DNA of 64,000 nt from assembly GCF_000424625.1 (NCBI RefSeq), contig NZ_AUKG01000001.1, forward strand, positions 1,550,001 to 1,614,000, given 5' to 3'. A model generated the notes under the pieces. That model saw only the letters and a list, made by a program, of their open reading frames with translations, was not told where the DNA came from and did no database searches. The stretch is from Conexibacter woesei Iso977N. GTDB taxonomy: Bacteria; Actinomycetota; Thermoleophilia; Solirubrobacterales; Solirubrobacteraceae. The number at the start of each line of letters is the position of its first letter. The stretch's first letter is position 1. Below, piece after piece: positions 1-64,000 of this stretch. A program made the translations under genes and the position numbers.

Positions 1-764
1 TAGGCGATCGGCACGCCGAGGTCGACGGCCGACAGCTGGATCAGCAGCGCGAACGCGTGGGCCAGCGGGAGGAAGAGGTAGATCAGGTCGTCGCCGGTGC
101 CGATCGACCCGCGCTCCTCGACCATGTCGAGCACCGAGCGGTAGTTGCCGTGCGACAGGACGCAGCCCTTCGGCGGCCCGGTCGTGCCCGAGGTGTAGAT
201 GAAGGTGAACGGGTCCTCGGGCCTCACCGCCGCGGTGCGGTCGGTGAGCAGGTGCGCGTCGCGGCGGTTGCCGCGGGCGCGGACGTCGTCCAGCGAGATC
301 GCGTCGCCGACGTCGCCGCTCGGGTCGATCGCGATGACCTTGCGCAGCGCCGGGAGCCGATCCCGGACCGCGGTGATCTTCGCGACCTGCTCGGCGTCCT
401 CGCAGACGATGACGACCGCCTCCGAGTTGCCGGCCACCCACTCGCACTCCTCGGGCGAGTTGGTGGGGTAGATCGGGACGGCGACTGCGCCGGCGGCGCT
501 GATCGCGAACTCCGCGTACGCCCACTCGGGACGCGTGTTGCAGAGGATCGCGACGCGCTCGCCGGCCTGCAGGCCAAGAGCGATCAGGCCCAGGCCGATC
601 TCGGTGACGATCTCGCCGACCTGGGCGAAGGTGACGTCACGCCAGGCGCCGTCGACCTTGTGCTGGATCGCGACCTGGTCGCCGTACTTGGCGGCGGCCG
701 CCAGGCACATGTCGGCGATGGTCGCCGACCCGGTCCCCTCGGCGGGCGTGGTGCCAGCCTCCAT
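1..764 (-). CDS. fadD: Long-chain acyl-CoA synthetase (AMP-forming), N-terminal part
   Basis: Member of the ANL adenylate-forming superfamily; activates fatty acids with ATP and CoA in the cytoplasm or at the membrane. Only the first ~254 residues are present because the gene runs off the left edge, so the C-terminal lid domain cannot be judged. The ATP/AMP-binding loop YTSGTTGPPKGC lies at about residues 190-201, and the core phrase ERVAILCNTRPEW at about 69-81. The ATG at 764 is preceded by an AGGAGGAGGAG run, an unusually strong ribosome site for this window, which fixes the start. A 13-bp palindrome 20 bases upstream suggests repressor control. The class is certain; the chain-length preference is not. 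Confidence 0.9.
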   Translation of the reverse strand, partial: MEAGTTPAEGTGSATIADMCLAAAAKYGDQVAIQHKVDGAWRDVTFAQVGEIVTEIGLGLIALGLQAGERVAILCNTRPEWAYAEFAISAAGAVAVPIYPTNSPEECEWVAGNSEAVVIVCEDAEQVAKITAVRDRLPALRKVIAIDPSGDVGDAISLDDVRARGNRRDAHLLTDRTAAVRPEDPFTFIYTSGTTGPPKGCVLSHGNYRSVLDMVEERGSIGTGDDLIYLFLPLAHAFALLIQLSAVDLGVPIA

Positions 765-783
765 GGTGCTCCTCCTCCTGCGT

Positions 784-796
784 TGACACCGTGTCA
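784..796. promoter_or_regulatory. Perfect palindrome TGACACCGTGTCA upstream of the acyl-CoA synthetase gene
   Basis: Arms TGACAC and GTGTCA with a single central base, between the likely -10 region (TTAGAC on the minus strand near 806-811) and the ribosome site of the synthetase gene. Position and symmetry fit a TetR- or GntR-family operator for fatty-acid catabolism. The regulator is not identified. Confidence 0.5.
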
Positions 797-851
797 GCGG
801 AGGAGTCTAAGGTCCGCGCGGCCTGCGCGCGAGTCGCATACGACGACCGCC

Positions 852-1037
852 CTAAGCGGTGGCCTGCGCCTCCCGTGCCGCGGGGCTGCCCAGATCCTCG
901 AGCGACGCGAGGAAGAGGGTCTTGTCGATGCGGCCCTGGAAGATCGGGACGCCCATCTCCATGCACTTCTCGATGACGTCGCGCCGTTCGAGACCGCACT
1001 CGCGGGCCATCTCGGTCGGCGTGAGGTGAATAGCCAT
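852..1037 (-). CDS. Small conserved-looking protein, possible DNA-binding
   Basis: A 61-residue acidic/mixed protein beginning MAIHLTPTEMARECGL. AGGAGG ends 7 bases before the ATG at 1037 and only 1 base before the ATG at 1043, so 1037 is the better start. The order of helix (EMARECGLERRDVIEKCM), turn (EMGVP) and strand-like segment (IFQGRIDKTLF) recalls the winged-helix/excisionase type of small DNA-binding protein; that is inference only. It is divergent from the MocR regulator and shares the 1038-1171 intergenic region with it. I do not recognise a named family. Confidence 0.65.
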   Translation of the reverse strand: MAIHLTPTEMARECGLERRDVIEKCMEMGVPIFQGRIDKTLFLASLEDLGSPAAREAQATA

Positions 1038-1127
1038 CGGCATGCCTCCTATGTGGGGGGAGTTGGTGACGGATGCAACGTAGCGCCGTCGCCGGACGGG
1101 GGCAAGCCGATTCGGCAAACGCACGGA

Positions 1128-1151
1128 TTCCGGTCCGATACGCGACCGGAA
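1128..1151. promoter_or_regulatory. Inverted repeat TTCCGGTC-N8-GACCGGAA before the MocR gene
   Basis: Two perfect 8-base arms separated by 8 bases, ending 20 bases before the chosen MocR start. MocR proteins commonly bind next to their own genes and a divergent target, which fits the divergent layout here. Candidate autoregulatory site. Confidence 0.4.
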
Positions 1152-1171
1152 AGCGACCTGCAAGAGTCCTG

Positions 1172-2572
1172 GTGGTGACCTCGTCGGGCGAGCAGCAGCG
1201 GCTCGGGCTGGACCTGTTGGTGAACGTCGACCGCGACGGCGACGTGCCGCTGCGCGCACAGCTGGAAGACCAGCTGCGAGACGGGATCCGGCGCGGCGCG
1301 CTGCACGGCGGGACCGCGCTGCCGTCGACCCGCGCGCTCGCCGCGGAGCTCGGCGTGTCGCGCGGCGTGGTCGTCGAGGCGTACGCGCAGCTGGCGGCCG
1401 AGGGCTTCCTCGTGGCGCGACCAGGGGCTGCCACTCGTGTGGCTTCCGTAGCGGTCCACGATCCTGAGCCGGCGAAGGAGGAGGTGCTGGCGCCGCCGGT
1501 CCGGTTCGACCTGCGCACGCTGGCCGCCGACCTGTCGGCGTTCCCGCGGCGTGCGTGGGGCGCGGCGCTGCGCGACGCGCTGCGCGAGCTGCCCGACGCG
1601 TCGCTGAACTACGGCGACCGCGTCGGCGCGGGGGAGCTGCGGACGGTCCTGGCGTCCTACCTCGGCCGCGCGCGCGGCGTGGCGGCCGAGCCGCGCGACG
1701 TGATCGTCGTCACCGGGATCATGCAGGCGGTCTCGCTGCTGGCCCGGACGCTGCGGCGCGCGGGAGTCGAGCGGGTCGGCGTCGAGGACCCGGGCTTCCC
1801 GCCGCACCGGATGGTCTTCGCGCGCGAGGGGCTCCGGGTGGTCCCGATCCCGGTCGACGAGGGCGGGCTCGTCGTCGACGGCCTCGACGCGGCGGGCATC
1901 GGCGCGGTGCTGTGCACGCCGACGCACCAGTACCCGCGCGGGATGGCGCTGGCGCCGGAGCGGCGCGCGGCGCTGGTCGAGTGGGCCGCGGCGCGCGACG
2001 GGTGGATCATCGAGGACGACTACGACGGCGAGTACCGCTTCGACCGCGACCCGGTCGGCGCGCTGCAGGCGCTCGCGCCCGCGCGCGTGACGTACCTCGG
2101 CTCGGCGTCCAAGACGCTGGCGCCGGCGCTGCGGCTGGGGTGGATGGTCGTCGCGCCGGAGCTGGTCGAGGGCGTCAGCGAGGCCAAAGCGCTGGCCGAC
2201 GGCGGGACGCCGGTGCTCGATCAACTCGCGCTGGCGCGCTTCATCGAGCACGGCGAGCTGGACCGGCACCTGCGCAGGATGCGCGGCGTCTACCGGCGGC
2301 GCCGGGACACGCTGGTGAGCGCTGCGGAGCGGTGGGTCCCGGAGGTCGAGCTGGAGGGGATCTCGGCGGGGCTGCACGTCTCGGCGCGGCTTCCGGAGGG
2401 CGTGGTGCTGGGGCCCTTGCTCTCGCGCGCGTGGGAGGGCGGGATCGGCGTGTTCGGCTACGAGCACGACGGCGTCGCGCGCGTCCTGCTCGGCTACGCG
2501 AACCTGCCCGAGCCGTCGGTGGAGCCCGCGATCCGGGCGCTGGCTCAGATCGGGTTCGGCACGTCCACGTAG
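1172..2572 (+). CDS. MocR/PdxR-type regulator: GntR winged helix fused to a class I aminotransferase fold
   Basis: Transcription regulator that senses PLP or an amine. Residues ~10-80 form the winged helix: RAQLEDQLRDGIRRGAL, then PSTRALAAELGVSRGVVVEAY. The rest is a fold-type I aminotransferase domain with IIEDDYDGEYRFD and the PLP lysine in SASKTLAP at about residue 314. About 466 residues, normal for the family. An open frame continues upstream to 1073, but that would run across the divergent gene's promoter, so I chose the GTG at 1172 (1175 is also possible). Its 3' end overlaps the convergent NIF3-like gene by 28 bases. Likely targets are itself and the divergent small gene. The ligand is not predictable. 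Confidence 0.88.
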   Translation: MVTSSGEQQRLGLDLLVNVDRDGDVPLRAQLEDQLRDGIRRGALHGGTALPSTRALAAELGVSRGVVVEAYAQLAAEGFLVARPGAATRVASVAVHDPEPAKEEVLAPPVRFDLRTLAADLSAFPRRAWGAALRDALRELPDASLNYGDRVGAGELRTVLASYLGRARGVAAEPRDVIVVTGIMQAVSLLARTLRRAGVERVGVEDPGFPPHRMVFAREGLRVVPIPVDEGGLVVDGLDAAGIGAVLCTPTHQYPRGMALAPERRAALVEWAAARDGWIIEDDYDGEYRFDRDPVGALQALAPARVTYLGSASKTLAPALRLGWMVVAPELVEGVSEAKALADGGTPVLDQLALARFIEHGELDRHLRRMRGVYRRRRDTLVSAAERWVPEVELEGISAGLHVSARLPEGVVLGPLLSRAWEGGIGVFGYEHDGVARVLLGYANLPEPSVEPAIRALAQIGFGTST

Positions 2573-3291
2573 ATGTGGCGGACGCCGAACTCGCGCGCCA
2601 GCAGGTCGCCGAGGCGGCGGACGCCGAGCGTCTCGGTCGCGTGGTGGCCGGCGGCGAGGAAGTGGATGTTGGCGTCGGTCGCGATCGAGTAGGCGCGCTC
2701 GGCGGGCTCGCCGGTCAGGAACGCGTCGAGGCCCTCGTCGAGCGCGGTCAGCACGTCGTCGGTCGCGGCGCCGGAGACGATCCCGATGTTGTTGATGGTG
2801 TCGGGTCCGCCGGGGACGACGAGCGGCTCGCGGCCGTCGACCGCGTCGCGGACGCGGTGGGTGAGCTCTTCGATGGTGAGCGGCGTGTCGAAGTCGATCG
2901 CCACGCCGATGCCCGCGAAGCGGCGCGCGTTGACGCCGCCGAGGCGCTGGGCGAGCAGCGCGTTGTTGCCGTGCTCGGGGTGCGCGTCGAGCGGCAGGTG
3001 GTAGGCGGCGAGGTTCACGTCGTGGGCGAACAGCGGCTTCAGGCGCCGGTGCAGGAGCGGCGTGATCTGCTGCGGATCGCCGCGCCAGTAGAGGCCGTGG
3101 TGGACGAGGACGAGGTCGGCTCCGGCCTCGACGGCGGCGTCGATCAGCGGGCCGTTCGCCGAGACGCCCGTGACGACTGTCTGAACTTCGTCACGCCCGG
3201 GTACCTGGAGGCCGTTGGGTCCGTAGTCCTTGAACTCGTCGGCTTCGAGCAGCCGGTCCAGGTGGGCGATGAGGTCTTTGATCTGCGGCAT
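2545..3291 (-). CDS. NIF3-like (DUF34) dinuclear metal-binding protein
   Basis: Cytoplasmic protein of the NIF3/YbgI/DUF34 family, which binds two metal ions in a toroidal hexamer; some members are linked to GTP cyclohydrolase I-like activity, but the function is generally unknown. The metal-binding phrases LVLVHHGLYW and AGHHATETLGV are both present, in the expected N- and C-terminal positions, with DYGPNGLQVPG near the start. 248 residues, matching the short bacterial form. The ATG at 3291 has no Shine-Dalgarno sequence; the open frame extends a little further into the divergent sigma gene, which I consider noncoding for this protein. Confidence 0.9.
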   Translation of the reverse strand: MPQIKDLIAHLDRLLEADEFKDYGPNGLQVPGRDEVQTVVTGVSANGPLIDAAVEAGADLVLVHHGLYWRGDPQQITPLLHRRLKPLFAHDVNLAAYHLPLDAHPEHGNNALLAQRLGGVNARRFAGIGVAIDFDTPLTIEELTHRVRDAVDGREPLVVPGGPDTINNIGIVSGAATDDVLTALDEGLDAFLTGEPAERAYSIATDANIHFLAAGHHATETLGVRRLGDLLAREFGVRHIYVDVPNPI

Positions 3292-3305
3292 GTGTGGGTA
3301 AGAAA

Positions 3306-3315
3306 CGTTAGAGTT
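3306..3315 (+). promoter_or_regulatory. CGTTAGAGTT element upstream of the first sigma-anti-sigma fusion gene
   Basis: The same ten bases occur upstream of the second fusion gene (29274-29283, minus strand). CGTT is the usual core of ECF-type -10 elements. A GGAAC -35 is clear at the second gene (GCGGAACC, 17 bases away) but weak here (GCGGCA, 15 bases away). Candidate autoregulated ECF promoter. Confidence 0.4.
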
Positions 3316-3373
3316 CCCTCCAAGCGGCTGCTGGGGAGTCGTCGCACGGAGGAACTGGACAGGGACTGGGATC

Positions 3374-5125
3374 TTGGCAACGCTCGCCGCACCGGGCGTC
3401 TCCGCCACCGCGCGGAGCCGACCCGACGTCACAGACCACGATCTGGTGCAGGCCGTCCGGGCTGGGGACGACCACGCCTTCGAACGGCTGTACCACCGCT
3501 ACCACCGGCGGATCAGCGCCTACATCTTCGGCATGGTTCACGACCACGGGCGCGCGGAGGACCTCACGCAGGAGGTCTTCGTCAGCGCGTTGCGCCGGAT
3601 GCGCGCGACCAACCGCGACATCCTCTTCAAGCCGTGGATCTACGAGATCGCCAAGAACGCGTGCATCGACCAGTTCCGGCGCTCGAAGCGCGCCGAGGAG
3701 GTCTCGATCGACGCGGACGACGGGCACGGCCTGGCGCCGGCCGACCACGGCAAGTTGCACGCGACGGGCGCGTCGCCGGAGGCGGCGGTCGAGGGCAAGC
3801 AGGACCTGGCGAACCTGACGGGCGCGTTCGGCGGGCTTTCGGAGGCCCACCATCAGATCTTGGTGATGCGCGAGCTGGAGGGTCTCTCCTACCGCGAGAT
3901 CGGCGACCGGCTGGGCATGTCGCGCGCGTCGGTGGAGTCGACGCTGTTCCGCGCGCGCCGGCGGCTGACCGAGGAGTACGAGGAGCTGCGGACCGGCGAG
4001 CGCTGCGTCCGGATCCAGGAGATCATCGGGCGGGGCGCTTCTGCGGGCGGCCGCCTCGGGATGCGCGACCAGCGGCGGGTGTCGGCGCACGTCGTCGCCT
4101 GCCAGCCGTGCCGCAAGCAGGCCGTGATGGCCGGGCTGGACGCCGGCGCGATGGCGCGGCGCCCGGTGCGGGCGAAGCTCGCGGGGCTGCTGCCGCTGCC
4201 GGCGTTCCTGAAGCGCAGGTGGCTGCCGGGCGGGTCCTCGGACGCCGCTTCGCATGGCAGCGCGGTCGCCGCGAAGGCGTCGATGGTGGCCGCGCAGTAC
4301 GGCGAGCCGTCGATGGCCGGGTGGATGAAGGGCGCCGCGGTGGCGACGGCGGTCGCGGTCGCCGGCGTCGGCGCGGGCGCCGCGGATCACGCGGCGAAGG
4401 CGCGGGGCGACGCGGCCAAGCACCGCGACGTGCCGGCCGCGGTCGTCCAGCACGGCGGGTCGTCGCCGGCGAGCACCGCGTCGTCTTCGCATGGGACTTC
4501 TTCCGGGAGCGCGTCCGGCGGCAGGTCGTCGACCCATCGGACCGTGGCGAGCAAGACGAGGACCGGCGCGTCGTCGCACGGCTCGTCGGCGGGCGCCGCG
4601 GCGGGCAGCGTGGCCGGGCAGCAGAGCACGACCGGCGCGAGCGATCGCCCGTCGTTCAGCGGCTCGGGCTCGGGCTCCTCGGGGTCCTCGGGGTCCGGCT
4701 CGTCGGGCTCGAGGGACTCGGCCTCGACGGCGTCGGCCAAGGACTCCGGCGGCGACTCGACCTCCGGCGGGTCCTCGGCGACCAGGTCGGCGACTCCGGT
4801 CAGGACCGCGGTCGACGGCGCGACCGGCGCGGCCCAGCAGGCGACGGGCAGCGGGTCCGGGACGGGCGCCCAGGCGCCGCTGATCGACCCGAACCTCGGC
4901 GCGCTGACGCAGCCGGCTCCGGCGGCGACGCCGCAGACGCCGCCCTCGCTGGGCGGTGCGGTGGGCGGCGTGACCCAGAGGCTCGGCGACACCGTCGGCG
5001 GCACCGCCGGGCAGGCGGTCAAGGACACGGGCGCCGCGCTCGGAGGTACGGTGGACGACGTGACCAGGACCGTGACCGACACCGCGGGCGCCCTGCTGGG
5101 CGGTGGCAGGGCCGGAGGCCAGTGA
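3374..5125 (+). CDS. ECF sigma factor fused to a zinc-binding anti-sigma motif, membrane helix and Ser/Gly-rich tail
   Basis: 583 residues. Region 2 spans about 30-105 (AFERLYHRYHRR, EDLTQEVFVSALRRM, ACIDQFRRSKR) and region 4 about 140-205 (REIGDRLGMSRASVESTLF). A ZAS-type anti-sigma motif HVVACQPC follows (H239, C243, C246), then one hydrophobic stretch at about 318-340, then some 240 residues of Ser, Gly, Thr and Ala. By the positive-inside rule the tail would be extracytoplasmic, making a membrane-held sigma factor released or remodelled on a signal; that is inference. The start is TTG at 3374 with AGGG about 9 bases before; no earlier start codon is in frame. A paralogue lies at 27649-29256. 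The stop overlaps the next gene. Confidence 0.85.
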   Translation: MATLAAPGVSATARSRPDVTDHDLVQAVRAGDDHAFERLYHRYHRRISAYIFGMVHDHGRAEDLTQEVFVSALRRMRATNRDILFKPWIYEIAKNACIDQFRRSKRAEEVSIDADDGHGLAPADHGKLHATGASPEAAVEGKQDLANLTGAFGGLSEAHHQILVMRELEGLSYREIGDRLGMSRASVESTLFRARRRLTEEYEELRTGERCVRIQEIIGRGASAGGRLGMRDQRRVSAHVVACQPCRKQAVMAGLDAGAMARRPVRAKLAGLLPLPAFLKRRWLPGGSSDAASHGSAVAAKASMVAAQYGEPSMAGWMKGAAVATAVAVAGVGAGAADHAAKARGDAAKHRDVPAAVVQHGGSSPASTASSSHGTSSGSASGGRSSTHRTVASKTRTGASSHGSSAGAAAGSVAGQQSTTGASDRPSFSGSGSGSSGSSGSGSSGSRDSASTASAKDSGGDSTSGGSSATRSATPVRTAVDGATGAAQQATGSGSGTGAQAPLIDPNLGALTQPAPAATPQTPPSLGGAVGGVTQRLGDTVGGTAGQAVKDTGAALGGTVDDVTRTVTDTAGALLGGGRAGGQ

Positions 5126-5364
5126 GCGACGAGGACCTCCTCGGGTCCCTGACGGATACCGGGCTGTACTCGATCGGCGCGTTCTTCGCCGATCGTCATC
5201 CCGAGCTGTGCGACGACGTCATCGCCGAGGCCCAGGCGATCGAGGACGAGGGCCTCGCGGCATGGGCCGCGGCGCAGGGCTCCGAGCTCGACGCAGCCCT
5301 GCAAACCCTCATCACCGGCCTGGCCGTCCGCTACTACAAGGCCGTCGCGGGCACGTCCGGGTAG
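5122..5364 (+). CDS. Small acidic protein coupled to the sigma gene
   Basis: 80 residues beginning VSDEDLLGSLTDTGLYSIG, rich in Asp, Glu and Ala and mostly helical in appearance; no signal peptide or membrane segment. The GTG at 5122 overlaps the sigma stop codon (GTGA) and GGAGG lies just upstream, so it is translationally coupled. I do not recognise a family. The coupling suggests that it works with the membrane sigma factor, for example as a cytoplasmic regulator, but nothing in the sequence proves this. Confidence 0.65.
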   Translation: MSDEDLLGSLTDTGLYSIGAFFADRHPELCDDVIAEAQAIEDEGLAAWAAAQGSELDAALQTLITGLAVRYYKAVAGTSG

Positions 5365-5379
5365 ACTTGCTCCGTACCT

Positions 5380-5453
5380 CGGGGCGTGGCGCAGCCTGGT
5401 AGCGCGCGCCGTTCGGGTCGGCGAGGTCCCCGGTTCGAATCCGGGCGCCCCGA
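5380..5453 (+). tRNA. trnP: tRNA-Pro (anticodon CGG)
   Basis: A full cloverleaf can be drawn. Acceptor CGGGGCG pairs with CGCCCCG; D stem GCGC/GCGC; anticodon stem CGCCG/CGGCG with loop TTCGGGT, giving anticodon CGG at 5414-5416; T arm CCCGG-TTCGAAT-CCGGG; discriminator A at 5453. The CCA end is not encoded. 74 bases. It reads CCG, a very common proline codon in this GC-rich genome. Confidence 0.96.
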
Positions 5454-5466
5454 TACAGCAGCACCG

Positions 5467-5494
5467 AAGGGCCGCTCGACCCGAGGCGGCCCTT
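5467..5494 (+). terminator. Hairpin downstream of tRNA-Pro
   Basis: A perfect 9-base stem AAGGGCCGC / GCGGCCCTT with a 10-base loop, 13 bases after the tRNA. It lacks a strong T run (CCTCGTT follows), as is usual in GC-rich actinobacteria. It probably also ends the convergent AhpD-like gene. Confidence 0.65.
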
Positions 5495-5499
5495 CCTCG

Positions 5500-6096
5500 T
5501 TAAGCGACCGCTTCGCTGCGCGCCGGCGCAGCGCTCGCCGCGGGCAGCGCGCAGACCTTGCCTTCGGAGAAGCCGCCGACCGGGATCTCCAGCGCCGAGT
5601 TCATGCGGGCGCGGACGTTCTCCCAGGCGATGAGGTAGGTCAGCTCGAAGAGGCCCTTGGTGCCGAAGCGGGCGGTGAGCTGTTGGACGGCCGTGTCGTC
5701 GACGGTCGGTGGGGTGAGGGTCATCGCGCGGGCGTAGGCGATGACCAGGAGCTCGTCGGCGCTGAAGAGGCCGGAGGGCTCGGGGTCGTGGAGGGCGAGG
5801 AGCTGGGCGTCGGTCAGGCCGGACTCGCGGGCCAGGGCGGAGCCGATGTCGATGCAGAACTCGCAGCCGACGACGGTCGCGGCCTTCAGCTCGGCCAGCT
5901 TCATCAACTTCTCCGGGACGGTCCTGCTGCGCCGGCTCACCGCGCGGTCGTAGAAGGTGAACGCGCGCGCCAGCCGCGGGTGGTTGGCGTAGATCGCCGC
6001 CATCTCCGCGCCCTCGCCGCCGATCATGCGCGTCGCGACCATCCGCGCCATCCGGGCCTGCAGGCCGGTCGCCGGTGCCACACGAGATCCGCTCAT
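5500..6096 (-). CDS. Carboxymuconolactone decarboxylase/AhpD-family protein
   Basis: 198 residues of the CMD/AhpD alkylhydroperoxidase-like fold. The redox centre is GCEFCIDIGSALAR (CxxC) in the middle, followed by LLVIAYARAMTLTPPTV and the FGTKGLFELTYLIAWEN helix typical of the family. The usual His a few residues after CxxC is replaced by Ser, so the full AhpD proton-relay set is incomplete, as in many CMD-like proteins. The ATG at 6096 has no Shine-Dalgarno sequence but has TACGGT 7 bases upstream, so a leaderless transcript is likely. Probably a peroxide- or thiol-related enzyme; substrate unknown. Confidence 0.88.
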   Translation of the reverse strand: MSGSRVAPATGLQARMARMVATRMIGGEGAEMAAIYANHPRLARAFTFYDRAVSRRSRTVPEKLMKLAELKAATVVGCEFCIDIGSALARESGLTDAQLLALHDPEPSGLFSADELLVIAYARAMTLTPPTVDDTAVQQLTARFGTKGLFELTYLIAWENVRARMNSALEIPVGGFSEGKVCALPAASAAPARSEAVA

Positions 6097-6103
6097 GGTC
6101 CGG

Positions 6104-6109
6104 ACCGTA
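6104..6109 (-). promoter_or_regulatory. -10 element TACGGT, leaderless spacing
   Basis: TACGGT ends 7 bases before the ATG of the AhpD-like gene, which would put the transcript start on or next to the start codon. Confidence 0.5.
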
Positions 6110-6183
6110 TTCGCGCGGCCCCGCGTCGCCCAGGGCCAGTTCGCCGCGTTCGCGCAGGACCACTCACCCGCCCCACAACGTCA

Positions 6184-6209
6184 ACGGGGGCCGCTTGCGC
6201 GGCCCCCGT
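6184..6209 (-). terminator. Terminator hairpin after the secreted-protein operon
   Basis: An 11-base perfect stem (ACGGGGGCCGC on the minus strand) with a 4-base loop, 32 bases after the stop codon of the large secreted protein at 6241-8997. No T run. Confidence 0.65.
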
Positions 6210-6240
6210 CTTCGCTCTCACTGTGTGGGTGGGGAGCTTG

Positions 6241-8997
6241 CTACTTCTTGCGCGTGGCCTGCTTGCGCGCGGTCTTCTTCGCCGCCGTGCACCTGGTCGT
6301 CACCGGCAGCGTGCGGGTCAGCCGCGCGCCGTTCTGGCCGGTGAACACCACGCTGCCGGCCGCGCCGCAGGCGGGCCACGACGACGCCGTGTCGAGGATC
6401 TGGCGCCTGTTGTGCGGCAGGTCCAGGTCGAACGCGGAGATCGGCACGTCCGGGATCGCGTTGAACGTCGTCCCGATCCGGCCGCCCCTGCTGACCGACG
6501 TGCTCCCGGTCAACGGGATCGTCAGCCCGCCGCCCTGCAGCAGGGCCACCAGCTTGGGCAGCGAGCTGCCGCCCTGCACCAGGTAGACCGCGCCCTTGAG
6601 CGGGACGTCCAGGAGCGGGGTGACCGCGCTGGCACCGCCGACCTTCGAGGCCGCCGGGCAGGCGCGGGCGTCGAGCTGGGCCTGGGAGCACGCCGTGCCC
6701 AAGGCCTTCAACTTGATCGCCAGCCCTGCCGGCAGCGTCACCGCGACCGTCTTCAGGTTCGCCTGGCCGGCGGCCTGGGTGATCCCGACGTGCAGGCCCG
6801 CGCCCGCCGCCTTCGTGCTCCTGACCGCACTCGCGGTCATCCTCGGCGTGAACGGCAGCGCGCGGCAGCCGTTGAGCCCGAAGCGGCTGACCGCGTCGGT
6901 CTTCTCACCGCCGGAGCCCGCCAGCGTCGCGGTCACCGCGGCGTCGGCGCACGACGTCGGGTTGACCATGAACCCGGCGCGGTCGAGCCGCAGCGCCACG
7001 GAGCGCAGCCGCAGCGGGATCCCGGCCAGGATCTGCGGGAGCGGGTCGGTCTGGACCGAGATCCGCGCGTCCGGGCCGACCGAGATCGCCGAGCGGATCA
7101 CGACGGTCCCGAGGTCGTACGGACCCGCAAGCGCCGGGACCACCAGGCTGAGCCCGTACGGCGCGCCCTTGTAGCCCTCGGTCAGGTACGCGGTCCCGCT
7201 GAGGTGCAGCGGGTCGGCGCCCGGCCCGGCCGTGACGTCGACCGTGCCGACCTTCGACGCGGCGCCGCACGTCCCGGCCTGAGCCCGGACGCTGTCGCAG
7301 CGCGGCACCGAGCCGACCTTCGCCGTCAGACCCGGAGGAAGGACGACGTTGCTGATCGCTCCGAGCGTCTGCGTGCGGTCGTCACGCATGACGGCCAGCG
7401 CGAACGCCGTGTTCGACGAGCCCGCCTGCGCGTTGCTCACGCCCGCCACCAGCTTCGGCGCGAACGGCAGGCCGTTGGCGCAGTCGCCTCCGCCCAGCGC
7501 GACCGGCGTGGTCAAGGACACGTCCTTGCCCTCCGGCGACGACCACGGCGTGACCGTCGCGGTCGCGTCGCCGGTCCCACACGTGGTCGGCGAGGCGAGC
7601 ACAGCCCGGTCTCCGCCGTCGAAGTGCAGCGAGAACGTGGTGAACGGCTGCTGCGGCGTGTTGTCGAACGTCGTGGTCAGGCGGCCGGTCGCCGGATCGG
7701 CGGCGATGTCGCCCGGCAGCTTCAGGCGGATGCCCTGGCCGTAGACCACCACGAACACGCTGTAGTGCCCGGGCGACGTCGACGGGCCGAGGTAGATCGG
7801 ACCCGTCAGCGGCGAGCCCAGGATCGGCGAGACGATCGTCGCGCTGCCGACCTTCGAGGCGTCCGGGCAGTCGGCCGGCCCGTCGGCGCCGATCCCGACG
7901 TGCGCGGCGTCGCAGGCCTTCAGCCCGTCGGCCGCCGACGGCGAGATCGTGTAGCCCGCGGGCAACGTCACGACCGTGCGCTTGACGTCGGCGGCGCCGA
8001 GGCCGTCGGCGTCGCGGTTCTGCTCGACGCCGACCGTCACGTCCAGGCCGGTCGGCGCGTCCGAGGACGACGCCGACGGCGCGACCGCGATCGACGGCCT
8101 GAACGGCACGTCACCGCAGCCCGTCGGCGCCGGCGAGGTGACCTCGTCGGTCGCGTACGTGTTGGGGTGCGGCCACGTCGCGATCGCGATCTTCGTCACG
8201 GCCGGCGTGCACGACGTCGGGTTGCGCAGCAACGGGCCGGTCGCCGGGATGCCGTGCGGCGCGCAGGACGACGGATCCATCGGCCCCGTGCCGAAGAGGT
8301 CCAGGCACGACGCGCGCATGCCGTCGTGGGACGGGTCGGCCGGGTTGCCCCAGAGCGTCAGGGTCTGGGCGTCGATCCGCGCGCCCTCGTTGATCCCGTT
8401 GATCACCGTGTCCAACCCGCCGTCGGTCGCCGTGCGGGCGCTGAAGCCGATCTGGACGTTGGGGAACAGCACGCTGAAGCCGAACGTCGCGGGCCTGTCG
8501 GGCCCCGGGTTGACGTTGAACACCGGCAGGATCATGTCGCCGTACTGCCCGGCGAGATCCGCGTGGAGGGTCGCGATGCCGACCTGCGTGCCGTCCGGGC
8601 AGCCGCCGCCCGCCAGGGCGCCGGCGCCGAAGGCCGAGGCCTCGCACTGCGGGACGTTCGCGGCGTCGCCGACGAGGCCGGCGGGCAGCGACAGGCGCAC
8701 GGTCTTCATCGGCTCGACCGGCTGGACGCCGACCGACCCGCCGTAGTCCTTGGTCCTGAGCCTGAAGGACGTCGTGACGTCCGGGTGGGCGCCGGCCTGG
8801 TTCGTGGACGACGTGACGGTCAGGTCGTACGGACCGGGCGTCTCGTCGGCCAGCGCCTGGGCGGGACCGGCCACGGCGGCCAGCGCCGCGGCGAGGGCGC
8901 CGGCGCGCGCCACGCGCGTGGCGAGGCGGCGGAGGCGGTGGGTGGTCGTGCGGGACATCGCGACCTCGTGCGTGGGGTAGGAGTTCGGCGCGCTCAT
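6241..8997 (-). CDS. Large secreted beta-rich repeat protein
   Basis: 918 residues. The N-terminus carries a signal peptide (hydrophobic stretch ending VAGPAQALADETP). The body has several internal repeats with a shared pattern: a CPDASKVGSAT-like phrase, then a P-L-x-G-x-[IV]-Y-L strand (LTGPIYLG, LSGTAYLT, LKGAVYLV), each preceded by a Leu-Pro-Ala-Gly-Leu phrase. Many single Cys residues suggest disulfides. The protein ends in a basic tail (KKTARKQATRKK). The ATG at 8997 overlaps the upstream stop as ATGA; the ATG at 8958 has GAGG 6 bases upstream and gives a more ordinary signal peptide, so the true start may be 8958. Same operon as the next entry. Function unknown; a surface or structural role is inferred. 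Confidence 0.8.
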   Translation of the reverse strand: MSAPNSYPTHEVAMSRTTTHRLRRLATRVARAGALAAALAAVAGPAQALADETPGPYDLTVTSSTNQAGAHPDVTTSFRLRTKDYGGSVGVQPVEPMKTVRLSLPAGLVGDAANVPQCEASAFGAGALAGGGCPDGTQVGIATLHADLAGQYGDMILPVFNVNPGPDRPATFGFSVLFPNVQIGFSARTATDGGLDTVINGINEGARIDAQTLTLWGNPADPSHDGMRASCLDLFGTGPMDPSSCAPHGIPATGPLLRNPTSCTPAVTKIAIATWPHPNTYATDEVTSPAPTGCGDVPFRPSIAVAPSASSSDAPTGLDVTVGVEQNRDADGLGAADVKRTVVTLPAGYTISPSAADGLKACDAAHVGIGADGPADCPDASKVGSATIVSPILGSPLTGPIYLGPSTSPGHYSVFVVVYGQGIRLKLPGDIAADPATGRLTTTFDNTPQQPFTTFSLHFDGGDRAVLASPTTCGTGDATATVTPWSSPEGKDVSLTTPVALGGGDCANGLPFAPKLVAGVSNAQAGSSNTAFALAVMRDDRTQTLGAISNVVLPPGLTAKVGSVPRCDSVRAQAGTCGAASKVGTVDVTAGPGADPLHLSGTAYLTEGYKGAPYGLSLVVPALAGPYDLGTVVIRSAISVGPDARISVQTDPLPQILAGIPLRLRSVALRLDRAGFMVNPTSCADAAVTATLAGSGGEKTDAVSRFGLNGCRALPFTPRMTASAVRSTKAAGAGLHVGITQAAGQANLKTVAVTLPAGLAIKLKALGTACSQAQLDARACPAASKVGGASAVTPLLDVPLKGAVYLVQGGSSLPKLVALLQGGGLTIPLTGSTSVSRGGRIGTTFNAIPDVPISAFDLDLPHNRRQILDTASSWPACGAAGSVVFTGQNGARLTRTLPVTTRCTAAKKTARKQATRKK

Positions 8998-11207
8998 CGC
9001 TTCGCCGCCTTCGTGCGCAGGACGACCGTCGCGTGCGCGGCCTTCTTGCTGTCGGTGCAGGTGACCGCGAGGCTCACGGTCAGCTTGTGCGAGCGCTTCA
9101 GTGCGCTGCGTGCTTTGGAGGAGAGCGTCAACACCAACTTGACGGTGCCCGCACCCTCGCGCAGCTGCGTGGCCGAGGCGACCGTGGCCGCCTTCTTCGA
9201 CCCCGCCAGCTTGGCGGTCGCCCTCGCCGTGACCTGCGCCGTGTCGCTGACCTTGACGCTCAGCGTGACCCTGCCGGTCCGAGCCCAGGTGGCCCGCGCG
9301 GCGGCGGAGATCGACGACACCTTGAACGTCGTCGCGGGCGTCGTGAAGACCACCGGCGCGGACGTGTCGGTCGCGGTCAGCGACGTGGGCGCGGCGGCCG
9401 GCGCGGGCGGCGCCGACTGCGGTCCGCGGCACGCCTCGCCCTCGCACGGCGTCGTCGCCGTGGACGGGAAGCCACCGCCGACGCGCATGTCGTAGATGTC
9501 GGCGTACCCGCCGTCGCGATCGTCGTCGGTCAGCGTCTGGGACGTGCGGATGAACACGTCGCGGCCGTCGGCCGAGCTGCCGACGACCAGCGCGTCCCGC
9601 GTCGGCGTGTTGACCGACACCAGGTGGTTGCCGTCGGCGTCGTGCGCGTAGACGTCGTACTTGCCGTCGGTGTCGTCGGCCGTCAGCTGGTTGGGCGAGT
9701 CGAAGAACACGGTGCCGTCGGCGGCGAAGCCGGGCGGCGTGGACTGCTGGTTGCCCGGGATGTCGCGCAGCGACGACTCGCCGGCCGGCACCGAGCCGTC
9801 GGGCGGGCAGGACAGGCAGCTCACCGAGTTGCCGTCCAAGTTGTAGAGGTACAGCTGCGCCGTCGCATCGGCCTGCCCGGCGCGCGGTCCGGCCAGCACG
9901 TTCGTGGACGGGAACGCCAGCGAGCGGCCGTCGGGCGACAGCGCGATCTCGTTGTTGTACTCGCCGTTGCTGTAGAGCTTGAACGAGTCGCCGAAGCCGA
10001 CCGTGGCGACGAAGGTGACCGGGACGTCCCCGGCCACGTAGACGTTGGGCCTGTCGTCGGTCGCGCCGGGGGCCAGCGCGGCGTTGGAGGCGAAGTAGAT
10101 CCGGGCGCCGTCGGATGAGGTCCGCAGCGACCCGAGGATCGACCGGCCGGCACTGGCGTCGACGCCGGCGAGCCGGCGCAGCGTGTCGTACTCCTCGTCG
10201 TACATGTAGATGCCGCCGGTCGTCGCGCCGCTCGTGAGCGGCACGACCGCGCTGAAGAACACGATGTGGCCGTCGTCGGAGGCGCCGAGGAACTTCGCGG
10301 CGGCGCCGCTGACGGGCCCGCGCGGGTCGCCCGCGACGCGCGAGGCGGAGATCAGGTTGGTGGTCTTGCCGTCGATCCGGACGTAGAGCTGGCCGTCCAT
10401 CTGGAAGTAGATGTGCGAGCCGTCGGTCGAGATCGCGCGGGCGTCCGCGGCCTGGCCGAGGCCGGCGAAGTTGTGGCCGCCGCCGAACTGCGCGGCCTCG
10501 GAGGCCGGGTTCGGGCCGCCGGACGGCGGGACCGACGCCAGGCGCAGCCTGCCGGCGGAGTAGTCGTAGACGCGGTTGGTGCCGCCCGCGATGCTCGGGA
10601 TCAGCTGCTTGGTGGACTCGATGACCACGTGGCTGCCGTCGGGCGTGCTGCCTTCGTAGATCGAGTCGCCGCTGGCGGTGTCCGGCAGCCTCAGGCCCGG
10701 CGAGAGCCAGGTCGACTGGCCGCCGTTGACCGAGGCCACGTCGTACCCGCTGTTCTGGTCCAGCGGCGTGAGCGCCGAGGCCTGCCCGACCGTGTAGAAC
10801 GCCGTCGACACGTCGTCGGTGATGCCGGCGGGGATCGCGCTGTCGTTCAGGGCCGGAGCGGGCGAGGCGGGGATCGGCGTCAGCGATCCGTCGGTGACCC
10901 AGCCGGACGCGGTGCGGTGGCTGCGGTAGACCGACATCAGCGGGTTGGCGCCGACGTCGGCGAAGGCGCCGAGCGACTGGTAGGCGATCGTGTCGCCGTC
11001 CTTCGCGTTGCGGATCGCGGTGAAGATGTCGTTCCCGCCCTTGTCGGACGGCGAGACGAGCTCGGGAACGCGCGGCGCAGCGGCCGCGTCGGCATGAGCG
11101 TCGGCGGTCGCGAACGTACTGATCGCGAGCATGGCGGCGATGCCGCACGCGAACGGGCGTGCGGCATCGACGGACCGCCGTAGCGGCCCGTGGGCAACAG
11201 CTAGCAC
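8994..11207 (-). CDS. Secreted TolB/WD40-like beta-propeller protein
   Basis: 737 residues with a signal peptide (hydrophobic segment around 20-38, then ADAAAAPR). Repeated propeller blades follow the pattern ISTDGSHIYFQMDG, SSDGARIYFASNA, SPDGRSLAFPST, SADGRDVFIRTS, resembling TolB/PD40 blades. After about residue 600 comes a Pro/Ala linker and a C-terminal beta domain ending in Lys/Arg (LRTKAAKR), comparable to the basic ends of the neighbouring secreted proteins. The GTG at 11207 is preceded by AGGAGGAG at good spacing. First gene of the operon, with ATGA coupling to the next. Probably an extracellular or wall-bound scaffold; no catalytic motif seen. Confidence 0.85.
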   Translation of the reverse strand: MLAVAHGPLRRSVDAARPFACGIAAMLAISTFATADAHADAAAAPRVPELVSPSDKGGNDIFTAIRNAKDGDTIAYQSLGAFADVGANPLMSVYRSHRTASGWVTDGSLTPIPASPAPALNDSAIPAGITDDVSTAFYTVGQASALTPLDQNSGYDVASVNGGQSTWLSPGLRLPDTASGDSIYEGSTPDGSHVVIESTKQLIPSIAGGTNRVYDYSAGRLRLASVPPSGGPNPASEAAQFGGGHNFAGLGQAADARAISTDGSHIYFQMDGQLYVRIDGKTTNLISASRVAGDPRGPVSGAAAKFLGASDDGHIVFFSAVVPLTSGATTGGIYMYDEEYDTLRRLAGVDASAGRSILGSLRTSSDGARIYFASNAALAPGATDDRPNVYVAGDVPVTFVATVGFGDSFKLYSNGEYNNEIALSPDGRSLAFPSTNVLAGPRAGQADATAQLYLYNLDGNSVSCLSCPPDGSVPAGESSLRDIPGNQQSTPPGFAADGTVFFDSPNQLTADDTDGKYDVYAHDADGNHLVSVNTPTRDALVVGSSADGRDVFIRTSQTLTDDDRDGGYADIYDMRVGGGFPSTATTPCEGEACRGPQSAPPAPAAAPTSLTATDTSAPVVFTTPATTFKVSSISAAARATWARTGRVTLSVKVSDTAQVTARATAKLAGSKKAATVASATQLREGAGTVKLVLTLSSKARSALKRSHKLTVSLAVTCTDSKKAAHATVVLRTKAAKR

Positions 11208-11276
11208 TACTCTCCTCCTGCGGATGGGACGATTGCTCCGGGGTGCGTGGGGCGCCTCCGGAGCGGGTGGGCCGCA

Positions 11277-11305
11277 AACATAAACTCTCGCGTTCCCGTT
11301 GGCAA
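11277..11305 (-). promoter_or_regulatory. Sigma-70-type promoter of the secreted-protein operon
   Basis: On the minus strand, TTGCCA (11300-11305) and TATGTT (11277-11282) are separated by exactly 17 bases. The expected start near 11270 leaves a ~60-base leader with a good ribosome site before the GTG at 11207. Confidence 0.6.
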
Positions 11306-11338
11306 GGGGAACTTGCGTGTACCGCTATGGGACCGCTA

Positions 11339-11992
11339 TCAGGAGTGATGGAACCACGGCGGATTTGCCGCGCATCTCGCGAGTACGTTGGCTCCGTTGT
11401 CCATTTGGGGACATCCGTGTGTTGTGAGGACGTGAAGGGGTTCGCGGTCGATCAGCCGCTGCAGCGTAGGCGCGAAGCGCTCGGCATAGAACCGCTCGCG
11501 GTCGGGCGTGACAGCGTCCTGACACCACATGCGCAGCTCGCCCTCGGGCGTCGTGACGACCGCGTCGCCGAAGGCGATCGCGCGGTGCGACGGGAAGTGC
11601 AGCGGCCGCTCGGAGCGGCGCGGGCGGCCGATCGTGTGCGCGGTCACGCCCGCGGGCAGCGGGCCGTCGAGGGGCCGGACGTCCGGGTTGCGGCGGCGGG
11701 CGGGGTCCGGGCCGTAGGCGGTCGCGTCGTAGCGCTCGACGAGCGCCGCGGTCGAGCGCACGTGGTAGCCGATCGTGATGAAGATCGCCACGCCGCCGCG
11801 GGCGTCGCGCGCGAGGTCGTCGAGGAGATCCGGCGCGTCGTCGGGCAGCAGCGGGTCGATCAGCAGCAGCGTGCCGGTGTCGTCGCCGGTCAGCGCGTAG
11901 GACGCGACCTCGGCGCCGAACGCGTCGGCCGGGTGCCAGTCCGGGTGGCGCGCGGTCCAGCGGTGGATGCCGGGGCGCAGCGTCTCGATCAT
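11339..11992 (-). CDS. Metallo-beta-lactamase-fold-like protein lacking the HxHxDH motif
   Basis: 217 residues. The first half follows the MBL fold (SYALTGDDTGTLLLIDPLLP, then FITIGYHVRSTAAL where THxHxDH is expected) and the later part has FPSHRAIAFGDAVV and VLTTHGCP. Only one of the metal ligands of the canonical motif remains (YH), so it is probably not a normal two-zinc hydrolase. It starts inside the stop of the phzF-like gene (ATGA overlap), so the two are co-translated. Could be a catalytically altered MBL member or a binding protein. Confidence 0.75.
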   Translation of the reverse strand: MIETLRPGIHRWTARHPDWHPADAFGAEVASYALTGDDTGTLLLIDPLLPDDAPDLLDDLARDARGGVAIFITIGYHVRSTAALVERYDATAYGPDPARRRNPDVRPLDGPLPAGVTAHTIGRPRRSERPLHFPSHRAIAFGDAVVTTPEGELRMWCQDAVTPDRERFYAERFAPTLQRLIDREPLHVLTTHGCPQMDNGANVLARCAANPPWFHHS

Positions 11993-12849
11993 GCCGGGAT
12001 CCGCACCGCGCCGCCCGAGACGCGGATGCCGGACGCGGGGTCCGGGTCGATGGCGACGGTCAGCCGCGACGGGCGGCCGAGGTCGTCGCCCTGGTGGATG
12101 GCGATCGTGGCGGGCGGGTCGACGAGGCCCAGCGCGCGCAGGTAGGCGCCGAACGCCGCGGCGGCCGCGCCGGTCGCCGGGTCCTCGACGACGCCACCGA
12201 CCGGGAACGGGTTGCGCGCGTGGAACAGCGCGGGGTCGCCGGCGTCGCGGTGCACGAGCGCGAGCGTCGTGAGGTCCCGGGCCGACATGTAGGCCTTGAG
12301 CGCCTCGAAGTCGTAGTCCAAGTCGGCGAGGCGCTCGCGCGTGCGCGCGGCGAGCACGAGGTGGCGCGCGCCCGCGTAGGCGATGCGCGGCGGGAGGTCC
12401 GGGTCGAGGTCGTCGAAGGACCAGCGCAGCGCGGCAAGTGCTGCATCAACGTCTTCGTCCTCGGCGGACTCGACCGCGGGCGAGACCGACGTCAGCGTCG
12501 CGGTGATCGCGCCGCCGTCGCCGTCGCGCCCGGTGGTCACCGCGACCGGTCCCGCTTGGGTGACGAGCAGCAGCTCGCCCGGGCCGTCGCGCTCGGCCAG
12601 CGCGACCGCGGTGGCGATCGTCGCGTGGCCGCAGAACGGCACCTCGGCGAGCGGGCTGAAGTAGCGGACCGTGTTGTTGGTGGTGTTGGTGACGAACGCG
12701 GTCTCGGAGTAGCCGACGTCGGCCGCGATCCGCTGCATCTGCGCGTCGGTCAGCGCCGCCGCGTCCAGGACCACGCCCGCGGGGTTGCCGCCGTCGGGGG
12801 TGTCGGTGAAGGCGGTGAGGCGGAGGATCGTCGTCGTCGGATCGGCCAT
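11989..12849 (-). CDS. PhzF-family isomerase/epimerase
   Basis: 286 residues of the PhzF/diaminopimelate epimerase-like fold. Family hallmarks: FTDTPDGGNPAGVVL at the N-terminus, DVGYSETAFV with the catalytic Glu, VPFCGHATIATA, and the second-half mirror VEDPATGAAAAAFGAYL. No phenazine genes are nearby, so the substrate is unknown. The ATG at 12849 has TACATT 6 bases upstream and no Shine-Dalgarno sequence, pointing to a leaderless mRNA. Operon with the MBL-like gene. The start of this gene is overlapped by 100 bases by the tail of the upstream EamA reading frame. Confidence 0.93.
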   Translation of the reverse strand: MADPTTTILRLTAFTDTPDGGNPAGVVLDAAALTDAQMQRIAADVGYSETAFVTNTTNNTVRYFSPLAEVPFCGHATIATAVALAERDGPGELLLVTQAGPVAVTTGRDGDGGAITATLTSVSPAVESAEDEDVDAALAALRWSFDDLDPDLPPRIAYAGARHLVLAARTRERLADLDYDFEALKAYMSARDLTTLALVHRDAGDPALFHARNPFPVGGVVEDPATGAAAAAFGAYLRALGLVDPPATIAIHQGDDLGRPSRLTVAIDPDPASGIRVSGGAVRIPA

Positions 12850-13742
12850 GGCAGCAATGTAGGGACCGACGTGTTGCGGAAGACGCGCGGTTTGTCACGA
12901 CTTCGTGCAAGTCCCGCGCCGGCGAGGCACAGCACGCCGCCGGCGAGCGCGAGCGCCGGCGGGGTCTCGCCCTGGACCGCCCAGCCGAGCAGGATCGCCA
13001 GCGGCGGGACGAGGTAGGTGGTCGCGCCCATCTTCCCCGCGGACGTGCGCGCGAGCGCGTAGGCCCAGGTGGTGAACGCGATCCCGGTCGGGAAGAGGCC
13101 GAGGTAGACGGCCCAGACGAGGTTGCCGGCGTGCGCGTCGCCCGCCTCGGCGACCAGCCGCGGCGCGAACGGTAGGCAGCAGACGAGCCCGACCGCGCAG
13201 GCGATCCAGGTGACCATCAGCGCGCTCGTGGTGCCGCCGAGCAGCGGCTTCTGGGCGACGACGGCAACCGCGTAAGCGGCGGCCGCGAGGACGCAGAGCG
13301 CCGCGCCCCAGGCGCTGGCGCCGCCGCTGGAGGTGGCGGCGCCGATCACGATCGCGCCCGCGAACGCGACCGCGCAGCCGGCGACGAGCGTGCGCGGGAA
13401 GCCCTCGTGCAGGACGGTGCCCGCGAGGATCGCGATGAAGACCGGACCGATGTTGACGAGCATCGCGGCGGTCCCGGCGTCGACCGAGCGTTCGGCCTGG
13501 TTGAGCGCGAGGTTGTAGACGCCGAACCAGAGGACGCCGACGGTCAGGAGGCGCGGCCAGGCGTGTCGCGGCGGGAGCGGTTCCCGGCGGGCGAGCACGA
13601 GCGCGCCGAGCGCGAGCGTCCCGACGGCGAGGCGCGCGAGCGTCAGCGGGCCGGCGGCGAGGTCGTGGCCGGCCGCGCGGATCCCGACGAACGCCGACGC
13701 CCAGAGGACCACCGTCACCAGCGCCGCGCCGAGGGCTCCCAT
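12750..13742 (-). CDS. EamA/DMT-family transporter
   Basis: 330 residues by the open frame. The ~280-residue core has two EamA repeats and about ten membrane helices (LVTVVLWASAFVGIRAAG at the start; YLVPPLAILLGWAVQGE in the last repeat). Probably a metabolite exporter; substrate not predictable. The ATG at 13742 has TAGCGT 10 bases upstream. Oddity: the transporter fold ends near 12891, but the first stop is at 12750, so ~47 extra residues rich in Arg, Ser and Pro are read out of frame through the start of phzF. Either a genuine overlap or a lost stop codon. Confidence 0.88.
   Translation of the reverse strand: MGALGAALVTVVLWASAFVGIRAAGHDLAAGPLTLARLAVGTLALGALVLARREPLPPRHAWPRLLTVGVLWFGVYNLALNQAERSVDAGTAAMLVNIGPVFIAILAGTVLHEGFPRTLVAGCAVAFAGAIVIGAATSSGGASAWGAALCVLAAAAYAVAVVAQKPLLGGTTSALMVTWIACAVGLVCCLPFAPRLVAEAGDAHAGNLVWAVYLGLFPTGIAFTTWAYALARTSAGKMGATTYLVPPLAILLGWAVQGETPPALALAGGVLCLAGAGLARSRDKPRVFRNTSVPTLLPWPIRRRRSSASPPSPTPPTAATPRAWSWTRRR
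12856..12861 (-). promoter_or_regulatory. -10 element TACATT, leaderless spacing
   Basis: Six bases before the ATG of the phzF-like gene; would allow transcription independent of the overlapping EamA gene. Confidence 0.5.
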
Positions 13743-13782
13743 CGTGGGGTCGACGCTACGCGCGGGAACCTTCGGGCCGGGC

Positions 13783-13796
13783 CGAACCATGGTTCG
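13783..13796. promoter_or_regulatory. LexA-type SOS box CGAACCATGGTTCG
   Basis: A perfect 14-base palindrome fitting CGAAC-N4-GTTCG, the core of the actinobacterial LexA site TCGAAC-N4-GTTCGA (only the outermost bases differ). It lies 110 bases before the recQ start and 41 bases before the EamA start, so it could control either. The adjacency to a DNA-repair helicase supports recQ. Confidence 0.65.
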
Positions 13797-13905
13797 TGTG
13801 CAACGTCTTGGCCTTCGATTGCGTGAGAACTGCGACGACTTCGTCACGACTCTGCGCAGATCGGCCGGTTCCGGCGGCGCGACGACGTACCGTGAAGCGC
13901 ACGTC

Positions 13906-15978
13906 ATGAGCACCGCGATCGACACCCGAGCAGAAGACCACCTCCGCGCGCTCGCCGGCGACGGCGCGCAGTTCCGCGAGAACCAGCTGGACGCGATCCG
14001 CGACCTGGTCGAGGACCGCGCGCGCGTGCTGTGCGTGCAGCGCACCGGTTGGGGCAAGTCGGCGGTGTACTTCGTCGCGACCGCGCTGCTGCGCGAGGCC
14101 GGCGCGGGGCCGACGCTGATCGTCTCCCCACTGCTGGCGCTGATGCGCAACCAGATCGACGCGGCGCGGCGGCTCGGGCTGCGCGCGCACACGATCAACT
14201 CCACCAACCGCGAGGGCTGGGCCGAGGTGGCGTCGCTGCTGGAGCAGGACGCCGTCGACCTGCTGCTGATCAGCCCGGAGCGGCTCAACAACCCGCAGTT
14301 CCGCGACGCGATGCTGCCGGTCTTCGCCGAGCGCGTCGGGCTGCTGGTGGTCGACGAGGCGCACTGCATCTCGGACTGGGGCCACGACTTCCGGCCCGAC
14401 TACCGGCGGATCGGCGACATGCTCGAGCAGCTGCCGGGCGGCGTCGGCGTGCTGTGCACGACGGCGACCGCGAACGACCGCGTCGTCGCCGACGTCTCCG
14501 AGCAGCTGCGCGCGGGGCGGGGCGAGGACGCGCTGCGGACCTATCGCGGGCCGCTGGGGCGGACGTCGCTGCGCTTCGAGGTCGTCGACCTTCCCGCGCA
14601 GGCGGATCGGTTGGCGTGGCTGGCTCAGCACCTGCCGGAGCTGCCGGGCTCGGGCATCGTGTACACGTTGACCAAGCGCGATGCCGACCTGGTCGCGGCG
14701 TTCCTGAGCGCGCGCGGGATCGCGGCGGAGTCCTACTCGGGCGAGGTCGACACCGACACGCGGATCGCGCTCGAGGACCGGCTGCTGCGCAACGACCTGA
14801 AGGCGGTCGTCGCGACGAGCGCGCTGGGCATGGGCTATGACAAGCCCGACCTCGGCTTCGTTGTTCATTATCAAGCGCCGGGATCCGTGATCGCCTACTA
14901 CCAGCAGGTCGGGCGTGCGGGACGCGGGATCGACCGCGCCGAGGTGGTGTTGTTGCGGGGCGCCGAGGACCGGCGGATCCAGGACTTCTTCATCGAGCAG
15001 GCGTTCCCGCGGCGCGAGGTCGTCGACCGCGTGCTCGGGCATCTTGATGATGTTGGTGGCGACGGCGCCTCGACGCAGGAGCTGATGGCCCAGGTCAACC
15101 TCGGCAAGGTCCGCATCGAGGGGTTGTTGAAGGTCTTGGACGTGGAGGGCGCGGTCGACCGGGCCGGGACGAAGTGGATCGCGCGGCCGACGCGCGAGTG
15201 GGTCTACGACGCCGAGCGCTACAGCCGGATCACCGACCTGCGGCGGCGCGAACAGGCGGCGATGGCGTCGTTCGGCGCCGACGGGCGCTGCCTGATGCGC
15301 GCGCTGCAGGAGGAGCTCGACGATCCGGAGCCCGCCGACTGCGGGCGCTGCTCGGTGTGCGCGGGCGCGCGCTGGGATGGGCCGCTCGACCAGGCGGTCG
15401 TGCGCGACGCGGCGGTGCATCTGCGGTCGCGGCCGGTCGTGTTGGACGTCAAGAAGATGGCGCCGGGCGACGACGGGCGCATGAGGAAGATCCCGGAGCC
15501 GGTGCGCGCCGAGGAGGGCCGCGCGCTGGCGCGGTTCGGCGACGGCGGGTGGGACAAGCTCGTGCAGGCCGGGCGGGCGAGCGGGCGCTTCGACGACGAG
15601 CTGGTCGCCGCGGCGGCCGAGACGATCCGGGGCTGGGGTCCGCCCGGCGTCGCGTGGGTGGCGGCGGTGCCGTCGTCGCGGTCGGGCACGCTGGTGCCGG
15701 ACTTCGCGGCGCGGCTGGCCGCGGCCCTCGGGTTGCCGTACGTGGAGGCGCTCGCGCGCGTGGACGAGCGGCCGCCGCAGCGCGAGATGGCCAACGCGCC
15801 GCAGCAGGTCGCCAACGTCCGGGGCGCGTTCGCGGTCACGCAGGTCGTCGAGGGCGCGTCTGCGCTGCTGGTCGACGACCTGCGGTTCAGCGGCTGGACG
15901 CTGGCGATGCTCGGCGGGCAGCTGCGGCAGAAGGGCGCGGGGCCCGTGTACCCGTTCGCGCTGGCGACGGCGTTCTAG
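13906..15978 (+). CDS. recQ: RecQ-family DNA helicase with a C-terminal phosphoribosyltransferase-like domain
   Basis: 690 residues. ATP-dependent 3'-5' DNA helicase for repair and recombination. Motif I is TGWGKS (47-52), motif II DEAH (150-153) in the RecQ phrase VVDEAHCISDWGHDFRPDY, motif VI QQVGRAGRG. The zinc site is C462-x16-C479-x2-C482-x2-C485, the E. coli RecQ spacing. Instead of an HRDC domain the C-terminus (~560-690) resembles a type I phosphoribosyltransferase: VAAVPSSRSGTLVPDFAARL, then the PRPP-loop-like LLVDDLRFSGWT at 655-666. Similar fusions occur in other actinobacteria as far as I recall. The ATG at 13906 has only a weak GAAG upstream; longer in-frame starts would run into the SOS box. 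Confidence 0.92.
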   Translation: MSTAIDTRAEDHLRALAGDGAQFRENQLDAIRDLVEDRARVLCVQRTGWGKSAVYFVATALLREAGAGPTLIVSPLLALMRNQIDAARRLGLRAHTINSTNREGWAEVASLLEQDAVDLLLISPERLNNPQFRDAMLPVFAERVGLLVVDEAHCISDWGHDFRPDYRRIGDMLEQLPGGVGVLCTTATANDRVVADVSEQLRAGRGEDALRTYRGPLGRTSLRFEVVDLPAQADRLAWLAQHLPELPGSGIVYTLTKRDADLVAAFLSARGIAAESYSGEVDTDTRIALEDRLLRNDLKAVVATSALGMGYDKPDLGFVVHYQAPGSVIAYYQQVGRAGRGIDRAEVVLLRGAEDRRIQDFFIEQAFPRREVVDRVLGHLDDVGGDGASTQELMAQVNLGKVRIEGLLKVLDVEGAVDRAGTKWIARPTREWVYDAERYSRITDLRRREQAAMASFGADGRCLMRALQEELDDPEPADCGRCSVCAGARWDGPLDQAVVRDAAVHLRSRPVVLDVKKMAPGDDGRMRKIPEPVRAEEGRALARFGDGGWDKLVQAGRASGRFDDELVAAAAETIRGWGPPGVAWVAAVPSSRSGTLVPDFAARLAAALGLPYVEALARVDERPPQREMANAPQQVANVRGAFAVTQVVEGASALLVDDLRFSGWTLAMLGGQLRQKGAGPVYPFALATAF

Positions 15979-15997
15979 TGTCTCGGTGCGTGCGCCC

Positions 15998-16120
15998 TGA
16001 GGTCGATTTGCGGCCCGGATCGTTGTGGCTGACGGTTGCTGGCTGAGCGTCGTGTGCGCCAGCACATGAGACCGGCCGGCGGCCGTCAGGCGCGACGAGG
16101 CGGCCCGCAAATCGATCTCA
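15998..16120. repeat. Imperfect long-spaced inverted repeat between recQ and pabBC
   Basis: The left arm TGAGGTCGATTTGCGGCC begins at 15998; the right arm ends at 16120 and reads TGAGATCGATTTGCGGGCC on the other strand. About 17 of 19 positions match across a ~90-base spacer with no gene. It resembles a small MITE-like element or a recombination remnant; no clear target-site duplication is visible. Confidence 0.4.
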
Positions 16121-16130
16121 GCCGAGGTCA

Positions 16131-16177
16131 GCTGCGGCCACGGCCCGACAAGGGGGTACCGGAGCCGTGGCCGCAGC
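16131..16177. terminator. 14-bp perfect hairpin between convergent recQ and pabBC
   Basis: GCTGCGGCCACGGC at 16131-16144 pairs exactly with GCCGTGGCCGCAGC at 16164-16177 around a 19-base loop. It sits between two convergent genes and is most simply a bidirectional transcription terminator, though the loop is long and there is no T run. Confidence 0.45.
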
Positions 16178-16209
16178 CGCGATCGTGCGTTACGAACTGC
16201 GTTCGGTCA

Positions 16210-18315
16210 CTACCGCAACGGTGGGAACCGTGAGAGCGATGTCCGCACGCGGTCCGAGGGTGCGCTGAGCGCACGGTTGCCGATCCGGGTGACCGTCTCC
16301 AGGCCCCGCAGGGCGTTGCAGACGAGCACCGCCTCCGCGGCGTGGAGGTCGGCGAGCGTCAGTGGGCGCTCCCGCGCGTCGAGCGCCTCGCCGACTGCTG
16401 CGCGCGTGACGCCCGGGAGGATCCGGCCGTCGAGCGGCGGCGTGACGATCGTGTCGTCGGCGAGGACCGCGAAGACGTTGGCGCGCGTGGTCTCGAGCAC
16501 CTGGCCGTCCGCGTCGACGAGCAGCGGGATCGCGGGCGCGGTGGCGCGCTCGGCGGCGTCGACCCAGCGCCGATCGCGCCACTTGCGGTCACCGAGCCCT
16601 CCGGCCAGGACGACCGGCTCCAATACGACGTCGCCCGGCTCCGGCAGCTCGCCGACTTCCACACCAACATCTCCGCGCGCATCGAGCACGACCCGCAGCC
16701 GGCACGACCGTCCCTGCTCCAGCGCCGTGTACCGCACCAACGCCTCAACCGCCTCCGGCACCGCGAATCCGTAGACCTCCCGCGCCGCGCGCCCGAGCCG
16801 CTCCAGGTGCTCCTCGACTGCGAGAGCAACCCCATCAACAACCAGGATCGTCTCGAAGACCCCGCGAGCAGGATCGGGGCGAGGGACGGGATGGGCGCCG
16901 AGCCGCAACGGCCGCGGCACCGCCGCGCCCGCAGAGTCGTCCGTCGCTTCGAGCGTGGCGCCGATGGCGGCGAGCAGGGGCATGGCTTTGGCGAGGCATT
17001 CGGCGGCTTCGGCGGTGGGGTCGGAGCCGGTGGTGATGGCGCCGCCGGCGTCGAGCCAGGTGGTGGTGGCGGTGGACTCGAAGGTGCGGATCGCGACGGA
17101 GAGCTCGAGGCCGGCGGTGGGGGAGGCGAAGCCGATCGCCCCGCAGAAGGTCTGGCGGGCGGTGCCTTCGAGGGCGCTGATGACGTCCATCGCCGCGAGC
17201 TTCGGCGCACCGGTCACCGAGCCGGGCGGGAACGTCGCGGCCAGCAGCGCGGCGTCGCCGGTCCGGGGCGCCAGCTCGCCGACGACCTCGCTGACGAGGT
17301 GCCAGACGCCGACGTGCGCGCGCGGCTCGGCGAGCGCCGTCACCTGAACGGACCCGGGCGCGCAGACGCGGCCGAGGTCGTTGCGCATCAGGTCGACGAT
17401 CATGATGTTCTCGGCGCGGTCCTTGGCGGATGCGGCCAGCTCGTCACGCCCCGAGGCGGGCCGCGTGCCCTTGATCGGCGCGGTCCGCACGCTCGACCCG
17501 CGGCGCTCCAGGAACAGCTCCGGCGAGAAGCTGGCGAGCACGTCGTCGTCGCCGTCGGCGAGCCACGCCGCGCGGTCGGGCGCCAGCGCCGCGGCGCCCG
17601 TGGTGAAGAGGTCGAGCAGCTCGCCCTCGACCTCGCCGCGCAGCCGCAGCGCGAGGTTGGCCTGGAACAGGTCCCCGGCGGCGATCCGCTCCCGGCACGC
17701 CTCGACCGCGCGGGCGTGGCCGGCGGCGCTCGGCGTCGCCCGCCAGGCCCCAGACCGGAAGGGGCGCGGCGCGGGTGCGGCGGCGAGGCGGGCGGCGAGC
17801 TCCTCCCGGCGCGCGTCGAGGAACGCGGCGCGGGCGTCGGTCCAGAGCGCCTCGAACCACCACGCGCCCTCGGCGTCGCAGCGCAGGACGTGGTCGTAGA
17901 ACGCCATCCGGACCGCGGGCAGCGCCTCGCCGCGCGGTGCCGGCGGAGGCGCGCCGAGTGTCGGCTCGAGCGCCCGCCCGAGCCCATAGCCGAGCGCCCC
18001 GAACCATCCGCCGCCGACGAAGCCGTCGGGAATCGCGCCAGTCACGGTGGGCTGGGCGTCGAGGAACGCCATCGGGTTACCCGACGCGACCGCGCCGAGT
18101 GCCGACGTGGGGTCGCCCGCCGCGACCGCGCCCGGCGCCAACGCCAGCGGCTCGGCGCCCGCCAGCGCTGCCGCGCCCGCCCAGCGCCCGACCAGCGCGA
18201 AGGGGTGCGCGTCCTCGCGGACGAGCAGGCCGGCGTGCGCGGCTGGCACGCCGGGCGAGGCGAGGCGGGTCCGGATCGGGGTGACGGGCTCGGCGATGGC
18301 CATCGGCGAAGCCAT
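16210..18315 (-). CDS. pabB: Aminodeoxychorismate synthase component I fused to aminodeoxychorismate lyase (PabB-PabC)
   Basis: 701 residues; two folate-pathway steps from chorismate to p-aminobenzoate. Residues ~1-450 are the chorismate-binding PabB part (FQANLALRLRGEVEG, SPELFLERRG, PIKGTRPASG, DLMRNDLGRVC, PPGSVTGAPKLAAM, with IRTFE near its end). Residues ~470-700 are the PLP class IV aminotransferase-fold PabC part (GVFETILVVDGVAL, ETTRANVFAVLADD, DGRILPGVTRAAV). The glutaminase PabA is not encoded next to it. ATG at 18315 chosen; 18303 is possible. Neither has a strong ribosome site. Divergent from the TetR gene. Confidence 0.93.
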   Translation of the reverse strand: MASPMAIAEPVTPIRTRLASPGVPAAHAGLLVREDAHPFALVGRWAGAAALAGAEPLALAPGAVAAGDPTSALGAVASGNPMAFLDAQPTVTGAIPDGFVGGGWFGALGYGLGRALEPTLGAPPPAPRGEALPAVRMAFYDHVLRCDAEGAWWFEALWTDARAAFLDARREELAARLAAAPAPRPFRSGAWRATPSAAGHARAVEACRERIAAGDLFQANLALRLRGEVEGELLDLFTTGAAALAPDRAAWLADGDDDVLASFSPELFLERRGSSVRTAPIKGTRPASGRDELAASAKDRAENIMIVDLMRNDLGRVCAPGSVQVTALAEPRAHVGVWHLVSEVVGELAPRTGDAALLAATFPPGSVTGAPKLAAMDVISALEGTARQTFCGAIGFASPTAGLELSVAIRTFESTATTTWLDAGGAITTGSDPTAEAAECLAKAMPLLAAIGATLEATDDSAGAAVPRPLRLGAHPVPRPDPARGVFETILVVDGVALAVEEHLERLGRAAREVYGFAVPEAVEALVRYTALEQGRSCRLRVVLDARGDVGVEVGELPEPGDVVLEPVVLAGGLGDRKWRDRRWVDAAERATAPAIPLLVDADGQVLETTRANVFAVLADDTIVTPPLDGRILPGVTRAAVGEALDARERPLTLADLHAAEAVLVCNALRGLETVTRIGNRALSAPSDRVRTSLSRFPPLR

Positions 18316-18367
18316 TCTGTCGCGGGCCTCACCGCGAAAGCTCTCCCACCGGCTTGCGGCGCGCGGG

Positions 18368-18373
18368 TAGAGT
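18368..18373 (+). promoter_or_regulatory. -10 element TAGAGT, leaderless spacing
   Basis: Six bases before the ATG of the TetR gene, with no Shine-Dalgarno sequence. Confidence 0.5.
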
Positions 18374-18379
18374 CCCGCC

Positions 18380-18979
18380 ATGGCGACGGATGCCATGCGA
18401 CCACGCGGCCGGCCGCGGAGCACGGAAGCCGACCGGGCGATCTTCGCCGCGACCCTGCAGCTCCTCGACGAGGGCGGCTACCACGGGCTCACGGTCGAGG
18501 GCGTCGCGGCGCTTGCGGGCGTCGCCAAGACCACCATCTACCGGCGCTACGCCAACAAGGGCCTGCTCGTCCTGGACTCGATGACCCAGCGCGCGCACGA
18601 CCAGCCGGTCGAGCTGCCGGACACCGGATCGTTCCGCGACGACCTCGTCGCCGTCATGCGCCTGATCCGCGAGGAGGTCGCGCCGTCCTCGCCGTCGTCG
18701 GTCGGCGCCGCGCTGCTGGGTGAAGCGAGCCAGGACGCCGCGGTCGCCGAGCAGCTCCGGGCGTTCGCCGACTTCCGCTTCGAGCAGGGCAGGCCGGTCT
18801 ACACCCGCGCGATCGACCGCGGCGAGCTGCGCGCCGACGCCGACTGGCGCACGGTCGCCGAGCTGCTCGTCGGCTGGATCTTCCACGCCTCGGTCGTCTC
18901 CCGCCGCCGCCCGGACGACGCGACGCTCGACCGCACGGTCGACCAGCTGCTCTCCGGGCTGGCGCCTGCAGCGCCCTGA
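18380..18979 (+). CDS. TetR/AcrR-family transcriptional regulator
   Basis: 199 residues. The N-terminal TetR helix-turn-helix is clear: GRPRSTEADRAIFAATLQLL, then GGYHGLTVEGVAALAGVAKT followed by TIYRRYANKGLLVLD. The ligand domain ends in a TetR_C-type helix (WRTVAELLVGWIFHASVV). It is divergent from pabBC across 64 bases, so it may control that gene or itself. Likely leaderless. Confidence 0.95.
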   Translation: MATDAMRPRGRPRSTEADRAIFAATLQLLDEGGYHGLTVEGVAALAGVAKTTIYRRYANKGLLVLDSMTQRAHDQPVELPDTGSFRDDLVAVMRLIREEVAPSSPSSVGAALLGEASQDAAVAEQLRAFADFRFEQGRPVYTRAIDRGELRADADWRTVAELLVGWIFHASVVSRRRPDDATLDRTVDQLLSGLAPAAP

Positions 18980-18997
18980 TTGGTCAACGCGCTCGGG

Positions 18998-19003
18998 TAG
19001 ACT
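18998..19003 (+). promoter_or_regulatory. -10 element TAGACT, leaderless spacing
   Basis: Six bases before the ATG of the SanA/YdcF-like gene. Confidence 0.5.
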
Positions 19004-19009
19004 GCGCGC

Positions 19010-19684
19010 ATGCTGAACCGGCGTGTGGTGGTCCGGATGGCGCTCGGCGGCGCGGCGATGTGCGTCGTGCTGGCGGCGGTCGTCGGCATCGCGAACGCGG
19101 TCGTCCTGCTCGGCGGCCGCGGCGCGAAGACCGACCCGAAGGCGATGCCCCACGCCCAGGCCGCGCTCGTGCTCGGCGCGTTCGTCGAGCCCGACGGCCG
19201 CCCCTCGGGCATGCTCGAGGACCGGATCCGCGCCGCCGCGCAGCTCTACAAGGACGGGCGCGTCGACAAGATCCTCGCCTCCGGCGACCACGGCCGGCCC
19301 AACTACGACGAGGTCAACACGATGCGCCGCGAGCTCGTCCGCCTCGGCGTCCCGGACCGCGTGATCTTCACCGACCACGCCGGCTTCGCCACGCTCGACA
19401 GCGTCGTCCGCGCCCGCAAGGTCTTCGACGTCAAGAGCGCGATCATCGTCACCCAGCCGTTCCACATGGCCCGCGCGCTGTGGCTCGCGCACCACGCCGG
19501 CCTCAAGGCCTATGGGTTGGAAGCCGGCGCGGGCAGGGACTACGGGTCGAGGGGCACGCTCGCCGACCTGCGCGAGGTGCTCGCCCGGACCAAGGCCGTC
19601 GGCGATGTCGTGACCGGCGCGCAGCCGGAGTTCCTCGGCCCGAGGGTCGACATCGCGGGCAGCGCCCAGGCGTCGCGCGGCTAG
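19010..19684 (+). CDS. SanA/YdcF-like DUF218 membrane-anchored protein
   Basis: 224 residues with one N-terminal membrane helix (MALGGAAMCVVLAAVVGIANAV) and an outside DUF218 domain. Family phrases: AALVLGAFVEPDGRPS, MLEDRIRAAAQLYKDG, KILASGDHG, NTMRRELVRLGVPDRVIF, TLDSVVRARKVF and IIVTQPFHMARALWLA. SanA/YdcF/ElyC proteins act in envelope integrity and precursor metabolism in other bacteria; the chemistry is uncertain. Confidence 0.92.
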   Translation: MLNRRVVVRMALGGAAMCVVLAAVVGIANAVVLLGGRGAKTDPKAMPHAQAALVLGAFVEPDGRPSGMLEDRIRAAAQLYKDGRVDKILASGDHGRPNYDEVNTMRRELVRLGVPDRVIFTDHAGFATLDSVVRARKVFDVKSAIIVTQPFHMARALWLAHHAGLKAYGLEAGAGRDYGSRGTLADLREVLARTKAVGDVVTGAQPEFLGPRVDIAGSAQASRG

Positions 19685-19726
19685 ACCTGGCGCACCCGCG
19701 CCGGGCGCTCTGCGATCCTCGGCGCC

Positions 19727-20962
19727 ATGCCGCGTCGTGGAGCCCTGCTGGTCGCCGTCGCCGTGCTGCTCGCCGTCGCGCTCGTCGCGTGCGGCGGCGG
19801 GAGCGACGGAGCGACGGCGGAGACGACGGGCGCAGCCACCGGCGCCGCAGCGGCGACCACACCAACAACGGCGACCGGCGCCGCCGCCAGGCGCGGCGTC
19901 AAGCTCGTCCAGGTCGGCAGCTTCGACCAGCCGCTCTACGTCACCGCGCCCCCGGCCGACAAGCGCCGCATCTTCGTGGTCTCCCAGAACGGGACGATCT
20001 GGGTCGTCCGCGGCGGCAGGAAGCTCCCGGCGCCGTTCCTGGACATCCGGTCGCAGGTCCAGGACTCTGGCGAGCAGGGCCTGCTCGGCCTCGCGTTCGC
20101 GCCCGGCTACGCGCAGTCCGGGTTGTTCTACATCTACTACACGGGCAAGGACCAGAAGCAGCACCTGGTCGAGTACCGGCGCAGGAGCGACGACACCGCG
20201 GACGCGAACAGCGCCCGCCCGTTGATCGTCTTCGACGACCCCGAGGCCAACCACAACGGCGGCCAGCTCACGTTCGGCCCGGACCACCTGCTCTACATCG
20301 GGACCGGCGACGGCGGTGGCGGCAACGACCAGCACGGCGCGCGCGGCAACGCGCAGAACCTGGGCTCGCCGCTCGGCAAGATCCTGCGGATCGACCCGGC
20401 CAGGAGCGGCAGCAAGGCCTACACCATCCCGGCGGGCAACCCGTTCGTCAGGACCAGCGGCGCCCGGCCCGAGATCTACGCCTACGGCCTGCGCAACCCG
20501 TGGCGCTTCAGCTTCGACCGCGCGACCGGCGACCTCACGATCGGCGACGTCGGCCAGGACCAGGTCGAGGAGATCGACTTCGCCCGCCGCGGCACCGCGC
20601 GCGGCGGCAACTACGGCTGGCGGCCGTGGGAGGGGCGGCGCCGCAACTTCCCCGGCGAGAGCGCGCCCGGCGCGAGGTTCCCGGTCCTGACCAAGCTGCA
20701 CTCCGACGGCTGGTGCTCGATCACCGGCGGCTACGTCGTGCGCGACCGTGCGGTCCCGGGGCTGTACGGCCGCTACGTCTACTCCGACTACTGCAAGGGC
20801 GAGCTGCGCTCCGCGCGCCTGGCGTCCGGGAGGGCGACGGGCGATGCCAAGATCCCCGGGCTGAGGATGGTCTCGGGCGCCGACTCGTTCGGCGAGGACG
20901 CGCTGGGACGCGTCTACGTGGTCTCCGGGTCCGGCCCGGTCTACCGGTTCGCCGCGCGCTGA
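19727..20962 (+). CDS. PQQ-dependent sugar dehydrogenase-type lipoprotein
   Basis: 411 residues. A lipobox (LVAC) after the hydrophobic leader marks an exported lipoprotein. The six-bladed glucose/sorbosone dehydrogenase propeller follows, with GEQGLLGLAFAPGY, FYIYYTG, NHNGGQLTFGPD, YAYGLRNPWRFSFDR, TIGDVGQDQVEEID and GGNYGWRPWEG, in family order. Likely oxidises a sugar or another alcohol using PQQ, or is an Asd/YliI-like propeller of unknown substrate. A longer paralogue is at 51383-53032. The 3' end overlaps the convergent WS/DGAT gene by 22 bases. Confidence 0.92.
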   Translation: MPRRGALLVAVAVLLAVALVACGGGSDGATAETTGAATGAAAATTPTTATGAAARRGVKLVQVGSFDQPLYVTAPPADKRRIFVVSQNGTIWVVRGGRKLPAPFLDIRSQVQDSGEQGLLGLAFAPGYAQSGLFYIYYTGKDQKQHLVEYRRRSDDTADANSARPLIVFDDPEANHNGGQLTFGPDHLLYIGTGDGGGGNDQHGARGNAQNLGSPLGKILRIDPARSGSKAYTIPAGNPFVRTSGARPEIYAYGLRNPWRFSFDRATGDLTIGDVGQDQVEEIDFARRGTARGGNYGWRPWEGRRRNFPGESAPGARFPVLTKLHSDGWCSITGGYVVRDRAVPGLYGRYVYSDYCKGELRSARLASGRATGDAKIPGLRMVSGADSFGEDALGRVYVVSGSGPVYRFAAR

Positions 20963-22320
20963 GCCGCGCGCCGCTCGCGGGCCCGCGTGCGCCACGGGGT
21001 CGTGCCCGGCTGCGGCGGCCCGTCCGCGACGCGCAGCGCGTCGAACGCCGCCTCCAGGTCGCGCGCGACGTCGACGACGTCCGCTACCACCTCGGCGTCC
21101 GCGGCGAGCCCGACGTGCAGCACGCCGTCATACGACACCGCGCCGACCGTCAGCGCGTGGCCGTGCAGGAGCGGGACCAGCGGGTGGATCGCGCGCAGCG
21201 GCCGGCCGAGCAGCTCCAGCCGGACCGGCGGCCCCGGGACGTTCGACACGACCAGCGAGAACGGCACCGCCCGGACCGCCGCCCGCGCGACCACGCGCCG
21301 CCCTGCGCCGGGCAGCGCGTCGGCGGCCTGGCCGAGCGCGTCGAGCGCCGCGGCGTCGCCGCCGGCCTTCGCGGCCGCGGTGCGCGCCCGGATGGTCGCG
21401 AGCGCGCGGTCCGGGTCCGGTTCGCCGACCGGCAGCTCGACGGGCAGGAACGAGATCCGGTTGCCGAGCGCGCCGCCCGCGCCGTCGCCGCTCCGGACGT
21501 TCACCGGCACCAGCGCCCGGAGCGCGTCCCGCGCGTCGCCGCGGCGGCGCAGCGCACCGCGCAGCGCCACCGACGTCGCGGCCAGCAGGACGTCGTTGAT
21601 CGTCGCCTCGCGGCGGGCGCCTGCGGCCCGGACCGCGTCGAGTGGTACCGCCGCATAGGCGACGGCACGCCGGGCGGTCACGGAGCGCTCCAGCGGCGAT
21701 GGAGCGACACCCCGCGCCGCGACCACACCCTCGACCGCGCGCACCGCGCTCCCGAGCAGCGCGTCGCTCGCCCGCGCCGCGCCCGCCAGCGCGCGCACGC
21801 GCGCCGCGGCGGTCGTCCGCAGCGTCTCGGCCGGCGACGGCGCGGGGGAGGGCACCCACGACGCGTCGCCCCGCGCCTCCGGCCCGAACAGCAGCATCGC
21901 CACCTCGATCGCGGCGATCCCGTCGACCAGCGCGTGGTGCGCCTGCCCGACGATCGCGAACCCGCCGCCGTCGACCCCGTCCACCACGTACATCCGCCAC
22001 AGCGGCCGGTCCTCCGGCAGCGGCGCGCTCAGCAGTGCGCCCGCGACCTCGCGCAGCGCCGTCCCGCGCGCCGCGCTCACGGCGAACACGTGCCGCGCGA
22101 CGTCGAAGCGCACGTCGTCGACCCACGCGCCGCGCACGAGCCGGCGCCGGAACCGCGGCACGCCGCCCAGCCGCGCATCGATCCAGCGCCGCAACGCCGC
22201 AACCCCCGGCGCCGCGCCGTCGAAGCGCAGCGTCCAGCCGACGACCAGCGGCGCCTGCGGCGTCTCGAGGTCCAGGAACGCGAGATCCAAGGCGGTGGGG
22301 CGATCCACGTCGGCGCCCAT
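20941..22320 (-). CDS. Wax ester synthase/diacylglycerol acyltransferase (WS/DGAT)
   Basis: 459 residues. Transfers acyl groups from acyl-CoA to alcohols or diacylglycerol to make storage lipids at the membrane. The catalytic motif HHALVDG is present, preceded by RPLWRMYVVDGVDGG, with the C-terminal family phrases PFSLVVSNVPGPPVRLELL and LTVGAVSYDGVLHVGLAAD. The ATG at 22320 directly follows GAGAGG; a slightly longer start is possible. With the acyl-CoA synthetase, thiolase and enoyl-CoA hydratase elsewhere in the window, it suggests active lipid storage and turnover. Confidence 0.94.
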   Translation of the reverse strand: MGADVDRPTALDLAFLDLETPQAPLVVGWTLRFDGAAPGVAALRRWIDARLGGVPRFRRRLVRGAWVDDVRFDVARHVFAVSAARGTALREVAGALLSAPLPEDRPLWRMYVVDGVDGGGFAIVGQAHHALVDGIAAIEVAMLLFGPEARGDASWVPSPAPSPAETLRTTAAARVRALAGAARASDALLGSAVRAVEGVVAARGVAPSPLERSVTARRAVAYAAVPLDAVRAAGARREATINDVLLAATSVALRGALRRRGDARDALRALVPVNVRSGDGAGGALGNRISFLPVELPVGEPDPDRALATIRARTAAAKAGGDAAALDALGQAADALPGAGRRVVARAAVRAVPFSLVVSNVPGPPVRLELLGRPLRAIHPLVPLLHGHALTVGAVSYDGVLHVGLAADAEVVADVVDVARDLEAAFDALRVADGPPQPGTTPWRTRARERRAAQRAANR

Positions 22321-22792
22321 CCTCTCGCACAAACGTCCAGGCCGGCACCAATTCGATTCAAGATCGTTCGGCACTTGCCGCTTAACGGCGAGAGGCGCCC
22401 TCTAGGAGGACGCCTCGAACAGCTACTCGCCGTGCGTTCTACTTAGTTCTTGAAACCCACGGTGCACCCCCAAGACGTTCGCGCTGCGCACCACCGCAGC
22501 GACTAGCGGACGGACGGATATCGGCACGCGATACGACGCCATTGGGCCTGCCAGCCCGGCGTCGTTTCGTCATGCGCTCCGCAAGTTTCTGCGCCAGACG
22601 TCCTTTCCGCCATCCCCACTTTTGGGTATCGGACAGACCTTTGGACGTATGTCCTATCCAGTTGGGATTATGTTCCTACGCCGTCCAGATGGGCGGTTCG
22701 GAGCACGCCACAGCGTGCGAAATCCCTGCAAAAGCCCGCTTTAGCAGGCTGCAGTGGTGTAGTCAAACACCCACTGCGAAAGCTGCAGAACC
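22321..22792. other. 472-base noncoding stretch with strong RNA-like hairpins
   Basis: No credible gene. Base composition is visibly less GC-rich than around it. Two structures are clear. (1) At 22386-22432, CGGCGAG pairs with CTCGCCG and encloses a nested hairpin, GAGGCG-C-CCTC/GAGG-A-CGCCTC with a TAG loop. (2) At 22533-22565, ACGACGCC pairs with GGCGTCGT around an inner GGGC/GCCC hairpin. A smaller CAGTGG...CCACTG hairpin near 22752-22776 may terminate the HD-GYP gene. The whole could be a noncoding RNA, the untranslated leader of WS/DGAT on the minus strand, or both. Confidence 0.45.
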
Positions 22793-24142
22793 CTACGCAG
22801 CCTGGGGCAGGGCGTAGCCCTTGACCCGCGCCTCGAAATCGAGCTCGCGCTCGAAATCGGCGTCGGTGGTGTGCTGGAACTGGAGTCCAGAGCGCTCCAG
22901 CACACGGATGAAGGCCTCGACGAGGTCGCCGTCGAGCTGCGCGCCGGAGACCCGGCGGAGCTCCGCGATCGCCTCGGCCTGGGAGACCGGATCGCGATAC
23001 GAGTCGCGTGCGGTCATCACGTCGTAGGTGTCGGCGATCGAGATGCAGCGCGACAGAACCGGGATCTGCTCGCCGGTCAGGCCGCGCGGGTAGCCGCGGC
23101 CGTCGATGCGCTCGTGGTGGGCGAGGATGATCTCGGCCACCGGGCCGTAGCCGTTGATCCGCCGGACGAGGCGCGCGCCCTGGTAGGGGTGCGTGCGGAC
23201 GATCTTCCAATCGTCGTCGTCGAGCTTGCGGTTGGCCAGCAGGATCCGGTCCGGGAAGGCGAACTTGCCGATGTCGTGCAGCAGGCCGGCCGTGTGGACG
23301 AGCTCCTGGTCGGACTTCGAGCAGCCGACCTCCTCGGCGATCGCACGGGCGTAGCGCGCGACGGCGGCCGAGTGGCGGGCGGTCATCCGGTCGCGCAGCG
23401 ACAGCGTCTGGACCAGCGCGGCGAGGACGCCGACCTGCAGCGAGGCGAGCTGCGACGAGCGCGCCTCCAGCTGCTCGGCGCGCTCCTGGGAGAGGAGCAG
23501 CGCGCGGGTCAGGACCTGGAAGAGGAAGAGCGCGATCAGGACCGCGACCAGGGCCGGGATGCCGACCGCGTGGTAGGTCGCCGCCGCGGCGATCGTCAGC
23601 GCGCAGCCGAGGCCCTCGCTCGGCAGCAGCGGCACGAGGATCTTCGTGAACGACGTGCCCAGCGAGCGGCCGTCGGTCCAGATGTGCGGGACCGCGATCA
23701 GCAGGAAGTTGAGGATGAACACGCCGGCGAAGACGACGCCGACGCCGACCGCCTGGTCCAGGCCGTCCTCGGCGCTGAGGTTGAACGCGCGGGCGACGAG
23801 GCCGCCGAGGAGCGGGAAGACCGCGTAGGTGGACGCGTTGCCGATCAGGGCCGACGGGCGGTCCTTCAGGCGCGGGACGTCGACCGCGACGGTCAGCAGG
23901 GCGATCGCGACCGCGGGGGCCGGACCGAGCAGGACCATCGCCAGGACGATCGCGATGAACGACCCCGTGAGGCGCATCGAGGCGGTCTCGATCGCCATCG
24001 CGTCGGAGGCAACGGCGAGCACCGCCAAGAAGGCGACGAGCCCGGCGGGCTGCCAGTCGGAGGCGTGCGAGGTCAGCACGACGACGACCAGTGCGGTCGT
24101 CAACATGATGCTCTGCACGGCAACTAGGGTCCTGCGGCCCAT
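22793..24142 (-). CDS. Membrane HD-GYP cyclic-di-GMP phosphodiesterase
   Basis: 449 residues. The first ~220 residues hold about seven membrane helices, a sensor module resembling MASE-type domains. A short coiled segment (LLLSQERAEQLEARSSQLA) leads to the HD-GYP domain with RHSAAVARYARAIAEEVG, the HD pair in LLHDIGKFAFPD, and HHERIDGRGYPRGL (GYP variant intact). Expected to hydrolyse c-di-GMP in response to a membrane signal. No GGDEF protein is in the window. Divergent from the MFS gene. Confidence 0.95.
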   Translation of the reverse strand: MGRRTLVAVQSIMLTTALVVVVLTSHASDWQPAGLVAFLAVLAVASDAMAIETASMRLTGSFIAIVLAMVLLGPAPAVAIALLTVAVDVPRLKDRPSALIGNASTYAVFPLLGGLVARAFNLSAEDGLDQAVGVGVVFAGVFILNFLLIAVPHIWTDGRSLGTSFTKILVPLLPSEGLGCALTIAAAATYHAVGIPALVAVLIALFLFQVLTRALLLSQERAEQLEARSSQLASLQVGVLAALVQTLSLRDRMTARHSAAVARYARAIAEEVGCSKSDQELVHTAGLLHDIGKFAFPDRILLANRKLDDDDWKIVRTHPYQGARLVRRINGYGPVAEIILAHHERIDGRGYPRGLTGEQIPVLSRCISIADTYDVMTARDSYRDPVSQAEAIAELRRVSGAQLDGDLVEAFIRVLERSGLQFQHTTDADFERELDFEARVKGYALPQAA

Positions 24143-24216
24143 TACGCCCTGCTTATCGGCCTAGTTCGCCAAATCCTTAGTTCCGGACCGCGAAGCCTCG
24201 CCGCCGCGAAGCCGTT

Positions 24217-24222
24217 TAGATT
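24217..24222 (+). promoter_or_regulatory. -10 element TAGATT, leaderless spacing
   Basis: Seven bases before the GTG at 24230, supporting that start for the MFS transporter over TTG 24221 or GTG 24239. Confidence 0.5.
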
Positions 24223-24229
24223 GACGCCC

Positions 24230-25444
24230 GTGTCGCCGGTGAGCAGATCGTTGCGGGTCCGTGGGTTCCCGGCGCTGGCGACGTCGTACGCGATCAACGA
24301 GCTGGGCGACAACCTCGGCGTGATCGCGCTCGCGATCCTGGTGCTGAACCGCACGGGCAGCGCGCTGGCCGTGACGCTGCTGTTCGTGGCCGGGAAGTTC
24401 CTGCCCGCCCTGGCCGCGCCGGGGCTGACCGCGGGGCTGGACCACCGGCGCGTCTCGCGCGTCCTGCCGTCGCTGTACGCGCTGGAGGCCGGGGCGTTCG
24501 TGGCGCTGGCCGCGCTGGCGGGCAGGCACGCGTTCTGGCTGCCGGCGGTCGTGGCGTTCGCGTTCGCCGACGGACTGCTGGCGCTGACCGCGCGCGGGCT
24601 GTCGCGGGGTGCGATCGCCGCGGTGCTGGGCCCGGCGGGCGCGCTGCGGGACGGCAACGCGCTGATCAACGTGGTGTTCGCGGTCATGAGCGCGGCGGGG
24701 CCGGTCCTGGCGGGGTTCATCGTCCACGAGTGGGGTGTGCCGACCGCGCTGTGGCTGGACGCCGGGTCGTTCCTGGCGGTGGCGTTGCTGCTCGTCGCCT
24801 CGGCCCGGTCGCTGCCGGAGCCGGAGGTCGGGCCGCGGGAATCGTGGAGGGCGCGCGTCCGCGACGGCCTGGAGTACGTGCGCGGCCACGAGACGGTCGG
24901 GCGGCTGATCGCGGGCGAGGCGGTCGCGATCCTGTTCTTCACGCTGATCATCCCGATCGAGGTCGTCTACGCGAAGGAGACGCTGAACTCCACGTCGCTG
25001 GGCTTCGGCGTGCTGATCGCGTCGTGGGGCGTCGGGATCCTGATCGGGTCCGGGCTGTTCGCGCGGTCGCGCGGGCGTTCGCTGCGGACGCTGGTGCTGG
25101 TCTCGACCGCGGCGATCGGCGCGGGCTACGCGGTGATGGCGGTCGCGCCGGTGCTGCTGATCGCGTGCATCGGGTCGGTGCTGGGCGGGACCGGGAACGG
25201 CGTCCAGTGGGTCGCGGTGATGACCGCGCTGCAGGAGGCCGTGGAGGACGAGTACCAGGCGCGCGCCGCGGGGCTGCTGGAGAGCGCGGCGGCCGCGGTG
25301 CCGGGGATCGGCTACATCGTCGGCGGCGTGCTGACGGCGCTGGTGTCGCCGCGGCTGGCGTACGCGGTCTCGGCGGTGGGCGTGGCGGTGGTGGTCGTGC
25401 TGTGGGCGCGGCGGCCGATCGTGCCCGACCGCGTCAAGGTCTGA
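24230..25444 (+). CDS. MFS transporter
   Basis: 404 residues with about 12 membrane helices. The N-terminal half has SYAINELGDNLGVIALAIL and a loop DHRRVSRVLPSLYALE in the motif-A position; a central cytoplasmic loop follows (PEVGPRESWRARVRDGLEYV). This resembles the MFS_3/enterobactin-exporter-like group. Substrate unknown. The GTG at 24230 was chosen because TAGATT sits 7 bases before it. Confidence 0.9.
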   Translation: MSPVSRSLRVRGFPALATSYAINELGDNLGVIALAILVLNRTGSALAVTLLFVAGKFLPALAAPGLTAGLDHRRVSRVLPSLYALEAGAFVALAALAGRHAFWLPAVVAFAFADGLLALTARGLSRGAIAAVLGPAGALRDGNALINVVFAVMSAAGPVLAGFIVHEWGVPTALWLDAGSFLAVALLLVASARSLPEPEVGPRESWRARVRDGLEYVRGHETVGRLIAGEAVAILFFTLIIPIEVVYAKETLNSTSLGFGVLIASWGVGILIGSGLFARSRGRSLRTLVLVSTAAIGAGYAVMAVAPVLLIACIGSVLGGTGNGVQWVAVMTALQEAVEDEYQARAAGLLESAAAAVPGIGYIVGGVLTALVSPRLAYAVSAVGVAVVVVLWARRPIVPDRVKV

Positions 25445-25445
25445 G

Positions 25446-25451
25446 TACGCT
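25446..25451 (+). promoter_or_regulatory. -10 element TACGCT, leaderless spacing
   Basis: Seven bases before the GTG at 25459; the element begins 2 bases after the stop codon of the MFS gene. Confidence 0.45.
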
Positions 25452-25458
25452 GGGCGGC

Positions 25459-26232
25459 GTGCCCTCGCTCCTGGCCGAGCACGACGTCACGCTGATCCGG
25501 GCGGACAACCCGTCGCCGCTGACGCTGGAGGGAACCAACACGTACGTCGTGGGGCGTTCGCCCTGCTGGGTGATCGACCCGGGGCCGGACCTGGAGGCGC
25601 ACGCGGTCGCCGTCCGCTCCGAGGTGGACGCGCGCGGTGGCCTGGGCGGCGTGGCGCTGACCCACGGCCACGCCGACCACTCGGGCGCGGTGCCGCTGCT
25701 GCTCGCCGGGGCGTCGGTGCCGGTGGTCCGGGGCGCGGAGGACGGCGCGGCGGTCGGGCCGCTGGAGGCGATCGCGCTGCCCGGGCACGCGCCGGACCAC
25801 GTCTGCTTCGCGCTCGGCCCGGTCTGCTTCACGGGCGACGCGGTCCTGGGGTCCGGAAGCGTCTTCATCGCGCCCGACCCGGGGGCGATGGGGTCCTACC
25901 TCGCGGGCCTGGAGCGGTTGCGCGCGCGGCGGTTCGCGCTGCTCGCGCCCGGCCACGGGCCGCTGATCGAGGACGCCGACGCGAAGTTGTTGGAGTACTT
26001 GGAGCACCGCCGCGACCGCGAGCGCCGGCTGGTCGACGCGCTGGACGGCGGCGCGCGTTCGATCGACGCGCTGCTGGACGCCGCGTGGTCCGACGTCCCG
26101 GACGCGCTGCGGCTGCCCGCGACCGTGACGCTGTTCGCGCATCTCGACAAGCTCGCCGACGAGGGCCGCGTGCCGGCGGGCGTCGAGGATCGGCCCGAGT
26201 GGTTCTCCCAGATCGGCCGTCACGCGCACTGA
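25459..26232 (+). CDS. MBL-fold metallo-hydrolase (LACTB2/glyoxalase II-like)
   Basis: 257 residues with an intact zinc centre: LTHGHADHSGAVPLL, then LPGHAPDHVCF, FTGDAVLGSG and LLAPGHGPLIED. The C-terminal ~70 residues form a helical extension with EYLEHRRDRERRLVDAL, as in LACTB2-like members, some of which act as RNases. It could be a hydroxyacylglutathione hydrolase-like enzyme or a ribonuclease; the sequence does not separate these. Distinct from the motif-less MBL-like protein at 11339-11992. Confidence 0.93.
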   Translation: MPSLLAEHDVTLIRADNPSPLTLEGTNTYVVGRSPCWVIDPGPDLEAHAVAVRSEVDARGGLGGVALTHGHADHSGAVPLLLAGASVPVVRGAEDGAAVGPLEAIALPGHAPDHVCFALGPVCFTGDAVLGSGSVFIAPDPGAMGSYLAGLERLRARRFALLAPGHGPLIEDADAKLLEYLEHRRDRERRLVDALDGGARSIDALLDAAWSDVPDALRLPATVTLFAHLDKLADEGRVPAGVEDRPEWFSQIGRHAH

Positions 26233-26260
26233 GGCGCGGAAGGTCTACCCTGGACGCTCG

Positions 26261-26509
26261 ATGGTCGGAGACATCTACGGCATCTTCATCTGCGTCTGCT
26301 GCGTGATCGGGATCGGCTGGATCATCTACGTCATGCGCAACGGCGACAAGGACCGCCACTCCGAGGACGACGCCCGCGCCTTCTTCGACGAGCACGGCCA
26401 CTGGCCCGACGAGACGCTCGAGGACGCCCTGGCCGAACGCGCCCGCGTCGCGGCCGCCCAGGCGCCGACGGCGCCGGTCAGCCACGCGTCGTCCGACGGC
26501 GTCGTCTAG
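26261..26509 (+). CDS. Small single-pass membrane protein
   Basis: 82 residues: an N-terminal membrane helix (IYGIFICVCCVIGIGWIIYV), then a charged cytoplasmic-type region with DARAFFDEHGHWPDETLEDAL. TACCCT lies 9 bases before the ATG, so the gene is probably leaderless. The 3' end overlaps the convergent dehydrogenase by 4 bases. No family recognised. Confidence 0.75.
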   Translation: MVGDIYGIFICVCCVIGIGWIIYVMRNGDKDRHSEDDARAFFDEHGHWPDETLEDALAERARVAAAQAPTAPVSHASSDGVV

Positions 26510-27531
26510 CGCTTCAGGCGGGACTCGGCGAGCGCCATCGCCGCGGTGAGCGGCGTCGTCTGCGCCGAGCTGGCGTCGTCGAAGACGCGGCGGATGGTGT
26601 CGCCGATCTCGATCGTTCGGGTCTTCGCGCGGTCGGGGTCGTAGCCGGCGCGGTCGAACTCGACGGAGATGTTGACGATGCCGCCCGCGTTGGCGACGAA
26701 GTCCGGGGCCCAGAGGATGCCGTGCTCGCGCAGGAGGTCGGCGACGTCGGCGGAGGCGAGCTGGTTGTTGGCGGCGCCGGCGATGGCGGGGGCCTGCAGG
26801 CGCGGGACCGACTCGTGGTCGAGGACGCCGCCGAGCGCGCAGGGGACCAGGACGTCGACCGCGGCGGTCATCGCCTTGGCGGGCGTCGTCCAGCGGGCGC
26901 CGAGCTGCTCGGCCTCGGCCCTCTTGGTGGGGTCGATGTCGGCGACGACGAGCTGCGCGCCGGCCCTGGCGAGCAGCTTGGCGACGCGCAGGCCGACGTG
27001 GCCGAGGCCGACGACCGCGGCGGTCCGGCCCTTCAACGACGGTGAGTCGAAGGCGCGCTCGACGGTCGCCTCGATCGCTGCGAGGACGCCGAGCGCGGTG
27101 AACGGGCTCGGGTCGCCGGACCCGCCGGAGCGGCGCGAGAGGCCGGAGACGTGGGAGGTCTGCCTGGCGATGACGGTCATGTCCGGCGTCGAGGTCCCGA
27201 CGTCCTCGGCGGTGACGTAGGTCCCGCCGAGGCGCTCGACGGTCTCGCCGAAGTCCAGGAGCGCGGCGCGGCGGCGCCTGGCGTCCAGCGGCTCGTCGGG
27301 CTTGAGGACGATCACGCCCTTGCCGCCGCCGAGCGGGAGCCCCGCGACGGCCGACTTGTAGGTCATGCCCTCGCTGAGCCGCAGCGCGTCCCGGATCGCG
27401 AGCCGGTTGTCCTCGTAGGTCCACATCCGGCAGCCGCCGAGCGACGGCCCGCGGACCGTCGAGTGCACGGCCACGATCGTGTTCAACCCGGAGCGCGGCC
27501 CGCGCCGGACGTACAGCTCCTCATGGTCCAA
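26506..27531 (-). CDS. Glu/Leu/Phe/Val dehydrogenase
   Basis: 341 residues. NAD-dependent oxidative deaminase of branched or aromatic amino acids. Substrate-side motif GLPLGGGKGVIVLKP with the catalytic Lys; NAD fold GRTAAVVGLGHVGLRVAKLL; then VPCALGGVLDHE and APDFVANAGGIVN. The first canonical start is TTG at 27531. However, the residues just upstream in frame (IEYLATLDHEELYV) look like the conserved family N-terminus, and the frame opens at ATC 27549, exactly 6 bases after TAGGGT. The true start may therefore be an unusual AUC codon. Most likely leucine or phenylalanine dehydrogenase. Confidence 0.93.
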   Translation of the reverse strand: MDHEELYVRRGPRSGLNTIVAVHSTVRGPSLGGCRMWTYEDNRLAIRDALRLSEGMTYKSAVAGLPLGGGKGVIVLKPDEPLDARRRRAALLDFGETVERLGGTYVTAEDVGTSTPDMTVIARQTSHVSGLSRRSGGSGDPSPFTALGVLAAIEATVERAFDSPSLKGRTAAVVGLGHVGLRVAKLLARAGAQLVVADIDPTKRAEAEQLGARWTTPAKAMTAAVDVLVPCALGGVLDHESVPRLQAPAIAGAANNQLASADVADLLREHGILWAPDFVANAGGIVNISVEFDRAGYDPDRAKTRTIEIGDTIRRVFDDASSAQTTPLTAAMALAESRLKR

Positions 27532-27555
27532 TGTCGCGAGGTACTCGATCGGGCG

Positions 27556-27561
27556 ACCCTA
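27556..27561 (-). promoter_or_regulatory. -10 element TAGGGT before the amino-acid dehydrogenase
   Basis: Six bases before an ATC codon at 27549 and 24 before the first canonical start (TTG 27531). Confidence 0.4.
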
Positions 27562-27606
27562 CCGCGCCCGACCGACCCCTACATGTCCGCGCGCTGCGCC
27601 GGGCCG

Positions 27607-27634
27607 CGTCGCGCTCGTCCGTGCGAGCGCGACG
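27607..27634 (-). terminator. Hairpin after the second sigma-fusion gene
   Basis: An 11-base perfect stem (CGTCGCGCTCG/CGAGCGCGACG) with a 6-base loop, 14 bases after the stop at 27649. Confidence 0.6.
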
Positions 27635-27648
27635 TGCTGCGGGGCGGC

Positions 27649-29256
27649 TCAGCCGGCCGGCTGCGACGGGGTCGCGGCCGGCGGGGAGGAGGCGACCGGC
27701 GCTGCGCTCCCGCCGTTGCCGGTGCCCGTGCCGGACGACGTGGAGGACGTCGCGGTCGTCGTCGTGCTGGCGCTGGAGGCCTGCGTCCCGGAGGTCGTCG
27801 TGCCGGTGGCCGTCGTCGTCCCGGAGGCGGAGCCCGTCGTCGTGCCCGTGCCGCTTGCGGCCGTCGTGCCGCTCGCGTCGGTGCTCGTCCTCGTCGTCGG
27901 GTCGGCCGCCGTCGTGTCGCTGCTCGCGCCCGACCACGTCGGGGCCGTCGTCCCGCTCGCGGCGGGATCCGGCGTCGCGTCGTCCGGCGCGGTCGTGCCG
28001 CCGGTCGTCTGGTCGGCGACCGCGTTGGCGCCCGTCGAGGCGACCGCGGCGTCCCTGCCCGCCTGCAGCTTCGTGACCTGCGCGCCGACCGCGGTCTTCG
28101 CGTCGTCGCGCGCCGCCTGCCTGCTCGCCACCGCAGCGCGGCTGACCCGCACCGCCCTGACGTCTTGGAGGTCCTCGCGCCGCTGCGGCACCACGGCCAC
28201 ATGCGCGGCCGGAGCCGCCGCCGCGGCGTGCCGCGCGTGGTGCTGCTCGACCGCCGCGCCGCCGCCGACGACCGCCGCCGCCGCGACGACCGCCGCGACC
28301 TTCGTCGCCGTCGCCGCGACCACGCCGCCGCCGACGGTCGTGGCGACGCTCGCACCGCCCGCGACGACGGCTCCACTGCCCGCCGCCGCGCTCGCGCCGC
28401 CGCCACCGACCACCGCCGCGCCGCCACCGGCCGCAGCACCGGAACCTGCTCCGCCGATGCCCAAGACCTTCATCACCATCGTCAGCGGACCGGTCGGCAG
28501 CGCCAGCCCGTTGAGCGACTTGTCCAGCCCGCGCAGCGCGCCGCGGTACTCCCGGCAGCCCGCGCACTCCTTCAGGTGCCGCTTGGCGCGGCCGCTCGGC
28601 CGCACGCCGCGGTCGAACGCCGACGCGAGGTCGTCGCGGATCTCGACGCACGCGGTGTCGCGCGCCTCGATCGCCTCCACCAGACCGACGCGGGCGCGGA
28701 CCAGCAGCGACTTCACGGCGGGAACCGTGACGCCGAGCGCCGCCGCGAGGTCGTTGTAGGAGAGCCCCTCCATCTCGCGCATCAGCAGCGCGCTGCGCTG
28801 CTGCTCGGGCAGCTCGCGCACGTCGGCGATCAGCCGCCGCAGGTCCTCACGCCGCTCGGCCTCGGCCAGCAGGTCGGTCGACACGCCGCGGTTGATGTCG
28901 TAGATGTCCTCGGCCGCCGGGGCGGGGCGGCGCAGCTGGTCGATGCAGCGGTTGTGCGCGACGCGGTACAGCCACGCACGCAGCGCGACGTCGCGCCCGT
29001 CGGTCCGCAGCGCGTTGTACGCGCGCAGGAACACGTCCTGCAGGACGTCCTCCGCGTCGGACCGCGAGCCGCCGAGCATCTGGCGCGCATACGCGAACAA
29101 CCGTGCGCGGTAGCGGTCGTGGATCGTCCCGAAGGCCTCGTCGTGGCCCGCTCTGAAGAGCGCGACGAGCTGCTCATCGGTGCGCAGTCGCAGCAGGGGT
29201 CCTGCGAGCGATACGCGGCCGAGACCGACGGGATGGGCTAGCGCTGAAGCTTCCAC
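27649..29256 (-). CDS. Second ECF sigma factor fused to an anti-sigma zinc motif, membrane helix and Ser/Thr-rich tail
   Basis: 535 residues, same plan as the gene at 3374-5125. Region 2: FGTIHDRYRARLFAYARQML, AEDVLQDVFLRAYNAL, NRCIDQLRRP. Region 4: LPEQQRSALLMREMEGLSYN and AALGVTVPAVKSLLVRARV. The ZAS motif HLKECAGC follows (H227, C231, C234). A hydrophobic Ala/Val/Gly segment lies at about 315-340, then a long Ser/Thr/Gly tail ([19 protein letters not shown]). Inference: a membrane-tethered sigma factor with an extracytoplasmic stalk. The GTG at 29256 has GGAGG 9 bases upstream. An ECF-type GGAAC...CGTTAG promoter precedes it. Confidence 0.88.
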   Translation of the reverse strand: MEASALAHPVGLGRVSLAGPLLRLRTDEQLVALFRAGHDEAFGTIHDRYRARLFAYARQMLGGSRSDAEDVLQDVFLRAYNALRTDGRDVALRAWLYRVAHNRCIDQLRRPAPAAEDIYDINRGVSTDLLAEAERREDLRRLIADVRELPEQQRSALLMREMEGLSYNDLAAALGVTVPAVKSLLVRARVGLVEAIEARDTACVEIRDDLASAFDRGVRPSGRAKRHLKECAGCREYRGALRGLDKSLNGLALPTGPLTMVMKVLGIGGAGSGAAAGGGAAVVGGGGASAAAGSGAVVAGGASVATTVGGGVVAATATKVAAVVAAAAVVGGGAAVEQHHARHAAAAAPAAHVAVVPQRREDLQDVRAVRVSRAAVASRQAARDDAKTAVGAQVTKLQAGRDAAVASTGANAVADQTTGGTTAPDDATPDPAASGTTAPTWSGASSDTTAADPTTRTSTDASGTTAASGTGTTTGSASGTTTATGTTTSGTQASSASTTTTATSSTSSGTGTGNGGSAAPVASSPPAATPSQPAG

Positions 29257-29273
29257 AGTAGTTGTCCTCCGGC

Positions 29274-29283
29274 AACTCTAACG
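29274..29283 (-). promoter_or_regulatory. ECF-type -10 CGTTAGAGTT before the second sigma-fusion gene
   Basis: On the minus strand GCGGAACC is followed, 15-16 bases on, by CGTTAGAGTT, close to the ECF consensus GGAAC-N16-CGTT. Identical to the ten bases at 3306-3315. Suggests autoregulation or cross-regulation of the two sigma factors. Confidence 0.5.
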
Positions 29284-29421
29284 GGAGGGGCGACAGAAGG
29301 TTCCGCGTTTCCTCAGATCTTTCTCACGAACTGCGCGAAGTCGTTGCGAACCGCGCGCCTTCCGCAACACGTCCCTCTCTAAGGTTCCCGCCCTGACCAC
29401 GGGTATGAGAGGAACGCAGTC

Positions 29422-30603
29422 TTGACCAACGTCGTCATCAGCTCGGCCGCACGCACCGCGATCGGGTCCTACGGCAAGTCCCTCGCGGGCGTCGCGCCCA
29501 GCGACCTCGGCGCAACCGCCGCGAAGGCCGCGATCGAGCGCGCCGGGATCGCGCCGGAGCAGATCGAGCACGTCGTGTTCGGCAACGTCATCCACACCGA
29601 GACGGCCGACGCCTACATGGCGCGCGTCGTCGGGATGAAGGCGGGCGTGCCGAAGGAGACGCCGGCCTACACCGTCAACCGCCTGTGCGGGACCGGCGTC
29701 CAGGCGCTGGTGAGCGCGTGCCAGGCGATCCAGACCGGTGAGGCCGACGTGACGCTCGCGGGCGGCGCGGAGTCGATGAGCCGCGCGCCGATGTGGCTGG
29801 CCAGCGCGCGCTGGGGCTCGAAGATGGGGCCGGCGCCGATCGTCGACCCGGTCCAGGGCGCGCTGACCGACCCGTTCCACGACATCAGGATGGGCGTGAC
29901 GGCGGAGAACCTCGCCGAGCGGATGGGCATCTCGCGCGAGGAGCAGGACGCGTTCGCGGTGCTGTCGCATCAGCGCGCGAGCGCGGCGCAGGAGGCCGGC
30001 AAGTTCGACGACGAGGTCGTCGGCGTCGGCGTGAAGGTCAAGCGCGAGGTCGTGGACTTCGTGCGCGACGAGCACATCCGTCACGAGGTCGACGCGGCCG
30101 GGATGGCGAAGCTGCCGGCGATCTTCAAGCGCGAGAACGGGACGGTCACCGCCGGCAACGCGTCCGGGATGAACGACGCGGGCGCCGCGCTGGTCCTGAT
30201 GAGCGACGAGAAGGCCGCCGCGCTCGGCGCCCCGGTGCGCGCGCGGATCCTGGCGTACGCGTCGTGCGGCGTCGACCCCGAGGTGATGGGGATCGGCCCG
30301 GTCCCGGCGGTCCGCAAGGTGCTGGACCGGTCGGGCGTCTCGTTGGACGACATCGGCGTGATCGAGCTCAACGAGGCGTTCGCCGCTCAGGCGCTGGCGG
30401 TCATCAAGGACCTGGACTTGGACCCGGCGCGCGTGAACCCCAACGGCGGCGCGATCGCGCTGGGGCATCCGATCGCCGCGACCGGTGCCGCGATCACGAC
30501 GAAGTGCCTGTCGGAGATGGAGCGCGAGGGCCATCGGTACGGCCTGGTGACGCTCTGCATCGGCGGCGGGCAGGGCATCGCCATGCTGCTCGGCAGGGAC
30601 TGA
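29422..30603 (+). CDS. Acetyl-CoA C-acetyltransferase (thiolase)
   Basis: 393 residues, standard thiolase length. Active-site Cys in NRLCGTGVQALVSACQ, GGAESMSRAP, then ELNEAFAAQ, NPNGGAIALGHPIAATGA and the second Cys in LCIGGGQG. Condenses or cleaves acyl-CoAs in fatty-acid or polyhydroxyalkanoate metabolism. The start is TTG at 29422 with GAGAGG about 8 bases before it, one of the leadered genes. Divergent from the second sigma gene across 165 bases. Confidence 0.96.
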   Translation: MTNVVISSAARTAIGSYGKSLAGVAPSDLGATAAKAAIERAGIAPEQIEHVVFGNVIHTETADAYMARVVGMKAGVPKETPAYTVNRLCGTGVQALVSACQAIQTGEADVTLAGGAESMSRAPMWLASARWGSKMGPAPIVDPVQGALTDPFHDIRMGVTAENLAERMGISREEQDAFAVLSHQRASAAQEAGKFDDEVVGVGVKVKREVVDFVRDEHIRHEVDAAGMAKLPAIFKRENGTVTAGNASGMNDAGAALVLMSDEKAAALGAPVRARILAYASCGVDPEVMGIGPVPAVRKVLDRSGVSLDDIGVIELNEAFAAQALAVIKDLDLDPARVNPNGGAIALGHPIAATGAAITTKCLSEMEREGHRYGLVTLCIGGGQGIAMLLGRD

Positions 30604-30654
30604 AAGAGGCCGTGACGCCAAGGGCCGCGCGGGGCCGGTAGCCTCCGCGGCCTC

Positions 30655-31635
30655 ATGGCGCATTACGAGACCGACGCCGAGGTCTACGACCAGCTCGGCA
30701 GCATCCTGAACAACCTGGTGTACAACAGCGCTCGCCGCGAGCAGCTGCGCCAGGCCGATGCTGTTGTGCAGTTCGCGTTCCGGGAGCCGAACGCGACCGT
30801 GACGCTCGACGTCCGCGCCAACAAGACGCCCCGCGTCGACCTCGGTGAGACGAAGCTGCGCGCCGACGTCGTCTTCTCGATGGACGCCGACATCGGCCGC
30901 GCGCTGCTGACCGGCGAGCTGTCGCCGACGATCGCGCTGGCCAGGGGCGACGTCCGGACCAAGGGCCCCGTCGCGAAGGTCCTGCGCGTGGTCCCGGCGA
31001 CCGTCGGCGCCCACGAGGTCGAGGCCGACCTCGAGCCGGAGCCCGAGCCCACGCCGGTCGCCGAGGCACCCGCCGCCGAGACCGCCGACGCTGCGCCGGC
31101 CGCCGCCGAGACCGCTTCGGATGAGGCTGAAGCCGCCGCGCAGAACTCCGCCGCCGAGGCGCCCGGCGCTGCCGCGGAGGCGGAGGAGACGCCCATCGGC
31201 GAGGTCTCCGCGCCGGCCGACGCGCCCGCCGCGGAGGCACCGACTGAGGTGGCAACCGAGACCGTCGAGGCTGCTCCGGCCGAGGAGGAGACTCCGGCCG
31301 CCGAGGAGACTCCGGCCGCTGAGGAGACTCCGGCCGCTGAGGAGACTCCGGCCGCTGAGGAGACTCCGGCCGCTGAGGAGTCTCCGGCTGCGGAGGCTGC
31401 GCCGGCCGAGGCTGCTGCTCCGGCGGAGGAAGCTGCGCCCGCCGCCGAGGAGGCTCCGGCCGCGGAGGCTGCGCCCGCCGAGGCTGCCGCTCCGGCGGAA
31501 GAGGCTGCGCCCGCCGAGGCCGCTGCTCCGGCCGAGGAGACCCCGGCCGCCGAGGACTCCGCGCCTGCGGAGGCTGAGCAGGCCGCGCCGGTCGATCCGC
31601 CGGTTGAGGCTGAGGCGCCCGCCGACAAGGAGTAG
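30655..31635 (+). CDS. SCP2-like sterol/lipid-carrier domain with an acidic Ala/Pro-rich repeat tail
   Basis: 326 residues. Residues ~1-120 look like an SCP2 lipid-transfer domain: VQFAFREPNATVTLDVRA, TKLRADVVFSMDADIGRALL, LARGDVRTKGPVAKVLRV. The remaining ~200 residues are low complexity, built of Glu, Ala and Pro with six tandem EETPAA-type units. Downstream of the thiolase and likely in lipid metabolism. TAGCCT lies 10 bases before the ATG. The tail has no membrane segment; it may be a flexible spacer or binding arm. Confidence 0.82.
   Translation: MAHYETDAEVYDQLGSILNNLVYNSARREQLRQADAVVQFAFREPNATVTLDVRANKTPRVDLGETKLRADVVFSMDADIGRALLTGELSPTIALARGDVRTKGPVAKVLRVVPATVGAHEVEADLEPEPEPTPVAEAPAAETADAAPAAAETASDEAEAAAQNSAAEAPGAAAEAEETPIGEVSAPADAPAAEAPTEVATETVEAAPAEEETPAAEETPAAEETPAAEETPAAEETPAAEESPAAEAAPAEAAAPAEEAAPAAEEAPAAEAAPAEAAAPAEEAAPAEAAAPAEETPAAEDSAPAEAEQAAPVDPPVEAEAPADKE
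31285..31392 (+). repeat. 18-base tandem repeat inside the SCP2-like gene
   Basis: Six consecutive copies of GAGGAGACTCCGGCCGCT, encoding EETPAA; copies 2-5 are identical, the first differs by one base and the last is degenerate. The near identity points to recent slippage or expansion, so copy number may vary between strains. Confidence 0.9.
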
Positions 31636-31683
31636 GAGGACGCCGCGCGCATGGCGCGGTGAGGTCGCGGGGACCCCGAGGGC

Positions 31684-32088
31684 ATGAAGCTGCTCGTGCT
31701 CGCGACCGATCCTGTGGATGCCGACGACCTGCGCGGCGCGCTGCCGGGTGAGTCGCTCGACGGCGCGGAGGTGCTGGTCGTCTCGCCGGCGGTGAACGAG
31801 TCGCGGGTCGCGTTCTGGGTCTCGGACTCCGACGAGGCGATCATCGAGGCCGAGTCGGCGGCGAACGAGAGCGCCAACGCCCTCGCCGCCGAAGGCGCTC
31901 GCACCCGGGCCGAGGTCGGCGAGAGCGATCCGCTCCTCGCCCTCCAGGACGCGCTCGCCACCTTCCCCGCCGACCGCGTCCTCGTCTTCGCCCGCGGCGA
32001 CGACGAGTCCCAGCGCTACCGCGAAGACGACCTCCTCGGCGAAGCCCAGCGCCGCTTCGGCGTCCCGATCGCCGAAGTCACCCGCTGA
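31684..32088 (+). CDS. Uncharacterised protein resembling a universal-stress/nucleotide-binding fold
   Basis: 134 residues beginning MKLLVLATDPVDADDLRGAL, with alternating strands and helices (AEVLVVSPAVNESRVAFWVS; FPADRVLVFARGDDESQRYR). The layout resembles a USP-like alpha/beta fold, but the usual GxxGxxG nucleotide motif is absent. Same direction as, and 48 bases after, the SCP2-like gene. Overlaps the convergent epimerase gene by 11 bases. Function unknown. Confidence 0.75.
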   Translation: MKLLVLATDPVDADDLRGALPGESLDGAEVLVVSPAVNESRVAFWVSDSDEAIIEAESAANESANALAAEGARTRAEVGESDPLLALQDALATFPADRVLVFARGDDESQRYREDDLLGEAQRRFGVPIAEVTR

Positions 32089-33079
32089 CGCGGGCTGCTG
32101 CGACCGTGGCGTGCAGCGTCTCAGGCGCGTCGTACTGCGGGCGCCAGCGTAGGAGGCGGCGGGCGCGGGCGGTGCTCATGAGGGTGGGGCGGCGGACGGC
32201 TTCGATCCAGGCGGCTTCGTCCGGGACCAACGGCAGGCGCGCGATGAGCTCGGCGGTCGCGCCGACCGCGAGGTCGGGCACCGGCACCGAGTAGTACCCC
32301 AACTCGCTCGCGATGTCGGCCATGGTGATCGTCCCCGGGCCGGCCAGGTTGTAGGCGCCGGGCTCGCCGCGGCCGAGGACGCCGGCGACCAGCGCCCGGG
32401 CGACGTCGTCGTGGTGGACAAGCTGGAACGGTACGCCCGGATCGGGCAGCACCGGCCGCAGGGCGGGAGCGCGCGCGAACAGCGAGCGGACCGCCCCGGG
32501 CAGGCGGTCGCCCCAGCGGGCGAACGGGATCTGGTCGATCAACAGCGGCGCCGAGGGGCCCGCCACGATGCACGGGCGGAAGATGTAGGCGTCGGTCTCG
32601 CTGTCGTCGAGCACCGAGCTCAACAGCTCCTCGACCTGCGCCTTGTGGTGCGAGTACGGCATGTTCGCGTGCCCCGCGACCGGGTCGTCCTCGACGATGT
32701 CGCGATCCAGGTCCGGGAACCCGTACGCAGCGACCGACGACGCGTACACCAACCGCGCGCACCCCGCCGCCACCGCCGACTCGAACACGTTGCGCGAGCC
32801 GACCAAGTTGATGTGCTCGCTCTCCCGCGACCCCGCGACGATCACGAAGGCCAGGTGCACGACCACGTCGGCACCGACGCACAAAGCTTCGACGGAAGCC
32901 CGGTCAAGGACATCACCTTGCCGGTACTCCACCTTCCTCCAACCCAATGTCCTTGGGTCGAACGGCCGCCGCGCCATGCCGACCACCCGCGCCACCTCGC
33001 GCGACCGGTCCAGCGCAGAGACGAACGCCTTGCCGATCTCTCCCGTCGGGCCGGTGACCGCGACGGTGAGGCCGCCCAA
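32078..33079 (-). CDS. NAD-dependent epimerase/dehydratase (extended SDR)
   Basis: 333 residues. NAD-binding phrase VAVTGPTGEIGKAF, then GDVLDRASV, VVVHLAF, YASSVAAYG and the catalytic YSHHK (YxxxK). Probably acts on a nucleotide sugar or other carbonyl substrate. The start is TTG at 33079, one base after the stop of the PNPOx-like gene, so the two are coupled. Confidence 0.93.
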   Translation of the reverse strand: MGGLTVAVTGPTGEIGKAFVSALDRSREVARVVGMARRPFDPRTLGWRKVEYRQGDVLDRASVEALCVGADVVVHLAFVIVAGSRESEHINLVGSRNVFESAVAAGCARLVYASSVAAYGFPDLDRDIVEDDPVAGHANMPYSHHKAQVEELLSSVLDDSETDAYIFRPCIVAGPSAPLLIDQIPFARWGDRLPGAVRSLFARAPALRPVLPDPGVPFQLVHHDDVARALVAGVLGRGEPGAYNLAGPGTITMADIASELGYYSVPVPDLAVGATAELIARLPLVPDEAAWIEAVRRPTLMSTARARRLLRWRPQYDAPETLHATVAAARVSG

Positions 33080-33080
33080 C

Positions 33081-33761
33081 TCAGGCGTCCATGACCGCGT
33101 GCGGGACCAGCTGCCACCCGGACCGCCCGCGCACGAGGTCCCCGTGCACGCACGGCCCGCGCCCCTCGCAGTGCCCCGCGTCGGTCGCGTGCAGGCACGC
33201 CGGCCCGTCGTCCAGCGGCATCCCGATCGGCAGCGCGCCGAGCCTCAGCACGCCGCCCCGGGGATCCGGCCTGATCTCCAGCCGCGCGGCGAACGGGAAC
33301 CCGTCCGGCCCCACGCACGCCAGCAGCGCGCAGTCGAGCTCGTCCAGGCGGTGGTCCCACAGCCCGCGGCCGCCGGCGGGTGCGGCGTGGCCGATCTCCG
33401 GCTCCTCGTTGTGCCCGGACCGGACCTCCTCCAGGTGCGCGTCGAACAGCCGCGGCTCGACCGCCGGGTCGTCGCCGTCCCACGCGTAGACGCGCTCCGG
33501 CCGGACGTGCATCGCCCGTGGCGCGGGCGCGTGCGTGCCCTGGACCAGGACCGTCGGCCCCTCGCCCGCGAACAGCAGCGCGACGTGGGGATCGACGACG
33601 TCGTCGGACCTCGCCTCGACCCCGATCCAGGAGCCGCCCTCCCGGTAGCGCGGCGCGACGGAGCGGGCGCGCGGGCGACCCTGCTCGTCGATCGTGACCA
33701 GCTCTGCGACGGTGCAGTGCGAGAACACCGCGCGCAGATCGGAGGGCAGCGTGGCGGTCAT
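33081..33761 (-). CDS. Pyridoxamine 5'-phosphate oxidase-like FMN-binding protein
   Basis: 226 residues of the split-barrel flavin fold: [65 protein letters not shown]. Likely binds FMN or F420; substrate unknown. TAATGT lies 6 bases before the ATG at 33761, so transcription probably starts at the start codon. First gene of a two-gene operon with the epimerase. Confidence 0.85.
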
Positions 33762-33767
33762 GCGCCG

Positions 33768-33773
33768 ACATTA
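33768..33773 (-). promoter_or_regulatory. -10 element TAATGT, leaderless spacing
   Basis: Six bases before the ATG of the PNPOx-like gene. Confidence 0.5.
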
Positions 33774-33817
33774 CGCCGACCCGCGCCGCACCGCCAACCC
33801 CGGCGGTCAGCCGAGCG

Positions 33818-34474
33818 TCAGCCCGTCGCTGCGTCTTCGTAGCCGGGCTCGCCCGGAAGGACGATCCGGGCCATCTCGCCGCCCATCACGACGCGGGGCT
33901 CGACCGCGACGACCTCGCGGCCGCGGGCGAAGTCGAGCAGCTCGGTGGCGGAGTCGAAGCGCGCCAGCTGCTCCAGGTGCTTGATCGTCGGGAAGACCAA
34001 CAACAACTCGCCCGCCCGGTGCGCGGCCAGCGCGCCCTCGGGCGTGAACCAGCCGAAGTCCACGCACTCGGCGCCGTCGACCGCGGGCGCGGCGTCGTCC
34101 GGCGCCGCGGCCAGGAAGAAGTGCGTGTCGAACCGCACCTTCACCTGCGCGGGCGTGATCCACTGCGAGAACCGGACGAGCGACGCCGGGTCGACGCCGC
34201 CCAGCGACGCCTCCTCCTCCAGCTCGCGCACCGCCGCGCGCCGGTGCGCGGCCTCCGGGTCGCCGGAGTCCGCGCCGTCGGCCGCGTCGACCGCGCCGCC
34301 CGGGAACACCCACGCGCCGCCCATGAACCGCGCCGCCGGGTTGCGCTGCACGAGCAGCACCTCCAGCGCGCCGGCGCCGCCGCGGAGCACGATCACCGTC
34401 GCCGCCTGCCGCGGCACCGTCGCCTGCGGGCCGTCGTTGAGCTCTTCGCCGGGGCCGGGCCGATCTACGTCCAC
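33818..34474 (-). CDS. Nudix hydrolase (NUDT19-like)
   Basis: 218 residues. [12 protein letters not shown] begins the Nudix box and [14 protein letters not shown] completes it (REUxEE intact), with an insertion between the two halves as in NUDT19/CoA-diphosphatase-like members. Likely hydrolyses a nucleoside diphosphate linked to another group, possibly acyl-CoA. Among several in-frame GTG codons I chose 34474, because TAGTGT lies exactly 7 bases upstream. Divergent from rubredoxin across 45 bases. Confidence 0.9.
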
Positions 34475-34481
34475 CGACGGG

Positions 34482-34487
34482 ACACTA
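34482..34487 (-). promoter_or_regulatory. -10 element TAGTGT, leaderless spacing
   Basis: Seven bases before the GTG at 34474; decides the start of the Nudix gene. Confidence 0.5.
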
Positions 34488-34519
34488 CCGGCGACCCGGC
34501 CAGTACCGTTCCACCTCGT

Positions 34520-34702
34520 ATGAGCGAAAGCGCCACTGTTCAGAAGTGGATCTGCGAGTCCTGCGGGTTCATCTACGACCCCGCTGACGGCGACCCCGAC
34601 GGCGGCATCCCGCCCGGGACCGCCTTCGAGGACATCCCGGACACGTGGTTCTGTCCCGTGTGCGGCGCGCGCAAGCGCGACTTCGTCGCCTACGAGGACT
34701 AG
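34520..34702 (+). CDS. Rubredoxin
   Basis: 60 residues, a full-length rubredoxin that binds one iron through four cysteines: [15 protein letters not shown] (CxxCG) and [13 protein letters not shown] (CPxCG), with the conserved [18 protein letters not shown] between. A cytoplasmic one-electron carrier; partners could be an alkane hydroxylase or an oxygen/peroxide reductase, none adjacent. TACCGT is 10 bases before the ATG. Confidence 0.98.
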
Positions 34703-34735
34703 TCCTCCGAGACGACGAGACCGACGAAGCAGCGA

Positions 34736-34768
34736 CGGCGGCGGGCGCAGCAAGGGGGCCCGCCGCCG
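34736..34768. terminator. Bidirectional hairpin between rubredoxin and the L,D-transpeptidase
   Basis: CGGCGGCGGGC pairs perfectly with GCCCGCCGCCG around an 11-base loop, between two convergent genes. Confidence 0.6.
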
Positions 34769-34802
34769 CCGTGCAGATCGTCCACACCGCGGCGCCGCCC
34801 GG

Positions 34803-35579
34803 TCAGACGATCGTCACCGGCGTCCCGGCGCGCAGCAGGTGCGCCAGCGCCGCGAGGTCGTGGTTGCGCAGGCGGATGCACCCGTGCGAGACACGGCCGG
34901 GGATCAGCCCGGGCTCGTTGGTCCCGTGGATGCCGATGTAGCCGCCACCCGGCCAATCAGTGAGCGTTGCTGAGCGGGCGCTGGTGCCGAACGCGATCGG
35001 CCCGTAGAACGCGCTGCGGTAGCGCCGCAGGACGTTGCGCACGAGGAACCGTCCCGCCGGGGTCGGGGCCGAGCGGGTGCCGATCCCGACGGGCGCGCGG
35101 AACACGACCCTGCGGTCGCGCAGGAGCGTCGCGGTCAGCGCCCTGCGGTCGACCACGAGCCGCAGGTCGCTCGTCCCGTAGGCGCCGAGCGCGGCGCGCG
35201 GGACCCAGCCGGTCCGGCCGTTGGGCAGGGCCGGCAGCGCGACCCGGACCCAGAGGGCGTCGCCGCTGCGACGGCGGGCGAGGACCGGGACCAGGTTCGT
35301 CGTGCCCTCGGGCGTGCGCGGCCGCAGCACGCCCACCCGCGCGGCCATGCGCCCGGGCCCGGCGCGGGCCGCGGCCGCCGTGCGCACCGAGGCCCAGGTC
35401 GTCGCGCCCGCCTCGTGGGCCAGCGCGCGGGGCGCGCCGACCCGCAGGCCGCCGGGCTCCGGCGCGGGCAACCCGCCGGCCGCGGCCGCCCCGTCGTGAC
35501 GCGGCGCCGAGGCGCTCCCGCAACCCGCGATGGCGCCGGCCGCGGCCAGCGCGGCGACGGTCGCGAGCGCCCGCGTCAT
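34803..35579 (-). CDS. L,D-transpeptidase (YkuD) lipoprotein
   Basis: 258 residues. A lipobox (AIAGC) after the hydrophobic leader marks export and lipid anchoring. An SH3-like segment ([18 protein letters not shown]) precedes the YkuD domain with [19 protein letters not shown] and the catalytic SHGCIRLRN. Forms 3-3 peptidoglycan crosslinks or attaches proteins to the wall. Last gene of the four-gene envelope operon; its ATG overlaps the stop of the preceding ferritin-like gene (ATGA). Confidence 0.95.
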
Positions 35580-36274
35580 CCCGTGAAGCGCGGGCGCCGC
35601 CGGCTCGTCGTGTGCACCGCGAAGTGCGTCTTGTCGACGATCGCGATCGTCGCGGCGCGCGAGCGCGGCTCGTCGAACGCGTCGGGCGCCGGGACGACGC
35701 CGGCCAGGCGGCGGATCCACGCCGCGTGCCGCGCCTCGACGCTCGCGATCGCCAGGGCGGACGCGAGGTAGGGCCGGGACCGGATCCGCGGCGCCTGCGC
35801 GGCGTACGCGGCGACCGCGAGGTCCTCGAACGCCACCGCGGTCTTCTGGAAGCGGTCGTCGTCCTCCGTCGCGCCGCGGAAGTCGAAGCGCGGCCTGCCG
35901 ACCGCATGGCGGCCGAGCGCCACGCGGAACGCCCGGACGTGCGCCCGCTCGTGCGTGCCGACCACCCGCGCCTGGTGGCCCAGCGCGCCGCGCACCGAGC
36001 CGAGCCGCTCGACCTCGGAGTAGAACGACGCCTGGAGGTACTCGAGCGTCAGCGCGTAGTTGAGGATCGCCCGGTCGTGGCGCGTCGCCGCCGCGGTCGT
36101 CGCCGCGGCCGCGACCGCGGACGGGCCGGCGAGCAGCGCGACGAGACCTGCGCCGCCGACGCGCAGCAGCCCGGCCCGCGTGGCGCCGTCGCGATCGCCG
36201 ATCGCGTCGAGACCGGCGCGGACCGCGCCGTCGCGGTCGAGCGTCCCGAGGTCGAGGTCGAGGTCAGCGGACAT
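35576..36274 (-). CDS. Ferritin-like domain protein (second of pair)
   Basis: 232 residues of the ferritin_2 (PF13668-like) fold. A hydrophobic segment near 38-60 (LLRVGGAGLVALLAGPSAVAA) suggests export or a membrane anchor, though no twin arginine is visible. Helices carry LNYALTLEYLQASFYSEVE, HERAHVRAFRVAL and IASVEARHAAWIRRLAG; the Glu/His residues could bind a di-metal centre. The start overlaps the previous gene by 11 bases. Members are often found in stress- or desiccation-related loci of actinobacteria. Confidence 0.88.
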   Translation of the reverse strand: MSADLDLDLGTLDRDGAVRAGLDAIGDRDGATRAGLLRVGGAGLVALLAGPSAVAAAATTAAATRHDRAILNYALTLEYLQASFYSEVERLGSVRGALGHQARVVGTHERAHVRAFRVALGRHAVGRPRFDFRGATEDDDRFQKTAVAFEDLAVAAYAAQAPRIRSRPYLASALAIASVEARHAAWIRRLAGVVPAPDAFDEPRSRAATIAIVDKTHFAVHTTSRRRPRFTG

Positions 36275-36839
36275 AGCCGCTGCCCTCGAGCGTCCTGCGG
36301 ACGGTGTCGGCCGAGAGCTGGGGCTCGACGGCGTCGGGTGCCGGGTCGAGGCCGGCGAGGTCGCGGATCCACGCGGCGTGGCGGGCTTCGACGGTCGCGA
36401 TCCGCGCGGCCGCGGCGAGCGCGCCGGGCGTGAGGTGCGCGGCCTGCGTGATGTAGGCCTTGACGCCGAGGTCCTCCAGTCGCAGCGCGCTGCGCGCGAA
36501 GCGCTCGGGGTCGGCGGTGTCGTCGCCGAAGTCCAGCCGCGGGGGAGCGGGCGCGCCGTCGCCGAGCGCGTGGCGGAGGGTCTGCGCGTGGCGCGTCTCC
36601 TGGGCACCGACGGTTCGGGCGTAGTCCAGGAGCTCGCCCTGCAGCCGCGCCTTCCTCAGCGCGTCGGCGTAGAAGCCGGCCTGGACGTCTTCGAGCAGCA
36701 GCGCGAAGGTCAGGATCTTGCGGTCGAGCCCCGCCGACGGCGCGGCGTCGCCGGCGTCGGGCAGGGAGGCGAGCAGGACGCCACCGGTTGTCGCCGCCGC
36801 GGCGACCAGCCCGCGGCGTGTGAGGCGTTCATGAGCCAT
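36264..36839 (-). CDS. Ferritin-like domain protein (first of pair, Tat-type leader)
   Basis: 191 residues. LTRRGLVAAAATTGGVLLAS is a twin-arginine (Tat)-like leader, implying export of a folded, possibly metal-loaded protein. The ferritin_2 helices follow: FALLLEDVQAGFYADALR, GAQETRHAQTLRHAL, IATVEARHAAWIRDLAG. About 40% of positions look shared with the next gene, so the pair probably arose by duplication. The start overlaps the proline-rich gene by 11 bases. Confidence 0.9.
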   Translation of the reverse strand: MAHERLTRRGLVAAAATTGGVLLASLPDAGDAAPSAGLDRKILTFALLLEDVQAGFYADALRKARLQGELLDYARTVGAQETRHAQTLRHALGDGAPAPPRLDFGDDTADPERFARSALRLEDLGVKAYITQAAHLTPGALAAAARIATVEARHAAWIRDLAGLDPAPDAVEPQLSADTVRRTLEGSGYVR

Positions 36840-37920
36840 CGTCGTCCTTGCTGTCGGTTGTGGCCTGCGCGGCGAGCCGATCGAGCGGCGGCCGGCCCTC
36901 GCGCGGCCAGAAGAAGCGCTGCGGGGGCTGGTCGCCCTCGTTGCGGACCGGTTCCCAGCCGTCGGCGACCAGCGCGCCGCCGATGCGGCGGACGGCGGCG
37001 ATCAGCTCCGCCTGCGGCAAGTGGGCGCCCCACCCGGGCCGGTTGTGGGTGGCGGTCCGGAGCACCTCGACGCCGCGACGGCGGCCGGGCTCGCGGGCGA
37101 GGACGCGCAGATCCGCGTGCACGACCCCGTAGTGGTGGGTGATCTCACAGCGCCACAGCGCCTGGCTCCACGGAGGCCACGGGACCCGGCGGAAACGCCG
37201 GACCGGCGGGCCGGCGATCGGTTCGAGCGGCGCGGGTGCCGCCGGGCGCGGCTGGGGTGGCGCGGGACGCGCCTCGGGCGCCGCTGGGCGCGGCGGGGAC
37301 GGAGCGGGGCGCGCCTCGGCTGCCGCTGGGCGCTGCTGGGGCGGAGCGGGGTCCGGCTCGGGCGCCGCAGGGCGCTGCTCGGGTGGCGCGAGGCGCGGCT
37401 CGGACGGCGGCCGGCGCGGCTCGGTCGGCATGGCGAAGGGCTCGGACGGCGCGGCGCGCGGCCGGGGCGGCTCGGGCGCCGGTGCGGGACGCGGAGGCGC
37501 CGGCGCGGCCTGCGTGCGCGTCGGCACGACGGCCGCGGGAGCGGTCGGCTCCGGCTCCGGCTGCTCGGCGGGTGCGGCCCCCGCGGCGGCGGTCTGCGGG
37601 CGTCGCGCACGGCGTCCGACCAGCAGGCCGGCCAGGAGCGTCATCGCGCCGATGACGACCACGAGCAGCCAGCCCGGCGAGCCGCCGCCGTCCGTCGAGC
37701 CCGGGCCATGCGCGGCGGCGGCGGTCGCCGGCGGTCGCAGCGCCGCGCTCGACGCGGGCAGCCGCACCGAGGGCGTGCCGTGGCCGGGCTGCAGGGGGTA
37801 GGCGCGCCACAGCTCCTGCGGGGCGGGATCTGCGGTCGTCGTGGCCGCGGTGGCCGTGCCGGATCCCGCGGCGACGACCATCAGCGCAAGCACGGCCAGG
37901 ATGTGAGCAGGGAGGCGCAT
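36829..37920 (-). CDS. Proline-rich single-pass membrane protein
   Basis: 363 residues: signal peptide (LAVLALMVVAAGSGTATA), outside segment, membrane helix at about 83-103 (WLLVVVIGAMTLLAGLLVG), then RRARR and ~130 residues of Pro/Ala/Arg/Glu repeats (RPAAPEARPAPPQP-type), ending in a folded ~100-residue domain (ALWRCEITHHYGVVHADLRV ... GWGAHLPQAELIAAVRRIGG). The proline-rich part may act as a rigid spacer. First gene of the envelope operon. No known family recognised. Confidence 0.8.
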   Translation of the reverse strand: MRLPAHILAVLALMVVAAGSGTATAATTTADPAPQELWRAYPLQPGHGTPSVRLPASSAALRPPATAAAAHGPGSTDGGGSPGWLLVVVIGAMTLLAGLLVGRRARRPQTAAAGAAPAEQPEPEPTAPAAVVPTRTQAAPAPPRPAPAPEPPRPRAAPSEPFAMPTEPRRPPSEPRLAPPEQRPAAPEPDPAPPQQRPAAAEARPAPSPPRPAAPEARPAPPQPRPAAPAPLEPIAGPPVRRFRRVPWPPWSQALWRCEITHHYGVVHADLRVLAREPGRRRGVEVLRTATHNRPGWGAHLPQAELIAAVRRIGGALVADGWEPVRNEGDQPPQRFFWPREGRPPLDRLAAQATTDSKDDDGS

Positions 37921-38036
37921 GGCAAAAAGGGCGTCCCCACCGCGTGAGGGCGTCTCGAGCGGCTTCCTCGTTGGCGTACCCAGATCTCACCAGACCGCGC
38001 AAAAGCGGCGTGTCTATTGCGCCAACTTTCAAACCG

Positions 38037-39365
38037 TCATGCGATACCCACCGTTGCGCTTGTCGGCGCCGCGGCGGTGGCCGCCGCGATCGCCGCGGCC
38101 GTGATCGCGACCAGCGCGCGCAGCTCGTCCTCGCCGATCGACAGCGGCGGCATCAACACGATGGTGTCGCCCAGCGGCCGGATGATCGCTCCGCGCTCAC
38201 GCGCCGCCAGCGTCACCGCGTGGCCCACGCGCGCCTCGAGCGGGAAGTCCACCAACTCGATGCCGACCATGAACCCGCACCGGCGGATCTCGCGGACCGC
38301 GGGCAGCGGCGCGACCTGCTCGTCGAGCAACGACGACAACAACGCGATCTTGGGCTGCAACGCGCCCAGCGTGTCCTCGTCCTCGAAGACCCTCAGCGTC
38401 GCCAGCGCGGCCGCGCACGCGAGCGGGTTGCCCGTGTACGTGTGGCCGTGGAAGAACGTCTTGAACTCCTCGAACCGCCCGAGGAAGCCCTCGTAGATCC
38501 GCTCGGTCGCGAGCGTCGCGGCCAGCGGCAGGTAGCCGCCGGTCAGGCCCTTCGCGACGCTCATGAGGTCCGGCACGACGCCCTCCTGCGAGCAGGCGAA
38601 CATCGTCCCGGTGCGCCCGAAGCCGGTCGCGACCTCGTCGGCGATCATCAGGATCCCGTGCTCATCGCACAGCTCCCGGACCGCGCGCAGGTAGCCGTCG
38701 GGCGCCAGGAGCATCCCCGCCGCGCCCTGGACCAGCGGCTCCAGGATGATCGCGGCGATCGCGTCGCCGTGCTCGGTGAAGACGCGCGCAAGGCCATCAA
38801 CATCTCCGGGCGTCACCCGGATCCCCTCGAACAGCAGCGGCCGGAACATCGAGTGGAACAGGTCGATCCCGCCGACGGACACCGACCCGATCGTGTCCCC
38901 GTGGTAGCTCATGTCCAAGTACACGAACTTGGTCCGCTGCTCCTCGCCGCGGATCTTCCACCACTGGAACGCCATCTTCAGCGCGATCTCGTTGGCCGTC
39001 GAGCCGTTGTCGCTGTAGAAGACGCGCGTCAGCTCGCGGTCGCCGTCGCCGCGCGGGGCGACCGCCAGCAGCCGCTCCGCCAGCTCGATCGCCGGCGGGT
39101 GCGACAACCCCAACATGGTCGAGTGCGCGACCGCGTCGAGCTGGTCCCGCACCGCCGCGTCGATCGCCGGGTGCCCGTGGCCGTGCACGGTGCACCACAG
39201 CGACGAGACGCCGTCGAGGTACTCCCGCCCGTCGGTGTCGGTCAGCGTGCAGCCCGCCGCGCTGGCGACGATCGGCGCGTCCTCCGCCGCCCAGCCGAGC
39301 TGCTGGGTGAACGGGTGCCAGACCGCTGAGCGGTCGAGCGCGCGGAGCTCCTCGGTCGTGCGCAT
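38037..39365 (-). CDS. bioA: Adenosylmethionine-8-amino-7-oxononanoate aminotransferase
   Basis: 442 residues. PLP enzyme converting 8-amino-7-oxononanoate to 7,8-diaminononanoate in biotin synthesis, with SAM as amino donor. Family phrases: VWHPFTQQLGW at the start, VSSLWCTVHGHGHPAID, YSDNGSTANEIALKMAFQWW, YLDMSYHGDTIGSVSVGG, ILMIADEVATGFGRTGTMFA, with the PLP lysine in VAKGLTGGYLPLA. The ATG at 39365 has TACCGT 7 bases upstream and is likely leaderless. It lies 4.1 kb from the bioB-bioF-bioD operon on the same strand. Confidence 0.97.
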   Translation of the reverse strand: MRTTEELRALDRSAVWHPFTQQLGWAAEDAPIVASAAGCTLTDTDGREYLDGVSSLWCTVHGHGHPAIDAAVRDQLDAVAHSTMLGLSHPPAIELAERLLAVAPRGDGDRELTRVFYSDNGSTANEIALKMAFQWWKIRGEEQRTKFVYLDMSYHGDTIGSVSVGGIDLFHSMFRPLLFEGIRVTPGDVDGLARVFTEHGDAIAAIILEPLVQGAAGMLLAPDGYLRAVRELCDEHGILMIADEVATGFGRTGTMFACSQEGVVPDLMSVAKGLTGGYLPLAATLATERIYEGFLGRFEEFKTFFHGHTYTGNPLACAAALATLRVFEDEDTLGALQPKIALLSSLLDEQVAPLPAVREIRRCGFMVGIELVDFPLEARVGHAVTLAARERGAIIRPLGDTIVLMPPLSIGEDELRALVAITAAAIAAATAAAPTSATVGIA

Positions 39366-39372
39366 GGCGGCA

Positions 39373-39378
39373 ACGGTA
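39373..39378 (-). promoter_or_regulatory. -10 element TACCGT of bioA, leaderless spacing
   Basis: Seven bases before the ATG. A small palindrome GGCGTC-ACG-GACGCC at 39382-39396 lies between bioA and ltrA and could be an operator for either. Confidence 0.45.
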
Positions 39379-39407
39379 TGGGGCGTCACGGACGCCACCC
39401 GCGGCCG

Positions 39408-39413
39408 TAGGCT
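39408..39413 (+). promoter_or_regulatory. -10 element TAGGCT of ltrA, leaderless spacing
   Basis: Seven bases before the GTG at 39421. Confidence 0.5.
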
Positions 39414-39420
39414 CCCGCGC

Positions 39421-40539
39421 GTGATCGCGCAGGAACGCACGGGCTCCAACGTCACGACCCTCGAGCTCTTCTTCGACCTCGTCTTCGTGTTCGTGATCAC
39501 GCAGCTGTCGACGGTCCTGGCGCACGACCTCACCTGGGACGGCGTCGGCCACGTCGCGCTGATGCTCGGCCTGATCTGGTTCATGTACGGCGGCTACGCG
39601 TGGCTGACCAACGCGATCGACGTCGCCGCGCCGGTCAACCGCGCGTTCCTGCTCGCCGGGATGTGCGGGTACTTCGTGATCGCGCTGAGCGTCCCGGAGG
39701 CGTTCCACGGCTCGGGCCTCGCGTTCGGGATCGGCTACGTGGTCGTCGTCGCGGTCCACACCGGGCTGTTCGCCAGCAGCGCGGGCGGCCTCGCGCCCCA
39801 GGCGATCCTGCGGCTCGCGCCCGGGAACCTGGGCAACGCGGCGCTGGTGCTGGTCGGCGGCGCGGTCGGCGGGACCACGCAGGTGGTCCTGTGGACGATC
39901 AGCGTCGTCGCGATCTGGGTGCTCCCGAAGCTGATCGGCAACCAGGACTTCGAGGTCGCGCCCGCGCACTTCGTCGAGCGCCACGGGCTGGTGATCATCG
40001 TCGCGGTCGGCGAGTCGATCGTGGCCGTCGGCGTCGGCGCGTCCGGGCTGGCGGTGAACGCCGAGCTGGTGCTGTTCGCGGTGTGCGGGCTGCTGCTGTC
40101 GGCGTCGCTGTGGTGGACGTACTTCGGCGGCGACGACGAGCGCGCGGAGGAGGCGCTGGCGGCGCTGCCGACGCGGGCGCGCGCGGTCGCGGCGCTGGAC
40201 GGCTACGGCTTCGCGCACTACGCGCTGCTGCTGGGGATCGTGTTCGTCGCGGTCGGGCTGAAGTCGGCGACCGGGCACGCCTACGACGCGTCGAGCACGG
40301 GGGAGGCGGCGGTGCTCGCGGGCGGCGCCGCGCTGTTCCTGGCGGGCGACGTGTGGTTCCGCCGCGTGCTGCGCATCGGCGCCGGGACCGGCCGGCGGGC
40401 CGTCGCCGCCGTCGTGGTGCTGGCGACGATCCCGCTCGGGACCGAGGTCGCGGCGATCGCCCAGGTCGCCGCGCTGGCGCTCGTGATCGCCGCCGGTGCG
40501 TCGGAGCTCGGACGCTTCGCTCAAGTCAGAACGTCTTGA
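39421..40539 (+). CDS. ltrA: Low temperature requirement A-like membrane protein
   Basis: 372 residues with about 11 membrane helices. The LtrA family phrase TTLELFFDLVFVFVITQLST opens the protein, followed by LIWFMYGGYAWLTNAID and ERHGLVIIVAVGESIVAVG. Known from Listeria as needed for growth in the cold; the molecular role is not established. Stop codon overlaps the -35 of the next gene. Confidence 0.93.
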   Translation: MIAQERTGSNVTTLELFFDLVFVFVITQLSTVLAHDLTWDGVGHVALMLGLIWFMYGGYAWLTNAIDVAAPVNRAFLLAGMCGYFVIALSVPEAFHGSGLAFGIGYVVVVAVHTGLFASSAGGLAPQAILRLAPGNLGNAALVLVGGAVGGTTQVVLWTISVVAIWVLPKLIGNQDFEVAPAHFVERHGLVIIVAVGESIVAVGVGASGLAVNAELVLFAVCGLLLSASLWWTYFGGDDERAEEALAALPTRARAVAALDGYGFAHYALLLGIVFVAVGLKSATGHAYDASSTGEAAVLAGGAALFLAGDVWFRRVLRIGAGTGRRAVAAVVVLATIPLGTEVAAIAQVAALALVIAAGASELGRFAQVRTS

Positions 40540-40576
40540 CGCCGAAACATTTGGTAACTAATATTTAGGTACCGAA
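40536..40576 (+). promoter_or_regulatory. Promoter with MarR-type palindromic operator before the DHA2 exporter gene
   Basis: TTGACG (40536-40541), a 17-base spacer and TAATAT (40559-40564) form the best sigma-70 promoter in the window. A palindrome with arms TTTGGTAACTAA and TTAGGTACCGAA (10 of 12 positions symmetric, 3-base centre) spans 40550-40576, covering the -10 and start site and ending at the ATG. The transcript would have at most ~6 leader bases. Most likely bound by the MarR protein encoded downstream. Confidence 0.75.
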
Positions 40577-42094
40577 ATGAACTCTTCCTCTTCTTCTGAA
40601 ACGCTCCCCGCTCCCCGCATCGAGCCGCACGTCTGGCGGATCGCCATCGTCGTGATCCTCGGCGCGATCATGTCGGTCCTCGACACGACGATCGTCAACG
40701 TCGCGCTCGACGACCTCTCCAAGGACCTGCACTCCTCGCTGGACTCGATCCAGTGGGTCGTGACCGGCTACATGCTCGCGCTGGCCGCCGTGATCCCCGT
40801 CACGGGCTGGGCCGCGCGCCGCTTCGGCTCACGCAGGCTGTACCTGATCGCGCTCGTCGCCTTCACCGTCGGCTCCGCGCTCTGCGGGCTGGCGAACTCG
40901 ACCGGCGAACTGGTCGCGTTCCGCGTGATGCAGGGCATCGGCGGCGGCATGCTGATGCCGATCGGCCAGATGGTCCTGGTCAAGGCCGCCGGCCCGCGCA
41001 ACCTGCCGCGCGTCATGGCCGCGATCGGCGTCCCGATCATCCTCGCGCCGGTCTTCGGCCCGACGCTCGGCGGCCTGCTCCTGGAGCACGCCGGGTGGCA
41101 GTGGATCTTCCTCGTCAACCTCCCGGTCGGCGTGATCGCGCTGGTGACCGCGCTGCGCCTGCTCCCCAAGGACCAGCCGGAGGACGCGGGGTCGCTGGAC
41201 TTCATCGGCCTGGTGCTCGTCGCCGCCGGCCTGGTCGGCGTGACATACGGCCTGGCCGAGTCCGGCAGCGCCGGGTCGCTCGTGGCCGGCAAGGTGCTGG
41301 TCCCGGTTGTTGTCGGTCTTGTCTTGATCGCCGCGTTCGTCCTGCGCGCGCTGCGGATCCCGGCGCCGCTGCTCGACGTCCGGCTGTACAAGAACCGCGC
41401 GTTCGCGGCCGCGTCGGTGACGACGTTCTGCCTCGGCGCCGCGCTGTTCGGCGCGATGATCCTGATGCCGCTGTACTTCCAGCAGGTCCGCGGTGAGGAC
41501 GCGGTGACGACCGGCCTGCTGCTGATGCCGCAGGGCGTCGGCGCGGCGTTCGCGATGCGCATGAGCGCGTCCGCCACCGAGCGCTGGGGCGGCGGTGTGA
41601 CCGCGCTGATCGGCGGCGCGATCACGGTCGTGGCGACCATCCCCTTCGTGTTGATCGGCGGCGGGACGTCCTACTGGCTGATCGGTGTCGCGATGGTCTT
41701 CCGCGGGTTCGGCATCGGGATGTCGATGATGCCGGCGATGACGGCCGCGTTCGCGGTCCTGCGCCCGGACCAGGTCAACCACGCGACGCCGCAGCTGAAC
41801 GTGCTGCAGCGGGTCGGCGGGTCGGTCGGCACGGCGATCCTGTCGGTCGTCTTGACCAACCACCTGACGGACGCCGCCGGCGCGGCGCGCGCCGCGGGGC
41901 ACGCGCCGACGGCGGACTCGCTGGCGAGCGCGTTCGGCTCCACCTACTGGTGGGTGCTGGGTGTGACCGCGTTCGCGCTGGTCCCGACATTGTTGTTGTC
42001 CTTGGTCGAGCGTTCCGCGCGGAACGCGGGCGTGGCGGAGACGCCGGCGCCCGCCGCGATCGAGGACCTCGAGCTGGCGCTCGAGGCGGTCTAG
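40577..42094 (+). CDS. DHA2-family MFS drug exporter (EmrB/QacA type)
   Basis: 505 residues with about 14 membrane helices. Family signatures: SVLDTTIVNVALDDL (first helix with conserved Asp), WVVTGYMLALAAVIPVTGW, GWAARRFGSRRLYL (motif A), GIGGGMLMPIGQMVL and the motif-C-like GVPIILAPVFGPTLGGLL. A proton-driven multidrug or toxic-compound exporter. Forms an operon with the MarR regulator 3 bases downstream. Confidence 0.95.
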   Translation: MNSSSSSETLPAPRIEPHVWRIAIVVILGAIMSVLDTTIVNVALDDLSKDLHSSLDSIQWVVTGYMLALAAVIPVTGWAARRFGSRRLYLIALVAFTVGSALCGLANSTGELVAFRVMQGIGGGMLMPIGQMVLVKAAGPRNLPRVMAAIGVPIILAPVFGPTLGGLLLEHAGWQWIFLVNLPVGVIALVTALRLLPKDQPEDAGSLDFIGLVLVAAGLVGVTYGLAESGSAGSLVAGKVLVPVVVGLVLIAAFVLRALRIPAPLLDVRLYKNRAFAAASVTTFCLGAALFGAMILMPLYFQQVRGEDAVTTGLLLMPQGVGAAFAMRMSASATERWGGGVTALIGGAITVVATIPFVLIGGGTSYWLIGVAMVFRGFGIGMSMMPAMTAAFAVLRPDQVNHATPQLNVLQRVGGSVGTAILSVVLTNHLTDAAGAARAAGHAPTADSLASAFGSTYWWVLGVTAFALVPTLLLSLVERSARNAGVAETPAPAAIEDLELALEAV

Positions 42095-42097
42095 GCG

Positions 42098-42562
42098 ATG
42101 AGCGCTTCTTCCGGCCAGGGGGTCGCGACCACGCCTGCGACCGAGGCGGTCCGGCTGGCGTTCGTCGAGCTGATGGGCGCCGAGCGCCGCCTGCGGGCCC
42201 GCGACCAGAAGTGCGGGCCCGGCGAGCTGACCCAGGGCCAGATCCGGGCGCTGTTCACGATCGACACCAAGGGCGAGGCGACCGCGGGCGAGCTGGCCAA
42301 GGCGGCCGAGCTGTCGCCCGCGAGCGTGTCGTCGATGTTGGACAACCTGGAACGCGACGGCATCATCGAACGCCGCCGCTCCGACAGCGACCGCCGCGTC
42401 GTCGTCGTCACGTTGACGGCGGCAGGCCAGGAGCTCCTGGAACGCAAGCGCACCGCCTGGCGCGACCGCGGCGCCCAGGCCCTCGAAGGCATCTCCGACG
42501 AGCACCTCGTCGCGGCGGCCGACGTCATGCACCGCATGGCGGGCCTGCTGGACGACCTGTAG
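42098..42562 (+). CDS. MarR-family regulator
   Basis: 154 residues. Winged helix with GQIRALFTID, ATAGELAKAAELSPASVSSM, LDNLERDGIIERRRSDSDRR and VVVVTLTAAGQELLER; helices at both ends for dimerisation. Starts 3 bases after the exporter stop, so it is co-transcribed and presumably represses the shared promoter at 40536-40576 until a drug-like ligand binds. Confidence 0.95.
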   Translation: MSASSGQGVATTPATEAVRLAFVELMGAERRLRARDQKCGPGELTQGQIRALFTIDTKGEATAGELAKAAELSPASVSSMLDNLERDGIIERRRSDSDRRVVVVTLTAAGQELLERKRTAWRDRGAQALEGISDEHLVAAADVMHRMAGLLDDL

Positions 42563-42579
42563 GCCTACAACATCGGCTC

Positions 42580-43068
42580 TCAGAGCCGGCCGTCGAACAC
42601 CAGCAGCGGCGGCGCCTGCGGGAAGAGCTCCGCGAGCGCGCCGGCCAGCACCTCGAAGTCCTCGCGGTTGCGGGTCGCCACATCCAGGCCTCCGGCGAAG
42701 GCTGTCGCGGCGATCTGGATGTCGAGCAACCACGACGCCTGGCGCATCGTCTTCGACCGGTGGTCCTTCGGTCGTGATGGTGGATGGCGCATCTCGGCGC
42801 GCAGCCGGCCGGCGACGATCCCTGCGCGACCATCGAACGGCACGATCGCGAACGACCCGTCGTCGACGAGCGTGGTGAACCATGCAAGCAGCGCCAGGGC
42901 GCGGTCGTCGAGAGCGGCGATCCGCTGGTACCCATAGGCGATCTCCAGCACCGCAGGAGCCGCCAACCGCACCGGCGTCCCCAGCGTCCGTTGGTCGTTC
43001 AGATGCTCCAGTTCGGCGCTCTCGGGGCGAACGCGCGACGCGAGCGAGGTGTCCCACATGACCGTCAC
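42580..43068 (-). CDS. vapC: PIN-domain toxin (VapC family)
   Basis: 162 residues. PIN-domain acidic residues: MWDTSL at the N-terminus, PAVLEIAYGY (central Glu), LLDIQIAATAFAGGLDVATR and NREDFEVL near the C-terminus. Predicted RNase toxin that cuts tRNA or rRNA. GTG at 43068 or ATG at 43059 are both possible; the GTG follows the antitoxin stop by 9 bases. A pair with the upstream RHH protein. Confidence 0.9.
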   Translation of the reverse strand: MTVMWDTSLASRVRPESAELEHLNDQRTLGTPVRLAAPAVLEIAYGYQRIAALDDRALALLAWFTTLVDDGSFAIVPFDGRAGIVAGRLRAEMRHPPSRPKDHRSKTMRQASWLLDIQIAATAFAGGLDVATRNREDFEVLAGALAELFPQAPPLLVFDGRL

Positions 43069-43077
43069 GTCGAGCCG

Positions 43078-43413
43078 TCAGCGAGGATCGTCCGGCGCGT
43101 CGTCCAACGACGCGAGAAGCTGTGCGATCTCGTCGGGTGACGGCATCTCCGCCTCCGGGGTCTCGACCGCACCCGGGAAGACCGCGGCCCAGCGCTCGGC
43201 ACGACGATCCGCGATGCGCTGCTCGAGCTCGTACAGCTGCGCTCCGCGGGTGGCAAGCCGGAGGAGGGCGTCGTTGCGCGAGATGCCGAGATCGCTCGCG
43301 AGGCGGTCGGCCGTCGTCGTCAACTCGTCCGGTACCCGGAGCGTCGTCCGCGCGCCGTCCGAGCGCGGCGCCCGTGCCGCAGCGGTTACGTGGCGGACGT
43401 CAGCCATGGCCAT
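43078..43413 (-). CDS. vapB: Ribbon-helix-helix antitoxin (VapB-like)
   Basis: 111 residues. RTTLRVPDELTTTADRLAS followed by LGISRNDALLRLATRG is a ribbon-helix-helix DNA-binding unit; the acidic C-terminus (FPGAVETPEAEMPSPDEIAQ) is where such antitoxins embrace the PIN toxin. The start is ATG 43413 or 43407. A perfect palindrome lies 5 bases upstream and is the likely autoregulatory operator. Confidence 0.85.
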   Translation of the reverse strand: MAMADVRHVTAAARAPRSDGARTTLRVPDELTTTADRLASDLGISRNDALLRLATRGAQLYELEQRIADRRAERWAAVFPGAVETPEAEMPSPDEIAQLLASLDDAPDDPR

Positions 43414-43418
43414 GAGGC

Positions 43419-43437
43419 TAGCGCATCAACTGATGCG

Positions 43438-43440
<3 letters not shown>
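43419..43440. promoter_or_regulatory. Perfect palindrome before vapBC
   Basis: TAGCGCATCA-AC-TGATGCGCTA: two exact 10-base arms around two bases, 5 bases before the vapB start. It also contains the stop codon of the upstream VOC gene. Position and symmetry fit an operator for the RHH antitoxin; a hairpin acting as terminator of the biotin operon is the alternative. Confidence 0.7.
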
Positions 43441-45791
<2,351 letters not shown>

Positions 45792-46997
45792 TCAGTGCCC
45801 GAACGGCATGCCGGACAGCTGCGCGGCCTCGTCGGGCCTCTCGCCCGGCCAGCGGTTCGGCGCCCCGTCGGGCCGCGGCGGCACCGTGTCCTTCCTGGCG
45901 TAGCGCAGCTGCGACGCCGGATCCCACACGGTGATCTCGATCCCCGCCGCGGCGGCGGCCGACGCGTCGTCGAGGTAGCTCTCGACCACGTCGGAGGTCT
46001 CACCGTCCAGCCAGCCCGAGCGGTTGTCCGGCCGCGGGTTGGAGCCGTTGTCCTCGAAGCGGTTGATGTTCAACCCCAGGTCGGTGAACATCGCGCGGTC
46101 GTCGGCGGGCGTGGCGTTCAGCGTCGTCAGGAAGTTGCCCATCATCACGCCGTTGAGCCCCGCCTTGACCGCCAGCGGCTGCAGCTCGCCGAGGTTCTCG
46201 ACGCGCCCGCCGCACAGCCGGAACAGCGCCTCGGGCAGGACCAGCCGGAAGATCGCGATCCACTTCACGACCTCCCACGGATCCATGTGGTCGCGGTCGC
46301 CGAACTTCGTCCCCGGGCGCGGGTTGAGCAGGTTGATCGGCACCGACGTCGGGTTGATCTTCGACAGCTCGAACGCCATCTCGACCCGCTGCGCGCGCGA
46401 CTCGCCGAGGTTCAGGATCCCGCCGACGCACGTCTCCAGCCCCGCCTCCTCGACCGCCTGGATCGTGCGCAGGCGCCCCTCGTAGCGGACGGTCGAGGAG
46501 ACCTCCGGGTAGTAGGACTCCGCGGTCTCGACGTTGTGGTGGACGCGCTGGATCCCTGCGTCCTTCAGCGCCTTCGCGCGGTCGACCGACATGTGGCCGA
46601 CCGACGCGCAGCGCTTGAGGTTGGTGTGCTCGGCGACCAGCCGCGCGCCCTCCAGGACCTTCTCGAAGTCGCGCCTGGACAGCCCCTGGCCCTGGGTGAC
46701 CATGCAGAACCGGTGCGCGCCCGCGGCCTCGGCGGCCCTCGCGTGCTCCAGGATCTGCTCCGGCGACATCATCGCGTGCAGCGGCGTCTCGGCCTCCGCG
46801 AACCGCGACTGCGCGCAGAACCCGCAGTCCTCGGCGCAGCCGCCGGACTTCGCGTTGACCAGCGAGCACATGTCGGTGGAGTCGCCGAAGCGGTCCTGGC
46901 GCGCGGCCCAGGCGCGTTCGACGAGCTCCAGGATCCGTTCGTGATCCTCGAGCTCGCCGAGGGCGAGCGCTTCCTCAGGAGTGATCAGCGGCGGCAT
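45792..46997 (-). CDS. bioB: Biotin synthase
   Basis: 401 residues. Radical SAM enzyme inserting sulfur into dethiobiotin. The Fe-S motif CAEDCGFCAQS (CxxxCxxC) is intact, followed by CMVTQGQGLSRRDFEKV, RVHHNVETAESYYPEV, CVGGILNLGES and NLLNPRPGTKF. About 50 residues longer than most BioB at the C-terminus (ITVWDPASQLRYARKDT ... AAQLSGMPFGH). I prefer ATG 46997 to 47015 because TACTGT lies exactly 7 bases before it and neither has a Shine-Dalgarno sequence. First gene of bioB-bioF-bioD-VOC. Confidence 0.97.
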   Translation of the reverse strand: MPPLITPEEALALGELEDHERILELVERAWAARQDRFGDSTDMCSLVNAKSGGCAEDCGFCAQSRFAEAETPLHAMMSPEQILEHARAAEAAGAHRFCMVTQGQGLSRRDFEKVLEGARLVAEHTNLKRCASVGHMSVDRAKALKDAGIQRVHHNVETAESYYPEVSSTVRYEGRLRTIQAVEEAGLETCVGGILNLGESRAQRVEMAFELSKINPTSVPINLLNPRPGTKFGDRDHMDPWEVVKWIAIFRLVLPEALFRLCGGRVENLGELQPLAVKAGLNGVMMGNFLTTLNATPADDRAMFTDLGLNINRFEDNGSNPRPDNRSGWLDGETSDVVESYLDDASAAAAAGIEITVWDPASQLRYARKDTVPPRPDGAPNRWPGERPDEAAQLSGMPFGH

Positions 46998-47004
46998 GCC
47001 CGGC

Positions 47005-47010
47005 ACAGTA
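47005..47010 (-). promoter_or_regulatory. -10 element TACTGT of the biotin operon, leaderless spacing
   Basis: Seven bases before ATG 46997. No obvious BirA- or BioQ-type palindrome was found around it. Confidence 0.5.
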
Positions 47011-47185
47011 GGCATGCGCCCGGACGGTCAACGGCGACGCGGCGAGCACGCCGTTCTGGCAGAGCGTGCGTGCGGGATGTCACAACCGCGCGGGGCGCAG
47101 ACTCTGAGGGGATAGAGGGAAACGGGGTCCTTCGATCGGATGGCGGAGTGGACCATCGTCTACCCGTCGATCATCAGAAGTGGGG

Positions 47186-47605
47186 ATGGCGAAACGACGC
47201 TCACCAACCGATGATGTGCACAACGTGGCTGCCGCCGATCCCATCCGTGTGCTCTTGTGCGATGACGCCGAGGGCTTCCGCGCGCTGATGCGCGTCTCGC
47301 TCGCCGCTGATCCGGCGATCGAGATCGTCGGAGAAGCTGCCGACGGGGAAGCGGGTGTGGACGCGGCGGCCGCGCTGCAGCCCGACGTGGTGCTGCTCGA
47401 CATGTCGATGCCGCGCATGGGCGGCCTGCAGGCGATCCCGAAGATGCGCCGCCGCGCGCCGCGCACGTCGATCATCGGCCTGTCGAGCCTCTCGGCGTCC
47501 AGGATGGCCGCGCCGTCGAAGGAGATCGGCGCTCACTCCTACCTGGAGAAGGGCACCGAGCTCGACACGATCCGTGCGGCCATCCACGAGGCGGCCGACC
47601 GCTAG
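47186..47605 (+). CDS. Stand-alone response-regulator receiver protein
   Basis: About 139 residues. A receiver domain only: acidic pair in VLLCDDAEGFRALM, phosphoacceptor Asp in VVLLDMSMPRMGG, the Ser of GLSSLSAS and Lys in YLEKGTELD. No output domain; the chain ends after the last helix. Probably a phosphorelay or protein-interaction switch. No histidine kinase nearby. Start ATG 47186; GTG 47180 is also in frame. Confidence 0.93.
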   Translation: MAKRRSPTDDVHNVAAADPIRVLLCDDAEGFRALMRVSLAADPAIEIVGEAADGEAGVDAAAALQPDVVLLDMSMPRMGGLQAIPKMRRRAPRTSIIGLSSLSASRMAAPSKEIGAHSYLEKGTELDTIRAAIHEAADR

Positions 47606-47608
47606 ATT
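47603..47608 (+). promoter_or_regulatory. -10 element TAGATT, overlapping the receiver stop codon
   Basis: Eight bases before the GTG of the acetyltransferase gene; its TAG is the receiver stop codon. Confidence 0.45.
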
Positions 47609-47616
47609 TCCTCCGC

Positions 47617-48309
47617 GTGGACGACGCGGAGCTGGCACGGAGATCGATCCTCGGCTTCTGCGAGACGCTCGCGGCGCTGGCCGGCGAGCACGCGGTCCGG
47701 CGCGAGAACGTGATCGGCGCGCGGGTCCCGGACTCCGACAACCCGTGGCTGGACGCGGCCGCCGTGCCGCACGGCTTCGCGCCGCCGCAGGCCGACGACG
47801 CCGGGCTGCCGCACTGCCTCTGGGCCGAGGCCGAGGCGATCCCGGGGCGCTACGAGCGCGGGCACATCGCGATGCCGTGCATGGGGATCGCCCTGAACGG
47901 CGGCGCCGCGTTGCCGGAGGGCGACCCGCTGGACCTCGTCACGCCGACGCTGGACGTCGTCGGCGCCGTCAACGACCGCGCCTACGGCCAGGACGACGCG
48001 CTCGGACCGCTCGTCCGCGCGCTCCAGGACGACCGCGTCAGCGCGCACGGCGCGCGCGTGGACGGCGAGACCGTGTGCGTCGCGCTGACGCTGCGCATCG
48101 GCGACGACGTGTCGATCCAGTACGTCGCGACCGAGCGCGACCACCGCGGCCAGGGCCTCGCCTCCCGGCTCATGACCAACATCATGAACAACGCCCGTGC
48201 GACCGGCGCGACGACCGCGACGCTCCAGGCCAGCCCGGACGGCCGCCCGGTCTACGAGCGCCTGGGCTTCCGGACCGTCGCGACGCTGCGCGCGTTCATC
48301 CGCGAGTAG
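47617..48309 (+). CDS. GNAT-family N-acetyltransferase
   Basis: 230 residues. The acetyl-CoA-binding motif A is IQYVATERDHRGQGLASRLM and the terminal motif B is VYERLGFRTVATL. The N-terminal ~120 residues are divergent and may set substrate specificity. Substrate unknown. Confidence 0.9.
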   Translation: MDDAELARRSILGFCETLAALAGEHAVRRENVIGARVPDSDNPWLDAAAVPHGFAPPQADDAGLPHCLWAEAEAIPGRYERGHIAMPCMGIALNGGAALPEGDPLDLVTPTLDVVGAVNDRAYGQDDALGPLVRALQDDRVSAHGARVDGETVCVALTLRIGDDVSIQYVATERDHRGQGLASRLMTNIMNNARATGATTATLQASPDGRPVYERLGFRTVATLRAFIRE

Positions 48310-48316
48310 CTCAGCG

Positions 48317-49138
48317 TCAGCGGCCGCAGCACTTCTTGTACTTCTTGCCCGACCCGCACCAGCAGGCGTCGTTGCGGCCCGGGGGCCAGGCGAGCGCCGC
48401 GCCCTCCTGGGCGACGTCGTAGGCGGCGCGGGCGCGGACCTCGGAGGCCTCGGCGTCGAAGTCGTTGGCCTCGGCCAGCGCGACGACGCGCTCCACCGTC
48501 AGCGGCGCGACGACCGGGTGGCGCGGCGCGCCGGGGGCGATCGCGCGCATGCGGCGGTCCAGCTCCAGCGCGTAGGCCGCGTGGCCGCCCGCCTCCCAGT
48601 CGGCGGCGAAGGCCGGCCACGCGGCGACCGCGCGGGCGAACTCGTCGAGCGGGAAGTACGGCGTCGCGACCGGCGTGTCGACGCCCGTCGCCGCGGCGCG
48701 CGCCAGGGCGAGCCGCGCCTGCTCGTCGATCGCCTCGGCCGGCAGCCCGGCGTCGGCCAGCGCCTGCGTGCGCTCGCCGACGATCTGGCGCAGCGTGTCG
48801 CCGTCGGCTCCGGACCGCAGCGCCAGCCCCAGCGCCTGCCCGAACAGCTCGGCGGCGACATCCGGCGCGCCGGCCTCGGCGTGGGCCGAGCCCGCCAGGA
48901 ACGGGACCGTCGGATCGCCCGGGTGGTCGCGCTCCAGCGCGGCCCAGATCGTGTCGGCCTCGCCCTTGCGCCCGGCCAGGACGTGCATCCACGCGACGTG
49001 CCAGCGCTGGTCCTCGCCGGTCAGCTCCTGCAGCTGCCCGAGGACCTCGATCGCCTCGTCGTACTGCCCGGTGGTCTCCAGCGTGTCGATGCGCTCCTCG
49101 AGCGCCTCGACGTCCCTGCGTGACGGTGACGGCGACAT
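48317..49138 (-). CDS. SEC-C motif protein with TPR-like helices
   Basis: 273 residues. The C-terminus is a zinc-binding SEC-C motif, CWCGSGKKYKKCCG, as at the end of SecA. The N-terminal ~120 residues look like TPR helices (YDEAIEVLGQLQELTGEDQR, PDVAAELFGQALGLALRSG). Probably ribosome- or partner-binding; function unknown. Starts 4 bases after the upstream enoyl-CoA hydratase stop. Confidence 0.9.
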   Translation of the reverse strand: MSPSPSRRDVEALEERIDTLETTGQYDEAIEVLGQLQELTGEDQRWHVAWMHVLAGRKGEADTIWAALERDHPGDPTVPFLAGSAHAEAGAPDVAAELFGQALGLALRSGADGDTLRQIVGERTQALADAGLPAEAIDEQARLALARAAATGVDTPVATPYFPLDEFARAVAAWPAFAADWEAGGHAAYALELDRRMRAIAPGAPRHPVVAPLTVERVVALAEANDFDAEASEVRARAAYDVAQEGAALAWPPGRNDACWCGSGKKYKKCCGR

Positions 49139-49142
49139 AGGC

Positions 49143-49934
49143 CTACTTCCCCTGCCAGCGCGCCGGGCGCTTCTCGGCGAACGCCTTGACGCCCTCGGCC
49201 AGGTCCTCGCTCTCGAAGCACGCCTTGCGCAGCGCGATCAGCTCGGCCTCGACCGCCGGATCCAGCGCCGCCTCGGCGGACAGCAGCGCCCGCAGCACGC
49301 GCTTGTTGCCGCGCACGCTCAGCGGCGCGTTGCGCGTCAGCTCGTCGGCCCAGTCCAGGGCGAAGTTCTCCAGGTCCTCGGCACCGACGACGTCGTGCAG
49401 CAACCCCCACACCTTGGCCTCGCGCGCGTCGATGTTGCGCCCGAGCAGGAACAGCTGCCGCGTGCGCGGCTCGCCGATCGCGTGCAGGAAGCGACGCAGC
49501 CCCGTGTGCGAGTAGACGAGCCCGAGCTTGGCGGGCGGCATGCCGAGCCTGATGCCGTCGCGCGCGACGCGCAGGTCGCAGGCCAGCGCCAGCTCCAGGC
49601 CGCCGCCGATCGTGTGGCCCGGCAGCGCGGCGATCGTCGGGACGTCGGTGGCGTCGAGCGCGTCGATCGCGCTCGTGAACGGGTGCGCGACGAGCTTCTC
49701 GGCCTCGGCGGCGAAGACGTCGTCGGGGATGTCGCCGATGTCGTAGCCCGAGGAGAACATCCCGCCCGCGCCGGTGAGGATCACCGCCCGTGTCCCATCC
49801 CCATCGGCGGCACGCACGGCCGACGCGATCCCGTCGAGGATCGCGTGGTCCAGCGCGTTGCGCTTGCTGGGGTTGGAGATGGTCAGCCGCCGGACTCCGT
49901 CCAGCGGCTCGTCGATCAGCAGCTCGCCCGCCAT
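49143..49934 (-). CDS. Enoyl-CoA hydratase/isomerase (crotonase family)
   Basis: 263 residues. Crotonase phrases: RNALDHAILDGIASAV, GGMFSSGYDIGDIP, LPGHTIGGGLELALACDLRV with the oxyanion-hole glycines, and MPPAKLGLVYSHTGLRRF. Likely a fatty-acid or other acyl-CoA step. TAGCCT is 10 bases before the ATG. Operon with the SEC-C gene. Confidence 0.94.
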   Translation of the reverse strand: MAGELLIDEPLDGVRRLTISNPSKRNALDHAILDGIASAVRAADGDGTRAVILTGAGGMFSSGYDIGDIPDDVFAAEAEKLVAHPFTSAIDALDATDVPTIAALPGHTIGGGLELALACDLRVARDGIRLGMPPAKLGLVYSHTGLRRFLHAIGEPRTRQLFLLGRNIDAREAKVWGLLHDVVGAEDLENFALDWADELTRNAPLSVRGNKRVLRALLSAEAALDPAVEAELIALRKACFESEDLAEGVKAFAEKRPARWQGK

Positions 49935-49961
49935 TCGCGGCGGGAGGCTATTGGTTCCGCG

Positions 49962-50174
49962 CTATTCGAGGACGACGAGGACGTCGCCCTCGTTCACGGC
50001 CTGGCCCTCTTCGCAGAGGATCTCCTTGACCGTGCCCTCGTCCTCGGCCTCGACCGGCATCTCCATCTTCATGGACTCGAGGATCACGACCGTGTCGCCC
50101 TCGGCGATCGTGTCGCCGACCTTGCACTCGATCTTCCACACGGTGCCCGTGATGTGGGCCTCGATCTGCGCCAT
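49962..50174 (-). CDS. Stand-alone biotin/lipoyl attachment carrier protein
   Basis: 70 residues, a complete biotinyl domain: ILESMKMEMPV carries the modified Lys within the MKM motif. It resembles the small free biotinylated proteins of actinobacteria (TB7.3-type). No carboxylase subunit is adjacent. Its presence 3 kb from the biotin operon is notable but may be coincidental. TATCTT lies 7 bases before the ATG. Confidence 0.95.
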   Translation of the reverse strand: MAQIEAHITGTVWKIECKVGDTIAEGDTVVILESMKMEMPVEAEDEGTVKEILCEEGQAVNEGDVLVVLE

Positions 50175-50181
50175 GCGCGGG

Positions 50182-50187
50182 AAGATA
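50182..50187 (-). promoter_or_regulatory. -10 element TATCTT, leaderless spacing
   Basis: Seven bases before the ATG of the biotinyl carrier gene. Confidence 0.5.
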
Positions 50188-50437
50188 GGCGACGGGCAGG
50201 ACAGGTGACCGCACGTTCACATCGTCTCGACCGTCGGGCGGAACCGGGCACCGGAAGTTCCGACCGGCGGGCGATAGAGCGGAGGCCGTGCGGTCAGCAT
50301 CATGCTGTCTACGTGATCGGCCGGGGGACATCGCAACAGCGAACACCGTCTCCTCCTGCGACGACTGGCTGTTGTGCCGTCCGATCACCGCTCCGTTGAT
50401 GGCTTGACCCACCGTCGCGGAGCACGCCTGGGGACCT

Positions 50438-50475
50438 TGCGCCACATGGAGGAGGGACAGCCTCCATGTGGCGCA
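50438..50475. repeat. 15-bp perfect inverted repeat (hairpin)
   Basis: TGCGCCACATGGAGG and CCTCCATGTGGCGCA, exact over 15 bases with an 8-base loop. It stands in a divergent region, so a terminator role is unlikely unless an unseen small RNA ends here. Could be a protein site, an RNA element or a mobile-element scar. Confidence 0.8.
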
Positions 50476-50544
50476 CCCCGGGTGACACGGAGCACGGCCT
50501 GCACCGCCTCCGAACCCGGCGCATCGCGGCACCGCGCGCGCGGG

Positions 50545-50550
50545 TACCAT
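50545..50550 (+). promoter_or_regulatory. -10 element TACCAT, leaderless spacing
   Basis: Eight bases before the GTG of the acyltransferase gene. Confidence 0.45.
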
Positions 50551-50558
50551 CCTCCGCT

Positions 50559-51353
50559 GTGAGCGAGAGCGGCGAGTTGGCGAAGATGAAGGCGCAGGTC
50601 TACCTCGACGAGCGCCCGAAGGAGTACTTCGACCGCTTCCACGAGCGCGCGCGCACGCGCGAGCCCGACGTCGTCTACGAGGCCGTCAAGTCGCTGACCC
50701 TGCTCTACCAGTGGTCGTTCTTCCGGGCCCGCGCGATCTCGACCGACAAGGTCCCGCCGACCGGCCCGGTCATCCTCGCGCCGAACCACTTCTCGTTCAT
50801 GGACCACTTCTTCGTCGGCGGCGCGATCCGCCGCAAGGTCCAGTTCATGGCCAAGTCGCAGCTCTTCAAGCCGCCGATGCAGTGGATCTACACGCACGGC
50901 GGCGTGTTCCCGGTCCGCCGCGGGCACCGCGACGAGGACGCGATGATCACCGCCCACACGGTCCTGGGCCGCGGCGGCTGCATGGCGATGTACTGCGAGG
51001 GCGGCCGCTCCCGCGACGGCAGGCTCGCCGACGAGGCCAAGCCCGGCATCGGCAGGCTGGCGCTGGAGAGCGGCGCGGTCGTCGTGCCGGTCGCGATCCA
51101 CGGCTCGTCGAAGGTCCGCAACTGGAAGAAGCTCGAGTTCCCGAAGGTCACGATCCAGTACGGCGAGCCCTTCCGCTACGAGCAGGAGGAGGCGCCGACG
51201 CGCGAGCGCGCGCAGCTGGTCGCCAACGAGATCTTCGACGCGATCAAGGTGTTGTACAACGGCTTGGAGGCCCACGGGCGCCGGACGATCGTCCAGCGCG
51301 TGCGGGCCGAGCGCCGGGCGCTGCGGCGCTCCGGCAAGCGCGCGGTCGCCTGA
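50559..51353 (+). CDS. 1-acylglycerol-3-phosphate acyltransferase-like (PlsC family)
   Basis: 264 residues. Motif I NHFSFMDHF (HxxxxD-type), motif II-like GVFPVRRGHRDEDAM, motif III YCEGGRSRDGRL and motif IV VVPVAIHGSS. Adds a fatty acyl group to lysophosphatidate or a related lipid at the inner face of the membrane. An unusual ~45-residue N-terminal helical lead (LAKMKAQVYLDERPKEYFDR) precedes the domain. Confidence 0.93.
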   Translation: MSESGELAKMKAQVYLDERPKEYFDRFHERARTREPDVVYEAVKSLTLLYQWSFFRARAISTDKVPPTGPVILAPNHFSFMDHFFVGGAIRRKVQFMAKSQLFKPPMQWIYTHGGVFPVRRGHRDEDAMITAHTVLGRGGCMAMYCEGGRSRDGRLADEAKPGIGRLALESGAVVVPVAIHGSSKVRNWKKLEFPKVTIQYGEPFRYEQEEAPTRERAQLVANEIFDAIKVLYNGLEAHGRRTIVQRVRAERRALRRSGKRAVA

Positions 51354-51382
51354 GGCGCCGCTGAGCGGGTAGGACGTCGACC

Positions 51383-53032
51383 ATGGGTCGGCGATCAGCG
51401 GTACTGAGCGTGTGCGTCGCAGCGTCGTTCTCGGCGGCGGTCCTGCCGGGGCAAGCGGGCGCGGCGGTGACGCTCGCGCCGATCGGGACGTTCGACCAGC
51501 CGGTCGACGTCACCGCGCCGCCGGCCGACACCACGCGCGTCTTCGTCGTCGAGAAGGGCGGCAAGGTCATCGACATCAGGGGCGGCACCGCCTCGACGTT
51601 CCTGGACATCACGAGCAGGGTGCGCTCCTCGGGCAACGAGCAGGGGCTGCTGTCGATCGCGTTCCCGCCCGACTACGCGACCAGCGGGATCTTCTACGCC
51701 TACTACACGGCCCAGCCGCCGGGCGGGTCCGGCGCAGCGGGCTCGGACCTGACGATCAGCGCGTTCAGGCGCACCGACGACGACCACGCCGACGCCGCGA
51801 GCGAGCGCGTCGTGCTGTCGATCCCGCACCGCAAGTACGACAACCACAACGGCGGCCAGCTGCAGTTCGGCCCGGACGGGCTGCTGTGGATCGGGGTCGG
51901 CGACGGCGGTGACGGCAACGACACGCTCGGCAACGCCGAGCAGACCAGCCCGTCCTACAACGACGCGGCGGCGGGCCACGACGCGCGCCAGGGCAAGCTG
52001 CTGCGGATCGACCCGAGGCCGGGCGACGGCTGCGGCGGCGGCTGCACGATCCCGGCCGGCAACCCCGGCTTCGCCCAGCCCGAGATCTGGGCCTACGGTC
52101 TGCGCAACCCGTGGCGCTTCTCGTTCGACCGCAGCACCGGCGACCTGCTGATCGGCGACGTCGGCCAGGACACGTGGGAGGAGGTCGACTTCGCGCCCGC
52201 GAGCGCCGGGCGGCTGGCCGGCGCCAACTACGGCTGGGGGACCTACGAGGCCGACCACCCGCGCGGGTCGACCGCGAGCGCGGGCGCGCCCGCCGGGATC
52301 ACGATGCCGGTGCTCGAGAAGGCGCACGCCGCGCCGGACTCCTTCAGCTCGATCGCGGGCGGCTACGTCGTCCGCGACCCGGCGCTGCCCGACCTGCTCG
52401 GCAGGTACGTCTACGCCGACACCTACAGGGGCGACATCCGCGCCGCGACGCCCGGCGTCTGGACCGACGACGCGGCCACCGGCCTGCACGTCTCGACGCT
52501 CGCCTCGTTCGGCGAGGACGCCTGCGGCCGCGTCTACGCGGTCTCGCTCGACGGCGCGGTGGACCGCCTGACCCAGTCCGGCGCCTGCATCCCGCCGGCC
52601 GCGGCGCCCGGCGCGGTCACCCCGGTCGCCCCGGCGCCGGGTGGCGGCGGCGTCACCGGCCCGGCGAGGCCGACGACCACGAGGGCTGTCCCGTTGCTCA
52701 CCGTCACCGCGGCGGGGCGCCAGCGGCCGTGGCGCACCGGGTTCGTCCGGATCCGCGCGACGTGCAGCGCCAACTGCCACGTGCGCGGCTACGGCGTGTT
52801 CCGGATCAGCGGCAGCAGGAGGGCGCCGGAGACCAGCCGCGTGTCGGCGCACCTCAGGGCCCACCGGACGACGACGCTGCGGCTGCGCGTGCCGGCGCGG
52901 ACGCGCCACACGCTGCTCGCGCTGCTGCGCCACCACCACAGGATCACGCTGCGCTTCGCGCTGAACGCCACCGACGCCAAGGGCCACCGCCGCTTCGCGC
53001 AGGGGACGAGGCCCTCGGCGATCGTGCGCTGA
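51383..53032 (+). CDS. Secreted PQQ-dependent sugar dehydrogenase-type protein with C-terminal beta domain
   Basis: 549 residues. Signal peptide, then the same propeller as the protein at 19727-20962: NEQGLLSIAFPPDY, FYAYYTAQPPG, NHNGGQLQFGPDGLLWIG, YGLRNPWRFSFDRSTGD, LIGDVGQDTWEEVDF, ANYGWGTYEAD. After ~residue 410 a Pro/Gly linker leads to a ~130-residue beta-rich, very basic domain (RIRATCSANCHVRGYGVFRI; ending in basic residues). TAGGAC lies 7 bases before the ATG. Probably a wall-associated oxidoreductase; substrate unknown. Confidence 0.92.
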   Translation: MGRRSAVLSVCVAASFSAAVLPGQAGAAVTLAPIGTFDQPVDVTAPPADTTRVFVVEKGGKVIDIRGGTASTFLDITSRVRSSGNEQGLLSIAFPPDYATSGIFYAYYTAQPPGGSGAAGSDLTISAFRRTDDDHADAASERVVLSIPHRKYDNHNGGQLQFGPDGLLWIGVGDGGDGNDTLGNAEQTSPSYNDAAAGHDARQGKLLRIDPRPGDGCGGGCTIPAGNPGFAQPEIWAYGLRNPWRFSFDRSTGDLLIGDVGQDTWEEVDFAPASAGRLAGANYGWGTYEADHPRGSTASAGAPAGITMPVLEKAHAAPDSFSSIAGGYVVRDPALPDLLGRYVYADTYRGDIRAATPGVWTDDAATGLHVSTLASFGEDACGRVYAVSLDGAVDRLTQSGACIPPAAAPGAVTPVAPAPGGGGVTGPARPTTTRAVPLLTVTAAGRQRPWRTGFVRIRATCSANCHVRGYGVFRISGSRRAPETSRVSAHLRAHRTTTLRLRVPARTRHTLLALLRHHHRITLRFALNATDAKGHRRFAQGTRPSAIVR

Positions 53033-53039
53033 GGGTCGC

Positions 53040-55334
53040 TCAGCGCCGCACGTCCTCGCAGTCGGACGCGACCTCGTCGGTCGCGTCCGCGAAGACCGTG
53101 TCGTTGCCGTCGCCGCACGACACGCGGTCGAAGCCGCCGCCGACCACGTTGATGCGGTCGTCGCCCTCGTCGCCGGCGATGATGTCGTCGTCGAGGTTGC
53201 CGAAGATGTCGTCGTTGCCCGGGCCGCCGTTGATGGTGTCGTTGCCGCGGTCGCCGGTGATCGTGTCGTCGCCCTCGTTGCCGAGGATCACGTCGTTGTC
53301 GCCGCGCCCGTGCAGCGCGTCGTTGCCGGCGCCGCCGTGCAGCTCGTCGTCGCCGTTCTCGCCGTCGACGTAGTCGTCGCCGCCGTTGCCGTAGAGCACG
53401 TCGTTGCCGTCGTTGCCGAACAGCGAGTCCGGGCCCTCGGTCCCGAAGAGCGTGTCGTTGCCGACCGTCCCGAAGATGTTGTTCGACGGCGGCGGCGCGT
53501 CGGTCGCGGGCTCGGCCGGGACCTGGACGACGACCTCGCACGACCTCAGCGTGTCGCGCGCCGGCGCGTCCTCCTCGACGTAGACCGTGTCGCGCCCCGT
53601 GCCGCAGTCGACCACGTCGTGATCGCCATCGGCCACGCGGATCTGGTCGCGGCCCGCGCCGCCGCTGACGGTGTCGGCGCCCGGGCCGGCGGTGATCTCG
53701 TCGTTGCCGTCGCCGCCGGAGAGCCTGTCGTCGCCGGAGCCGCCGTCGATCGCGTCGTCGCCCTCTGAGCCGTAGAGCGTGTCGCGGCCCGCGTCGCCGC
53801 GGATCGCGTCGGCGCCGGTGCGGCCGAAGATCGTGTCGCCGCCGGTCCCGCCGTCGATCGTGTCGTTGCCGTCACCGCCGTCGATCCTCTCGCCGCCGGG
53901 ACCGCCGAGCAGCGTGTCGTCGCCGTCGCCGCCGTCGATCACGTCCGTGCCGCGGTTGCCGTCGATGTAGTCGTTGCCGGGGCCGCCGTCCAACAACATG
54001 TCGTTGCCCAGGCCGAGCTCGACGATGCGGTCGTTGCCGTTGCCGCCCTTGACGACGTCGTCGCCGTCGCCGCCGTCCAGCGAGTCGTCCCCGTCGCCGC
54101 CGTCGACCTCGTCGTCGCCGGTCCCGCCGTTGGCGTAGTCGTTGCCCGCGCCGCCGTCGAGGGCGTCGTTGCCGGCCTGGCCGAACATCCGGTCGTTGTC
54201 GTCCTCGCCGTAGAGCTTGTCGTTGTCGGCGCCGCCGTCGAGCGAGTCGTTGCCCAGGCCGCCGTAGAGGAGGTCGGCGCCGCGGCCGCCGGTGAGCGTG
54301 TCGTCGCCGCCGAGGCCGTTGAGCTGGTCGCCGAGGCGCGTGCCGGTCAGCCGGTCCGGGCCGTCGGTGCCGTTGGTGATCCCGAGGCCGGCCTGGATCG
54401 CCAGCCCGCGCGGGGCCGCGGTGAGGTGGCGGGTGGAGAGGACGCGGAACGACAGCGCGCTCAGGACGGAGATCGTCTTCGCGCCCTCGTCGGCGCTGTA
54501 GAGGCGGACGCCGTCGGGCGCGACCGCCGGGTGGCCGGGGCCGCGACCGGTGGCGACGCGCGCGGCGACGGCGCCCTTGGTGAGGTCGAAGATCGCGGTG
54601 ACGCGCGAGGTCGCCGAGGCGCCCGCGACGACGTGCCTGCCGTCGCCGAGCACCGCGACGCCGCCGCCCGGGCCGGCCTTGGTCCTGATCCCGCGGCCGA
54701 GCTTGCCGGCCGCGGTGTCGACCTTGACCAACATGGTGGTCTTCTTCGTTACGCTCAAGGCATAGGCGTTGTGTCCGGTCGGGGCGAAGGCGACGCCGGT
54801 CACGCCCGCAAGCCTGAGGCGCCGCACGCCACCGCCGAGCAGGTCGATGATCGCGATGCGCTGCCTGTCGATCGTCACGACCGCCTTCGCGCCGTCGGCG
54901 CTGACGGCCAGCGCCGCCGGTGCCTTGGCGCGCGCGCCGAGCTGGATCGTCCTGATGACCGTGAGCGCGCCGGGGTCGATGACGTCCAGCGCGCCGGGGC
55001 GCGCGGCGACCAGGCGCGAGCCGCCCGCGGCGATCGCCAGCGCGGTGGGGGAGCGCGAGAGCTGGACGTCGCCGGTCCGGGCGCGCTGGTTGAGGTCGAG
55101 CGCGACGACGCCCGCGCCGGCGAGCGCGAAGCCCCGCGTGCCGTCGGGCGTGATCGCGACCGCCCGGACCGGCTGGCCGGTCGGGACCTGCGCGACGGGC
55201 GCGCCGGACTGGACGTCGAGCAGCGTGGCGGCGGGCGTTCCGGTGGCGACCAGCATGACGCGCGCGTGCGCGCGCGGGGCGAGCACGGCGGTCAGGAGCA
55301 GCGCGGTCACGGCGGTGCGGCGGGCATGGCGCAT
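53040..55334 (-). CDS. Secreted beta-propeller protein with RTX-type calcium-binding repeats
   Basis: 764 residues: signal peptide (TALLLTAVLAPRAHA), a YVTN-like propeller to about 315 (VRAVAITPDGTRGFALAGAG, PTALAIAAGGSRLVAA, ALAVSADGAKAVVTIDRQ), then dozens of GGxGxDxUx nonapeptides in two blocks, e.g. GLGGDDTLTGGRGADLLYGG, broken near 585-620 by EDAPARDTLRSCEVV. It exits by Sec rather than a type I system and ends SDCEDVRR. It should fold on binding calcium outside the cell. The ATG at 55334 has GGGAG 5 bases upstream. Role unknown; adhesion or matrix is inferred. Confidence 0.93.
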   Translation of the reverse strand: MRHARRTAVTALLLTAVLAPRAHARVMLVATGTPAATLLDVQSGAPVAQVPTGQPVRAVAITPDGTRGFALAGAGVVALDLNQRARTGDVQLSRSPTALAIAAGGSRLVAARPGALDVIDPGALTVIRTIQLGARAKAPAALAVSADGAKAVVTIDRQRIAIIDLLGGGVRRLRLAGVTGVAFAPTGHNAYALSVTKKTTMLVKVDTAAGKLGRGIRTKAGPGGGVAVLGDGRHVVAGASATSRVTAIFDLTKGAVAARVATGRGPGHPAVAPDGVRLYSADEGAKTISVLSALSFRVLSTRHLTAAPRGLAIQAGLGITNGTDGPDRLTGTRLGDQLNGLGGDDTLTGGRGADLLYGGLGNDSLDGGADNDKLYGEDDNDRMFGQAGNDALDGGAGNDYANGGTGDDEVDGGDGDDSLDGGDGDDVVKGGNGNDRIVELGLGNDMLLDGGPGNDYIDGNRGTDVIDGGDGDDTLLGGPGGERIDGGDGNDTIDGGTGGDTIFGRTGADAIRGDAGRDTLYGSEGDDAIDGGSGDDRLSGGDGNDEITAGPGADTVSGGAGRDQIRVADGDHDVVDCGTGRDTVYVEEDAPARDTLRSCEVVVQVPAEPATDAPPPSNNIFGTVGNDTLFGTEGPDSLFGNDGNDVLYGNGGDDYVDGENGDDELHGGAGNDALHGRGDNDVILGNEGDDTITGDRGNDTINGGPGNDDIFGNLDDDIIAGDEGDDRINVVGGGFDRVSCGDGNDTVFADATDEVASDCEDVRR

Positions 55335-55396
55335 CACCGCTCCCAACCCCTGCGCACCGGCAAAGGTTCCGGTGTGACGTCACGGTGTCAGGACAA

Positions 55397-55420
55397 CTAC
55401 GGATTCCGTAGCGACTACGG
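55397..55420. promoter_or_regulatory. Operator-like CTACGG repeats before the HxlR gene
   Basis: CTACGG-ATT-CCGTAG is an inverted pair (55397-55411) and a third CTACGG follows at 55415-55420. They cover the -35 zone of the promoter whose -10 is TAGGCT (55431-55436), the place for a repressor. YodB/HypR-type HxlR proteins bind similar TAC...GTA sites. Confidence 0.6.
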
Positions 55421-55430
55421 GATCCTGAGC

Positions 55431-55436
55431 TAGGCT
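55431..55436 (+). promoter_or_regulatory. -10 element TAGGCT, leaderless spacing
   Basis: Seven bases before the ATG of the HxlR gene. Confidence 0.5.
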
Positions 55437-55443
55437 GCCGAGC

Positions 55444-55842
55444 ATGACCACCGCTGCGAGCTCCGCGGAGGAGATCCGGGCGCTGTGCCCGCGGTTCCAC
55501 TACGCCGTCGAGCTGATCGGCGCGCGCTGGAGCGGCGCGATCGTCCGGGCGGTCCTCGACGGGCGTCATCGCTACTCCGAGATCAGGGCGGTGATCCCGA
55601 GCGTGAGCGACACGATGCTCGCCCAGCGCCTGCGCGCGCTGGAGGCCGAGGGGCTGCTGGAGCGCCGCGTGGCGACCGGCGCGCCCGGACCGCTGCGCGC
55701 GGAGTACCACCTGACGGAGAAGGGCGCGGCGCTCGCCCCGGTCATCGAAGCGCTGAAGGCGTGGGCCCACGAGTGGGTCCCGGACGCATCACTCCCAGAC
55801 ACCAAGGACATCAAGAACGCCTCATGCCCAAGCTGCACGTGA
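55444..55842 (+). CDS. HxlR-family transcriptional regulator
   Basis: 132 residues. CPRFHYAVELIGARWSGAIV is the HxlR opening, followed by HRYSEIRAVIPSVSDTMLAQ and RLRALEAEGLLERRV, then EYHLTEKGAAL. C15 occupies the place of the redox-sensing Cys of YodB/HypR; a further CPSC lies at the C-terminus. The last 19 bases overlap the FMN-reductase gene, so the regulator and its likely target are co-transcribed. Confidence 0.94.
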   Translation: MTTAASSAEEIRALCPRFHYAVELIGARWSGAIVRAVLDGRHRYSEIRAVIPSVSDTMLAQRLRALEAEGLLERRVATGAPGPLRAEYHLTEKGAALAPVIEALKAWAHEWVPDASLPDTKDIKNASCPSCT

Positions 55843-56420
55843 TCCTCGCCTCCACCCGCCCCGGCCGCGCCGGTGAGCCGATCGCCGACTGGTTCGTGTC
55901 GCGCGCCCGCGAGCACGGCGCGTTCGACGTCGAGCTGCTCGATCTCGCGGACATCGCGCTGCCGATGATGGACGAGCCCAACCACCCGCGCCTGCGCCGC
56001 TACGAGCACCAGCACACGAAGGACTGGTCGGCGACGATCAACGCCGCGGACGCGGTCGTGATGGTCACGCCGGAGTACAACTACGGGTATCCGGCGCCGC
56101 TGAAGAACGCGATCGACTACCTGCACTTCGAGTGGCAGCACAAGCCGGTCGCGTTCGTGTCCTACGGCGGCGTGGCCGCGGGCACGCGCGCGGTCCAGCA
56201 GCTCAAGCAGGTCGTGACGACGCTGAAGATGTTCCCGCTGTTCGAGGCGGTGAGCATCCCGTTCCACACGCAGTTCATCGACGACGAGGGCGTGCTGCAG
56301 GCCAACGACGTCATGGAGGGCGCGGCGAGCGCGATGCTCGACGAGCTCGTGCTGGTCGAGGAGTCGCTGCGCGGGCGGCGCGCGGCCGTGCGCGAGGCGG
56401 AGGCGGCCGGCAAGCACTAG
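55824..56420 (+). CDS. NADPH-dependent FMN reductase/quinone reductase-like flavoprotein
   Basis: 198 residues, flavodoxin-like fold: LHVILASTRPGRAGEPIADW (FMN phosphate site), then VMVTPEYNYGYPAPLKNAID (the family motif), KPVAFVSYGGVAAGTRAV. Reduces FMN, quinones or azo/nitro compounds with NADPH. The ATG at 55824 lies inside the HxlR gene. Confidence 0.95.
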   Translation: MPKLHVILASTRPGRAGEPIADWFVSRAREHGAFDVELLDLADIALPMMDEPNHPRLRRYEHQHTKDWSATINAADAVVMVTPEYNYGYPAPLKNAIDYLHFEWQHKPVAFVSYGGVAAGTRAVQQLKQVVTTLKMFPLFEAVSIPFHTQFIDDEGVLQANDVMEGAASAMLDELVLVEESLRGRRAAVREAEAAGKH

Positions 56421-56447
56421 GTGTCGGGTCGGTAGGGTCCGGGCCAG

Positions 56448-57041
56448 ATGCTCGACGTGCTGCGTCCCGGAGTCCTCGAAGGCCTGACGGTCTGCGTCGT
56501 CGGTGACGGCGCGGCCGAGCGCGAGCGGGCCGCCGCGCTCGGCGCCCGCGTCGTGACCGTCGACGGCGACCTCGGCGACGAGGACGCGGTCGGGCTCGCC
56601 GTCGGCGCACTCGGGCCGATCGACGTCCTGGTCGTCGACGCCGCGTCCGAGTACGCCGACGCCGGCGGCGGGATGCCGGGCCTGCGGCGCGCGGTCGACG
56701 ACGGCTGGAACGTCGTGCGCGCGGTCGTCAACGCGGGCTGGATCAAGGACGCCGAAGCGGCGGAGGACGAGGCCGGCGACGCGCCGGTCCGCGGCGGCAA
56801 GGTCGTGTTCCTGGCGCCGGTCGCCGACGCGGGCGAGCACGCCAACGCGGTCGGTGCGGCGCTCGAGAACGCAGCCCGCACCCTTTCGGTCGAGTGGGCC
56901 CGCTTCGGGATCCGCATCACCGCCGTCCGCCCCCGCGCGGGCGCAGCCGCCGACGAACGCGCCGAGCTGGTCGCCTTCCTGGCGTCGCCCGCGGGCGACT
57001 ACTTCACCGGCTGCTCGTTCTACCCCGGCGCCGCGCTTTAG
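56448..57041 (+). CDS. Short-chain dehydrogenase-like protein lacking the catalytic motif
   Basis: 197 residues with the SDR layout (VTVDGDLGDEDAVGLAV, GPIDVLVVDAASEY, LENAARTLSVEWARFGIRI, FLASPAGDYFTGCSF). The TGxxxGIG nucleotide loop is replaced by VVGDGAAERERAA, and YxxxK by HANAV, so normal SDR catalysis seems impossible. Probably a regulatory or structural relative of an SDR. TAGGGT is 9 bases before the ATG. Confidence 0.82.
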   Translation: MLDVLRPGVLEGLTVCVVGDGAAERERAAALGARVVTVDGDLGDEDAVGLAVGALGPIDVLVVDAASEYADAGGGMPGLRRAVDDGWNVVRAVVNAGWIKDAEAAEDEAGDAPVRGGKVVFLAPVADAGEHANAVGAALENAARTLSVEWARFGIRITAVRPRAGAAADERAELVAFLASPAGDYFTGCSFYPGAAL

Positions 57042-57215
57042 CTGAGTCATCGATGGGCCTTCGGCGGAGAACACGCCGCCGTCGACGGAGGAGCAGTCGG
57101 GCTCTTGTTTCGTTTTTCTTGGGTCTTCGATCGTCCTCTAACATGTTGAACGCGTCGCATCCCCCGGCATCTCCGCCATTCCCTTAAGCCGGCGCAGAAA
57201 GACAGAGGTTCCACC

Positions 57216-58031
57216 GTGGCTATGTCCCGGTATCAGTACGTCCTGCCGCCTCACAGGGTGGATTACGGCGTCACGATCAGGATCGACCAGATCAAGATCG
57301 ATCCCGACGCCCAGCGGACGCTGAACCCGAAGCGCGCACAGGCCATCGCGGATGGGCTCGTGGAGGAAGCGGTTGGCAGCGTCGTCATCTCGCGCCGTGC
57401 CGACGGAACGATGTACGCGGTCGATGGCATGCACCGCAAGCGTGCATTCGAGATCAAAGGCATCCCCGAGATCACTGCCGAGATCCATCACGGCCTCTCT
57501 CAGATGGAGGAGGCCGTTCTGTTCCTCATCAAGAACCGCGAGTCGAGCAAGCCTAACCCTCACGACGAGTACAAGGTCGGTCTCACCGCAGGCCTGCCGC
57601 TTTTCGTCGACACGCAGAAGGTCCTCGACAAGCACAACCTGATCGTCGGGAGTACCACGGCGAACAGCATTGGTGCTGTGGCTGGCATTCTCCGCATCAC
57701 TGAGAACTACGGACCGGAGGTGCTGGACCGGACGCTCGGTGTCGCGCAGGAGGCGTGGGGTCGGACGAACTCGACGTGGGATGGGATGCTCTTGGGCGGC
57801 ATCGGCATGTTCCTCGGCCGCCACGGAGACGTGGTCAAGGACAAGGATCTGGCGACCAAGATTGCCAAGGCGGGCCTGGCGCAGACGTGGGTCGGTGCGG
57901 TCCACGCCCAGGCGTCTGGCGGAGGACTCCGGAACTCCGGCACCGGGAGTCGCGTGTCTACGTGCTACCGGCTCATCGTCAACACCTGGAACAAGGGCAA
58001 GACGAAGAACAAGCTCGCAGTCGCTGCCTGA
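57216..58031 (+). CDS. ParB/Srx-nuclease-like domain protein, likely of mobile origin
   Basis: 271 residues. VTIRIDQIKIDPDAQRTLNP, AIADGLVEEAVGSVVISRR and MYAVDGMHRKRAFEIKG follow the ParB N-terminal (sulfiredoxin-like) fold seen in phage and plasmid proteins; the rest (DKHNLIVGSTTANSIGAVAG, TCYRLIVNTWNKG) has no clear family. Codon use is less GC-rich than its neighbours and, unlike most of them, it has a leader with an AGAGG ribosome site, a weak promoter near 57117-57145 (TTCTTG-N17-TAACAT) and a strong terminator. It ends KLAVAA, resembling an ssrA-type degradation tail. Signs of transfer; function unknown. Confidence 0.8.
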   Translation: MAMSRYQYVLPPHRVDYGVTIRIDQIKIDPDAQRTLNPKRAQAIADGLVEEAVGSVVISRRADGTMYAVDGMHRKRAFEIKGIPEITAEIHHGLSQMEEAVLFLIKNRESSKPNPHDEYKVGLTAGLPLFVDTQKVLDKHNLIVGSTTANSIGAVAGILRITENYGPEVLDRTLGVAQEAWGRTNSTWDGMLLGGIGMFLGRHGDVVKDKDLATKIAKAGLAQTWVGAVHAQASGGGLRNSGTGSRVSTCYRLIVNTWNKGKTKNKLAVAA

Positions 58032-58051
58032 GTCAGGAGATCCGCAGCTCA

Positions 58052-58081
58052 GAGAAGACCCCCACAGTTGGGGGTCTTCTC
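58052..58081 (+). terminator. Strong terminator after the ParB-like gene
   Basis: A 13-base perfect stem (GAGAAGACCCCCA/TGGGGGTCTTCTC) with a CAGT tetraloop, 20 bases after the stop codon. The cleanest terminator hairpin in the window. Confidence 0.85.
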
Positions 58082-58147
58082 GTGTCCCCGGTGCCGGGCA
58101 CATTGCAGTGATAATGAAGGTCGCCAAGGGCTGCGGACACCACGCGC

Positions 58148-58153
58148 TATAAT
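58148..58153 (+). promoter_or_regulatory. -10 element TATAAT before the ring-cleaving-dioxygenase-like gene
   Basis: Exact TATAAT, 35 bases before the ATG, followed by an AAAGGGG ribosome site; a leadered transcript. The -35 is not clear. Confidence 0.5.
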
Positions 58154-58188
58154 TGCGCTAGCAACTACTTCCTGAAAGGGGTGCGGCG

Positions 58189-59133
58189 ATGCAGCTCCAG
58201 GGCATCCACCACATCAGCGCGATCACCGGCGACGCGCAGCGCAACCTCGACTTCTACACGCGGGTGCTCGGGCTGCGGCTCGTCGCCAAGACGGTCAACC
58301 AGGACGATCCGAGCGTCTACCACCTGTTCTACGCCGACGAGCAGGGGCATCCCGGTAGCGAGATGACGTTCTTCGAGTACCCGCACGCGATCCCGGGGCG
58401 GCCGGGTGCGGGGATGATCCACCGGATCGTCTGGCGCGTGGGCTCCGAGGATGCGCTCGCGTTCTGGGCCGAGCGCCTGCCGTTGTTGGAGGTGTCGGTG
58501 ACGCGCGGCGATCAGGGATCCGTCGTGTTCAGCGATCCGGAGGGGTTGGAGCACGAGCTGGTCGTCAACGCGACCGGCGACACGCCGCTCGTCGCGTCGT
58601 CGCCCGACATCCCGGCGGCGCACGCGCTGCAGGGCTTCGACGGCGTCCGCGCCTACGCGATCGACCCGGCGCGCTCGGGCGCGCTGCTGGAGCGCGTGCT
58701 CGGCGCCGAGAAGACGGGCGAGTCCACGTGGACCCTGCGCGGCGAACGCCGCGGCGGCTGGATCGCCTACGACCCCGCGCCCGCCGAGCGCGGCCGCCAG
58801 TCCGGCGGCTCGGTGCACCACGTCGCGTGGGGGACGACCGTCGCCGAGCACCCGCAGTGGCAGGACTCCATCACCGAGGCCGGCGTCCACACGAGCGGCA
58901 TCATCGACCGCACGTACTTCAAGTCGATCTACTTCCGCGAGCCCTCCGGCGTCCTCTTCGAGATCGCCGACGACGCCCCCGGCTTCACGATCGACTCACC
59001 CGTCGAAGAGCTCGGCCGCAAGATCATCCTGCCGCCGCAGTTCGAGTCCCAGCGCGAGAAGATCGAGAAGCGCCTGACGCCTTTGCCCGACCCCGGCCCG
59101 CGCCCGGCGGCAGGCGCCGCGCCCGCGGCCTAA
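58189..59133 (+). CDS. VOC-family ring-cleaving dioxygenase-like protein (MhqO type)
   Basis: 314 residues with two VOC modules: GIHHISAITGDAQRNLDFYT opens the first, GSVHHVAWGTTVAEHPQWQD the second, closed by IYFREPSGVLFEIADD; the H...H...E metal ligands are present. MhqO/MhqA-type enzymes cleave hydroquinones or catechols. It may belong functionally with the quinone-reductase/HxlR unit 2 kb upstream. The 3' end overlaps the convergent gene by 4 bases. Confidence 0.93.
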   Translation: MQLQGIHHISAITGDAQRNLDFYTRVLGLRLVAKTVNQDDPSVYHLFYADEQGHPGSEMTFFEYPHAIPGRPGAGMIHRIVWRVGSEDALAFWAERLPLLEVSVTRGDQGSVVFSDPEGLEHELVVNATGDTPLVASSPDIPAAHALQGFDGVRAYAIDPARSGALLERVLGAEKTGESTWTLRGERRGGWIAYDPAPAERGRQSGGSVHHVAWGTTVAEHPQWQDSITEAGVHTSGIIDRTYFKSIYFREPSGVLFEIADDAPGFTIDSPVEELGRKIILPPQFESQREKIEKRLTPLPDPGPRPAAGAAPAA

Positions 59134-60629
59134 GCCGCCCACGACGGCTGCAGCGGGTTGGCCCTCGGCTTCAGGGCGGAGCCGCGCAGGCGCAGCATGA
59201 AGGCGTCCCAGGCCTCGCCGTCGACCTCCTCGTCGCGCAGCGGCTGGAGGTCCGGGTCGCGCATGCTCATCCACTTCGCGTCGAGCTGCCTGCCCGCCCG
59301 CTCGCTGGCGTCGGCGAGGTACCGGCGCGCGCGCCGGGCGTCGTCGGCGTCCCTGGTCGACCTGTACAACAACGCGAAGAAGCAGCCGGCGTTGTAATAG
59401 GCCTGCCAGCCGCACGAGGGCCGGCGCACGCCCAGGTACCAGAACCGGACCCGCAGGCCGCGGACGCGCCGCCTCCACGGGCGGTCGGTCTGGCTGCGCA
59501 GCTGCCGGCACTGCCTGGAGAGGCGCATCGTCTGGCGCAGCTCGCGGCGTGCGTCGCCGCGCAGCTCGTAGCGGTTGCGCATCCGCCAGTGCGTCAGCGC
59601 GATCGAGGGCAGCCACAGCAGCCGCCGCGTCCGGCCGGCCTGCTCCTTGCCCTCGCGGTTGAGCCTGGCGATCAGGTCGACGGAGTCCCTCATGTCGCGG
59701 AAGCCGGCGTGCTCGGCGATCTCGGTGTCGTTGACGCCGCGCCGGACCAGCGGGACGAGCATCGCCGCGACGATGCTCGCGCGGTAGTGCGGCTCGACGA
59801 GGTCGGGCCGCTCGTTGGCGACCGCGCGGTAGCGGCCGAGCGCCGTCGCCAGCAGGACCGGGTCCTCGTCGTCGTCCTCGCGCTCGCCGACCGCCGCGAT
59901 CTCGGTCAGCGTCGCGAGCTGCAGCCGCGGCAGCGAGTTGGTGGTCTCGATCCTGTCGGCCGCCTCGAAGTGCTCGAAGGCTCCGGCGGCGTCGCCTGCC
60001 CTCAGGTGCTCCTGGCCCTTGAAGTACTCGGCGACGGCGACGGGCGACGTCCACCGCGCCCAGGGCGGGAACGCGCCGGTCGCGACCTGCGAGATGTGCG
60101 CGAAGACGCACGCGGCCAGGCGCCTGACGGCGATCTCGTCGGTCGTGGCGCGGACGGTCGACAGCAGCGGGGTGCCGCCGCCGTCGAGCCAGTAGCGCAG
60201 CCGCGGGGCGTAGGTGCCGGCGGGCGCGCGCAGGAGCGTCACGCGGATCGTGAACGACGGCGGCTGCGGGAACCTGAGCGCGTCGAGCAGCTGGGCGATC
60301 CAGCCGACCTGCGGGATGTCGCTGGCCGCCAGCGCGGCGATCGGGTCCGGCTTCGGGACGCCGCCCGGGATCGTCGGCGTGAAGCCGCTGTGGGCGAGGC
60401 GCTCGCGCAGCAGCGAGGCGAGCGCCTCGATCTCGGGGGCCTGGCCGCCGTCCTGCTTGTCGCAGACGATCGGGGCGATCTCGATCGGCCCGAGCTGGCT
60501 GGAGCTGCGGATCGCGCGCCAGACCCAGTAGAGCGCGGCGAAGCCGATCAGCAGGAACGCGAAGTCGACCGACGTGAACGCGTCGACGCGCGCCTGGACC
60601 CAGTCGACGCCGTCGCCGATGGCGCTCAT
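59130..60629 (-). CDS. Membrane-anchored protein with TPR-like helices
   Basis: 499 residues. One membrane helix at about 22-40 (VDFAFLLIGFAALYWVWRAI), then a mixed alpha/beta part (GPIEIAPIVCDKQDGG ... LASLLRERLAHSGFTP) and TPR-like helices (EYFKGQEHLRAGDAAGAFEH, LGRYRAVANERPDLVEPHYR). Many Arg residues near the end ([18 protein letters not shown]). Start overlaps the stop of the next gene (ATGA). No family recognised; it may be a scaffold for a membrane complex. Confidence 0.8.
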   Translation of the reverse strand: MSAIGDGVDWVQARVDAFTSVDFAFLLIGFAALYWVWRAIRSSSQLGPIEIAPIVCDKQDGGQAPEIEALASLLRERLAHSGFTPTIPGGVPKPDPIAALAASDIPQVGWIAQLLDALRFPQPPSFTIRVTLLRAPAGTYAPRLRYWLDGGGTPLLSTVRATTDEIAVRRLAACVFAHISQVATGAFPPWARWTSPVAVAEYFKGQEHLRAGDAAGAFEHFEAADRIETTNSLPRLQLATLTEIAAVGEREDDDEDPVLLATALGRYRAVANERPDLVEPHYRASIVAAMLVPLVRRGVNDTEIAEHAGFRDMRDSVDLIARLNREGKEQAGRTRRLLWLPSIALTHWRMRNRYELRGDARRELRQTMRLSRQCRQLRSQTDRPWRRRVRGLRVRFWYLGVRRPSCGWQAYYNAGCFFALLYRSTRDADDARRARRYLADASERAGRQLDAKWMSMRDPDLQPLRDEEVDGEAWDAFMLRLRGSALKPRANPLQPSWAA

Positions 60630-61036
60630 TGGGACCGCGTGTCCGAGGTGGGGTTGGCGGCGTAGCTCCTCATGCCCCGCTCGGCGCAGCTGCGGATGGC
60701 CTCGGCCCTGTCGGCGTCCTCGGCGACCGGCAGGTCCAGCGCCAGGATCGACATGTAGGCCTTGCGCGCCTCCCTTCCGGCGCCCTCGGCGGCGAGGATC
60801 CCGATCGAGGTGCAGCGCTCGCTGACCGCCCTCAGCAGGCCGGCCTGGGCGCACCGCTCGCCCGCGTCGTCGTCCAGGACGGCGGCGTAGCGGGTCAGCG
60901 CCTGCTGGTAGAGGCCGGTCACGTCGGCCTGGTCGGCGGTCACGCACGCCGACGGCTCGGGCGCGAACCGGTGCGCGATGACCGCGGCGAACAGGACGAC
61001 GGCCAGGGTCATGAAGAGGACCGGACGGAGGGACAT
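60626..61036 (-). CDS. Small membrane-anchored or exported helical protein
   Basis: 136 residues with one N-terminal membrane helix (VLFMTLAVVLFAAVIAH), then helices with paired Cys (ERCAQAGLLRAVSERCTSIG; IRSCAERGM) in a TPR-like spacing. Operon with the 499-residue membrane protein; probably a partner of it. Unrecognised. Confidence 0.75.
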   Translation of the reverse strand: MSLRPVLFMTLAVVLFAAVIAHRFAPEPSACVTADQADVTGLYQQALTRYAAVLDDDAGERCAQAGLLRAVSERCTSIGILAAEGAGREARKAYMSILALDLPVAEDADRAEAIRSCAERGMRSYAANPTSDTRSQ

Positions 61037-61180
61037 GACGGTCGCGTGGTACCACTCTCATGGTGTGCTGACAACTCAGCCTTGCTGATCGTCTAGGTCG
61101 GTGCCTAGGCAGACCGGACGCCCGCCGTGGCGGCGTGGCCGCGGGCGGCGCTTGTGACGGCCCGGAGCAGGGCGGCCGCG

Positions 61181-61186
61181 TAGGGT
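61181..61186 (+). promoter_or_regulatory. -10 element TAGGGT, leaderless spacing
   Basis: Seven bases before the ATG of the SIS protein gene. The 61037-61193 region also has a CTAGG-N6-CCTAG palindrome near 61094. Confidence 0.5.
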
Positions 61187-61193
61187 CGGGCGT

Positions 61194-62144
61194 ATGGCAT
61201 CGCACATGCGCACGATCATGGAGTCGCAGCCGGCCGAGCTGGAGCGGGTGATCGGCGACGAGGGGCCTGCGGTCGCCGCCGCCGAGCAGCTGCGGGGGCG
61301 GGAGGTGCTGCTGGTCGGCGTCGGCACGAGCTGGCATGCGGCCGAGCATGGCGCGTGGCTGCTGCGGGAGGCGGGGGTGCGGGCGCGGGCCGCGCATGCC
61401 GCGGACCTCGCGCCGTATGGCGTGCCGGTCGATCCGGCGCTCGGCGTCGTCGTCATGAGCCACACGGCGGGCACGGGCTACTCGATCGAGATCCTGAAGC
61501 GCGCGCGCGAGGCGGGCGCCGCGGTCGTGCACGTCGGCGGGATCGGGTCCGGTGCGGACGTCGAGACCGTGGAGCCCGAGAAGTCCTATGCCTACACCGC
61601 GTCGCACACCGCGGCGCTGGCGCGGATCGCGCAGATCGCGCGGGCGCTCGGCGCCGACATGAAGGACTTGGAGCGCGTGCCCGGCGCGGTCGCCGAGGTG
61701 CTGGCGCTCGACGGGCCGCTGATCGAGGTGCCGTCGCGGCTGGTCGAGCTGATCGGCGCCGGCCCCAACGCGTGGACCGCTGCCGAGGGCGCGCTGAAGA
61801 TCCGCGAGGCGGCGTACGTCGCCGCCGAGGGCCTCGGCAGCGAGCAGTTCTTCCACGGCCCGTCGGTCGCGCTCGACGAGCAGGACGCGCTGGTCGTCCT
61901 CGACGGCGGCGGCCCGATGGCCGCGCGCACGCAGAAGATCGCCGACGCGGTCGAGGTCACCGGCGCGCGCGTGGTGCGCTTCGCGCACGCCCAGCTCGGC
62001 GAGGCGCTGTCGATCTTCCCGCTGACCGTCGTCGTCCAGCGGATCGCGCTGGAGCTGAGCGAGGCCCGCGGCGTCTCGCCGGACAGGTTCCGCTTCGAGG
62101 AGAGCAGGGAGCGCGAGGTGGCGTTCGAGGGCGTCGGCTTCTAA
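61194..62144 (+). CDS. SIS-domain sugar isomerase/deaminase-like protein
   Basis: 316 residues with two SIS modules: VLLVGVGTSWHAAEHGAWLL, MSHTAGTGYSIEILKRA and LIGAGPNAWTAAEGALKIRE, as in GlmS isomerase and FrlB/AgaS-like proteins. The N-terminus (HMRTIMESQPAELERVI) matches the GlmS-like opening, but no glutaminase domain is present. Acts on a phosphorylated amino sugar or fructosamine, to be determined. Confidence 0.93.
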   Translation: MASHMRTIMESQPAELERVIGDEGPAVAAAEQLRGREVLLVGVGTSWHAAEHGAWLLREAGVRARAAHAADLAPYGVPVDPALGVVVMSHTAGTGYSIEILKRAREAGAAVVHVGGIGSGADVETVEPEKSYAYTASHTAALARIAQIARALGADMKDLERVPGAVAEVLALDGPLIEVPSRLVELIGAGPNAWTAAEGALKIREAAYVAAEGLGSEQFFHGPSVALDEQDALVVLDGGGPMAARTQKIADAVEVTGARVVRFAHAQLGEALSIFPLTVVVQRIALELSEARGVSPDRFRFEESREREVAFEGVGF

Positions 62145-62147
62145 CCT
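62142..62147 (+). promoter_or_regulatory. -10 element TAACCT, overlapping the SIS stop codon
   Basis: Seven bases before GTG 62155; decides that start over TTG 62152. Confidence 0.45.
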
Positions 62148-62154
62148 TCGCTTG

Positions 62155-62814
62155 GTGAGCGACGTCGACCAGATCCCGGCCTCCGCAGCGCTGGTCCTGC
62201 GCGACCGCACGAACGCGGATCCGCAGCAGGTCTTCGTCACCGCGCTCTACGACCTGATCGCGCTCGACGCCTGGACGCACCGCCGCGTCCGGCGCCTGCC
62301 GGGCCTGCGCCTCACCGACGAGCTGACGCCGTCCGCCGACGCGCCCGACCTCCCCGAGCCGCTGCGCAGCACCGACGCGGTCCTGCGCCGCGCGGCCGCC
62401 GAGCTCGGCGCGCCGCTCCGCATCGGGACGCTCGCGGCCTGGCTGGCGCGCCAGGCGGCCGGGACGCCGGCGACCGCCGCCAGGCGCACGCTCGAGACGC
62501 TCGTCCAGGACGGCCTGCTGGAGCGCCGCGGAACCCACCTCGGCCCGACCGCGCGCGGGACCGCCGTGCTCGCCCAGCACCCGCAGCTACCCGCACGGGC
62601 GCGGCTGGAGGCCCTCGACGACGGCGTCTGGGCACAGGCCATGAAGTCGCTCGGCCCGCTCGGCTCCCGCCTCATCAGCGCCATCGCCGACACCGCGACC
62701 GGCCAGCGCGGCTTCGCCTGGGGCGCCATCGGCGCCGAGGTCGCCGGCTACGGCCACTCGCCCAACGGCGACAACCGCCAGGCCGCGATCTGGACCGGGT
62801 CCGGGCTGCTCTAG
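62155..62814 (+). CDS. Uncharacterised protein with a winged-helix-like segment
   Basis: 219 residues. FVTALYDLIALDAWTHRRVR and GTLAAWLARQAAGTPATAAR, followed by RTLETLVQDGLLERRG, look like two helical units, the second winged-helix-like. The C-terminus (DTATGQRGFAWGAIGAEVAG) is Gly-rich. Membrane segments absent. Overlaps the convergent ACT-like gene by 4 bases. Family not recognised. Confidence 0.78.
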   Translation: MSDVDQIPASAALVLRDRTNADPQQVFVTALYDLIALDAWTHRRVRRLPGLRLTDELTPSADAPDLPEPLRSTDAVLRRAAAELGAPLRIGTLAAWLARQAAGTPATAARRTLETLVQDGLLERRGTHLGPTARGTAVLAQHPQLPARARLEALDDGVWAQAMKSLGPLGSRLISAIADTATGQRGFAWGAIGAEVAGYGHSPNGDNRQAAIWTGSGLL

Positions 62815-63212
62815 CGCGGGTGGTCGCCGACCTCGTGGCCGGCGTAGCGCAGCGCGCCGACGGCGTCGGCGAGCCTCTCGCCCGGCACGAGGATCCAGTC
62901 GGTCGCGTGCGTCGCGATCGGGAAGATCGGCACGCCCGCGTCCGCCAACGGCCTCGCGATCGACGCCATCACGCCGGTCAGCCCCAGGTCCATCGGCCCC
63001 GCGACCTCGAGGATCCGCCAGCCGCGCACCACCTCGCCGGCCGTGTCGTCCACGAGGTCCTCCAGGCAGACGAGCGAGCGCTCGTCGCCGACCTCGGTCA
63101 GCGACCAGAAGCCGGTCCCGGACGGCGGCACGACGACCTCGTCGACCGACGACGACAACCTGCAGACCGCGTAGTCGCCGTCGAGCACGCGGAGCCTCAG
63201 CGCGGTGCCCAC
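62811..63212 (-). CDS. ACT-domain protein
   Basis: 133 residues with the layout of the small two-ACT proteins: LRLRVLDGDYAVCRLSSSVD, SLTEVGDERSLVCLEDL, RILEVAGPMDLGLTGVMASI and GVPIFPIATHATDWILV, where the last is the typical ligand-loop phrase. Likely amino-acid sensing. The GTG at 63212 overlaps the cupin gene by 16 bases. Confidence 0.85.
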   Translation of the reverse strand: MGTALRLRVLDGDYAVCRLSSSVDEVVVPPSGTGFWSLTEVGDERSLVCLEDLVDDTAGEVVRGWRILEVAGPMDLGLTGVMASIARPLADAGVPIFPIATHATDWILVPGERLADAVGALRYAGHEVGDHPR

Positions 63213-63574
63213 GGGACCTCGACGGCGTCCTCGGTCGGCGAGTTGCGCGCCACGACGTACTCGACGTCCTCGGTGTCGGAGACGTTCTCCAGCACGTGCG
63301 TCTCGTGCGGCGGCACCCAGAGCATGTCGCCCTGCTGCAGCTCGACCACGTTCTCCAGCCGCTCGCCCCACCGGATCCGCATCCCACCGCTGAGCATGTA
63401 GCACGCGCTCTCGCAGTCGGCGTGGTAGTGGGGGCGCGACCGCGCGCCCGCCGGCAGCCGGAAGATCCCCATGAACAGGGCCTCGCTGCCGGTGGTCGCG
63501 CGCGACACCTCGTGTCCGCCCACGACGCCGCGCGGTTCCTCATGCGGTGCGACGCCGGGGCGGATGACCTTCAT
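63197..63574 (-). CDS. Cupin-domain protein
   Basis: 125 residues. Cupin motif 1 is RPHYHADCESACYMLSGGMR and motif 2 is GDMLWVPPHETHVLENVSD, with the metal-binding His/Glu set incomplete but plausible. Its ATG directly abuts the TAG of the upstream SDR gene, so they are co-translated. Substrate unknown. Confidence 0.92.
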   Translation of the reverse strand: MKVIRPGVAPHEEPRGVVGGHEVSRATTGSEALFMGIFRLPAGARSRPHYHADCESACYMLSGGMRIRWGERLENVVELQQGDMLWVPPHETHVLENVSDTEDVEYVVARNSPTEDAVEVPWAPR

Positions 63575-64000
63575 CTAGAACATCATGCCCGTCTGCTGGC
63601 CGCCCGTCACGTTCAGGACCTGCCCGTGGACGTAGTTGCTCCACGGCGAGCACAGGAAGAAGATCGCGCCCGCGGCCTCCTCCGGCGTGCCCGCGCGGCC
63701 CAGCGGGATCAGCATCTTGCCCATCGCGGCGAGCTGCTCGGGGATGCCGAGCTGGACCTTCTCGCCGTCGATCTCCATCTGGTTCTCGTCGTTCTTGGCC
63801 GACGTCAGGCGCGTCTCGATGAAGCCGAAGGCGACCGCGTTGGCGTTGACCTTGAACTGGCCCCACTCCTTGGCGATCGTCTTGATCAGGCCGACCGTGC
63901 CGAGCTTGCCGGCCGCGTAGTTGGCCTGCCCGGCGTTGCCGAACATGCCCGAGGTCGACGACACGTTGACGATCTTGCGGAAGACCTCGACGCCCTCCTC
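63575..64000 (-). CDS. Short-chain dehydrogenase (FabG-like), C-terminal part
   Basis: 141 residues visible; the N-terminus is beyond the right edge. The catalytic Ser lies in IVNVSSTSGMFGN and YAAGK carries the Tyr/Lys pair; NANAVAFGFIETRLT and the ending IFFLCSPWSNYVHGQVLNVT are typical of 3-oxoacyl-ACP/CoA reductases. Unlike the SDR-like protein at 56448-57041, this one keeps its catalytic residues. First gene of the SDR-cupin-ACT run. Confidence 0.95.
   Translation of the reverse strand, partial: EEGVEVFRKIVNVSSTSGMFGNAGQANYAAGKLGTVGLIKTIAKEWGQFKVNANAVAFGFIETRLTSAKNDENQMEIDGEKVQLGIPEQLAAMGKMLIPLGRAGTPEEAAGAIFFLCSPWSNYVHGQVLNVTGGQQTGMMF

What the first reader, a model, noticed from the sequence alone, without database searches (positions are those of the whole stretch)
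34803..37920. Overlapping envelope operon: proline-rich membrane protein, two ferritin-like proteins, L,D-transpeptidase
Four genes overlap by 11, 11 and 4 bases, so they are translated as one unit. Two exported ferritin-like proteins (one with a Tat-like leader) beside a wall-crosslinking enzyme and a proline-rich spacer protein suggest an uncharacterised cell-surface system, perhaps metal-dependent protection or wall remodelling under oxidative or desiccation stress.
Basis: inference. Interest (0 to 1): 0.65.

Follow-up and report, generated by a model that had tools for sequence, protein, structure and literature searches.

The report
Transpeptidase-paired C-terminal tag on wall ferritins
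The four overlapping genes are real and form a conserved set in which one secreted ferritin-like protein ends in a short tag (Pro-x-Phe-Thr-Gly) that also ends dozens of unrelated surface proteins and, wherever it occurs on ferritins, is paired with a neighbouring peptidoglycan L,D-transpeptidase, which points to an undescribed, sortase-like way of fixing proteins to the cell wall.

Summary
In detail: four minus-strand genes (A 36829-37920, B 36264-36839, C 35576-36274, D 34803-35579) overlap by 11, 11 and 4 bases, and the same overlaps occur in a sister genome. B and C are exported Ferritin_2 (PF13668) proteins with a complete dimetal site. Their nearest solved relative is the tardigrade/Deinococcus-type FeMP metabolite phosphatase, not iron-storage ferritin. 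D is a YkuD L,D-transpeptidase (LDT). The new point is that C ends in P-R-F-T-G-COOH. In related genomes a ferritin carries this tail when, and essentially only when, an LDT gene follows (27 tagged with LDT, 1 tagged without, 2 untagged with, 136 neither). Across class Thermoleophilia, LDTs of this type are often preceded by unrelated secreted proteins (SpaA-, DUF11- and choice-of-anchor-domain surface proteins) ending in the same tag. The tag has no trailing membrane helix and usually no lysine, so it fits neither sortase substrates nor Braun-lipoprotein-type anchoring. Best explanation: the LDT reads the C-terminal tag and ties the protein to peptidoglycan, plausibly by cleaving Thr-Gly as it would DAP-D-Ala. 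The pairing is shown by sequence; the chemistry is inferred. Gene A belongs to a recurrent membrane-adaptor type found only at these ferritin-LDT loci.

The parts
36829..37920 (-). Gene A: signal peptide, external segment with PxELWxxYPLxP motif, one membrane helix, Arg cluster, Pro-rich region and small C-terminal domain (both predicted cytoplasmic)
   Evidence: same gene in G001; A-like proteins with the same N-terminal plan only at ferritin-LDT loci
37786..37821 (-). Motif PQELWRAYPLQP of gene A (consensus P-x-E-L-W-x-x-F/Y-P-L-x-P)
   Evidence: Sequence; recurs in L043, L077, L078, L081/L198, L093, L221, L223, L224 and, relaxed, L045 and L075
37615..37671 (-). Predicted membrane helix of gene A, followed by RRARR
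   Evidence: Sequence; orientation inferred by the positive-inside rule and by the ParA-type ATPase or TPR domain that follows the helix in relatives
36264..36839 (-). Gene B: Tat-leader Ferritin_2 protein without the C-terminal tag
   Evidence: untagged first member of the pair in the ferritin-LDT loci examined
35576..36274 (-). Gene C: Ferritin_2 protein with exported N-terminus and tagged C-terminus
   Evidence: model with confident four-helix domain and disordered tail 222-232
35579..35593 (-). C-terminal tag P-R-F-T-G of gene C, directly before the stop codon
   Evidence: only P-x-F-T-G followed by a stop codon in the whole genome assembly
34803..35579 (-). Gene D: L,D-transpeptidase with N-terminal signal/lipobox (IAGC), SH3-like domain and YkuD domain
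34878..34928 (-). Catalytic segment of D, H218 to C234 ([17 protein letters not shown]), ending just before the conserved R236
   Evidence: H218, G219, S231, G233, C234, R236 invariant in 14 tag-partner-type LDTs

Best explanation
The cluster encodes a wall-anchored, dimetal Ferritin_2 enzyme together with its own anchoring machinery. B and C are exported, mainly by Tat, and probably pair with each other. C carries the C-terminal signal P-x-F-T-G-COOH. D, made by coupled translation from the overlapping ATGA, recognises this tail and links C (and B with it) to peptidoglycan. Proposed chemistry: L-Thr-Gly-COOH imitates the L-DAP-D-Ala-COOH end of a stem peptide. The active-site Cys234 attacks the Thr carbonyl, glycine leaves, and the acyl group goes to an amine of the wall, which amounts to a sortase-like reaction by an LDT. 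The anchored ferritin would then work outside the membrane as a metal-dependent hydrolase (FeMP-like) or redox/metal protein that helps survival of drying or oxidation. A is a membrane adaptor that reaches both sides. Shown by sequence: the gene set, tag, tag-LDT pairing and domain identities. Inferred: physical anchoring, Thr-Gly cleavage, B-C pairing, substrate and stress role.
For: 1) Among 166 non-edge ferritin genes, 27 have tag and LDT, 1 tag without an adjacent LDT (its LDT is 2.3 kb away), 2 LDT without tag (one ends PAIGG, one has a disrupted C gene) and 136 neither; p about 1e-27. 2) Upstream of 67 distinct high-scoring LDTs, 40 have a same-strand ORF ending [FYMVLI]TG within 450 nt, against 21 of 9104 background ORFs; p about 8e-59. 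3) These neighbours are often unrelated to ferritin: SpaA_2/SpaA_4, SdrD_B, DUF11/DUF7507 surface proteins and a choice-of-anchor Q protein, domains typical of proteins held by C-terminal sorting signals. 4) Signal peptides and Pro-rich spacers occur in those inspected; 1 of 88 has a membrane helix near the C-terminus. 5) Tag codons vary synonymously and gene spacing varies, so the motif is not a ribosome-site or overlap artefact. 6) Genomes with a strong LDT have more P-x-F-T-G sites (2.56 against 0.78; p 5e-7); sampled remote sites are mostly large exported proteins. 7) Tagged ferritins form two main clades served by two LDT clades. 8) LDTs can exchange terminal D-Ala4 for glycine (PMC10434034).
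Against: No biochemical evidence is available. In 20 of the 67 high-scoring LDT loci no tag, even relaxed, was found in the scanned 450 nt; some of these have a tagged gene nearby or divergent (L151, L154, L159, L163), others have none seen. Ordinary LDT clades have no tag, so the property is not general to the family. The catalytic His of SHGC is Ala in two partners (L045, L170), although SxGC variants exist. The tag could be a docking or export signal rather than a cleavage site. Many relatives are draft metagenome bins and ORFs were called mechanically.
Confidence: 0.65

Rival explanations
1. The tag is only a docking peptide that brings the LDT to its protein. The LDT still makes ordinary 3-3 cross-links, or anchors the protein through an amine elsewhere (N-terminus or an internal lysine), as in Lpp or proteobacterial outer-membrane proteins.
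For: All LDT protein anchoring described in PMC12274547 uses the protein as amine acceptor: C-terminal Lys of Lpp and OutB, N-terminal Ala/Gly of OMPs, internal Lys of LimB. The -4 position is Arg or Lys in 38 of 88 tags.
Against: 74 of 88 tags have no Lys in the last six residues and 58 have none in the last 15. The strict free C-terminal Thr-Gly end is unexplained by docking alone but expected of an LDT donor.
Confidence: 0.22
2. Ordinary stress operon: secreted ferritin-like proteins protect the envelope and the LDT strengthens the wall at the same time. The shared tail is a lineage relic without role in anchoring.
For: DRB0118, a Ferritin_2 protein of Deinococcus radiodurans, is needed for full desiccation survival (PMC11616004). 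LDTs are generally stress-linked (own knowledge).
Against: The same tag stands on unrelated SpaA/DUF11/choice-of-anchor proteins next to LDTs and on two separate ferritin clades. Synonymous codons vary while the residues stay.
Confidence: 0.08
3. The tag is read by another enzyme, for example one of the genome's three sortases, or is an export or stability signal, and LDT genes are adjacent because both serve the cell surface.
For: The genome has three PF04203 sortases. P-x-F-T-G resembles a shifted LPXTG.
Against: There is no membrane helix and basic tail after the motif (hydrophobic segment near the end in 1 of 88), which sortase substrates need. The pairing with LDT genes is close to perfect on ferritins.
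Confidence: 0.05

Closest known systems
LDT-mediated protein anchoring (Lpp with ErfK/YbiS/YcfS; OutB in Dickeya; [quoted passage not shown]
   Same: YkuD L,D-transpeptidase associated with a protein that has a short C-terminal recognition box; wall anchoring is the expected outcome.
   Different: There the protein is the amine acceptor (C-terminal or internal Lys, or N-terminus). Here the tag ends in Thr-Gly-COOH, usually without Lys, in Actinomycetota, with dedicated substrate-LDT gene pairs on unrelated protein families.
Sortase / LPXTG and related CTERM systems (PEP-CTERM/exosortase, GlyGly-CTERM/rhombosortase, MYXO-CTERM/myxosortase)
   Same: Short C-terminal signal shared by otherwise unrelated exported proteins (SpaA, DUF11 and choice-of-anchor domains), paired with a processing enzyme; LPXTG also has Pro and a Thr-Gly bond.
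   Different: Those signals are tripartite (motif, membrane helix, basic tail; PMC3237569). This tag is the very end of the protein, and the partner is a YkuD enzyme.
Ferritin_2 / FeMP metabolite phosphatases (RvFeMP-1 of tardigrades, DRB0118 of Deinococcus, PCC13-62 of resurrection plants)
   Same: B and C belong to PF13668; nearest solved structures are 8KCE/8W9K; metal ligands align; as in DRB0118, the Asp135 ligand of RvFeMP-1 is not kept.
   Different: They come as a tandem pair, one with a C-terminal tag and an LDT partner; no Ig-like domain.
Typical cross-linking LDTs (B. subtilis YkuD, LdtMt1/LdtMt2, Ldtfm)
   Same: Fold and catalytic motif (top hit 1Y7M, E 1.7e-10).
   Different: Tag-partner clades lie apart from the ordinary LDT clades of these genomes and have an upstream tagged partner gene.

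Membership tests
Ferritin_2 / FeMP family (PF13668) | Match to the family profile above its curated cut-off | tested here: met
   110.3 and 121.2 bits against 24.7
Ferritin_2 / FeMP family (PF13668) | Dimetal ligands on four helices (Glu, ExxH, Glu, Asp/Glu) | tested here: met
   E78, E109, H112, E150, E180, H183 of C invariant in 12 and in 30 sequences and aligned with RvFeMP-1 ligands
Ferritin_2 / FeMP family (PF13668) | Phosphatase activity on metabolites | not testable with these tools
   Reported for tardigrade RvFeMP proteins and DRB0118 (PMC11616004)
YkuD L,D-transpeptidase | YkuD profile and fold | tested here: met
   76.4 bits against 23.4; Foldseek best hits all LDTs
YkuD L,D-transpeptidase | Catalytic H...SHGC.R motif | tested here: met
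   [20 protein letters not shown] in D; Cys234, His218 and Arg236 invariant
Sortase substrate (LPXTG type) | Signal followed by membrane helix and basic tail | tested here: not met
   Tag is the last five residues; 1 of 88 tagged proteins has a hydrophobic 19-mer in the last 60 residues
Lpp-type LDT substrate | C-terminal lysine (acceptor amine) | tested here: not met
   C ends RRRPRFTG; 74 of 88 tags lack Lys in the last six residues
C-terminal sorting system in general | Same C-terminal signal on unrelated exported proteins, co-occurring with one enzyme family | tested here: met
C-terminal sorting system in general | Enzyme shown to process the signal | not testable with these tools
   Needs biochemistry

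The most novel reading that the evidence does not exclude
A sortase-independent protein-anchoring system in which an L,D-transpeptidase uses a protein's own C-terminus (P-x-F-T|G-COOH) as acyl donor. It cleaves the Thr-Gly bond and transfers the protein to peptidoglycan, with dedicated LDT-substrate pairs for surface adhesin-like proteins and for a wall-bound dimetal ferritin-like enzyme.
Probability: 0.45. Interest if true: 0.92.

Novelty: new variant of a known kind. Interest (0 to 1): 0.84.

Why it matters
If right, a large group of soil Actinomycetota fixes surface proteins to the wall by a route distinct from sortases and from Braun-type anchoring, with an enzyme family otherwise known for cross-linking and carbapenem sensitivity. 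The tag makes surface proteins predictable from sequence in organisms that are hard to grow, offers a very short C-terminal handle for protein display, and gives Ferritin_2 proteins (linked to desiccation tolerance in plants, tardigrades and Deinococcus) a defined place in the wall. It is directly testable with one enzyme and one peptide.

Tried and rejected
(1) Gene A as a genus-only orphan: BLAST-level search found it in 3 of 61 genomes, but a motif search showed A-like proteins at other ferritin-LDT loci, so this was withdrawn. (2) Conserved 'TG' end as a side effect of the ATGA overlap or a ribosome-binding site: rejected, since gaps vary and codons vary synonymously. (3) Sortase substrate: rejected, no helix or basic tail. 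(4) Lpp-like lysine acceptor: rejected. (5) Classical iron-storage ferritin: sequence and fold searches give FeMP first, bacterioferritin and Dps much weaker. (7) The literature searches found no description of an LDT-paired C-terminal tag; the library lacks most subscription journals. (8) Rubredoxin next door as electron donor for the ferritins: unlikely, since it lacks a leader while B and C are exported. (9) A looser tag pattern gave 8 'tagged without LDT' ferritins; 7 of them were the domain's own ...FITG end, not the tail, hence the stricter count.

Full report
Check of the observation. The four genes are as described: A 36829-37920, B 36264-36839, C 35576-36274 and D 34803-35579, all on the minus strand, each from ATG to TGA, overlapping by 11, 11 and 4 bases. 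The sister genome G001 has the same order and the same overlaps (L043). B and C are Ferritin_2 proteins and 49% identical to each other over the domain; D is a YkuD L,D-transpeptidase (LDT) with a weak SH3-like match before it; A has no known domain. The gene before A is a class-III aminotransferase on the same strand, 116 bases away.

What the ferritins are. Six metal-ligand candidates (E78, E109, H112, E150, E180, H183 in C) are invariant in B- and C-type proteins. The only solved relatives found convincingly by sequence are RvY_06210/RvFeMP-1 (E 6e-9), and the same structures lead the fold search of the predicted model, at modest E-values of 0.003-0.007. RvFeMP-1 and the Deinococcus protein DRB0118 are metabolite phosphatases, and loss of DRB0118 lowers desiccation survival (PMC11616004). 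So 'ferritin-like' here means the Ferritin_2/FeMP family, not a storage cage.

Neighbourhood in relatives. Ferritin pairs in tandem are common in Solirubrobacterales. A subset is followed by an LDT: G001, G014, G021, G060, G008, many named loci from Solirubrobacterales, Thermoleophilaceae, Conexibacter, Paraconexibacter and Candidatus Gaiellasilicea, and members of other families of the class. In these the second ferritin has an extension of about 15-20 residues that ends in P-x-[F/Y/M/V]-T-G, while ferritins without an LDT stop at ...TGFI(K)G. The 2x2 count is 27/1/2/136. The single tagged gene without an adjacent LDT (L095) has one 2.3 kb away. The two untagged ones next to an LDT are a degenerate PAIGG end and a locus in which the second ferritin appears disrupted, judged from its broken reading frames. 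The tail is disordered in the model (residues 222-232).

The tag is not a ferritin feature. LDTs similar to D in genomes without a ferritin at that place are preceded by other secreted proteins that end the same way...KPKFTG (1292 aa)...KPRFTG (1622 aa)...APRFTG (1109 aa; three tandem proteins at L154), and so on. A class-wide profile search and 80 fetched loci gave the statistics: 40 of 67 distinct high-scoring LDTs have a same-strand ORF ending [FYMVLI]TG within 450 nt upstream (47 with a relaxed motif), against 21 of 9104 background ORFs (p about 8e-59). Several of these proteins carry SpaA_2, SpaA_4, SdrD_B, DUF11 and DUF7507 domains or a choice-of-anchor Q domain. From my own knowledge of those families, the choice-of-anchor domains were named because their proteins swap one surface-anchoring signal for another. 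The tagged proteins inspected have signal peptides and often Pro-rich spacers, with no membrane helix near the C-terminus. In some genomes further tagged, exported proteins lie far from any LDT, as with housekeeping sortase substrates. Genomes with a strong LDT hold more P-x-F-T-G ends than those without (2.56 against 0.78, p 5e-7; the reversed-pattern control averages 1.19 in the first group; the pattern also admits TGG, so counts are noisy). In other classes of the phylum the motif reappears before related LDTs (PTFTG, PNFTG, PTFTG; PGFAG, PDFAG). In the window's own genome a second LDT is preceded by a 747-aa SpaA/DUF11 protein ending APAVTG.

Independence. On the LDT tree tag association is spread over several deep clades and absent from the ordinary LDT clades. 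On the ferritin tree, built without the tail, tagged ferritins fall into one clade of 20 and one of 8 plus a few singles, and the two clades pair with two different LDT clades. Resolution of both trees is limited (FastTree, few columns). Synonymous codons of the tag vary and the spacing to the LDT varies, so selection acts on the residues.

Mechanism. Known LDT anchoring uses the protein as amine acceptor (PMC12274547). The tag offers no dependable amine: 74 of 88 lack Lys in the last six residues. LDTs cleave after an L-centre before a C-terminal D-residue and can exchange that residue for glycine (PMC10434034). An L-Thr-Gly-COOH end is therefore a plausible donor mimic, and the need for a free carboxylate would explain why the tag is always the very end. 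I take anchoring through the tag as most likely (0.65) and the Thr-Gly donor chemistry as somewhat under even (0.45). Physical anchoring, cleavage site, acceptor and stress role are inferred, not shown.

Gene A. A-like proteins (signal peptide; P-x-E-L-W-x-x-F/Y-P-L-x-P; helix; Arg cluster; variable cytosolic part such as TPR repeats or a ParA-type ATPase) were found by pattern at 8 of 35 ferritin-LDT loci and at none of 184 others (p 2e-7), after setting aside three evident false matches (L083, L087, L106); L093 and L224 were added by eye. They usually follow the LDT; in the window's genus the gene comes first. They look like adaptors that sense or position the system from the cytoplasm. This is inference.

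Limits. Relatives are mostly draft or metagenome-derived, ORFs were called mechanically, and pattern thresholds were chosen after seeing the first cases, although the larger samples were drawn afterwards. Related sequences are not independent observations, so the Fisher p-values overstate the evidence; the spread over unrelated protein families is the stronger argument. Published systems could be missing from the open library.

Noticed in passing
window 34520-34702 (+): A rubredoxin-like gene (two CxxC pairs) stands tail to tail with the LDT gene, followed by a NUDIX gene (33818-34468, -); the same arrangement is present in sister genome G001 (L043). It lacks a leader, so it probably does not serve the exported ferritins.
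   Followed up: partly
L182 2755-4995 (own genome, contig C1, about 1136254-1138494): 747-aa SpaA_4/DUF11 surface protein with signal peptide and Pro-rich spacer ending ...TAPAVTG, directly before another LDT gene: a second tag-LDT pair in the window's genome.
   Followed up: partly
L045 10401-11639, L075 8471-9706, L077 4501-5982: A-like membrane proteins next to the LDT carry a ParA/MinD-type ATPase (L045) or TPR repeats (L077 by Pfam, L075 by appearance) on the cytosolic side; unusual for a wall-anchoring locus.
   Followed up: partly
L154 1015-8844: Three tandem paralogous surface proteins around one LDT, all ending ...APRFTG; the one scanned carries a choice-of-anchor Q domain.
   Followed up: partly
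L052 5329-8619: In G008 the ferritin pair with LDT lies beside a DUF4331 protein and a TPR protein; possibly a different functional context of the same anchoring unit.
   Followed up: no
G146 (genome handle): 13 P-x-F-T-G sites against 0 in the control pattern: the richest tag genome seen, not examined.
   Followed up: no
window 30655-31635 (+): Protein with a long Ala/Glu/Pro-rich low-complexity tail (repeated EETPAAEETPAA), a few kilobases from the cluster.
   Followed up: no
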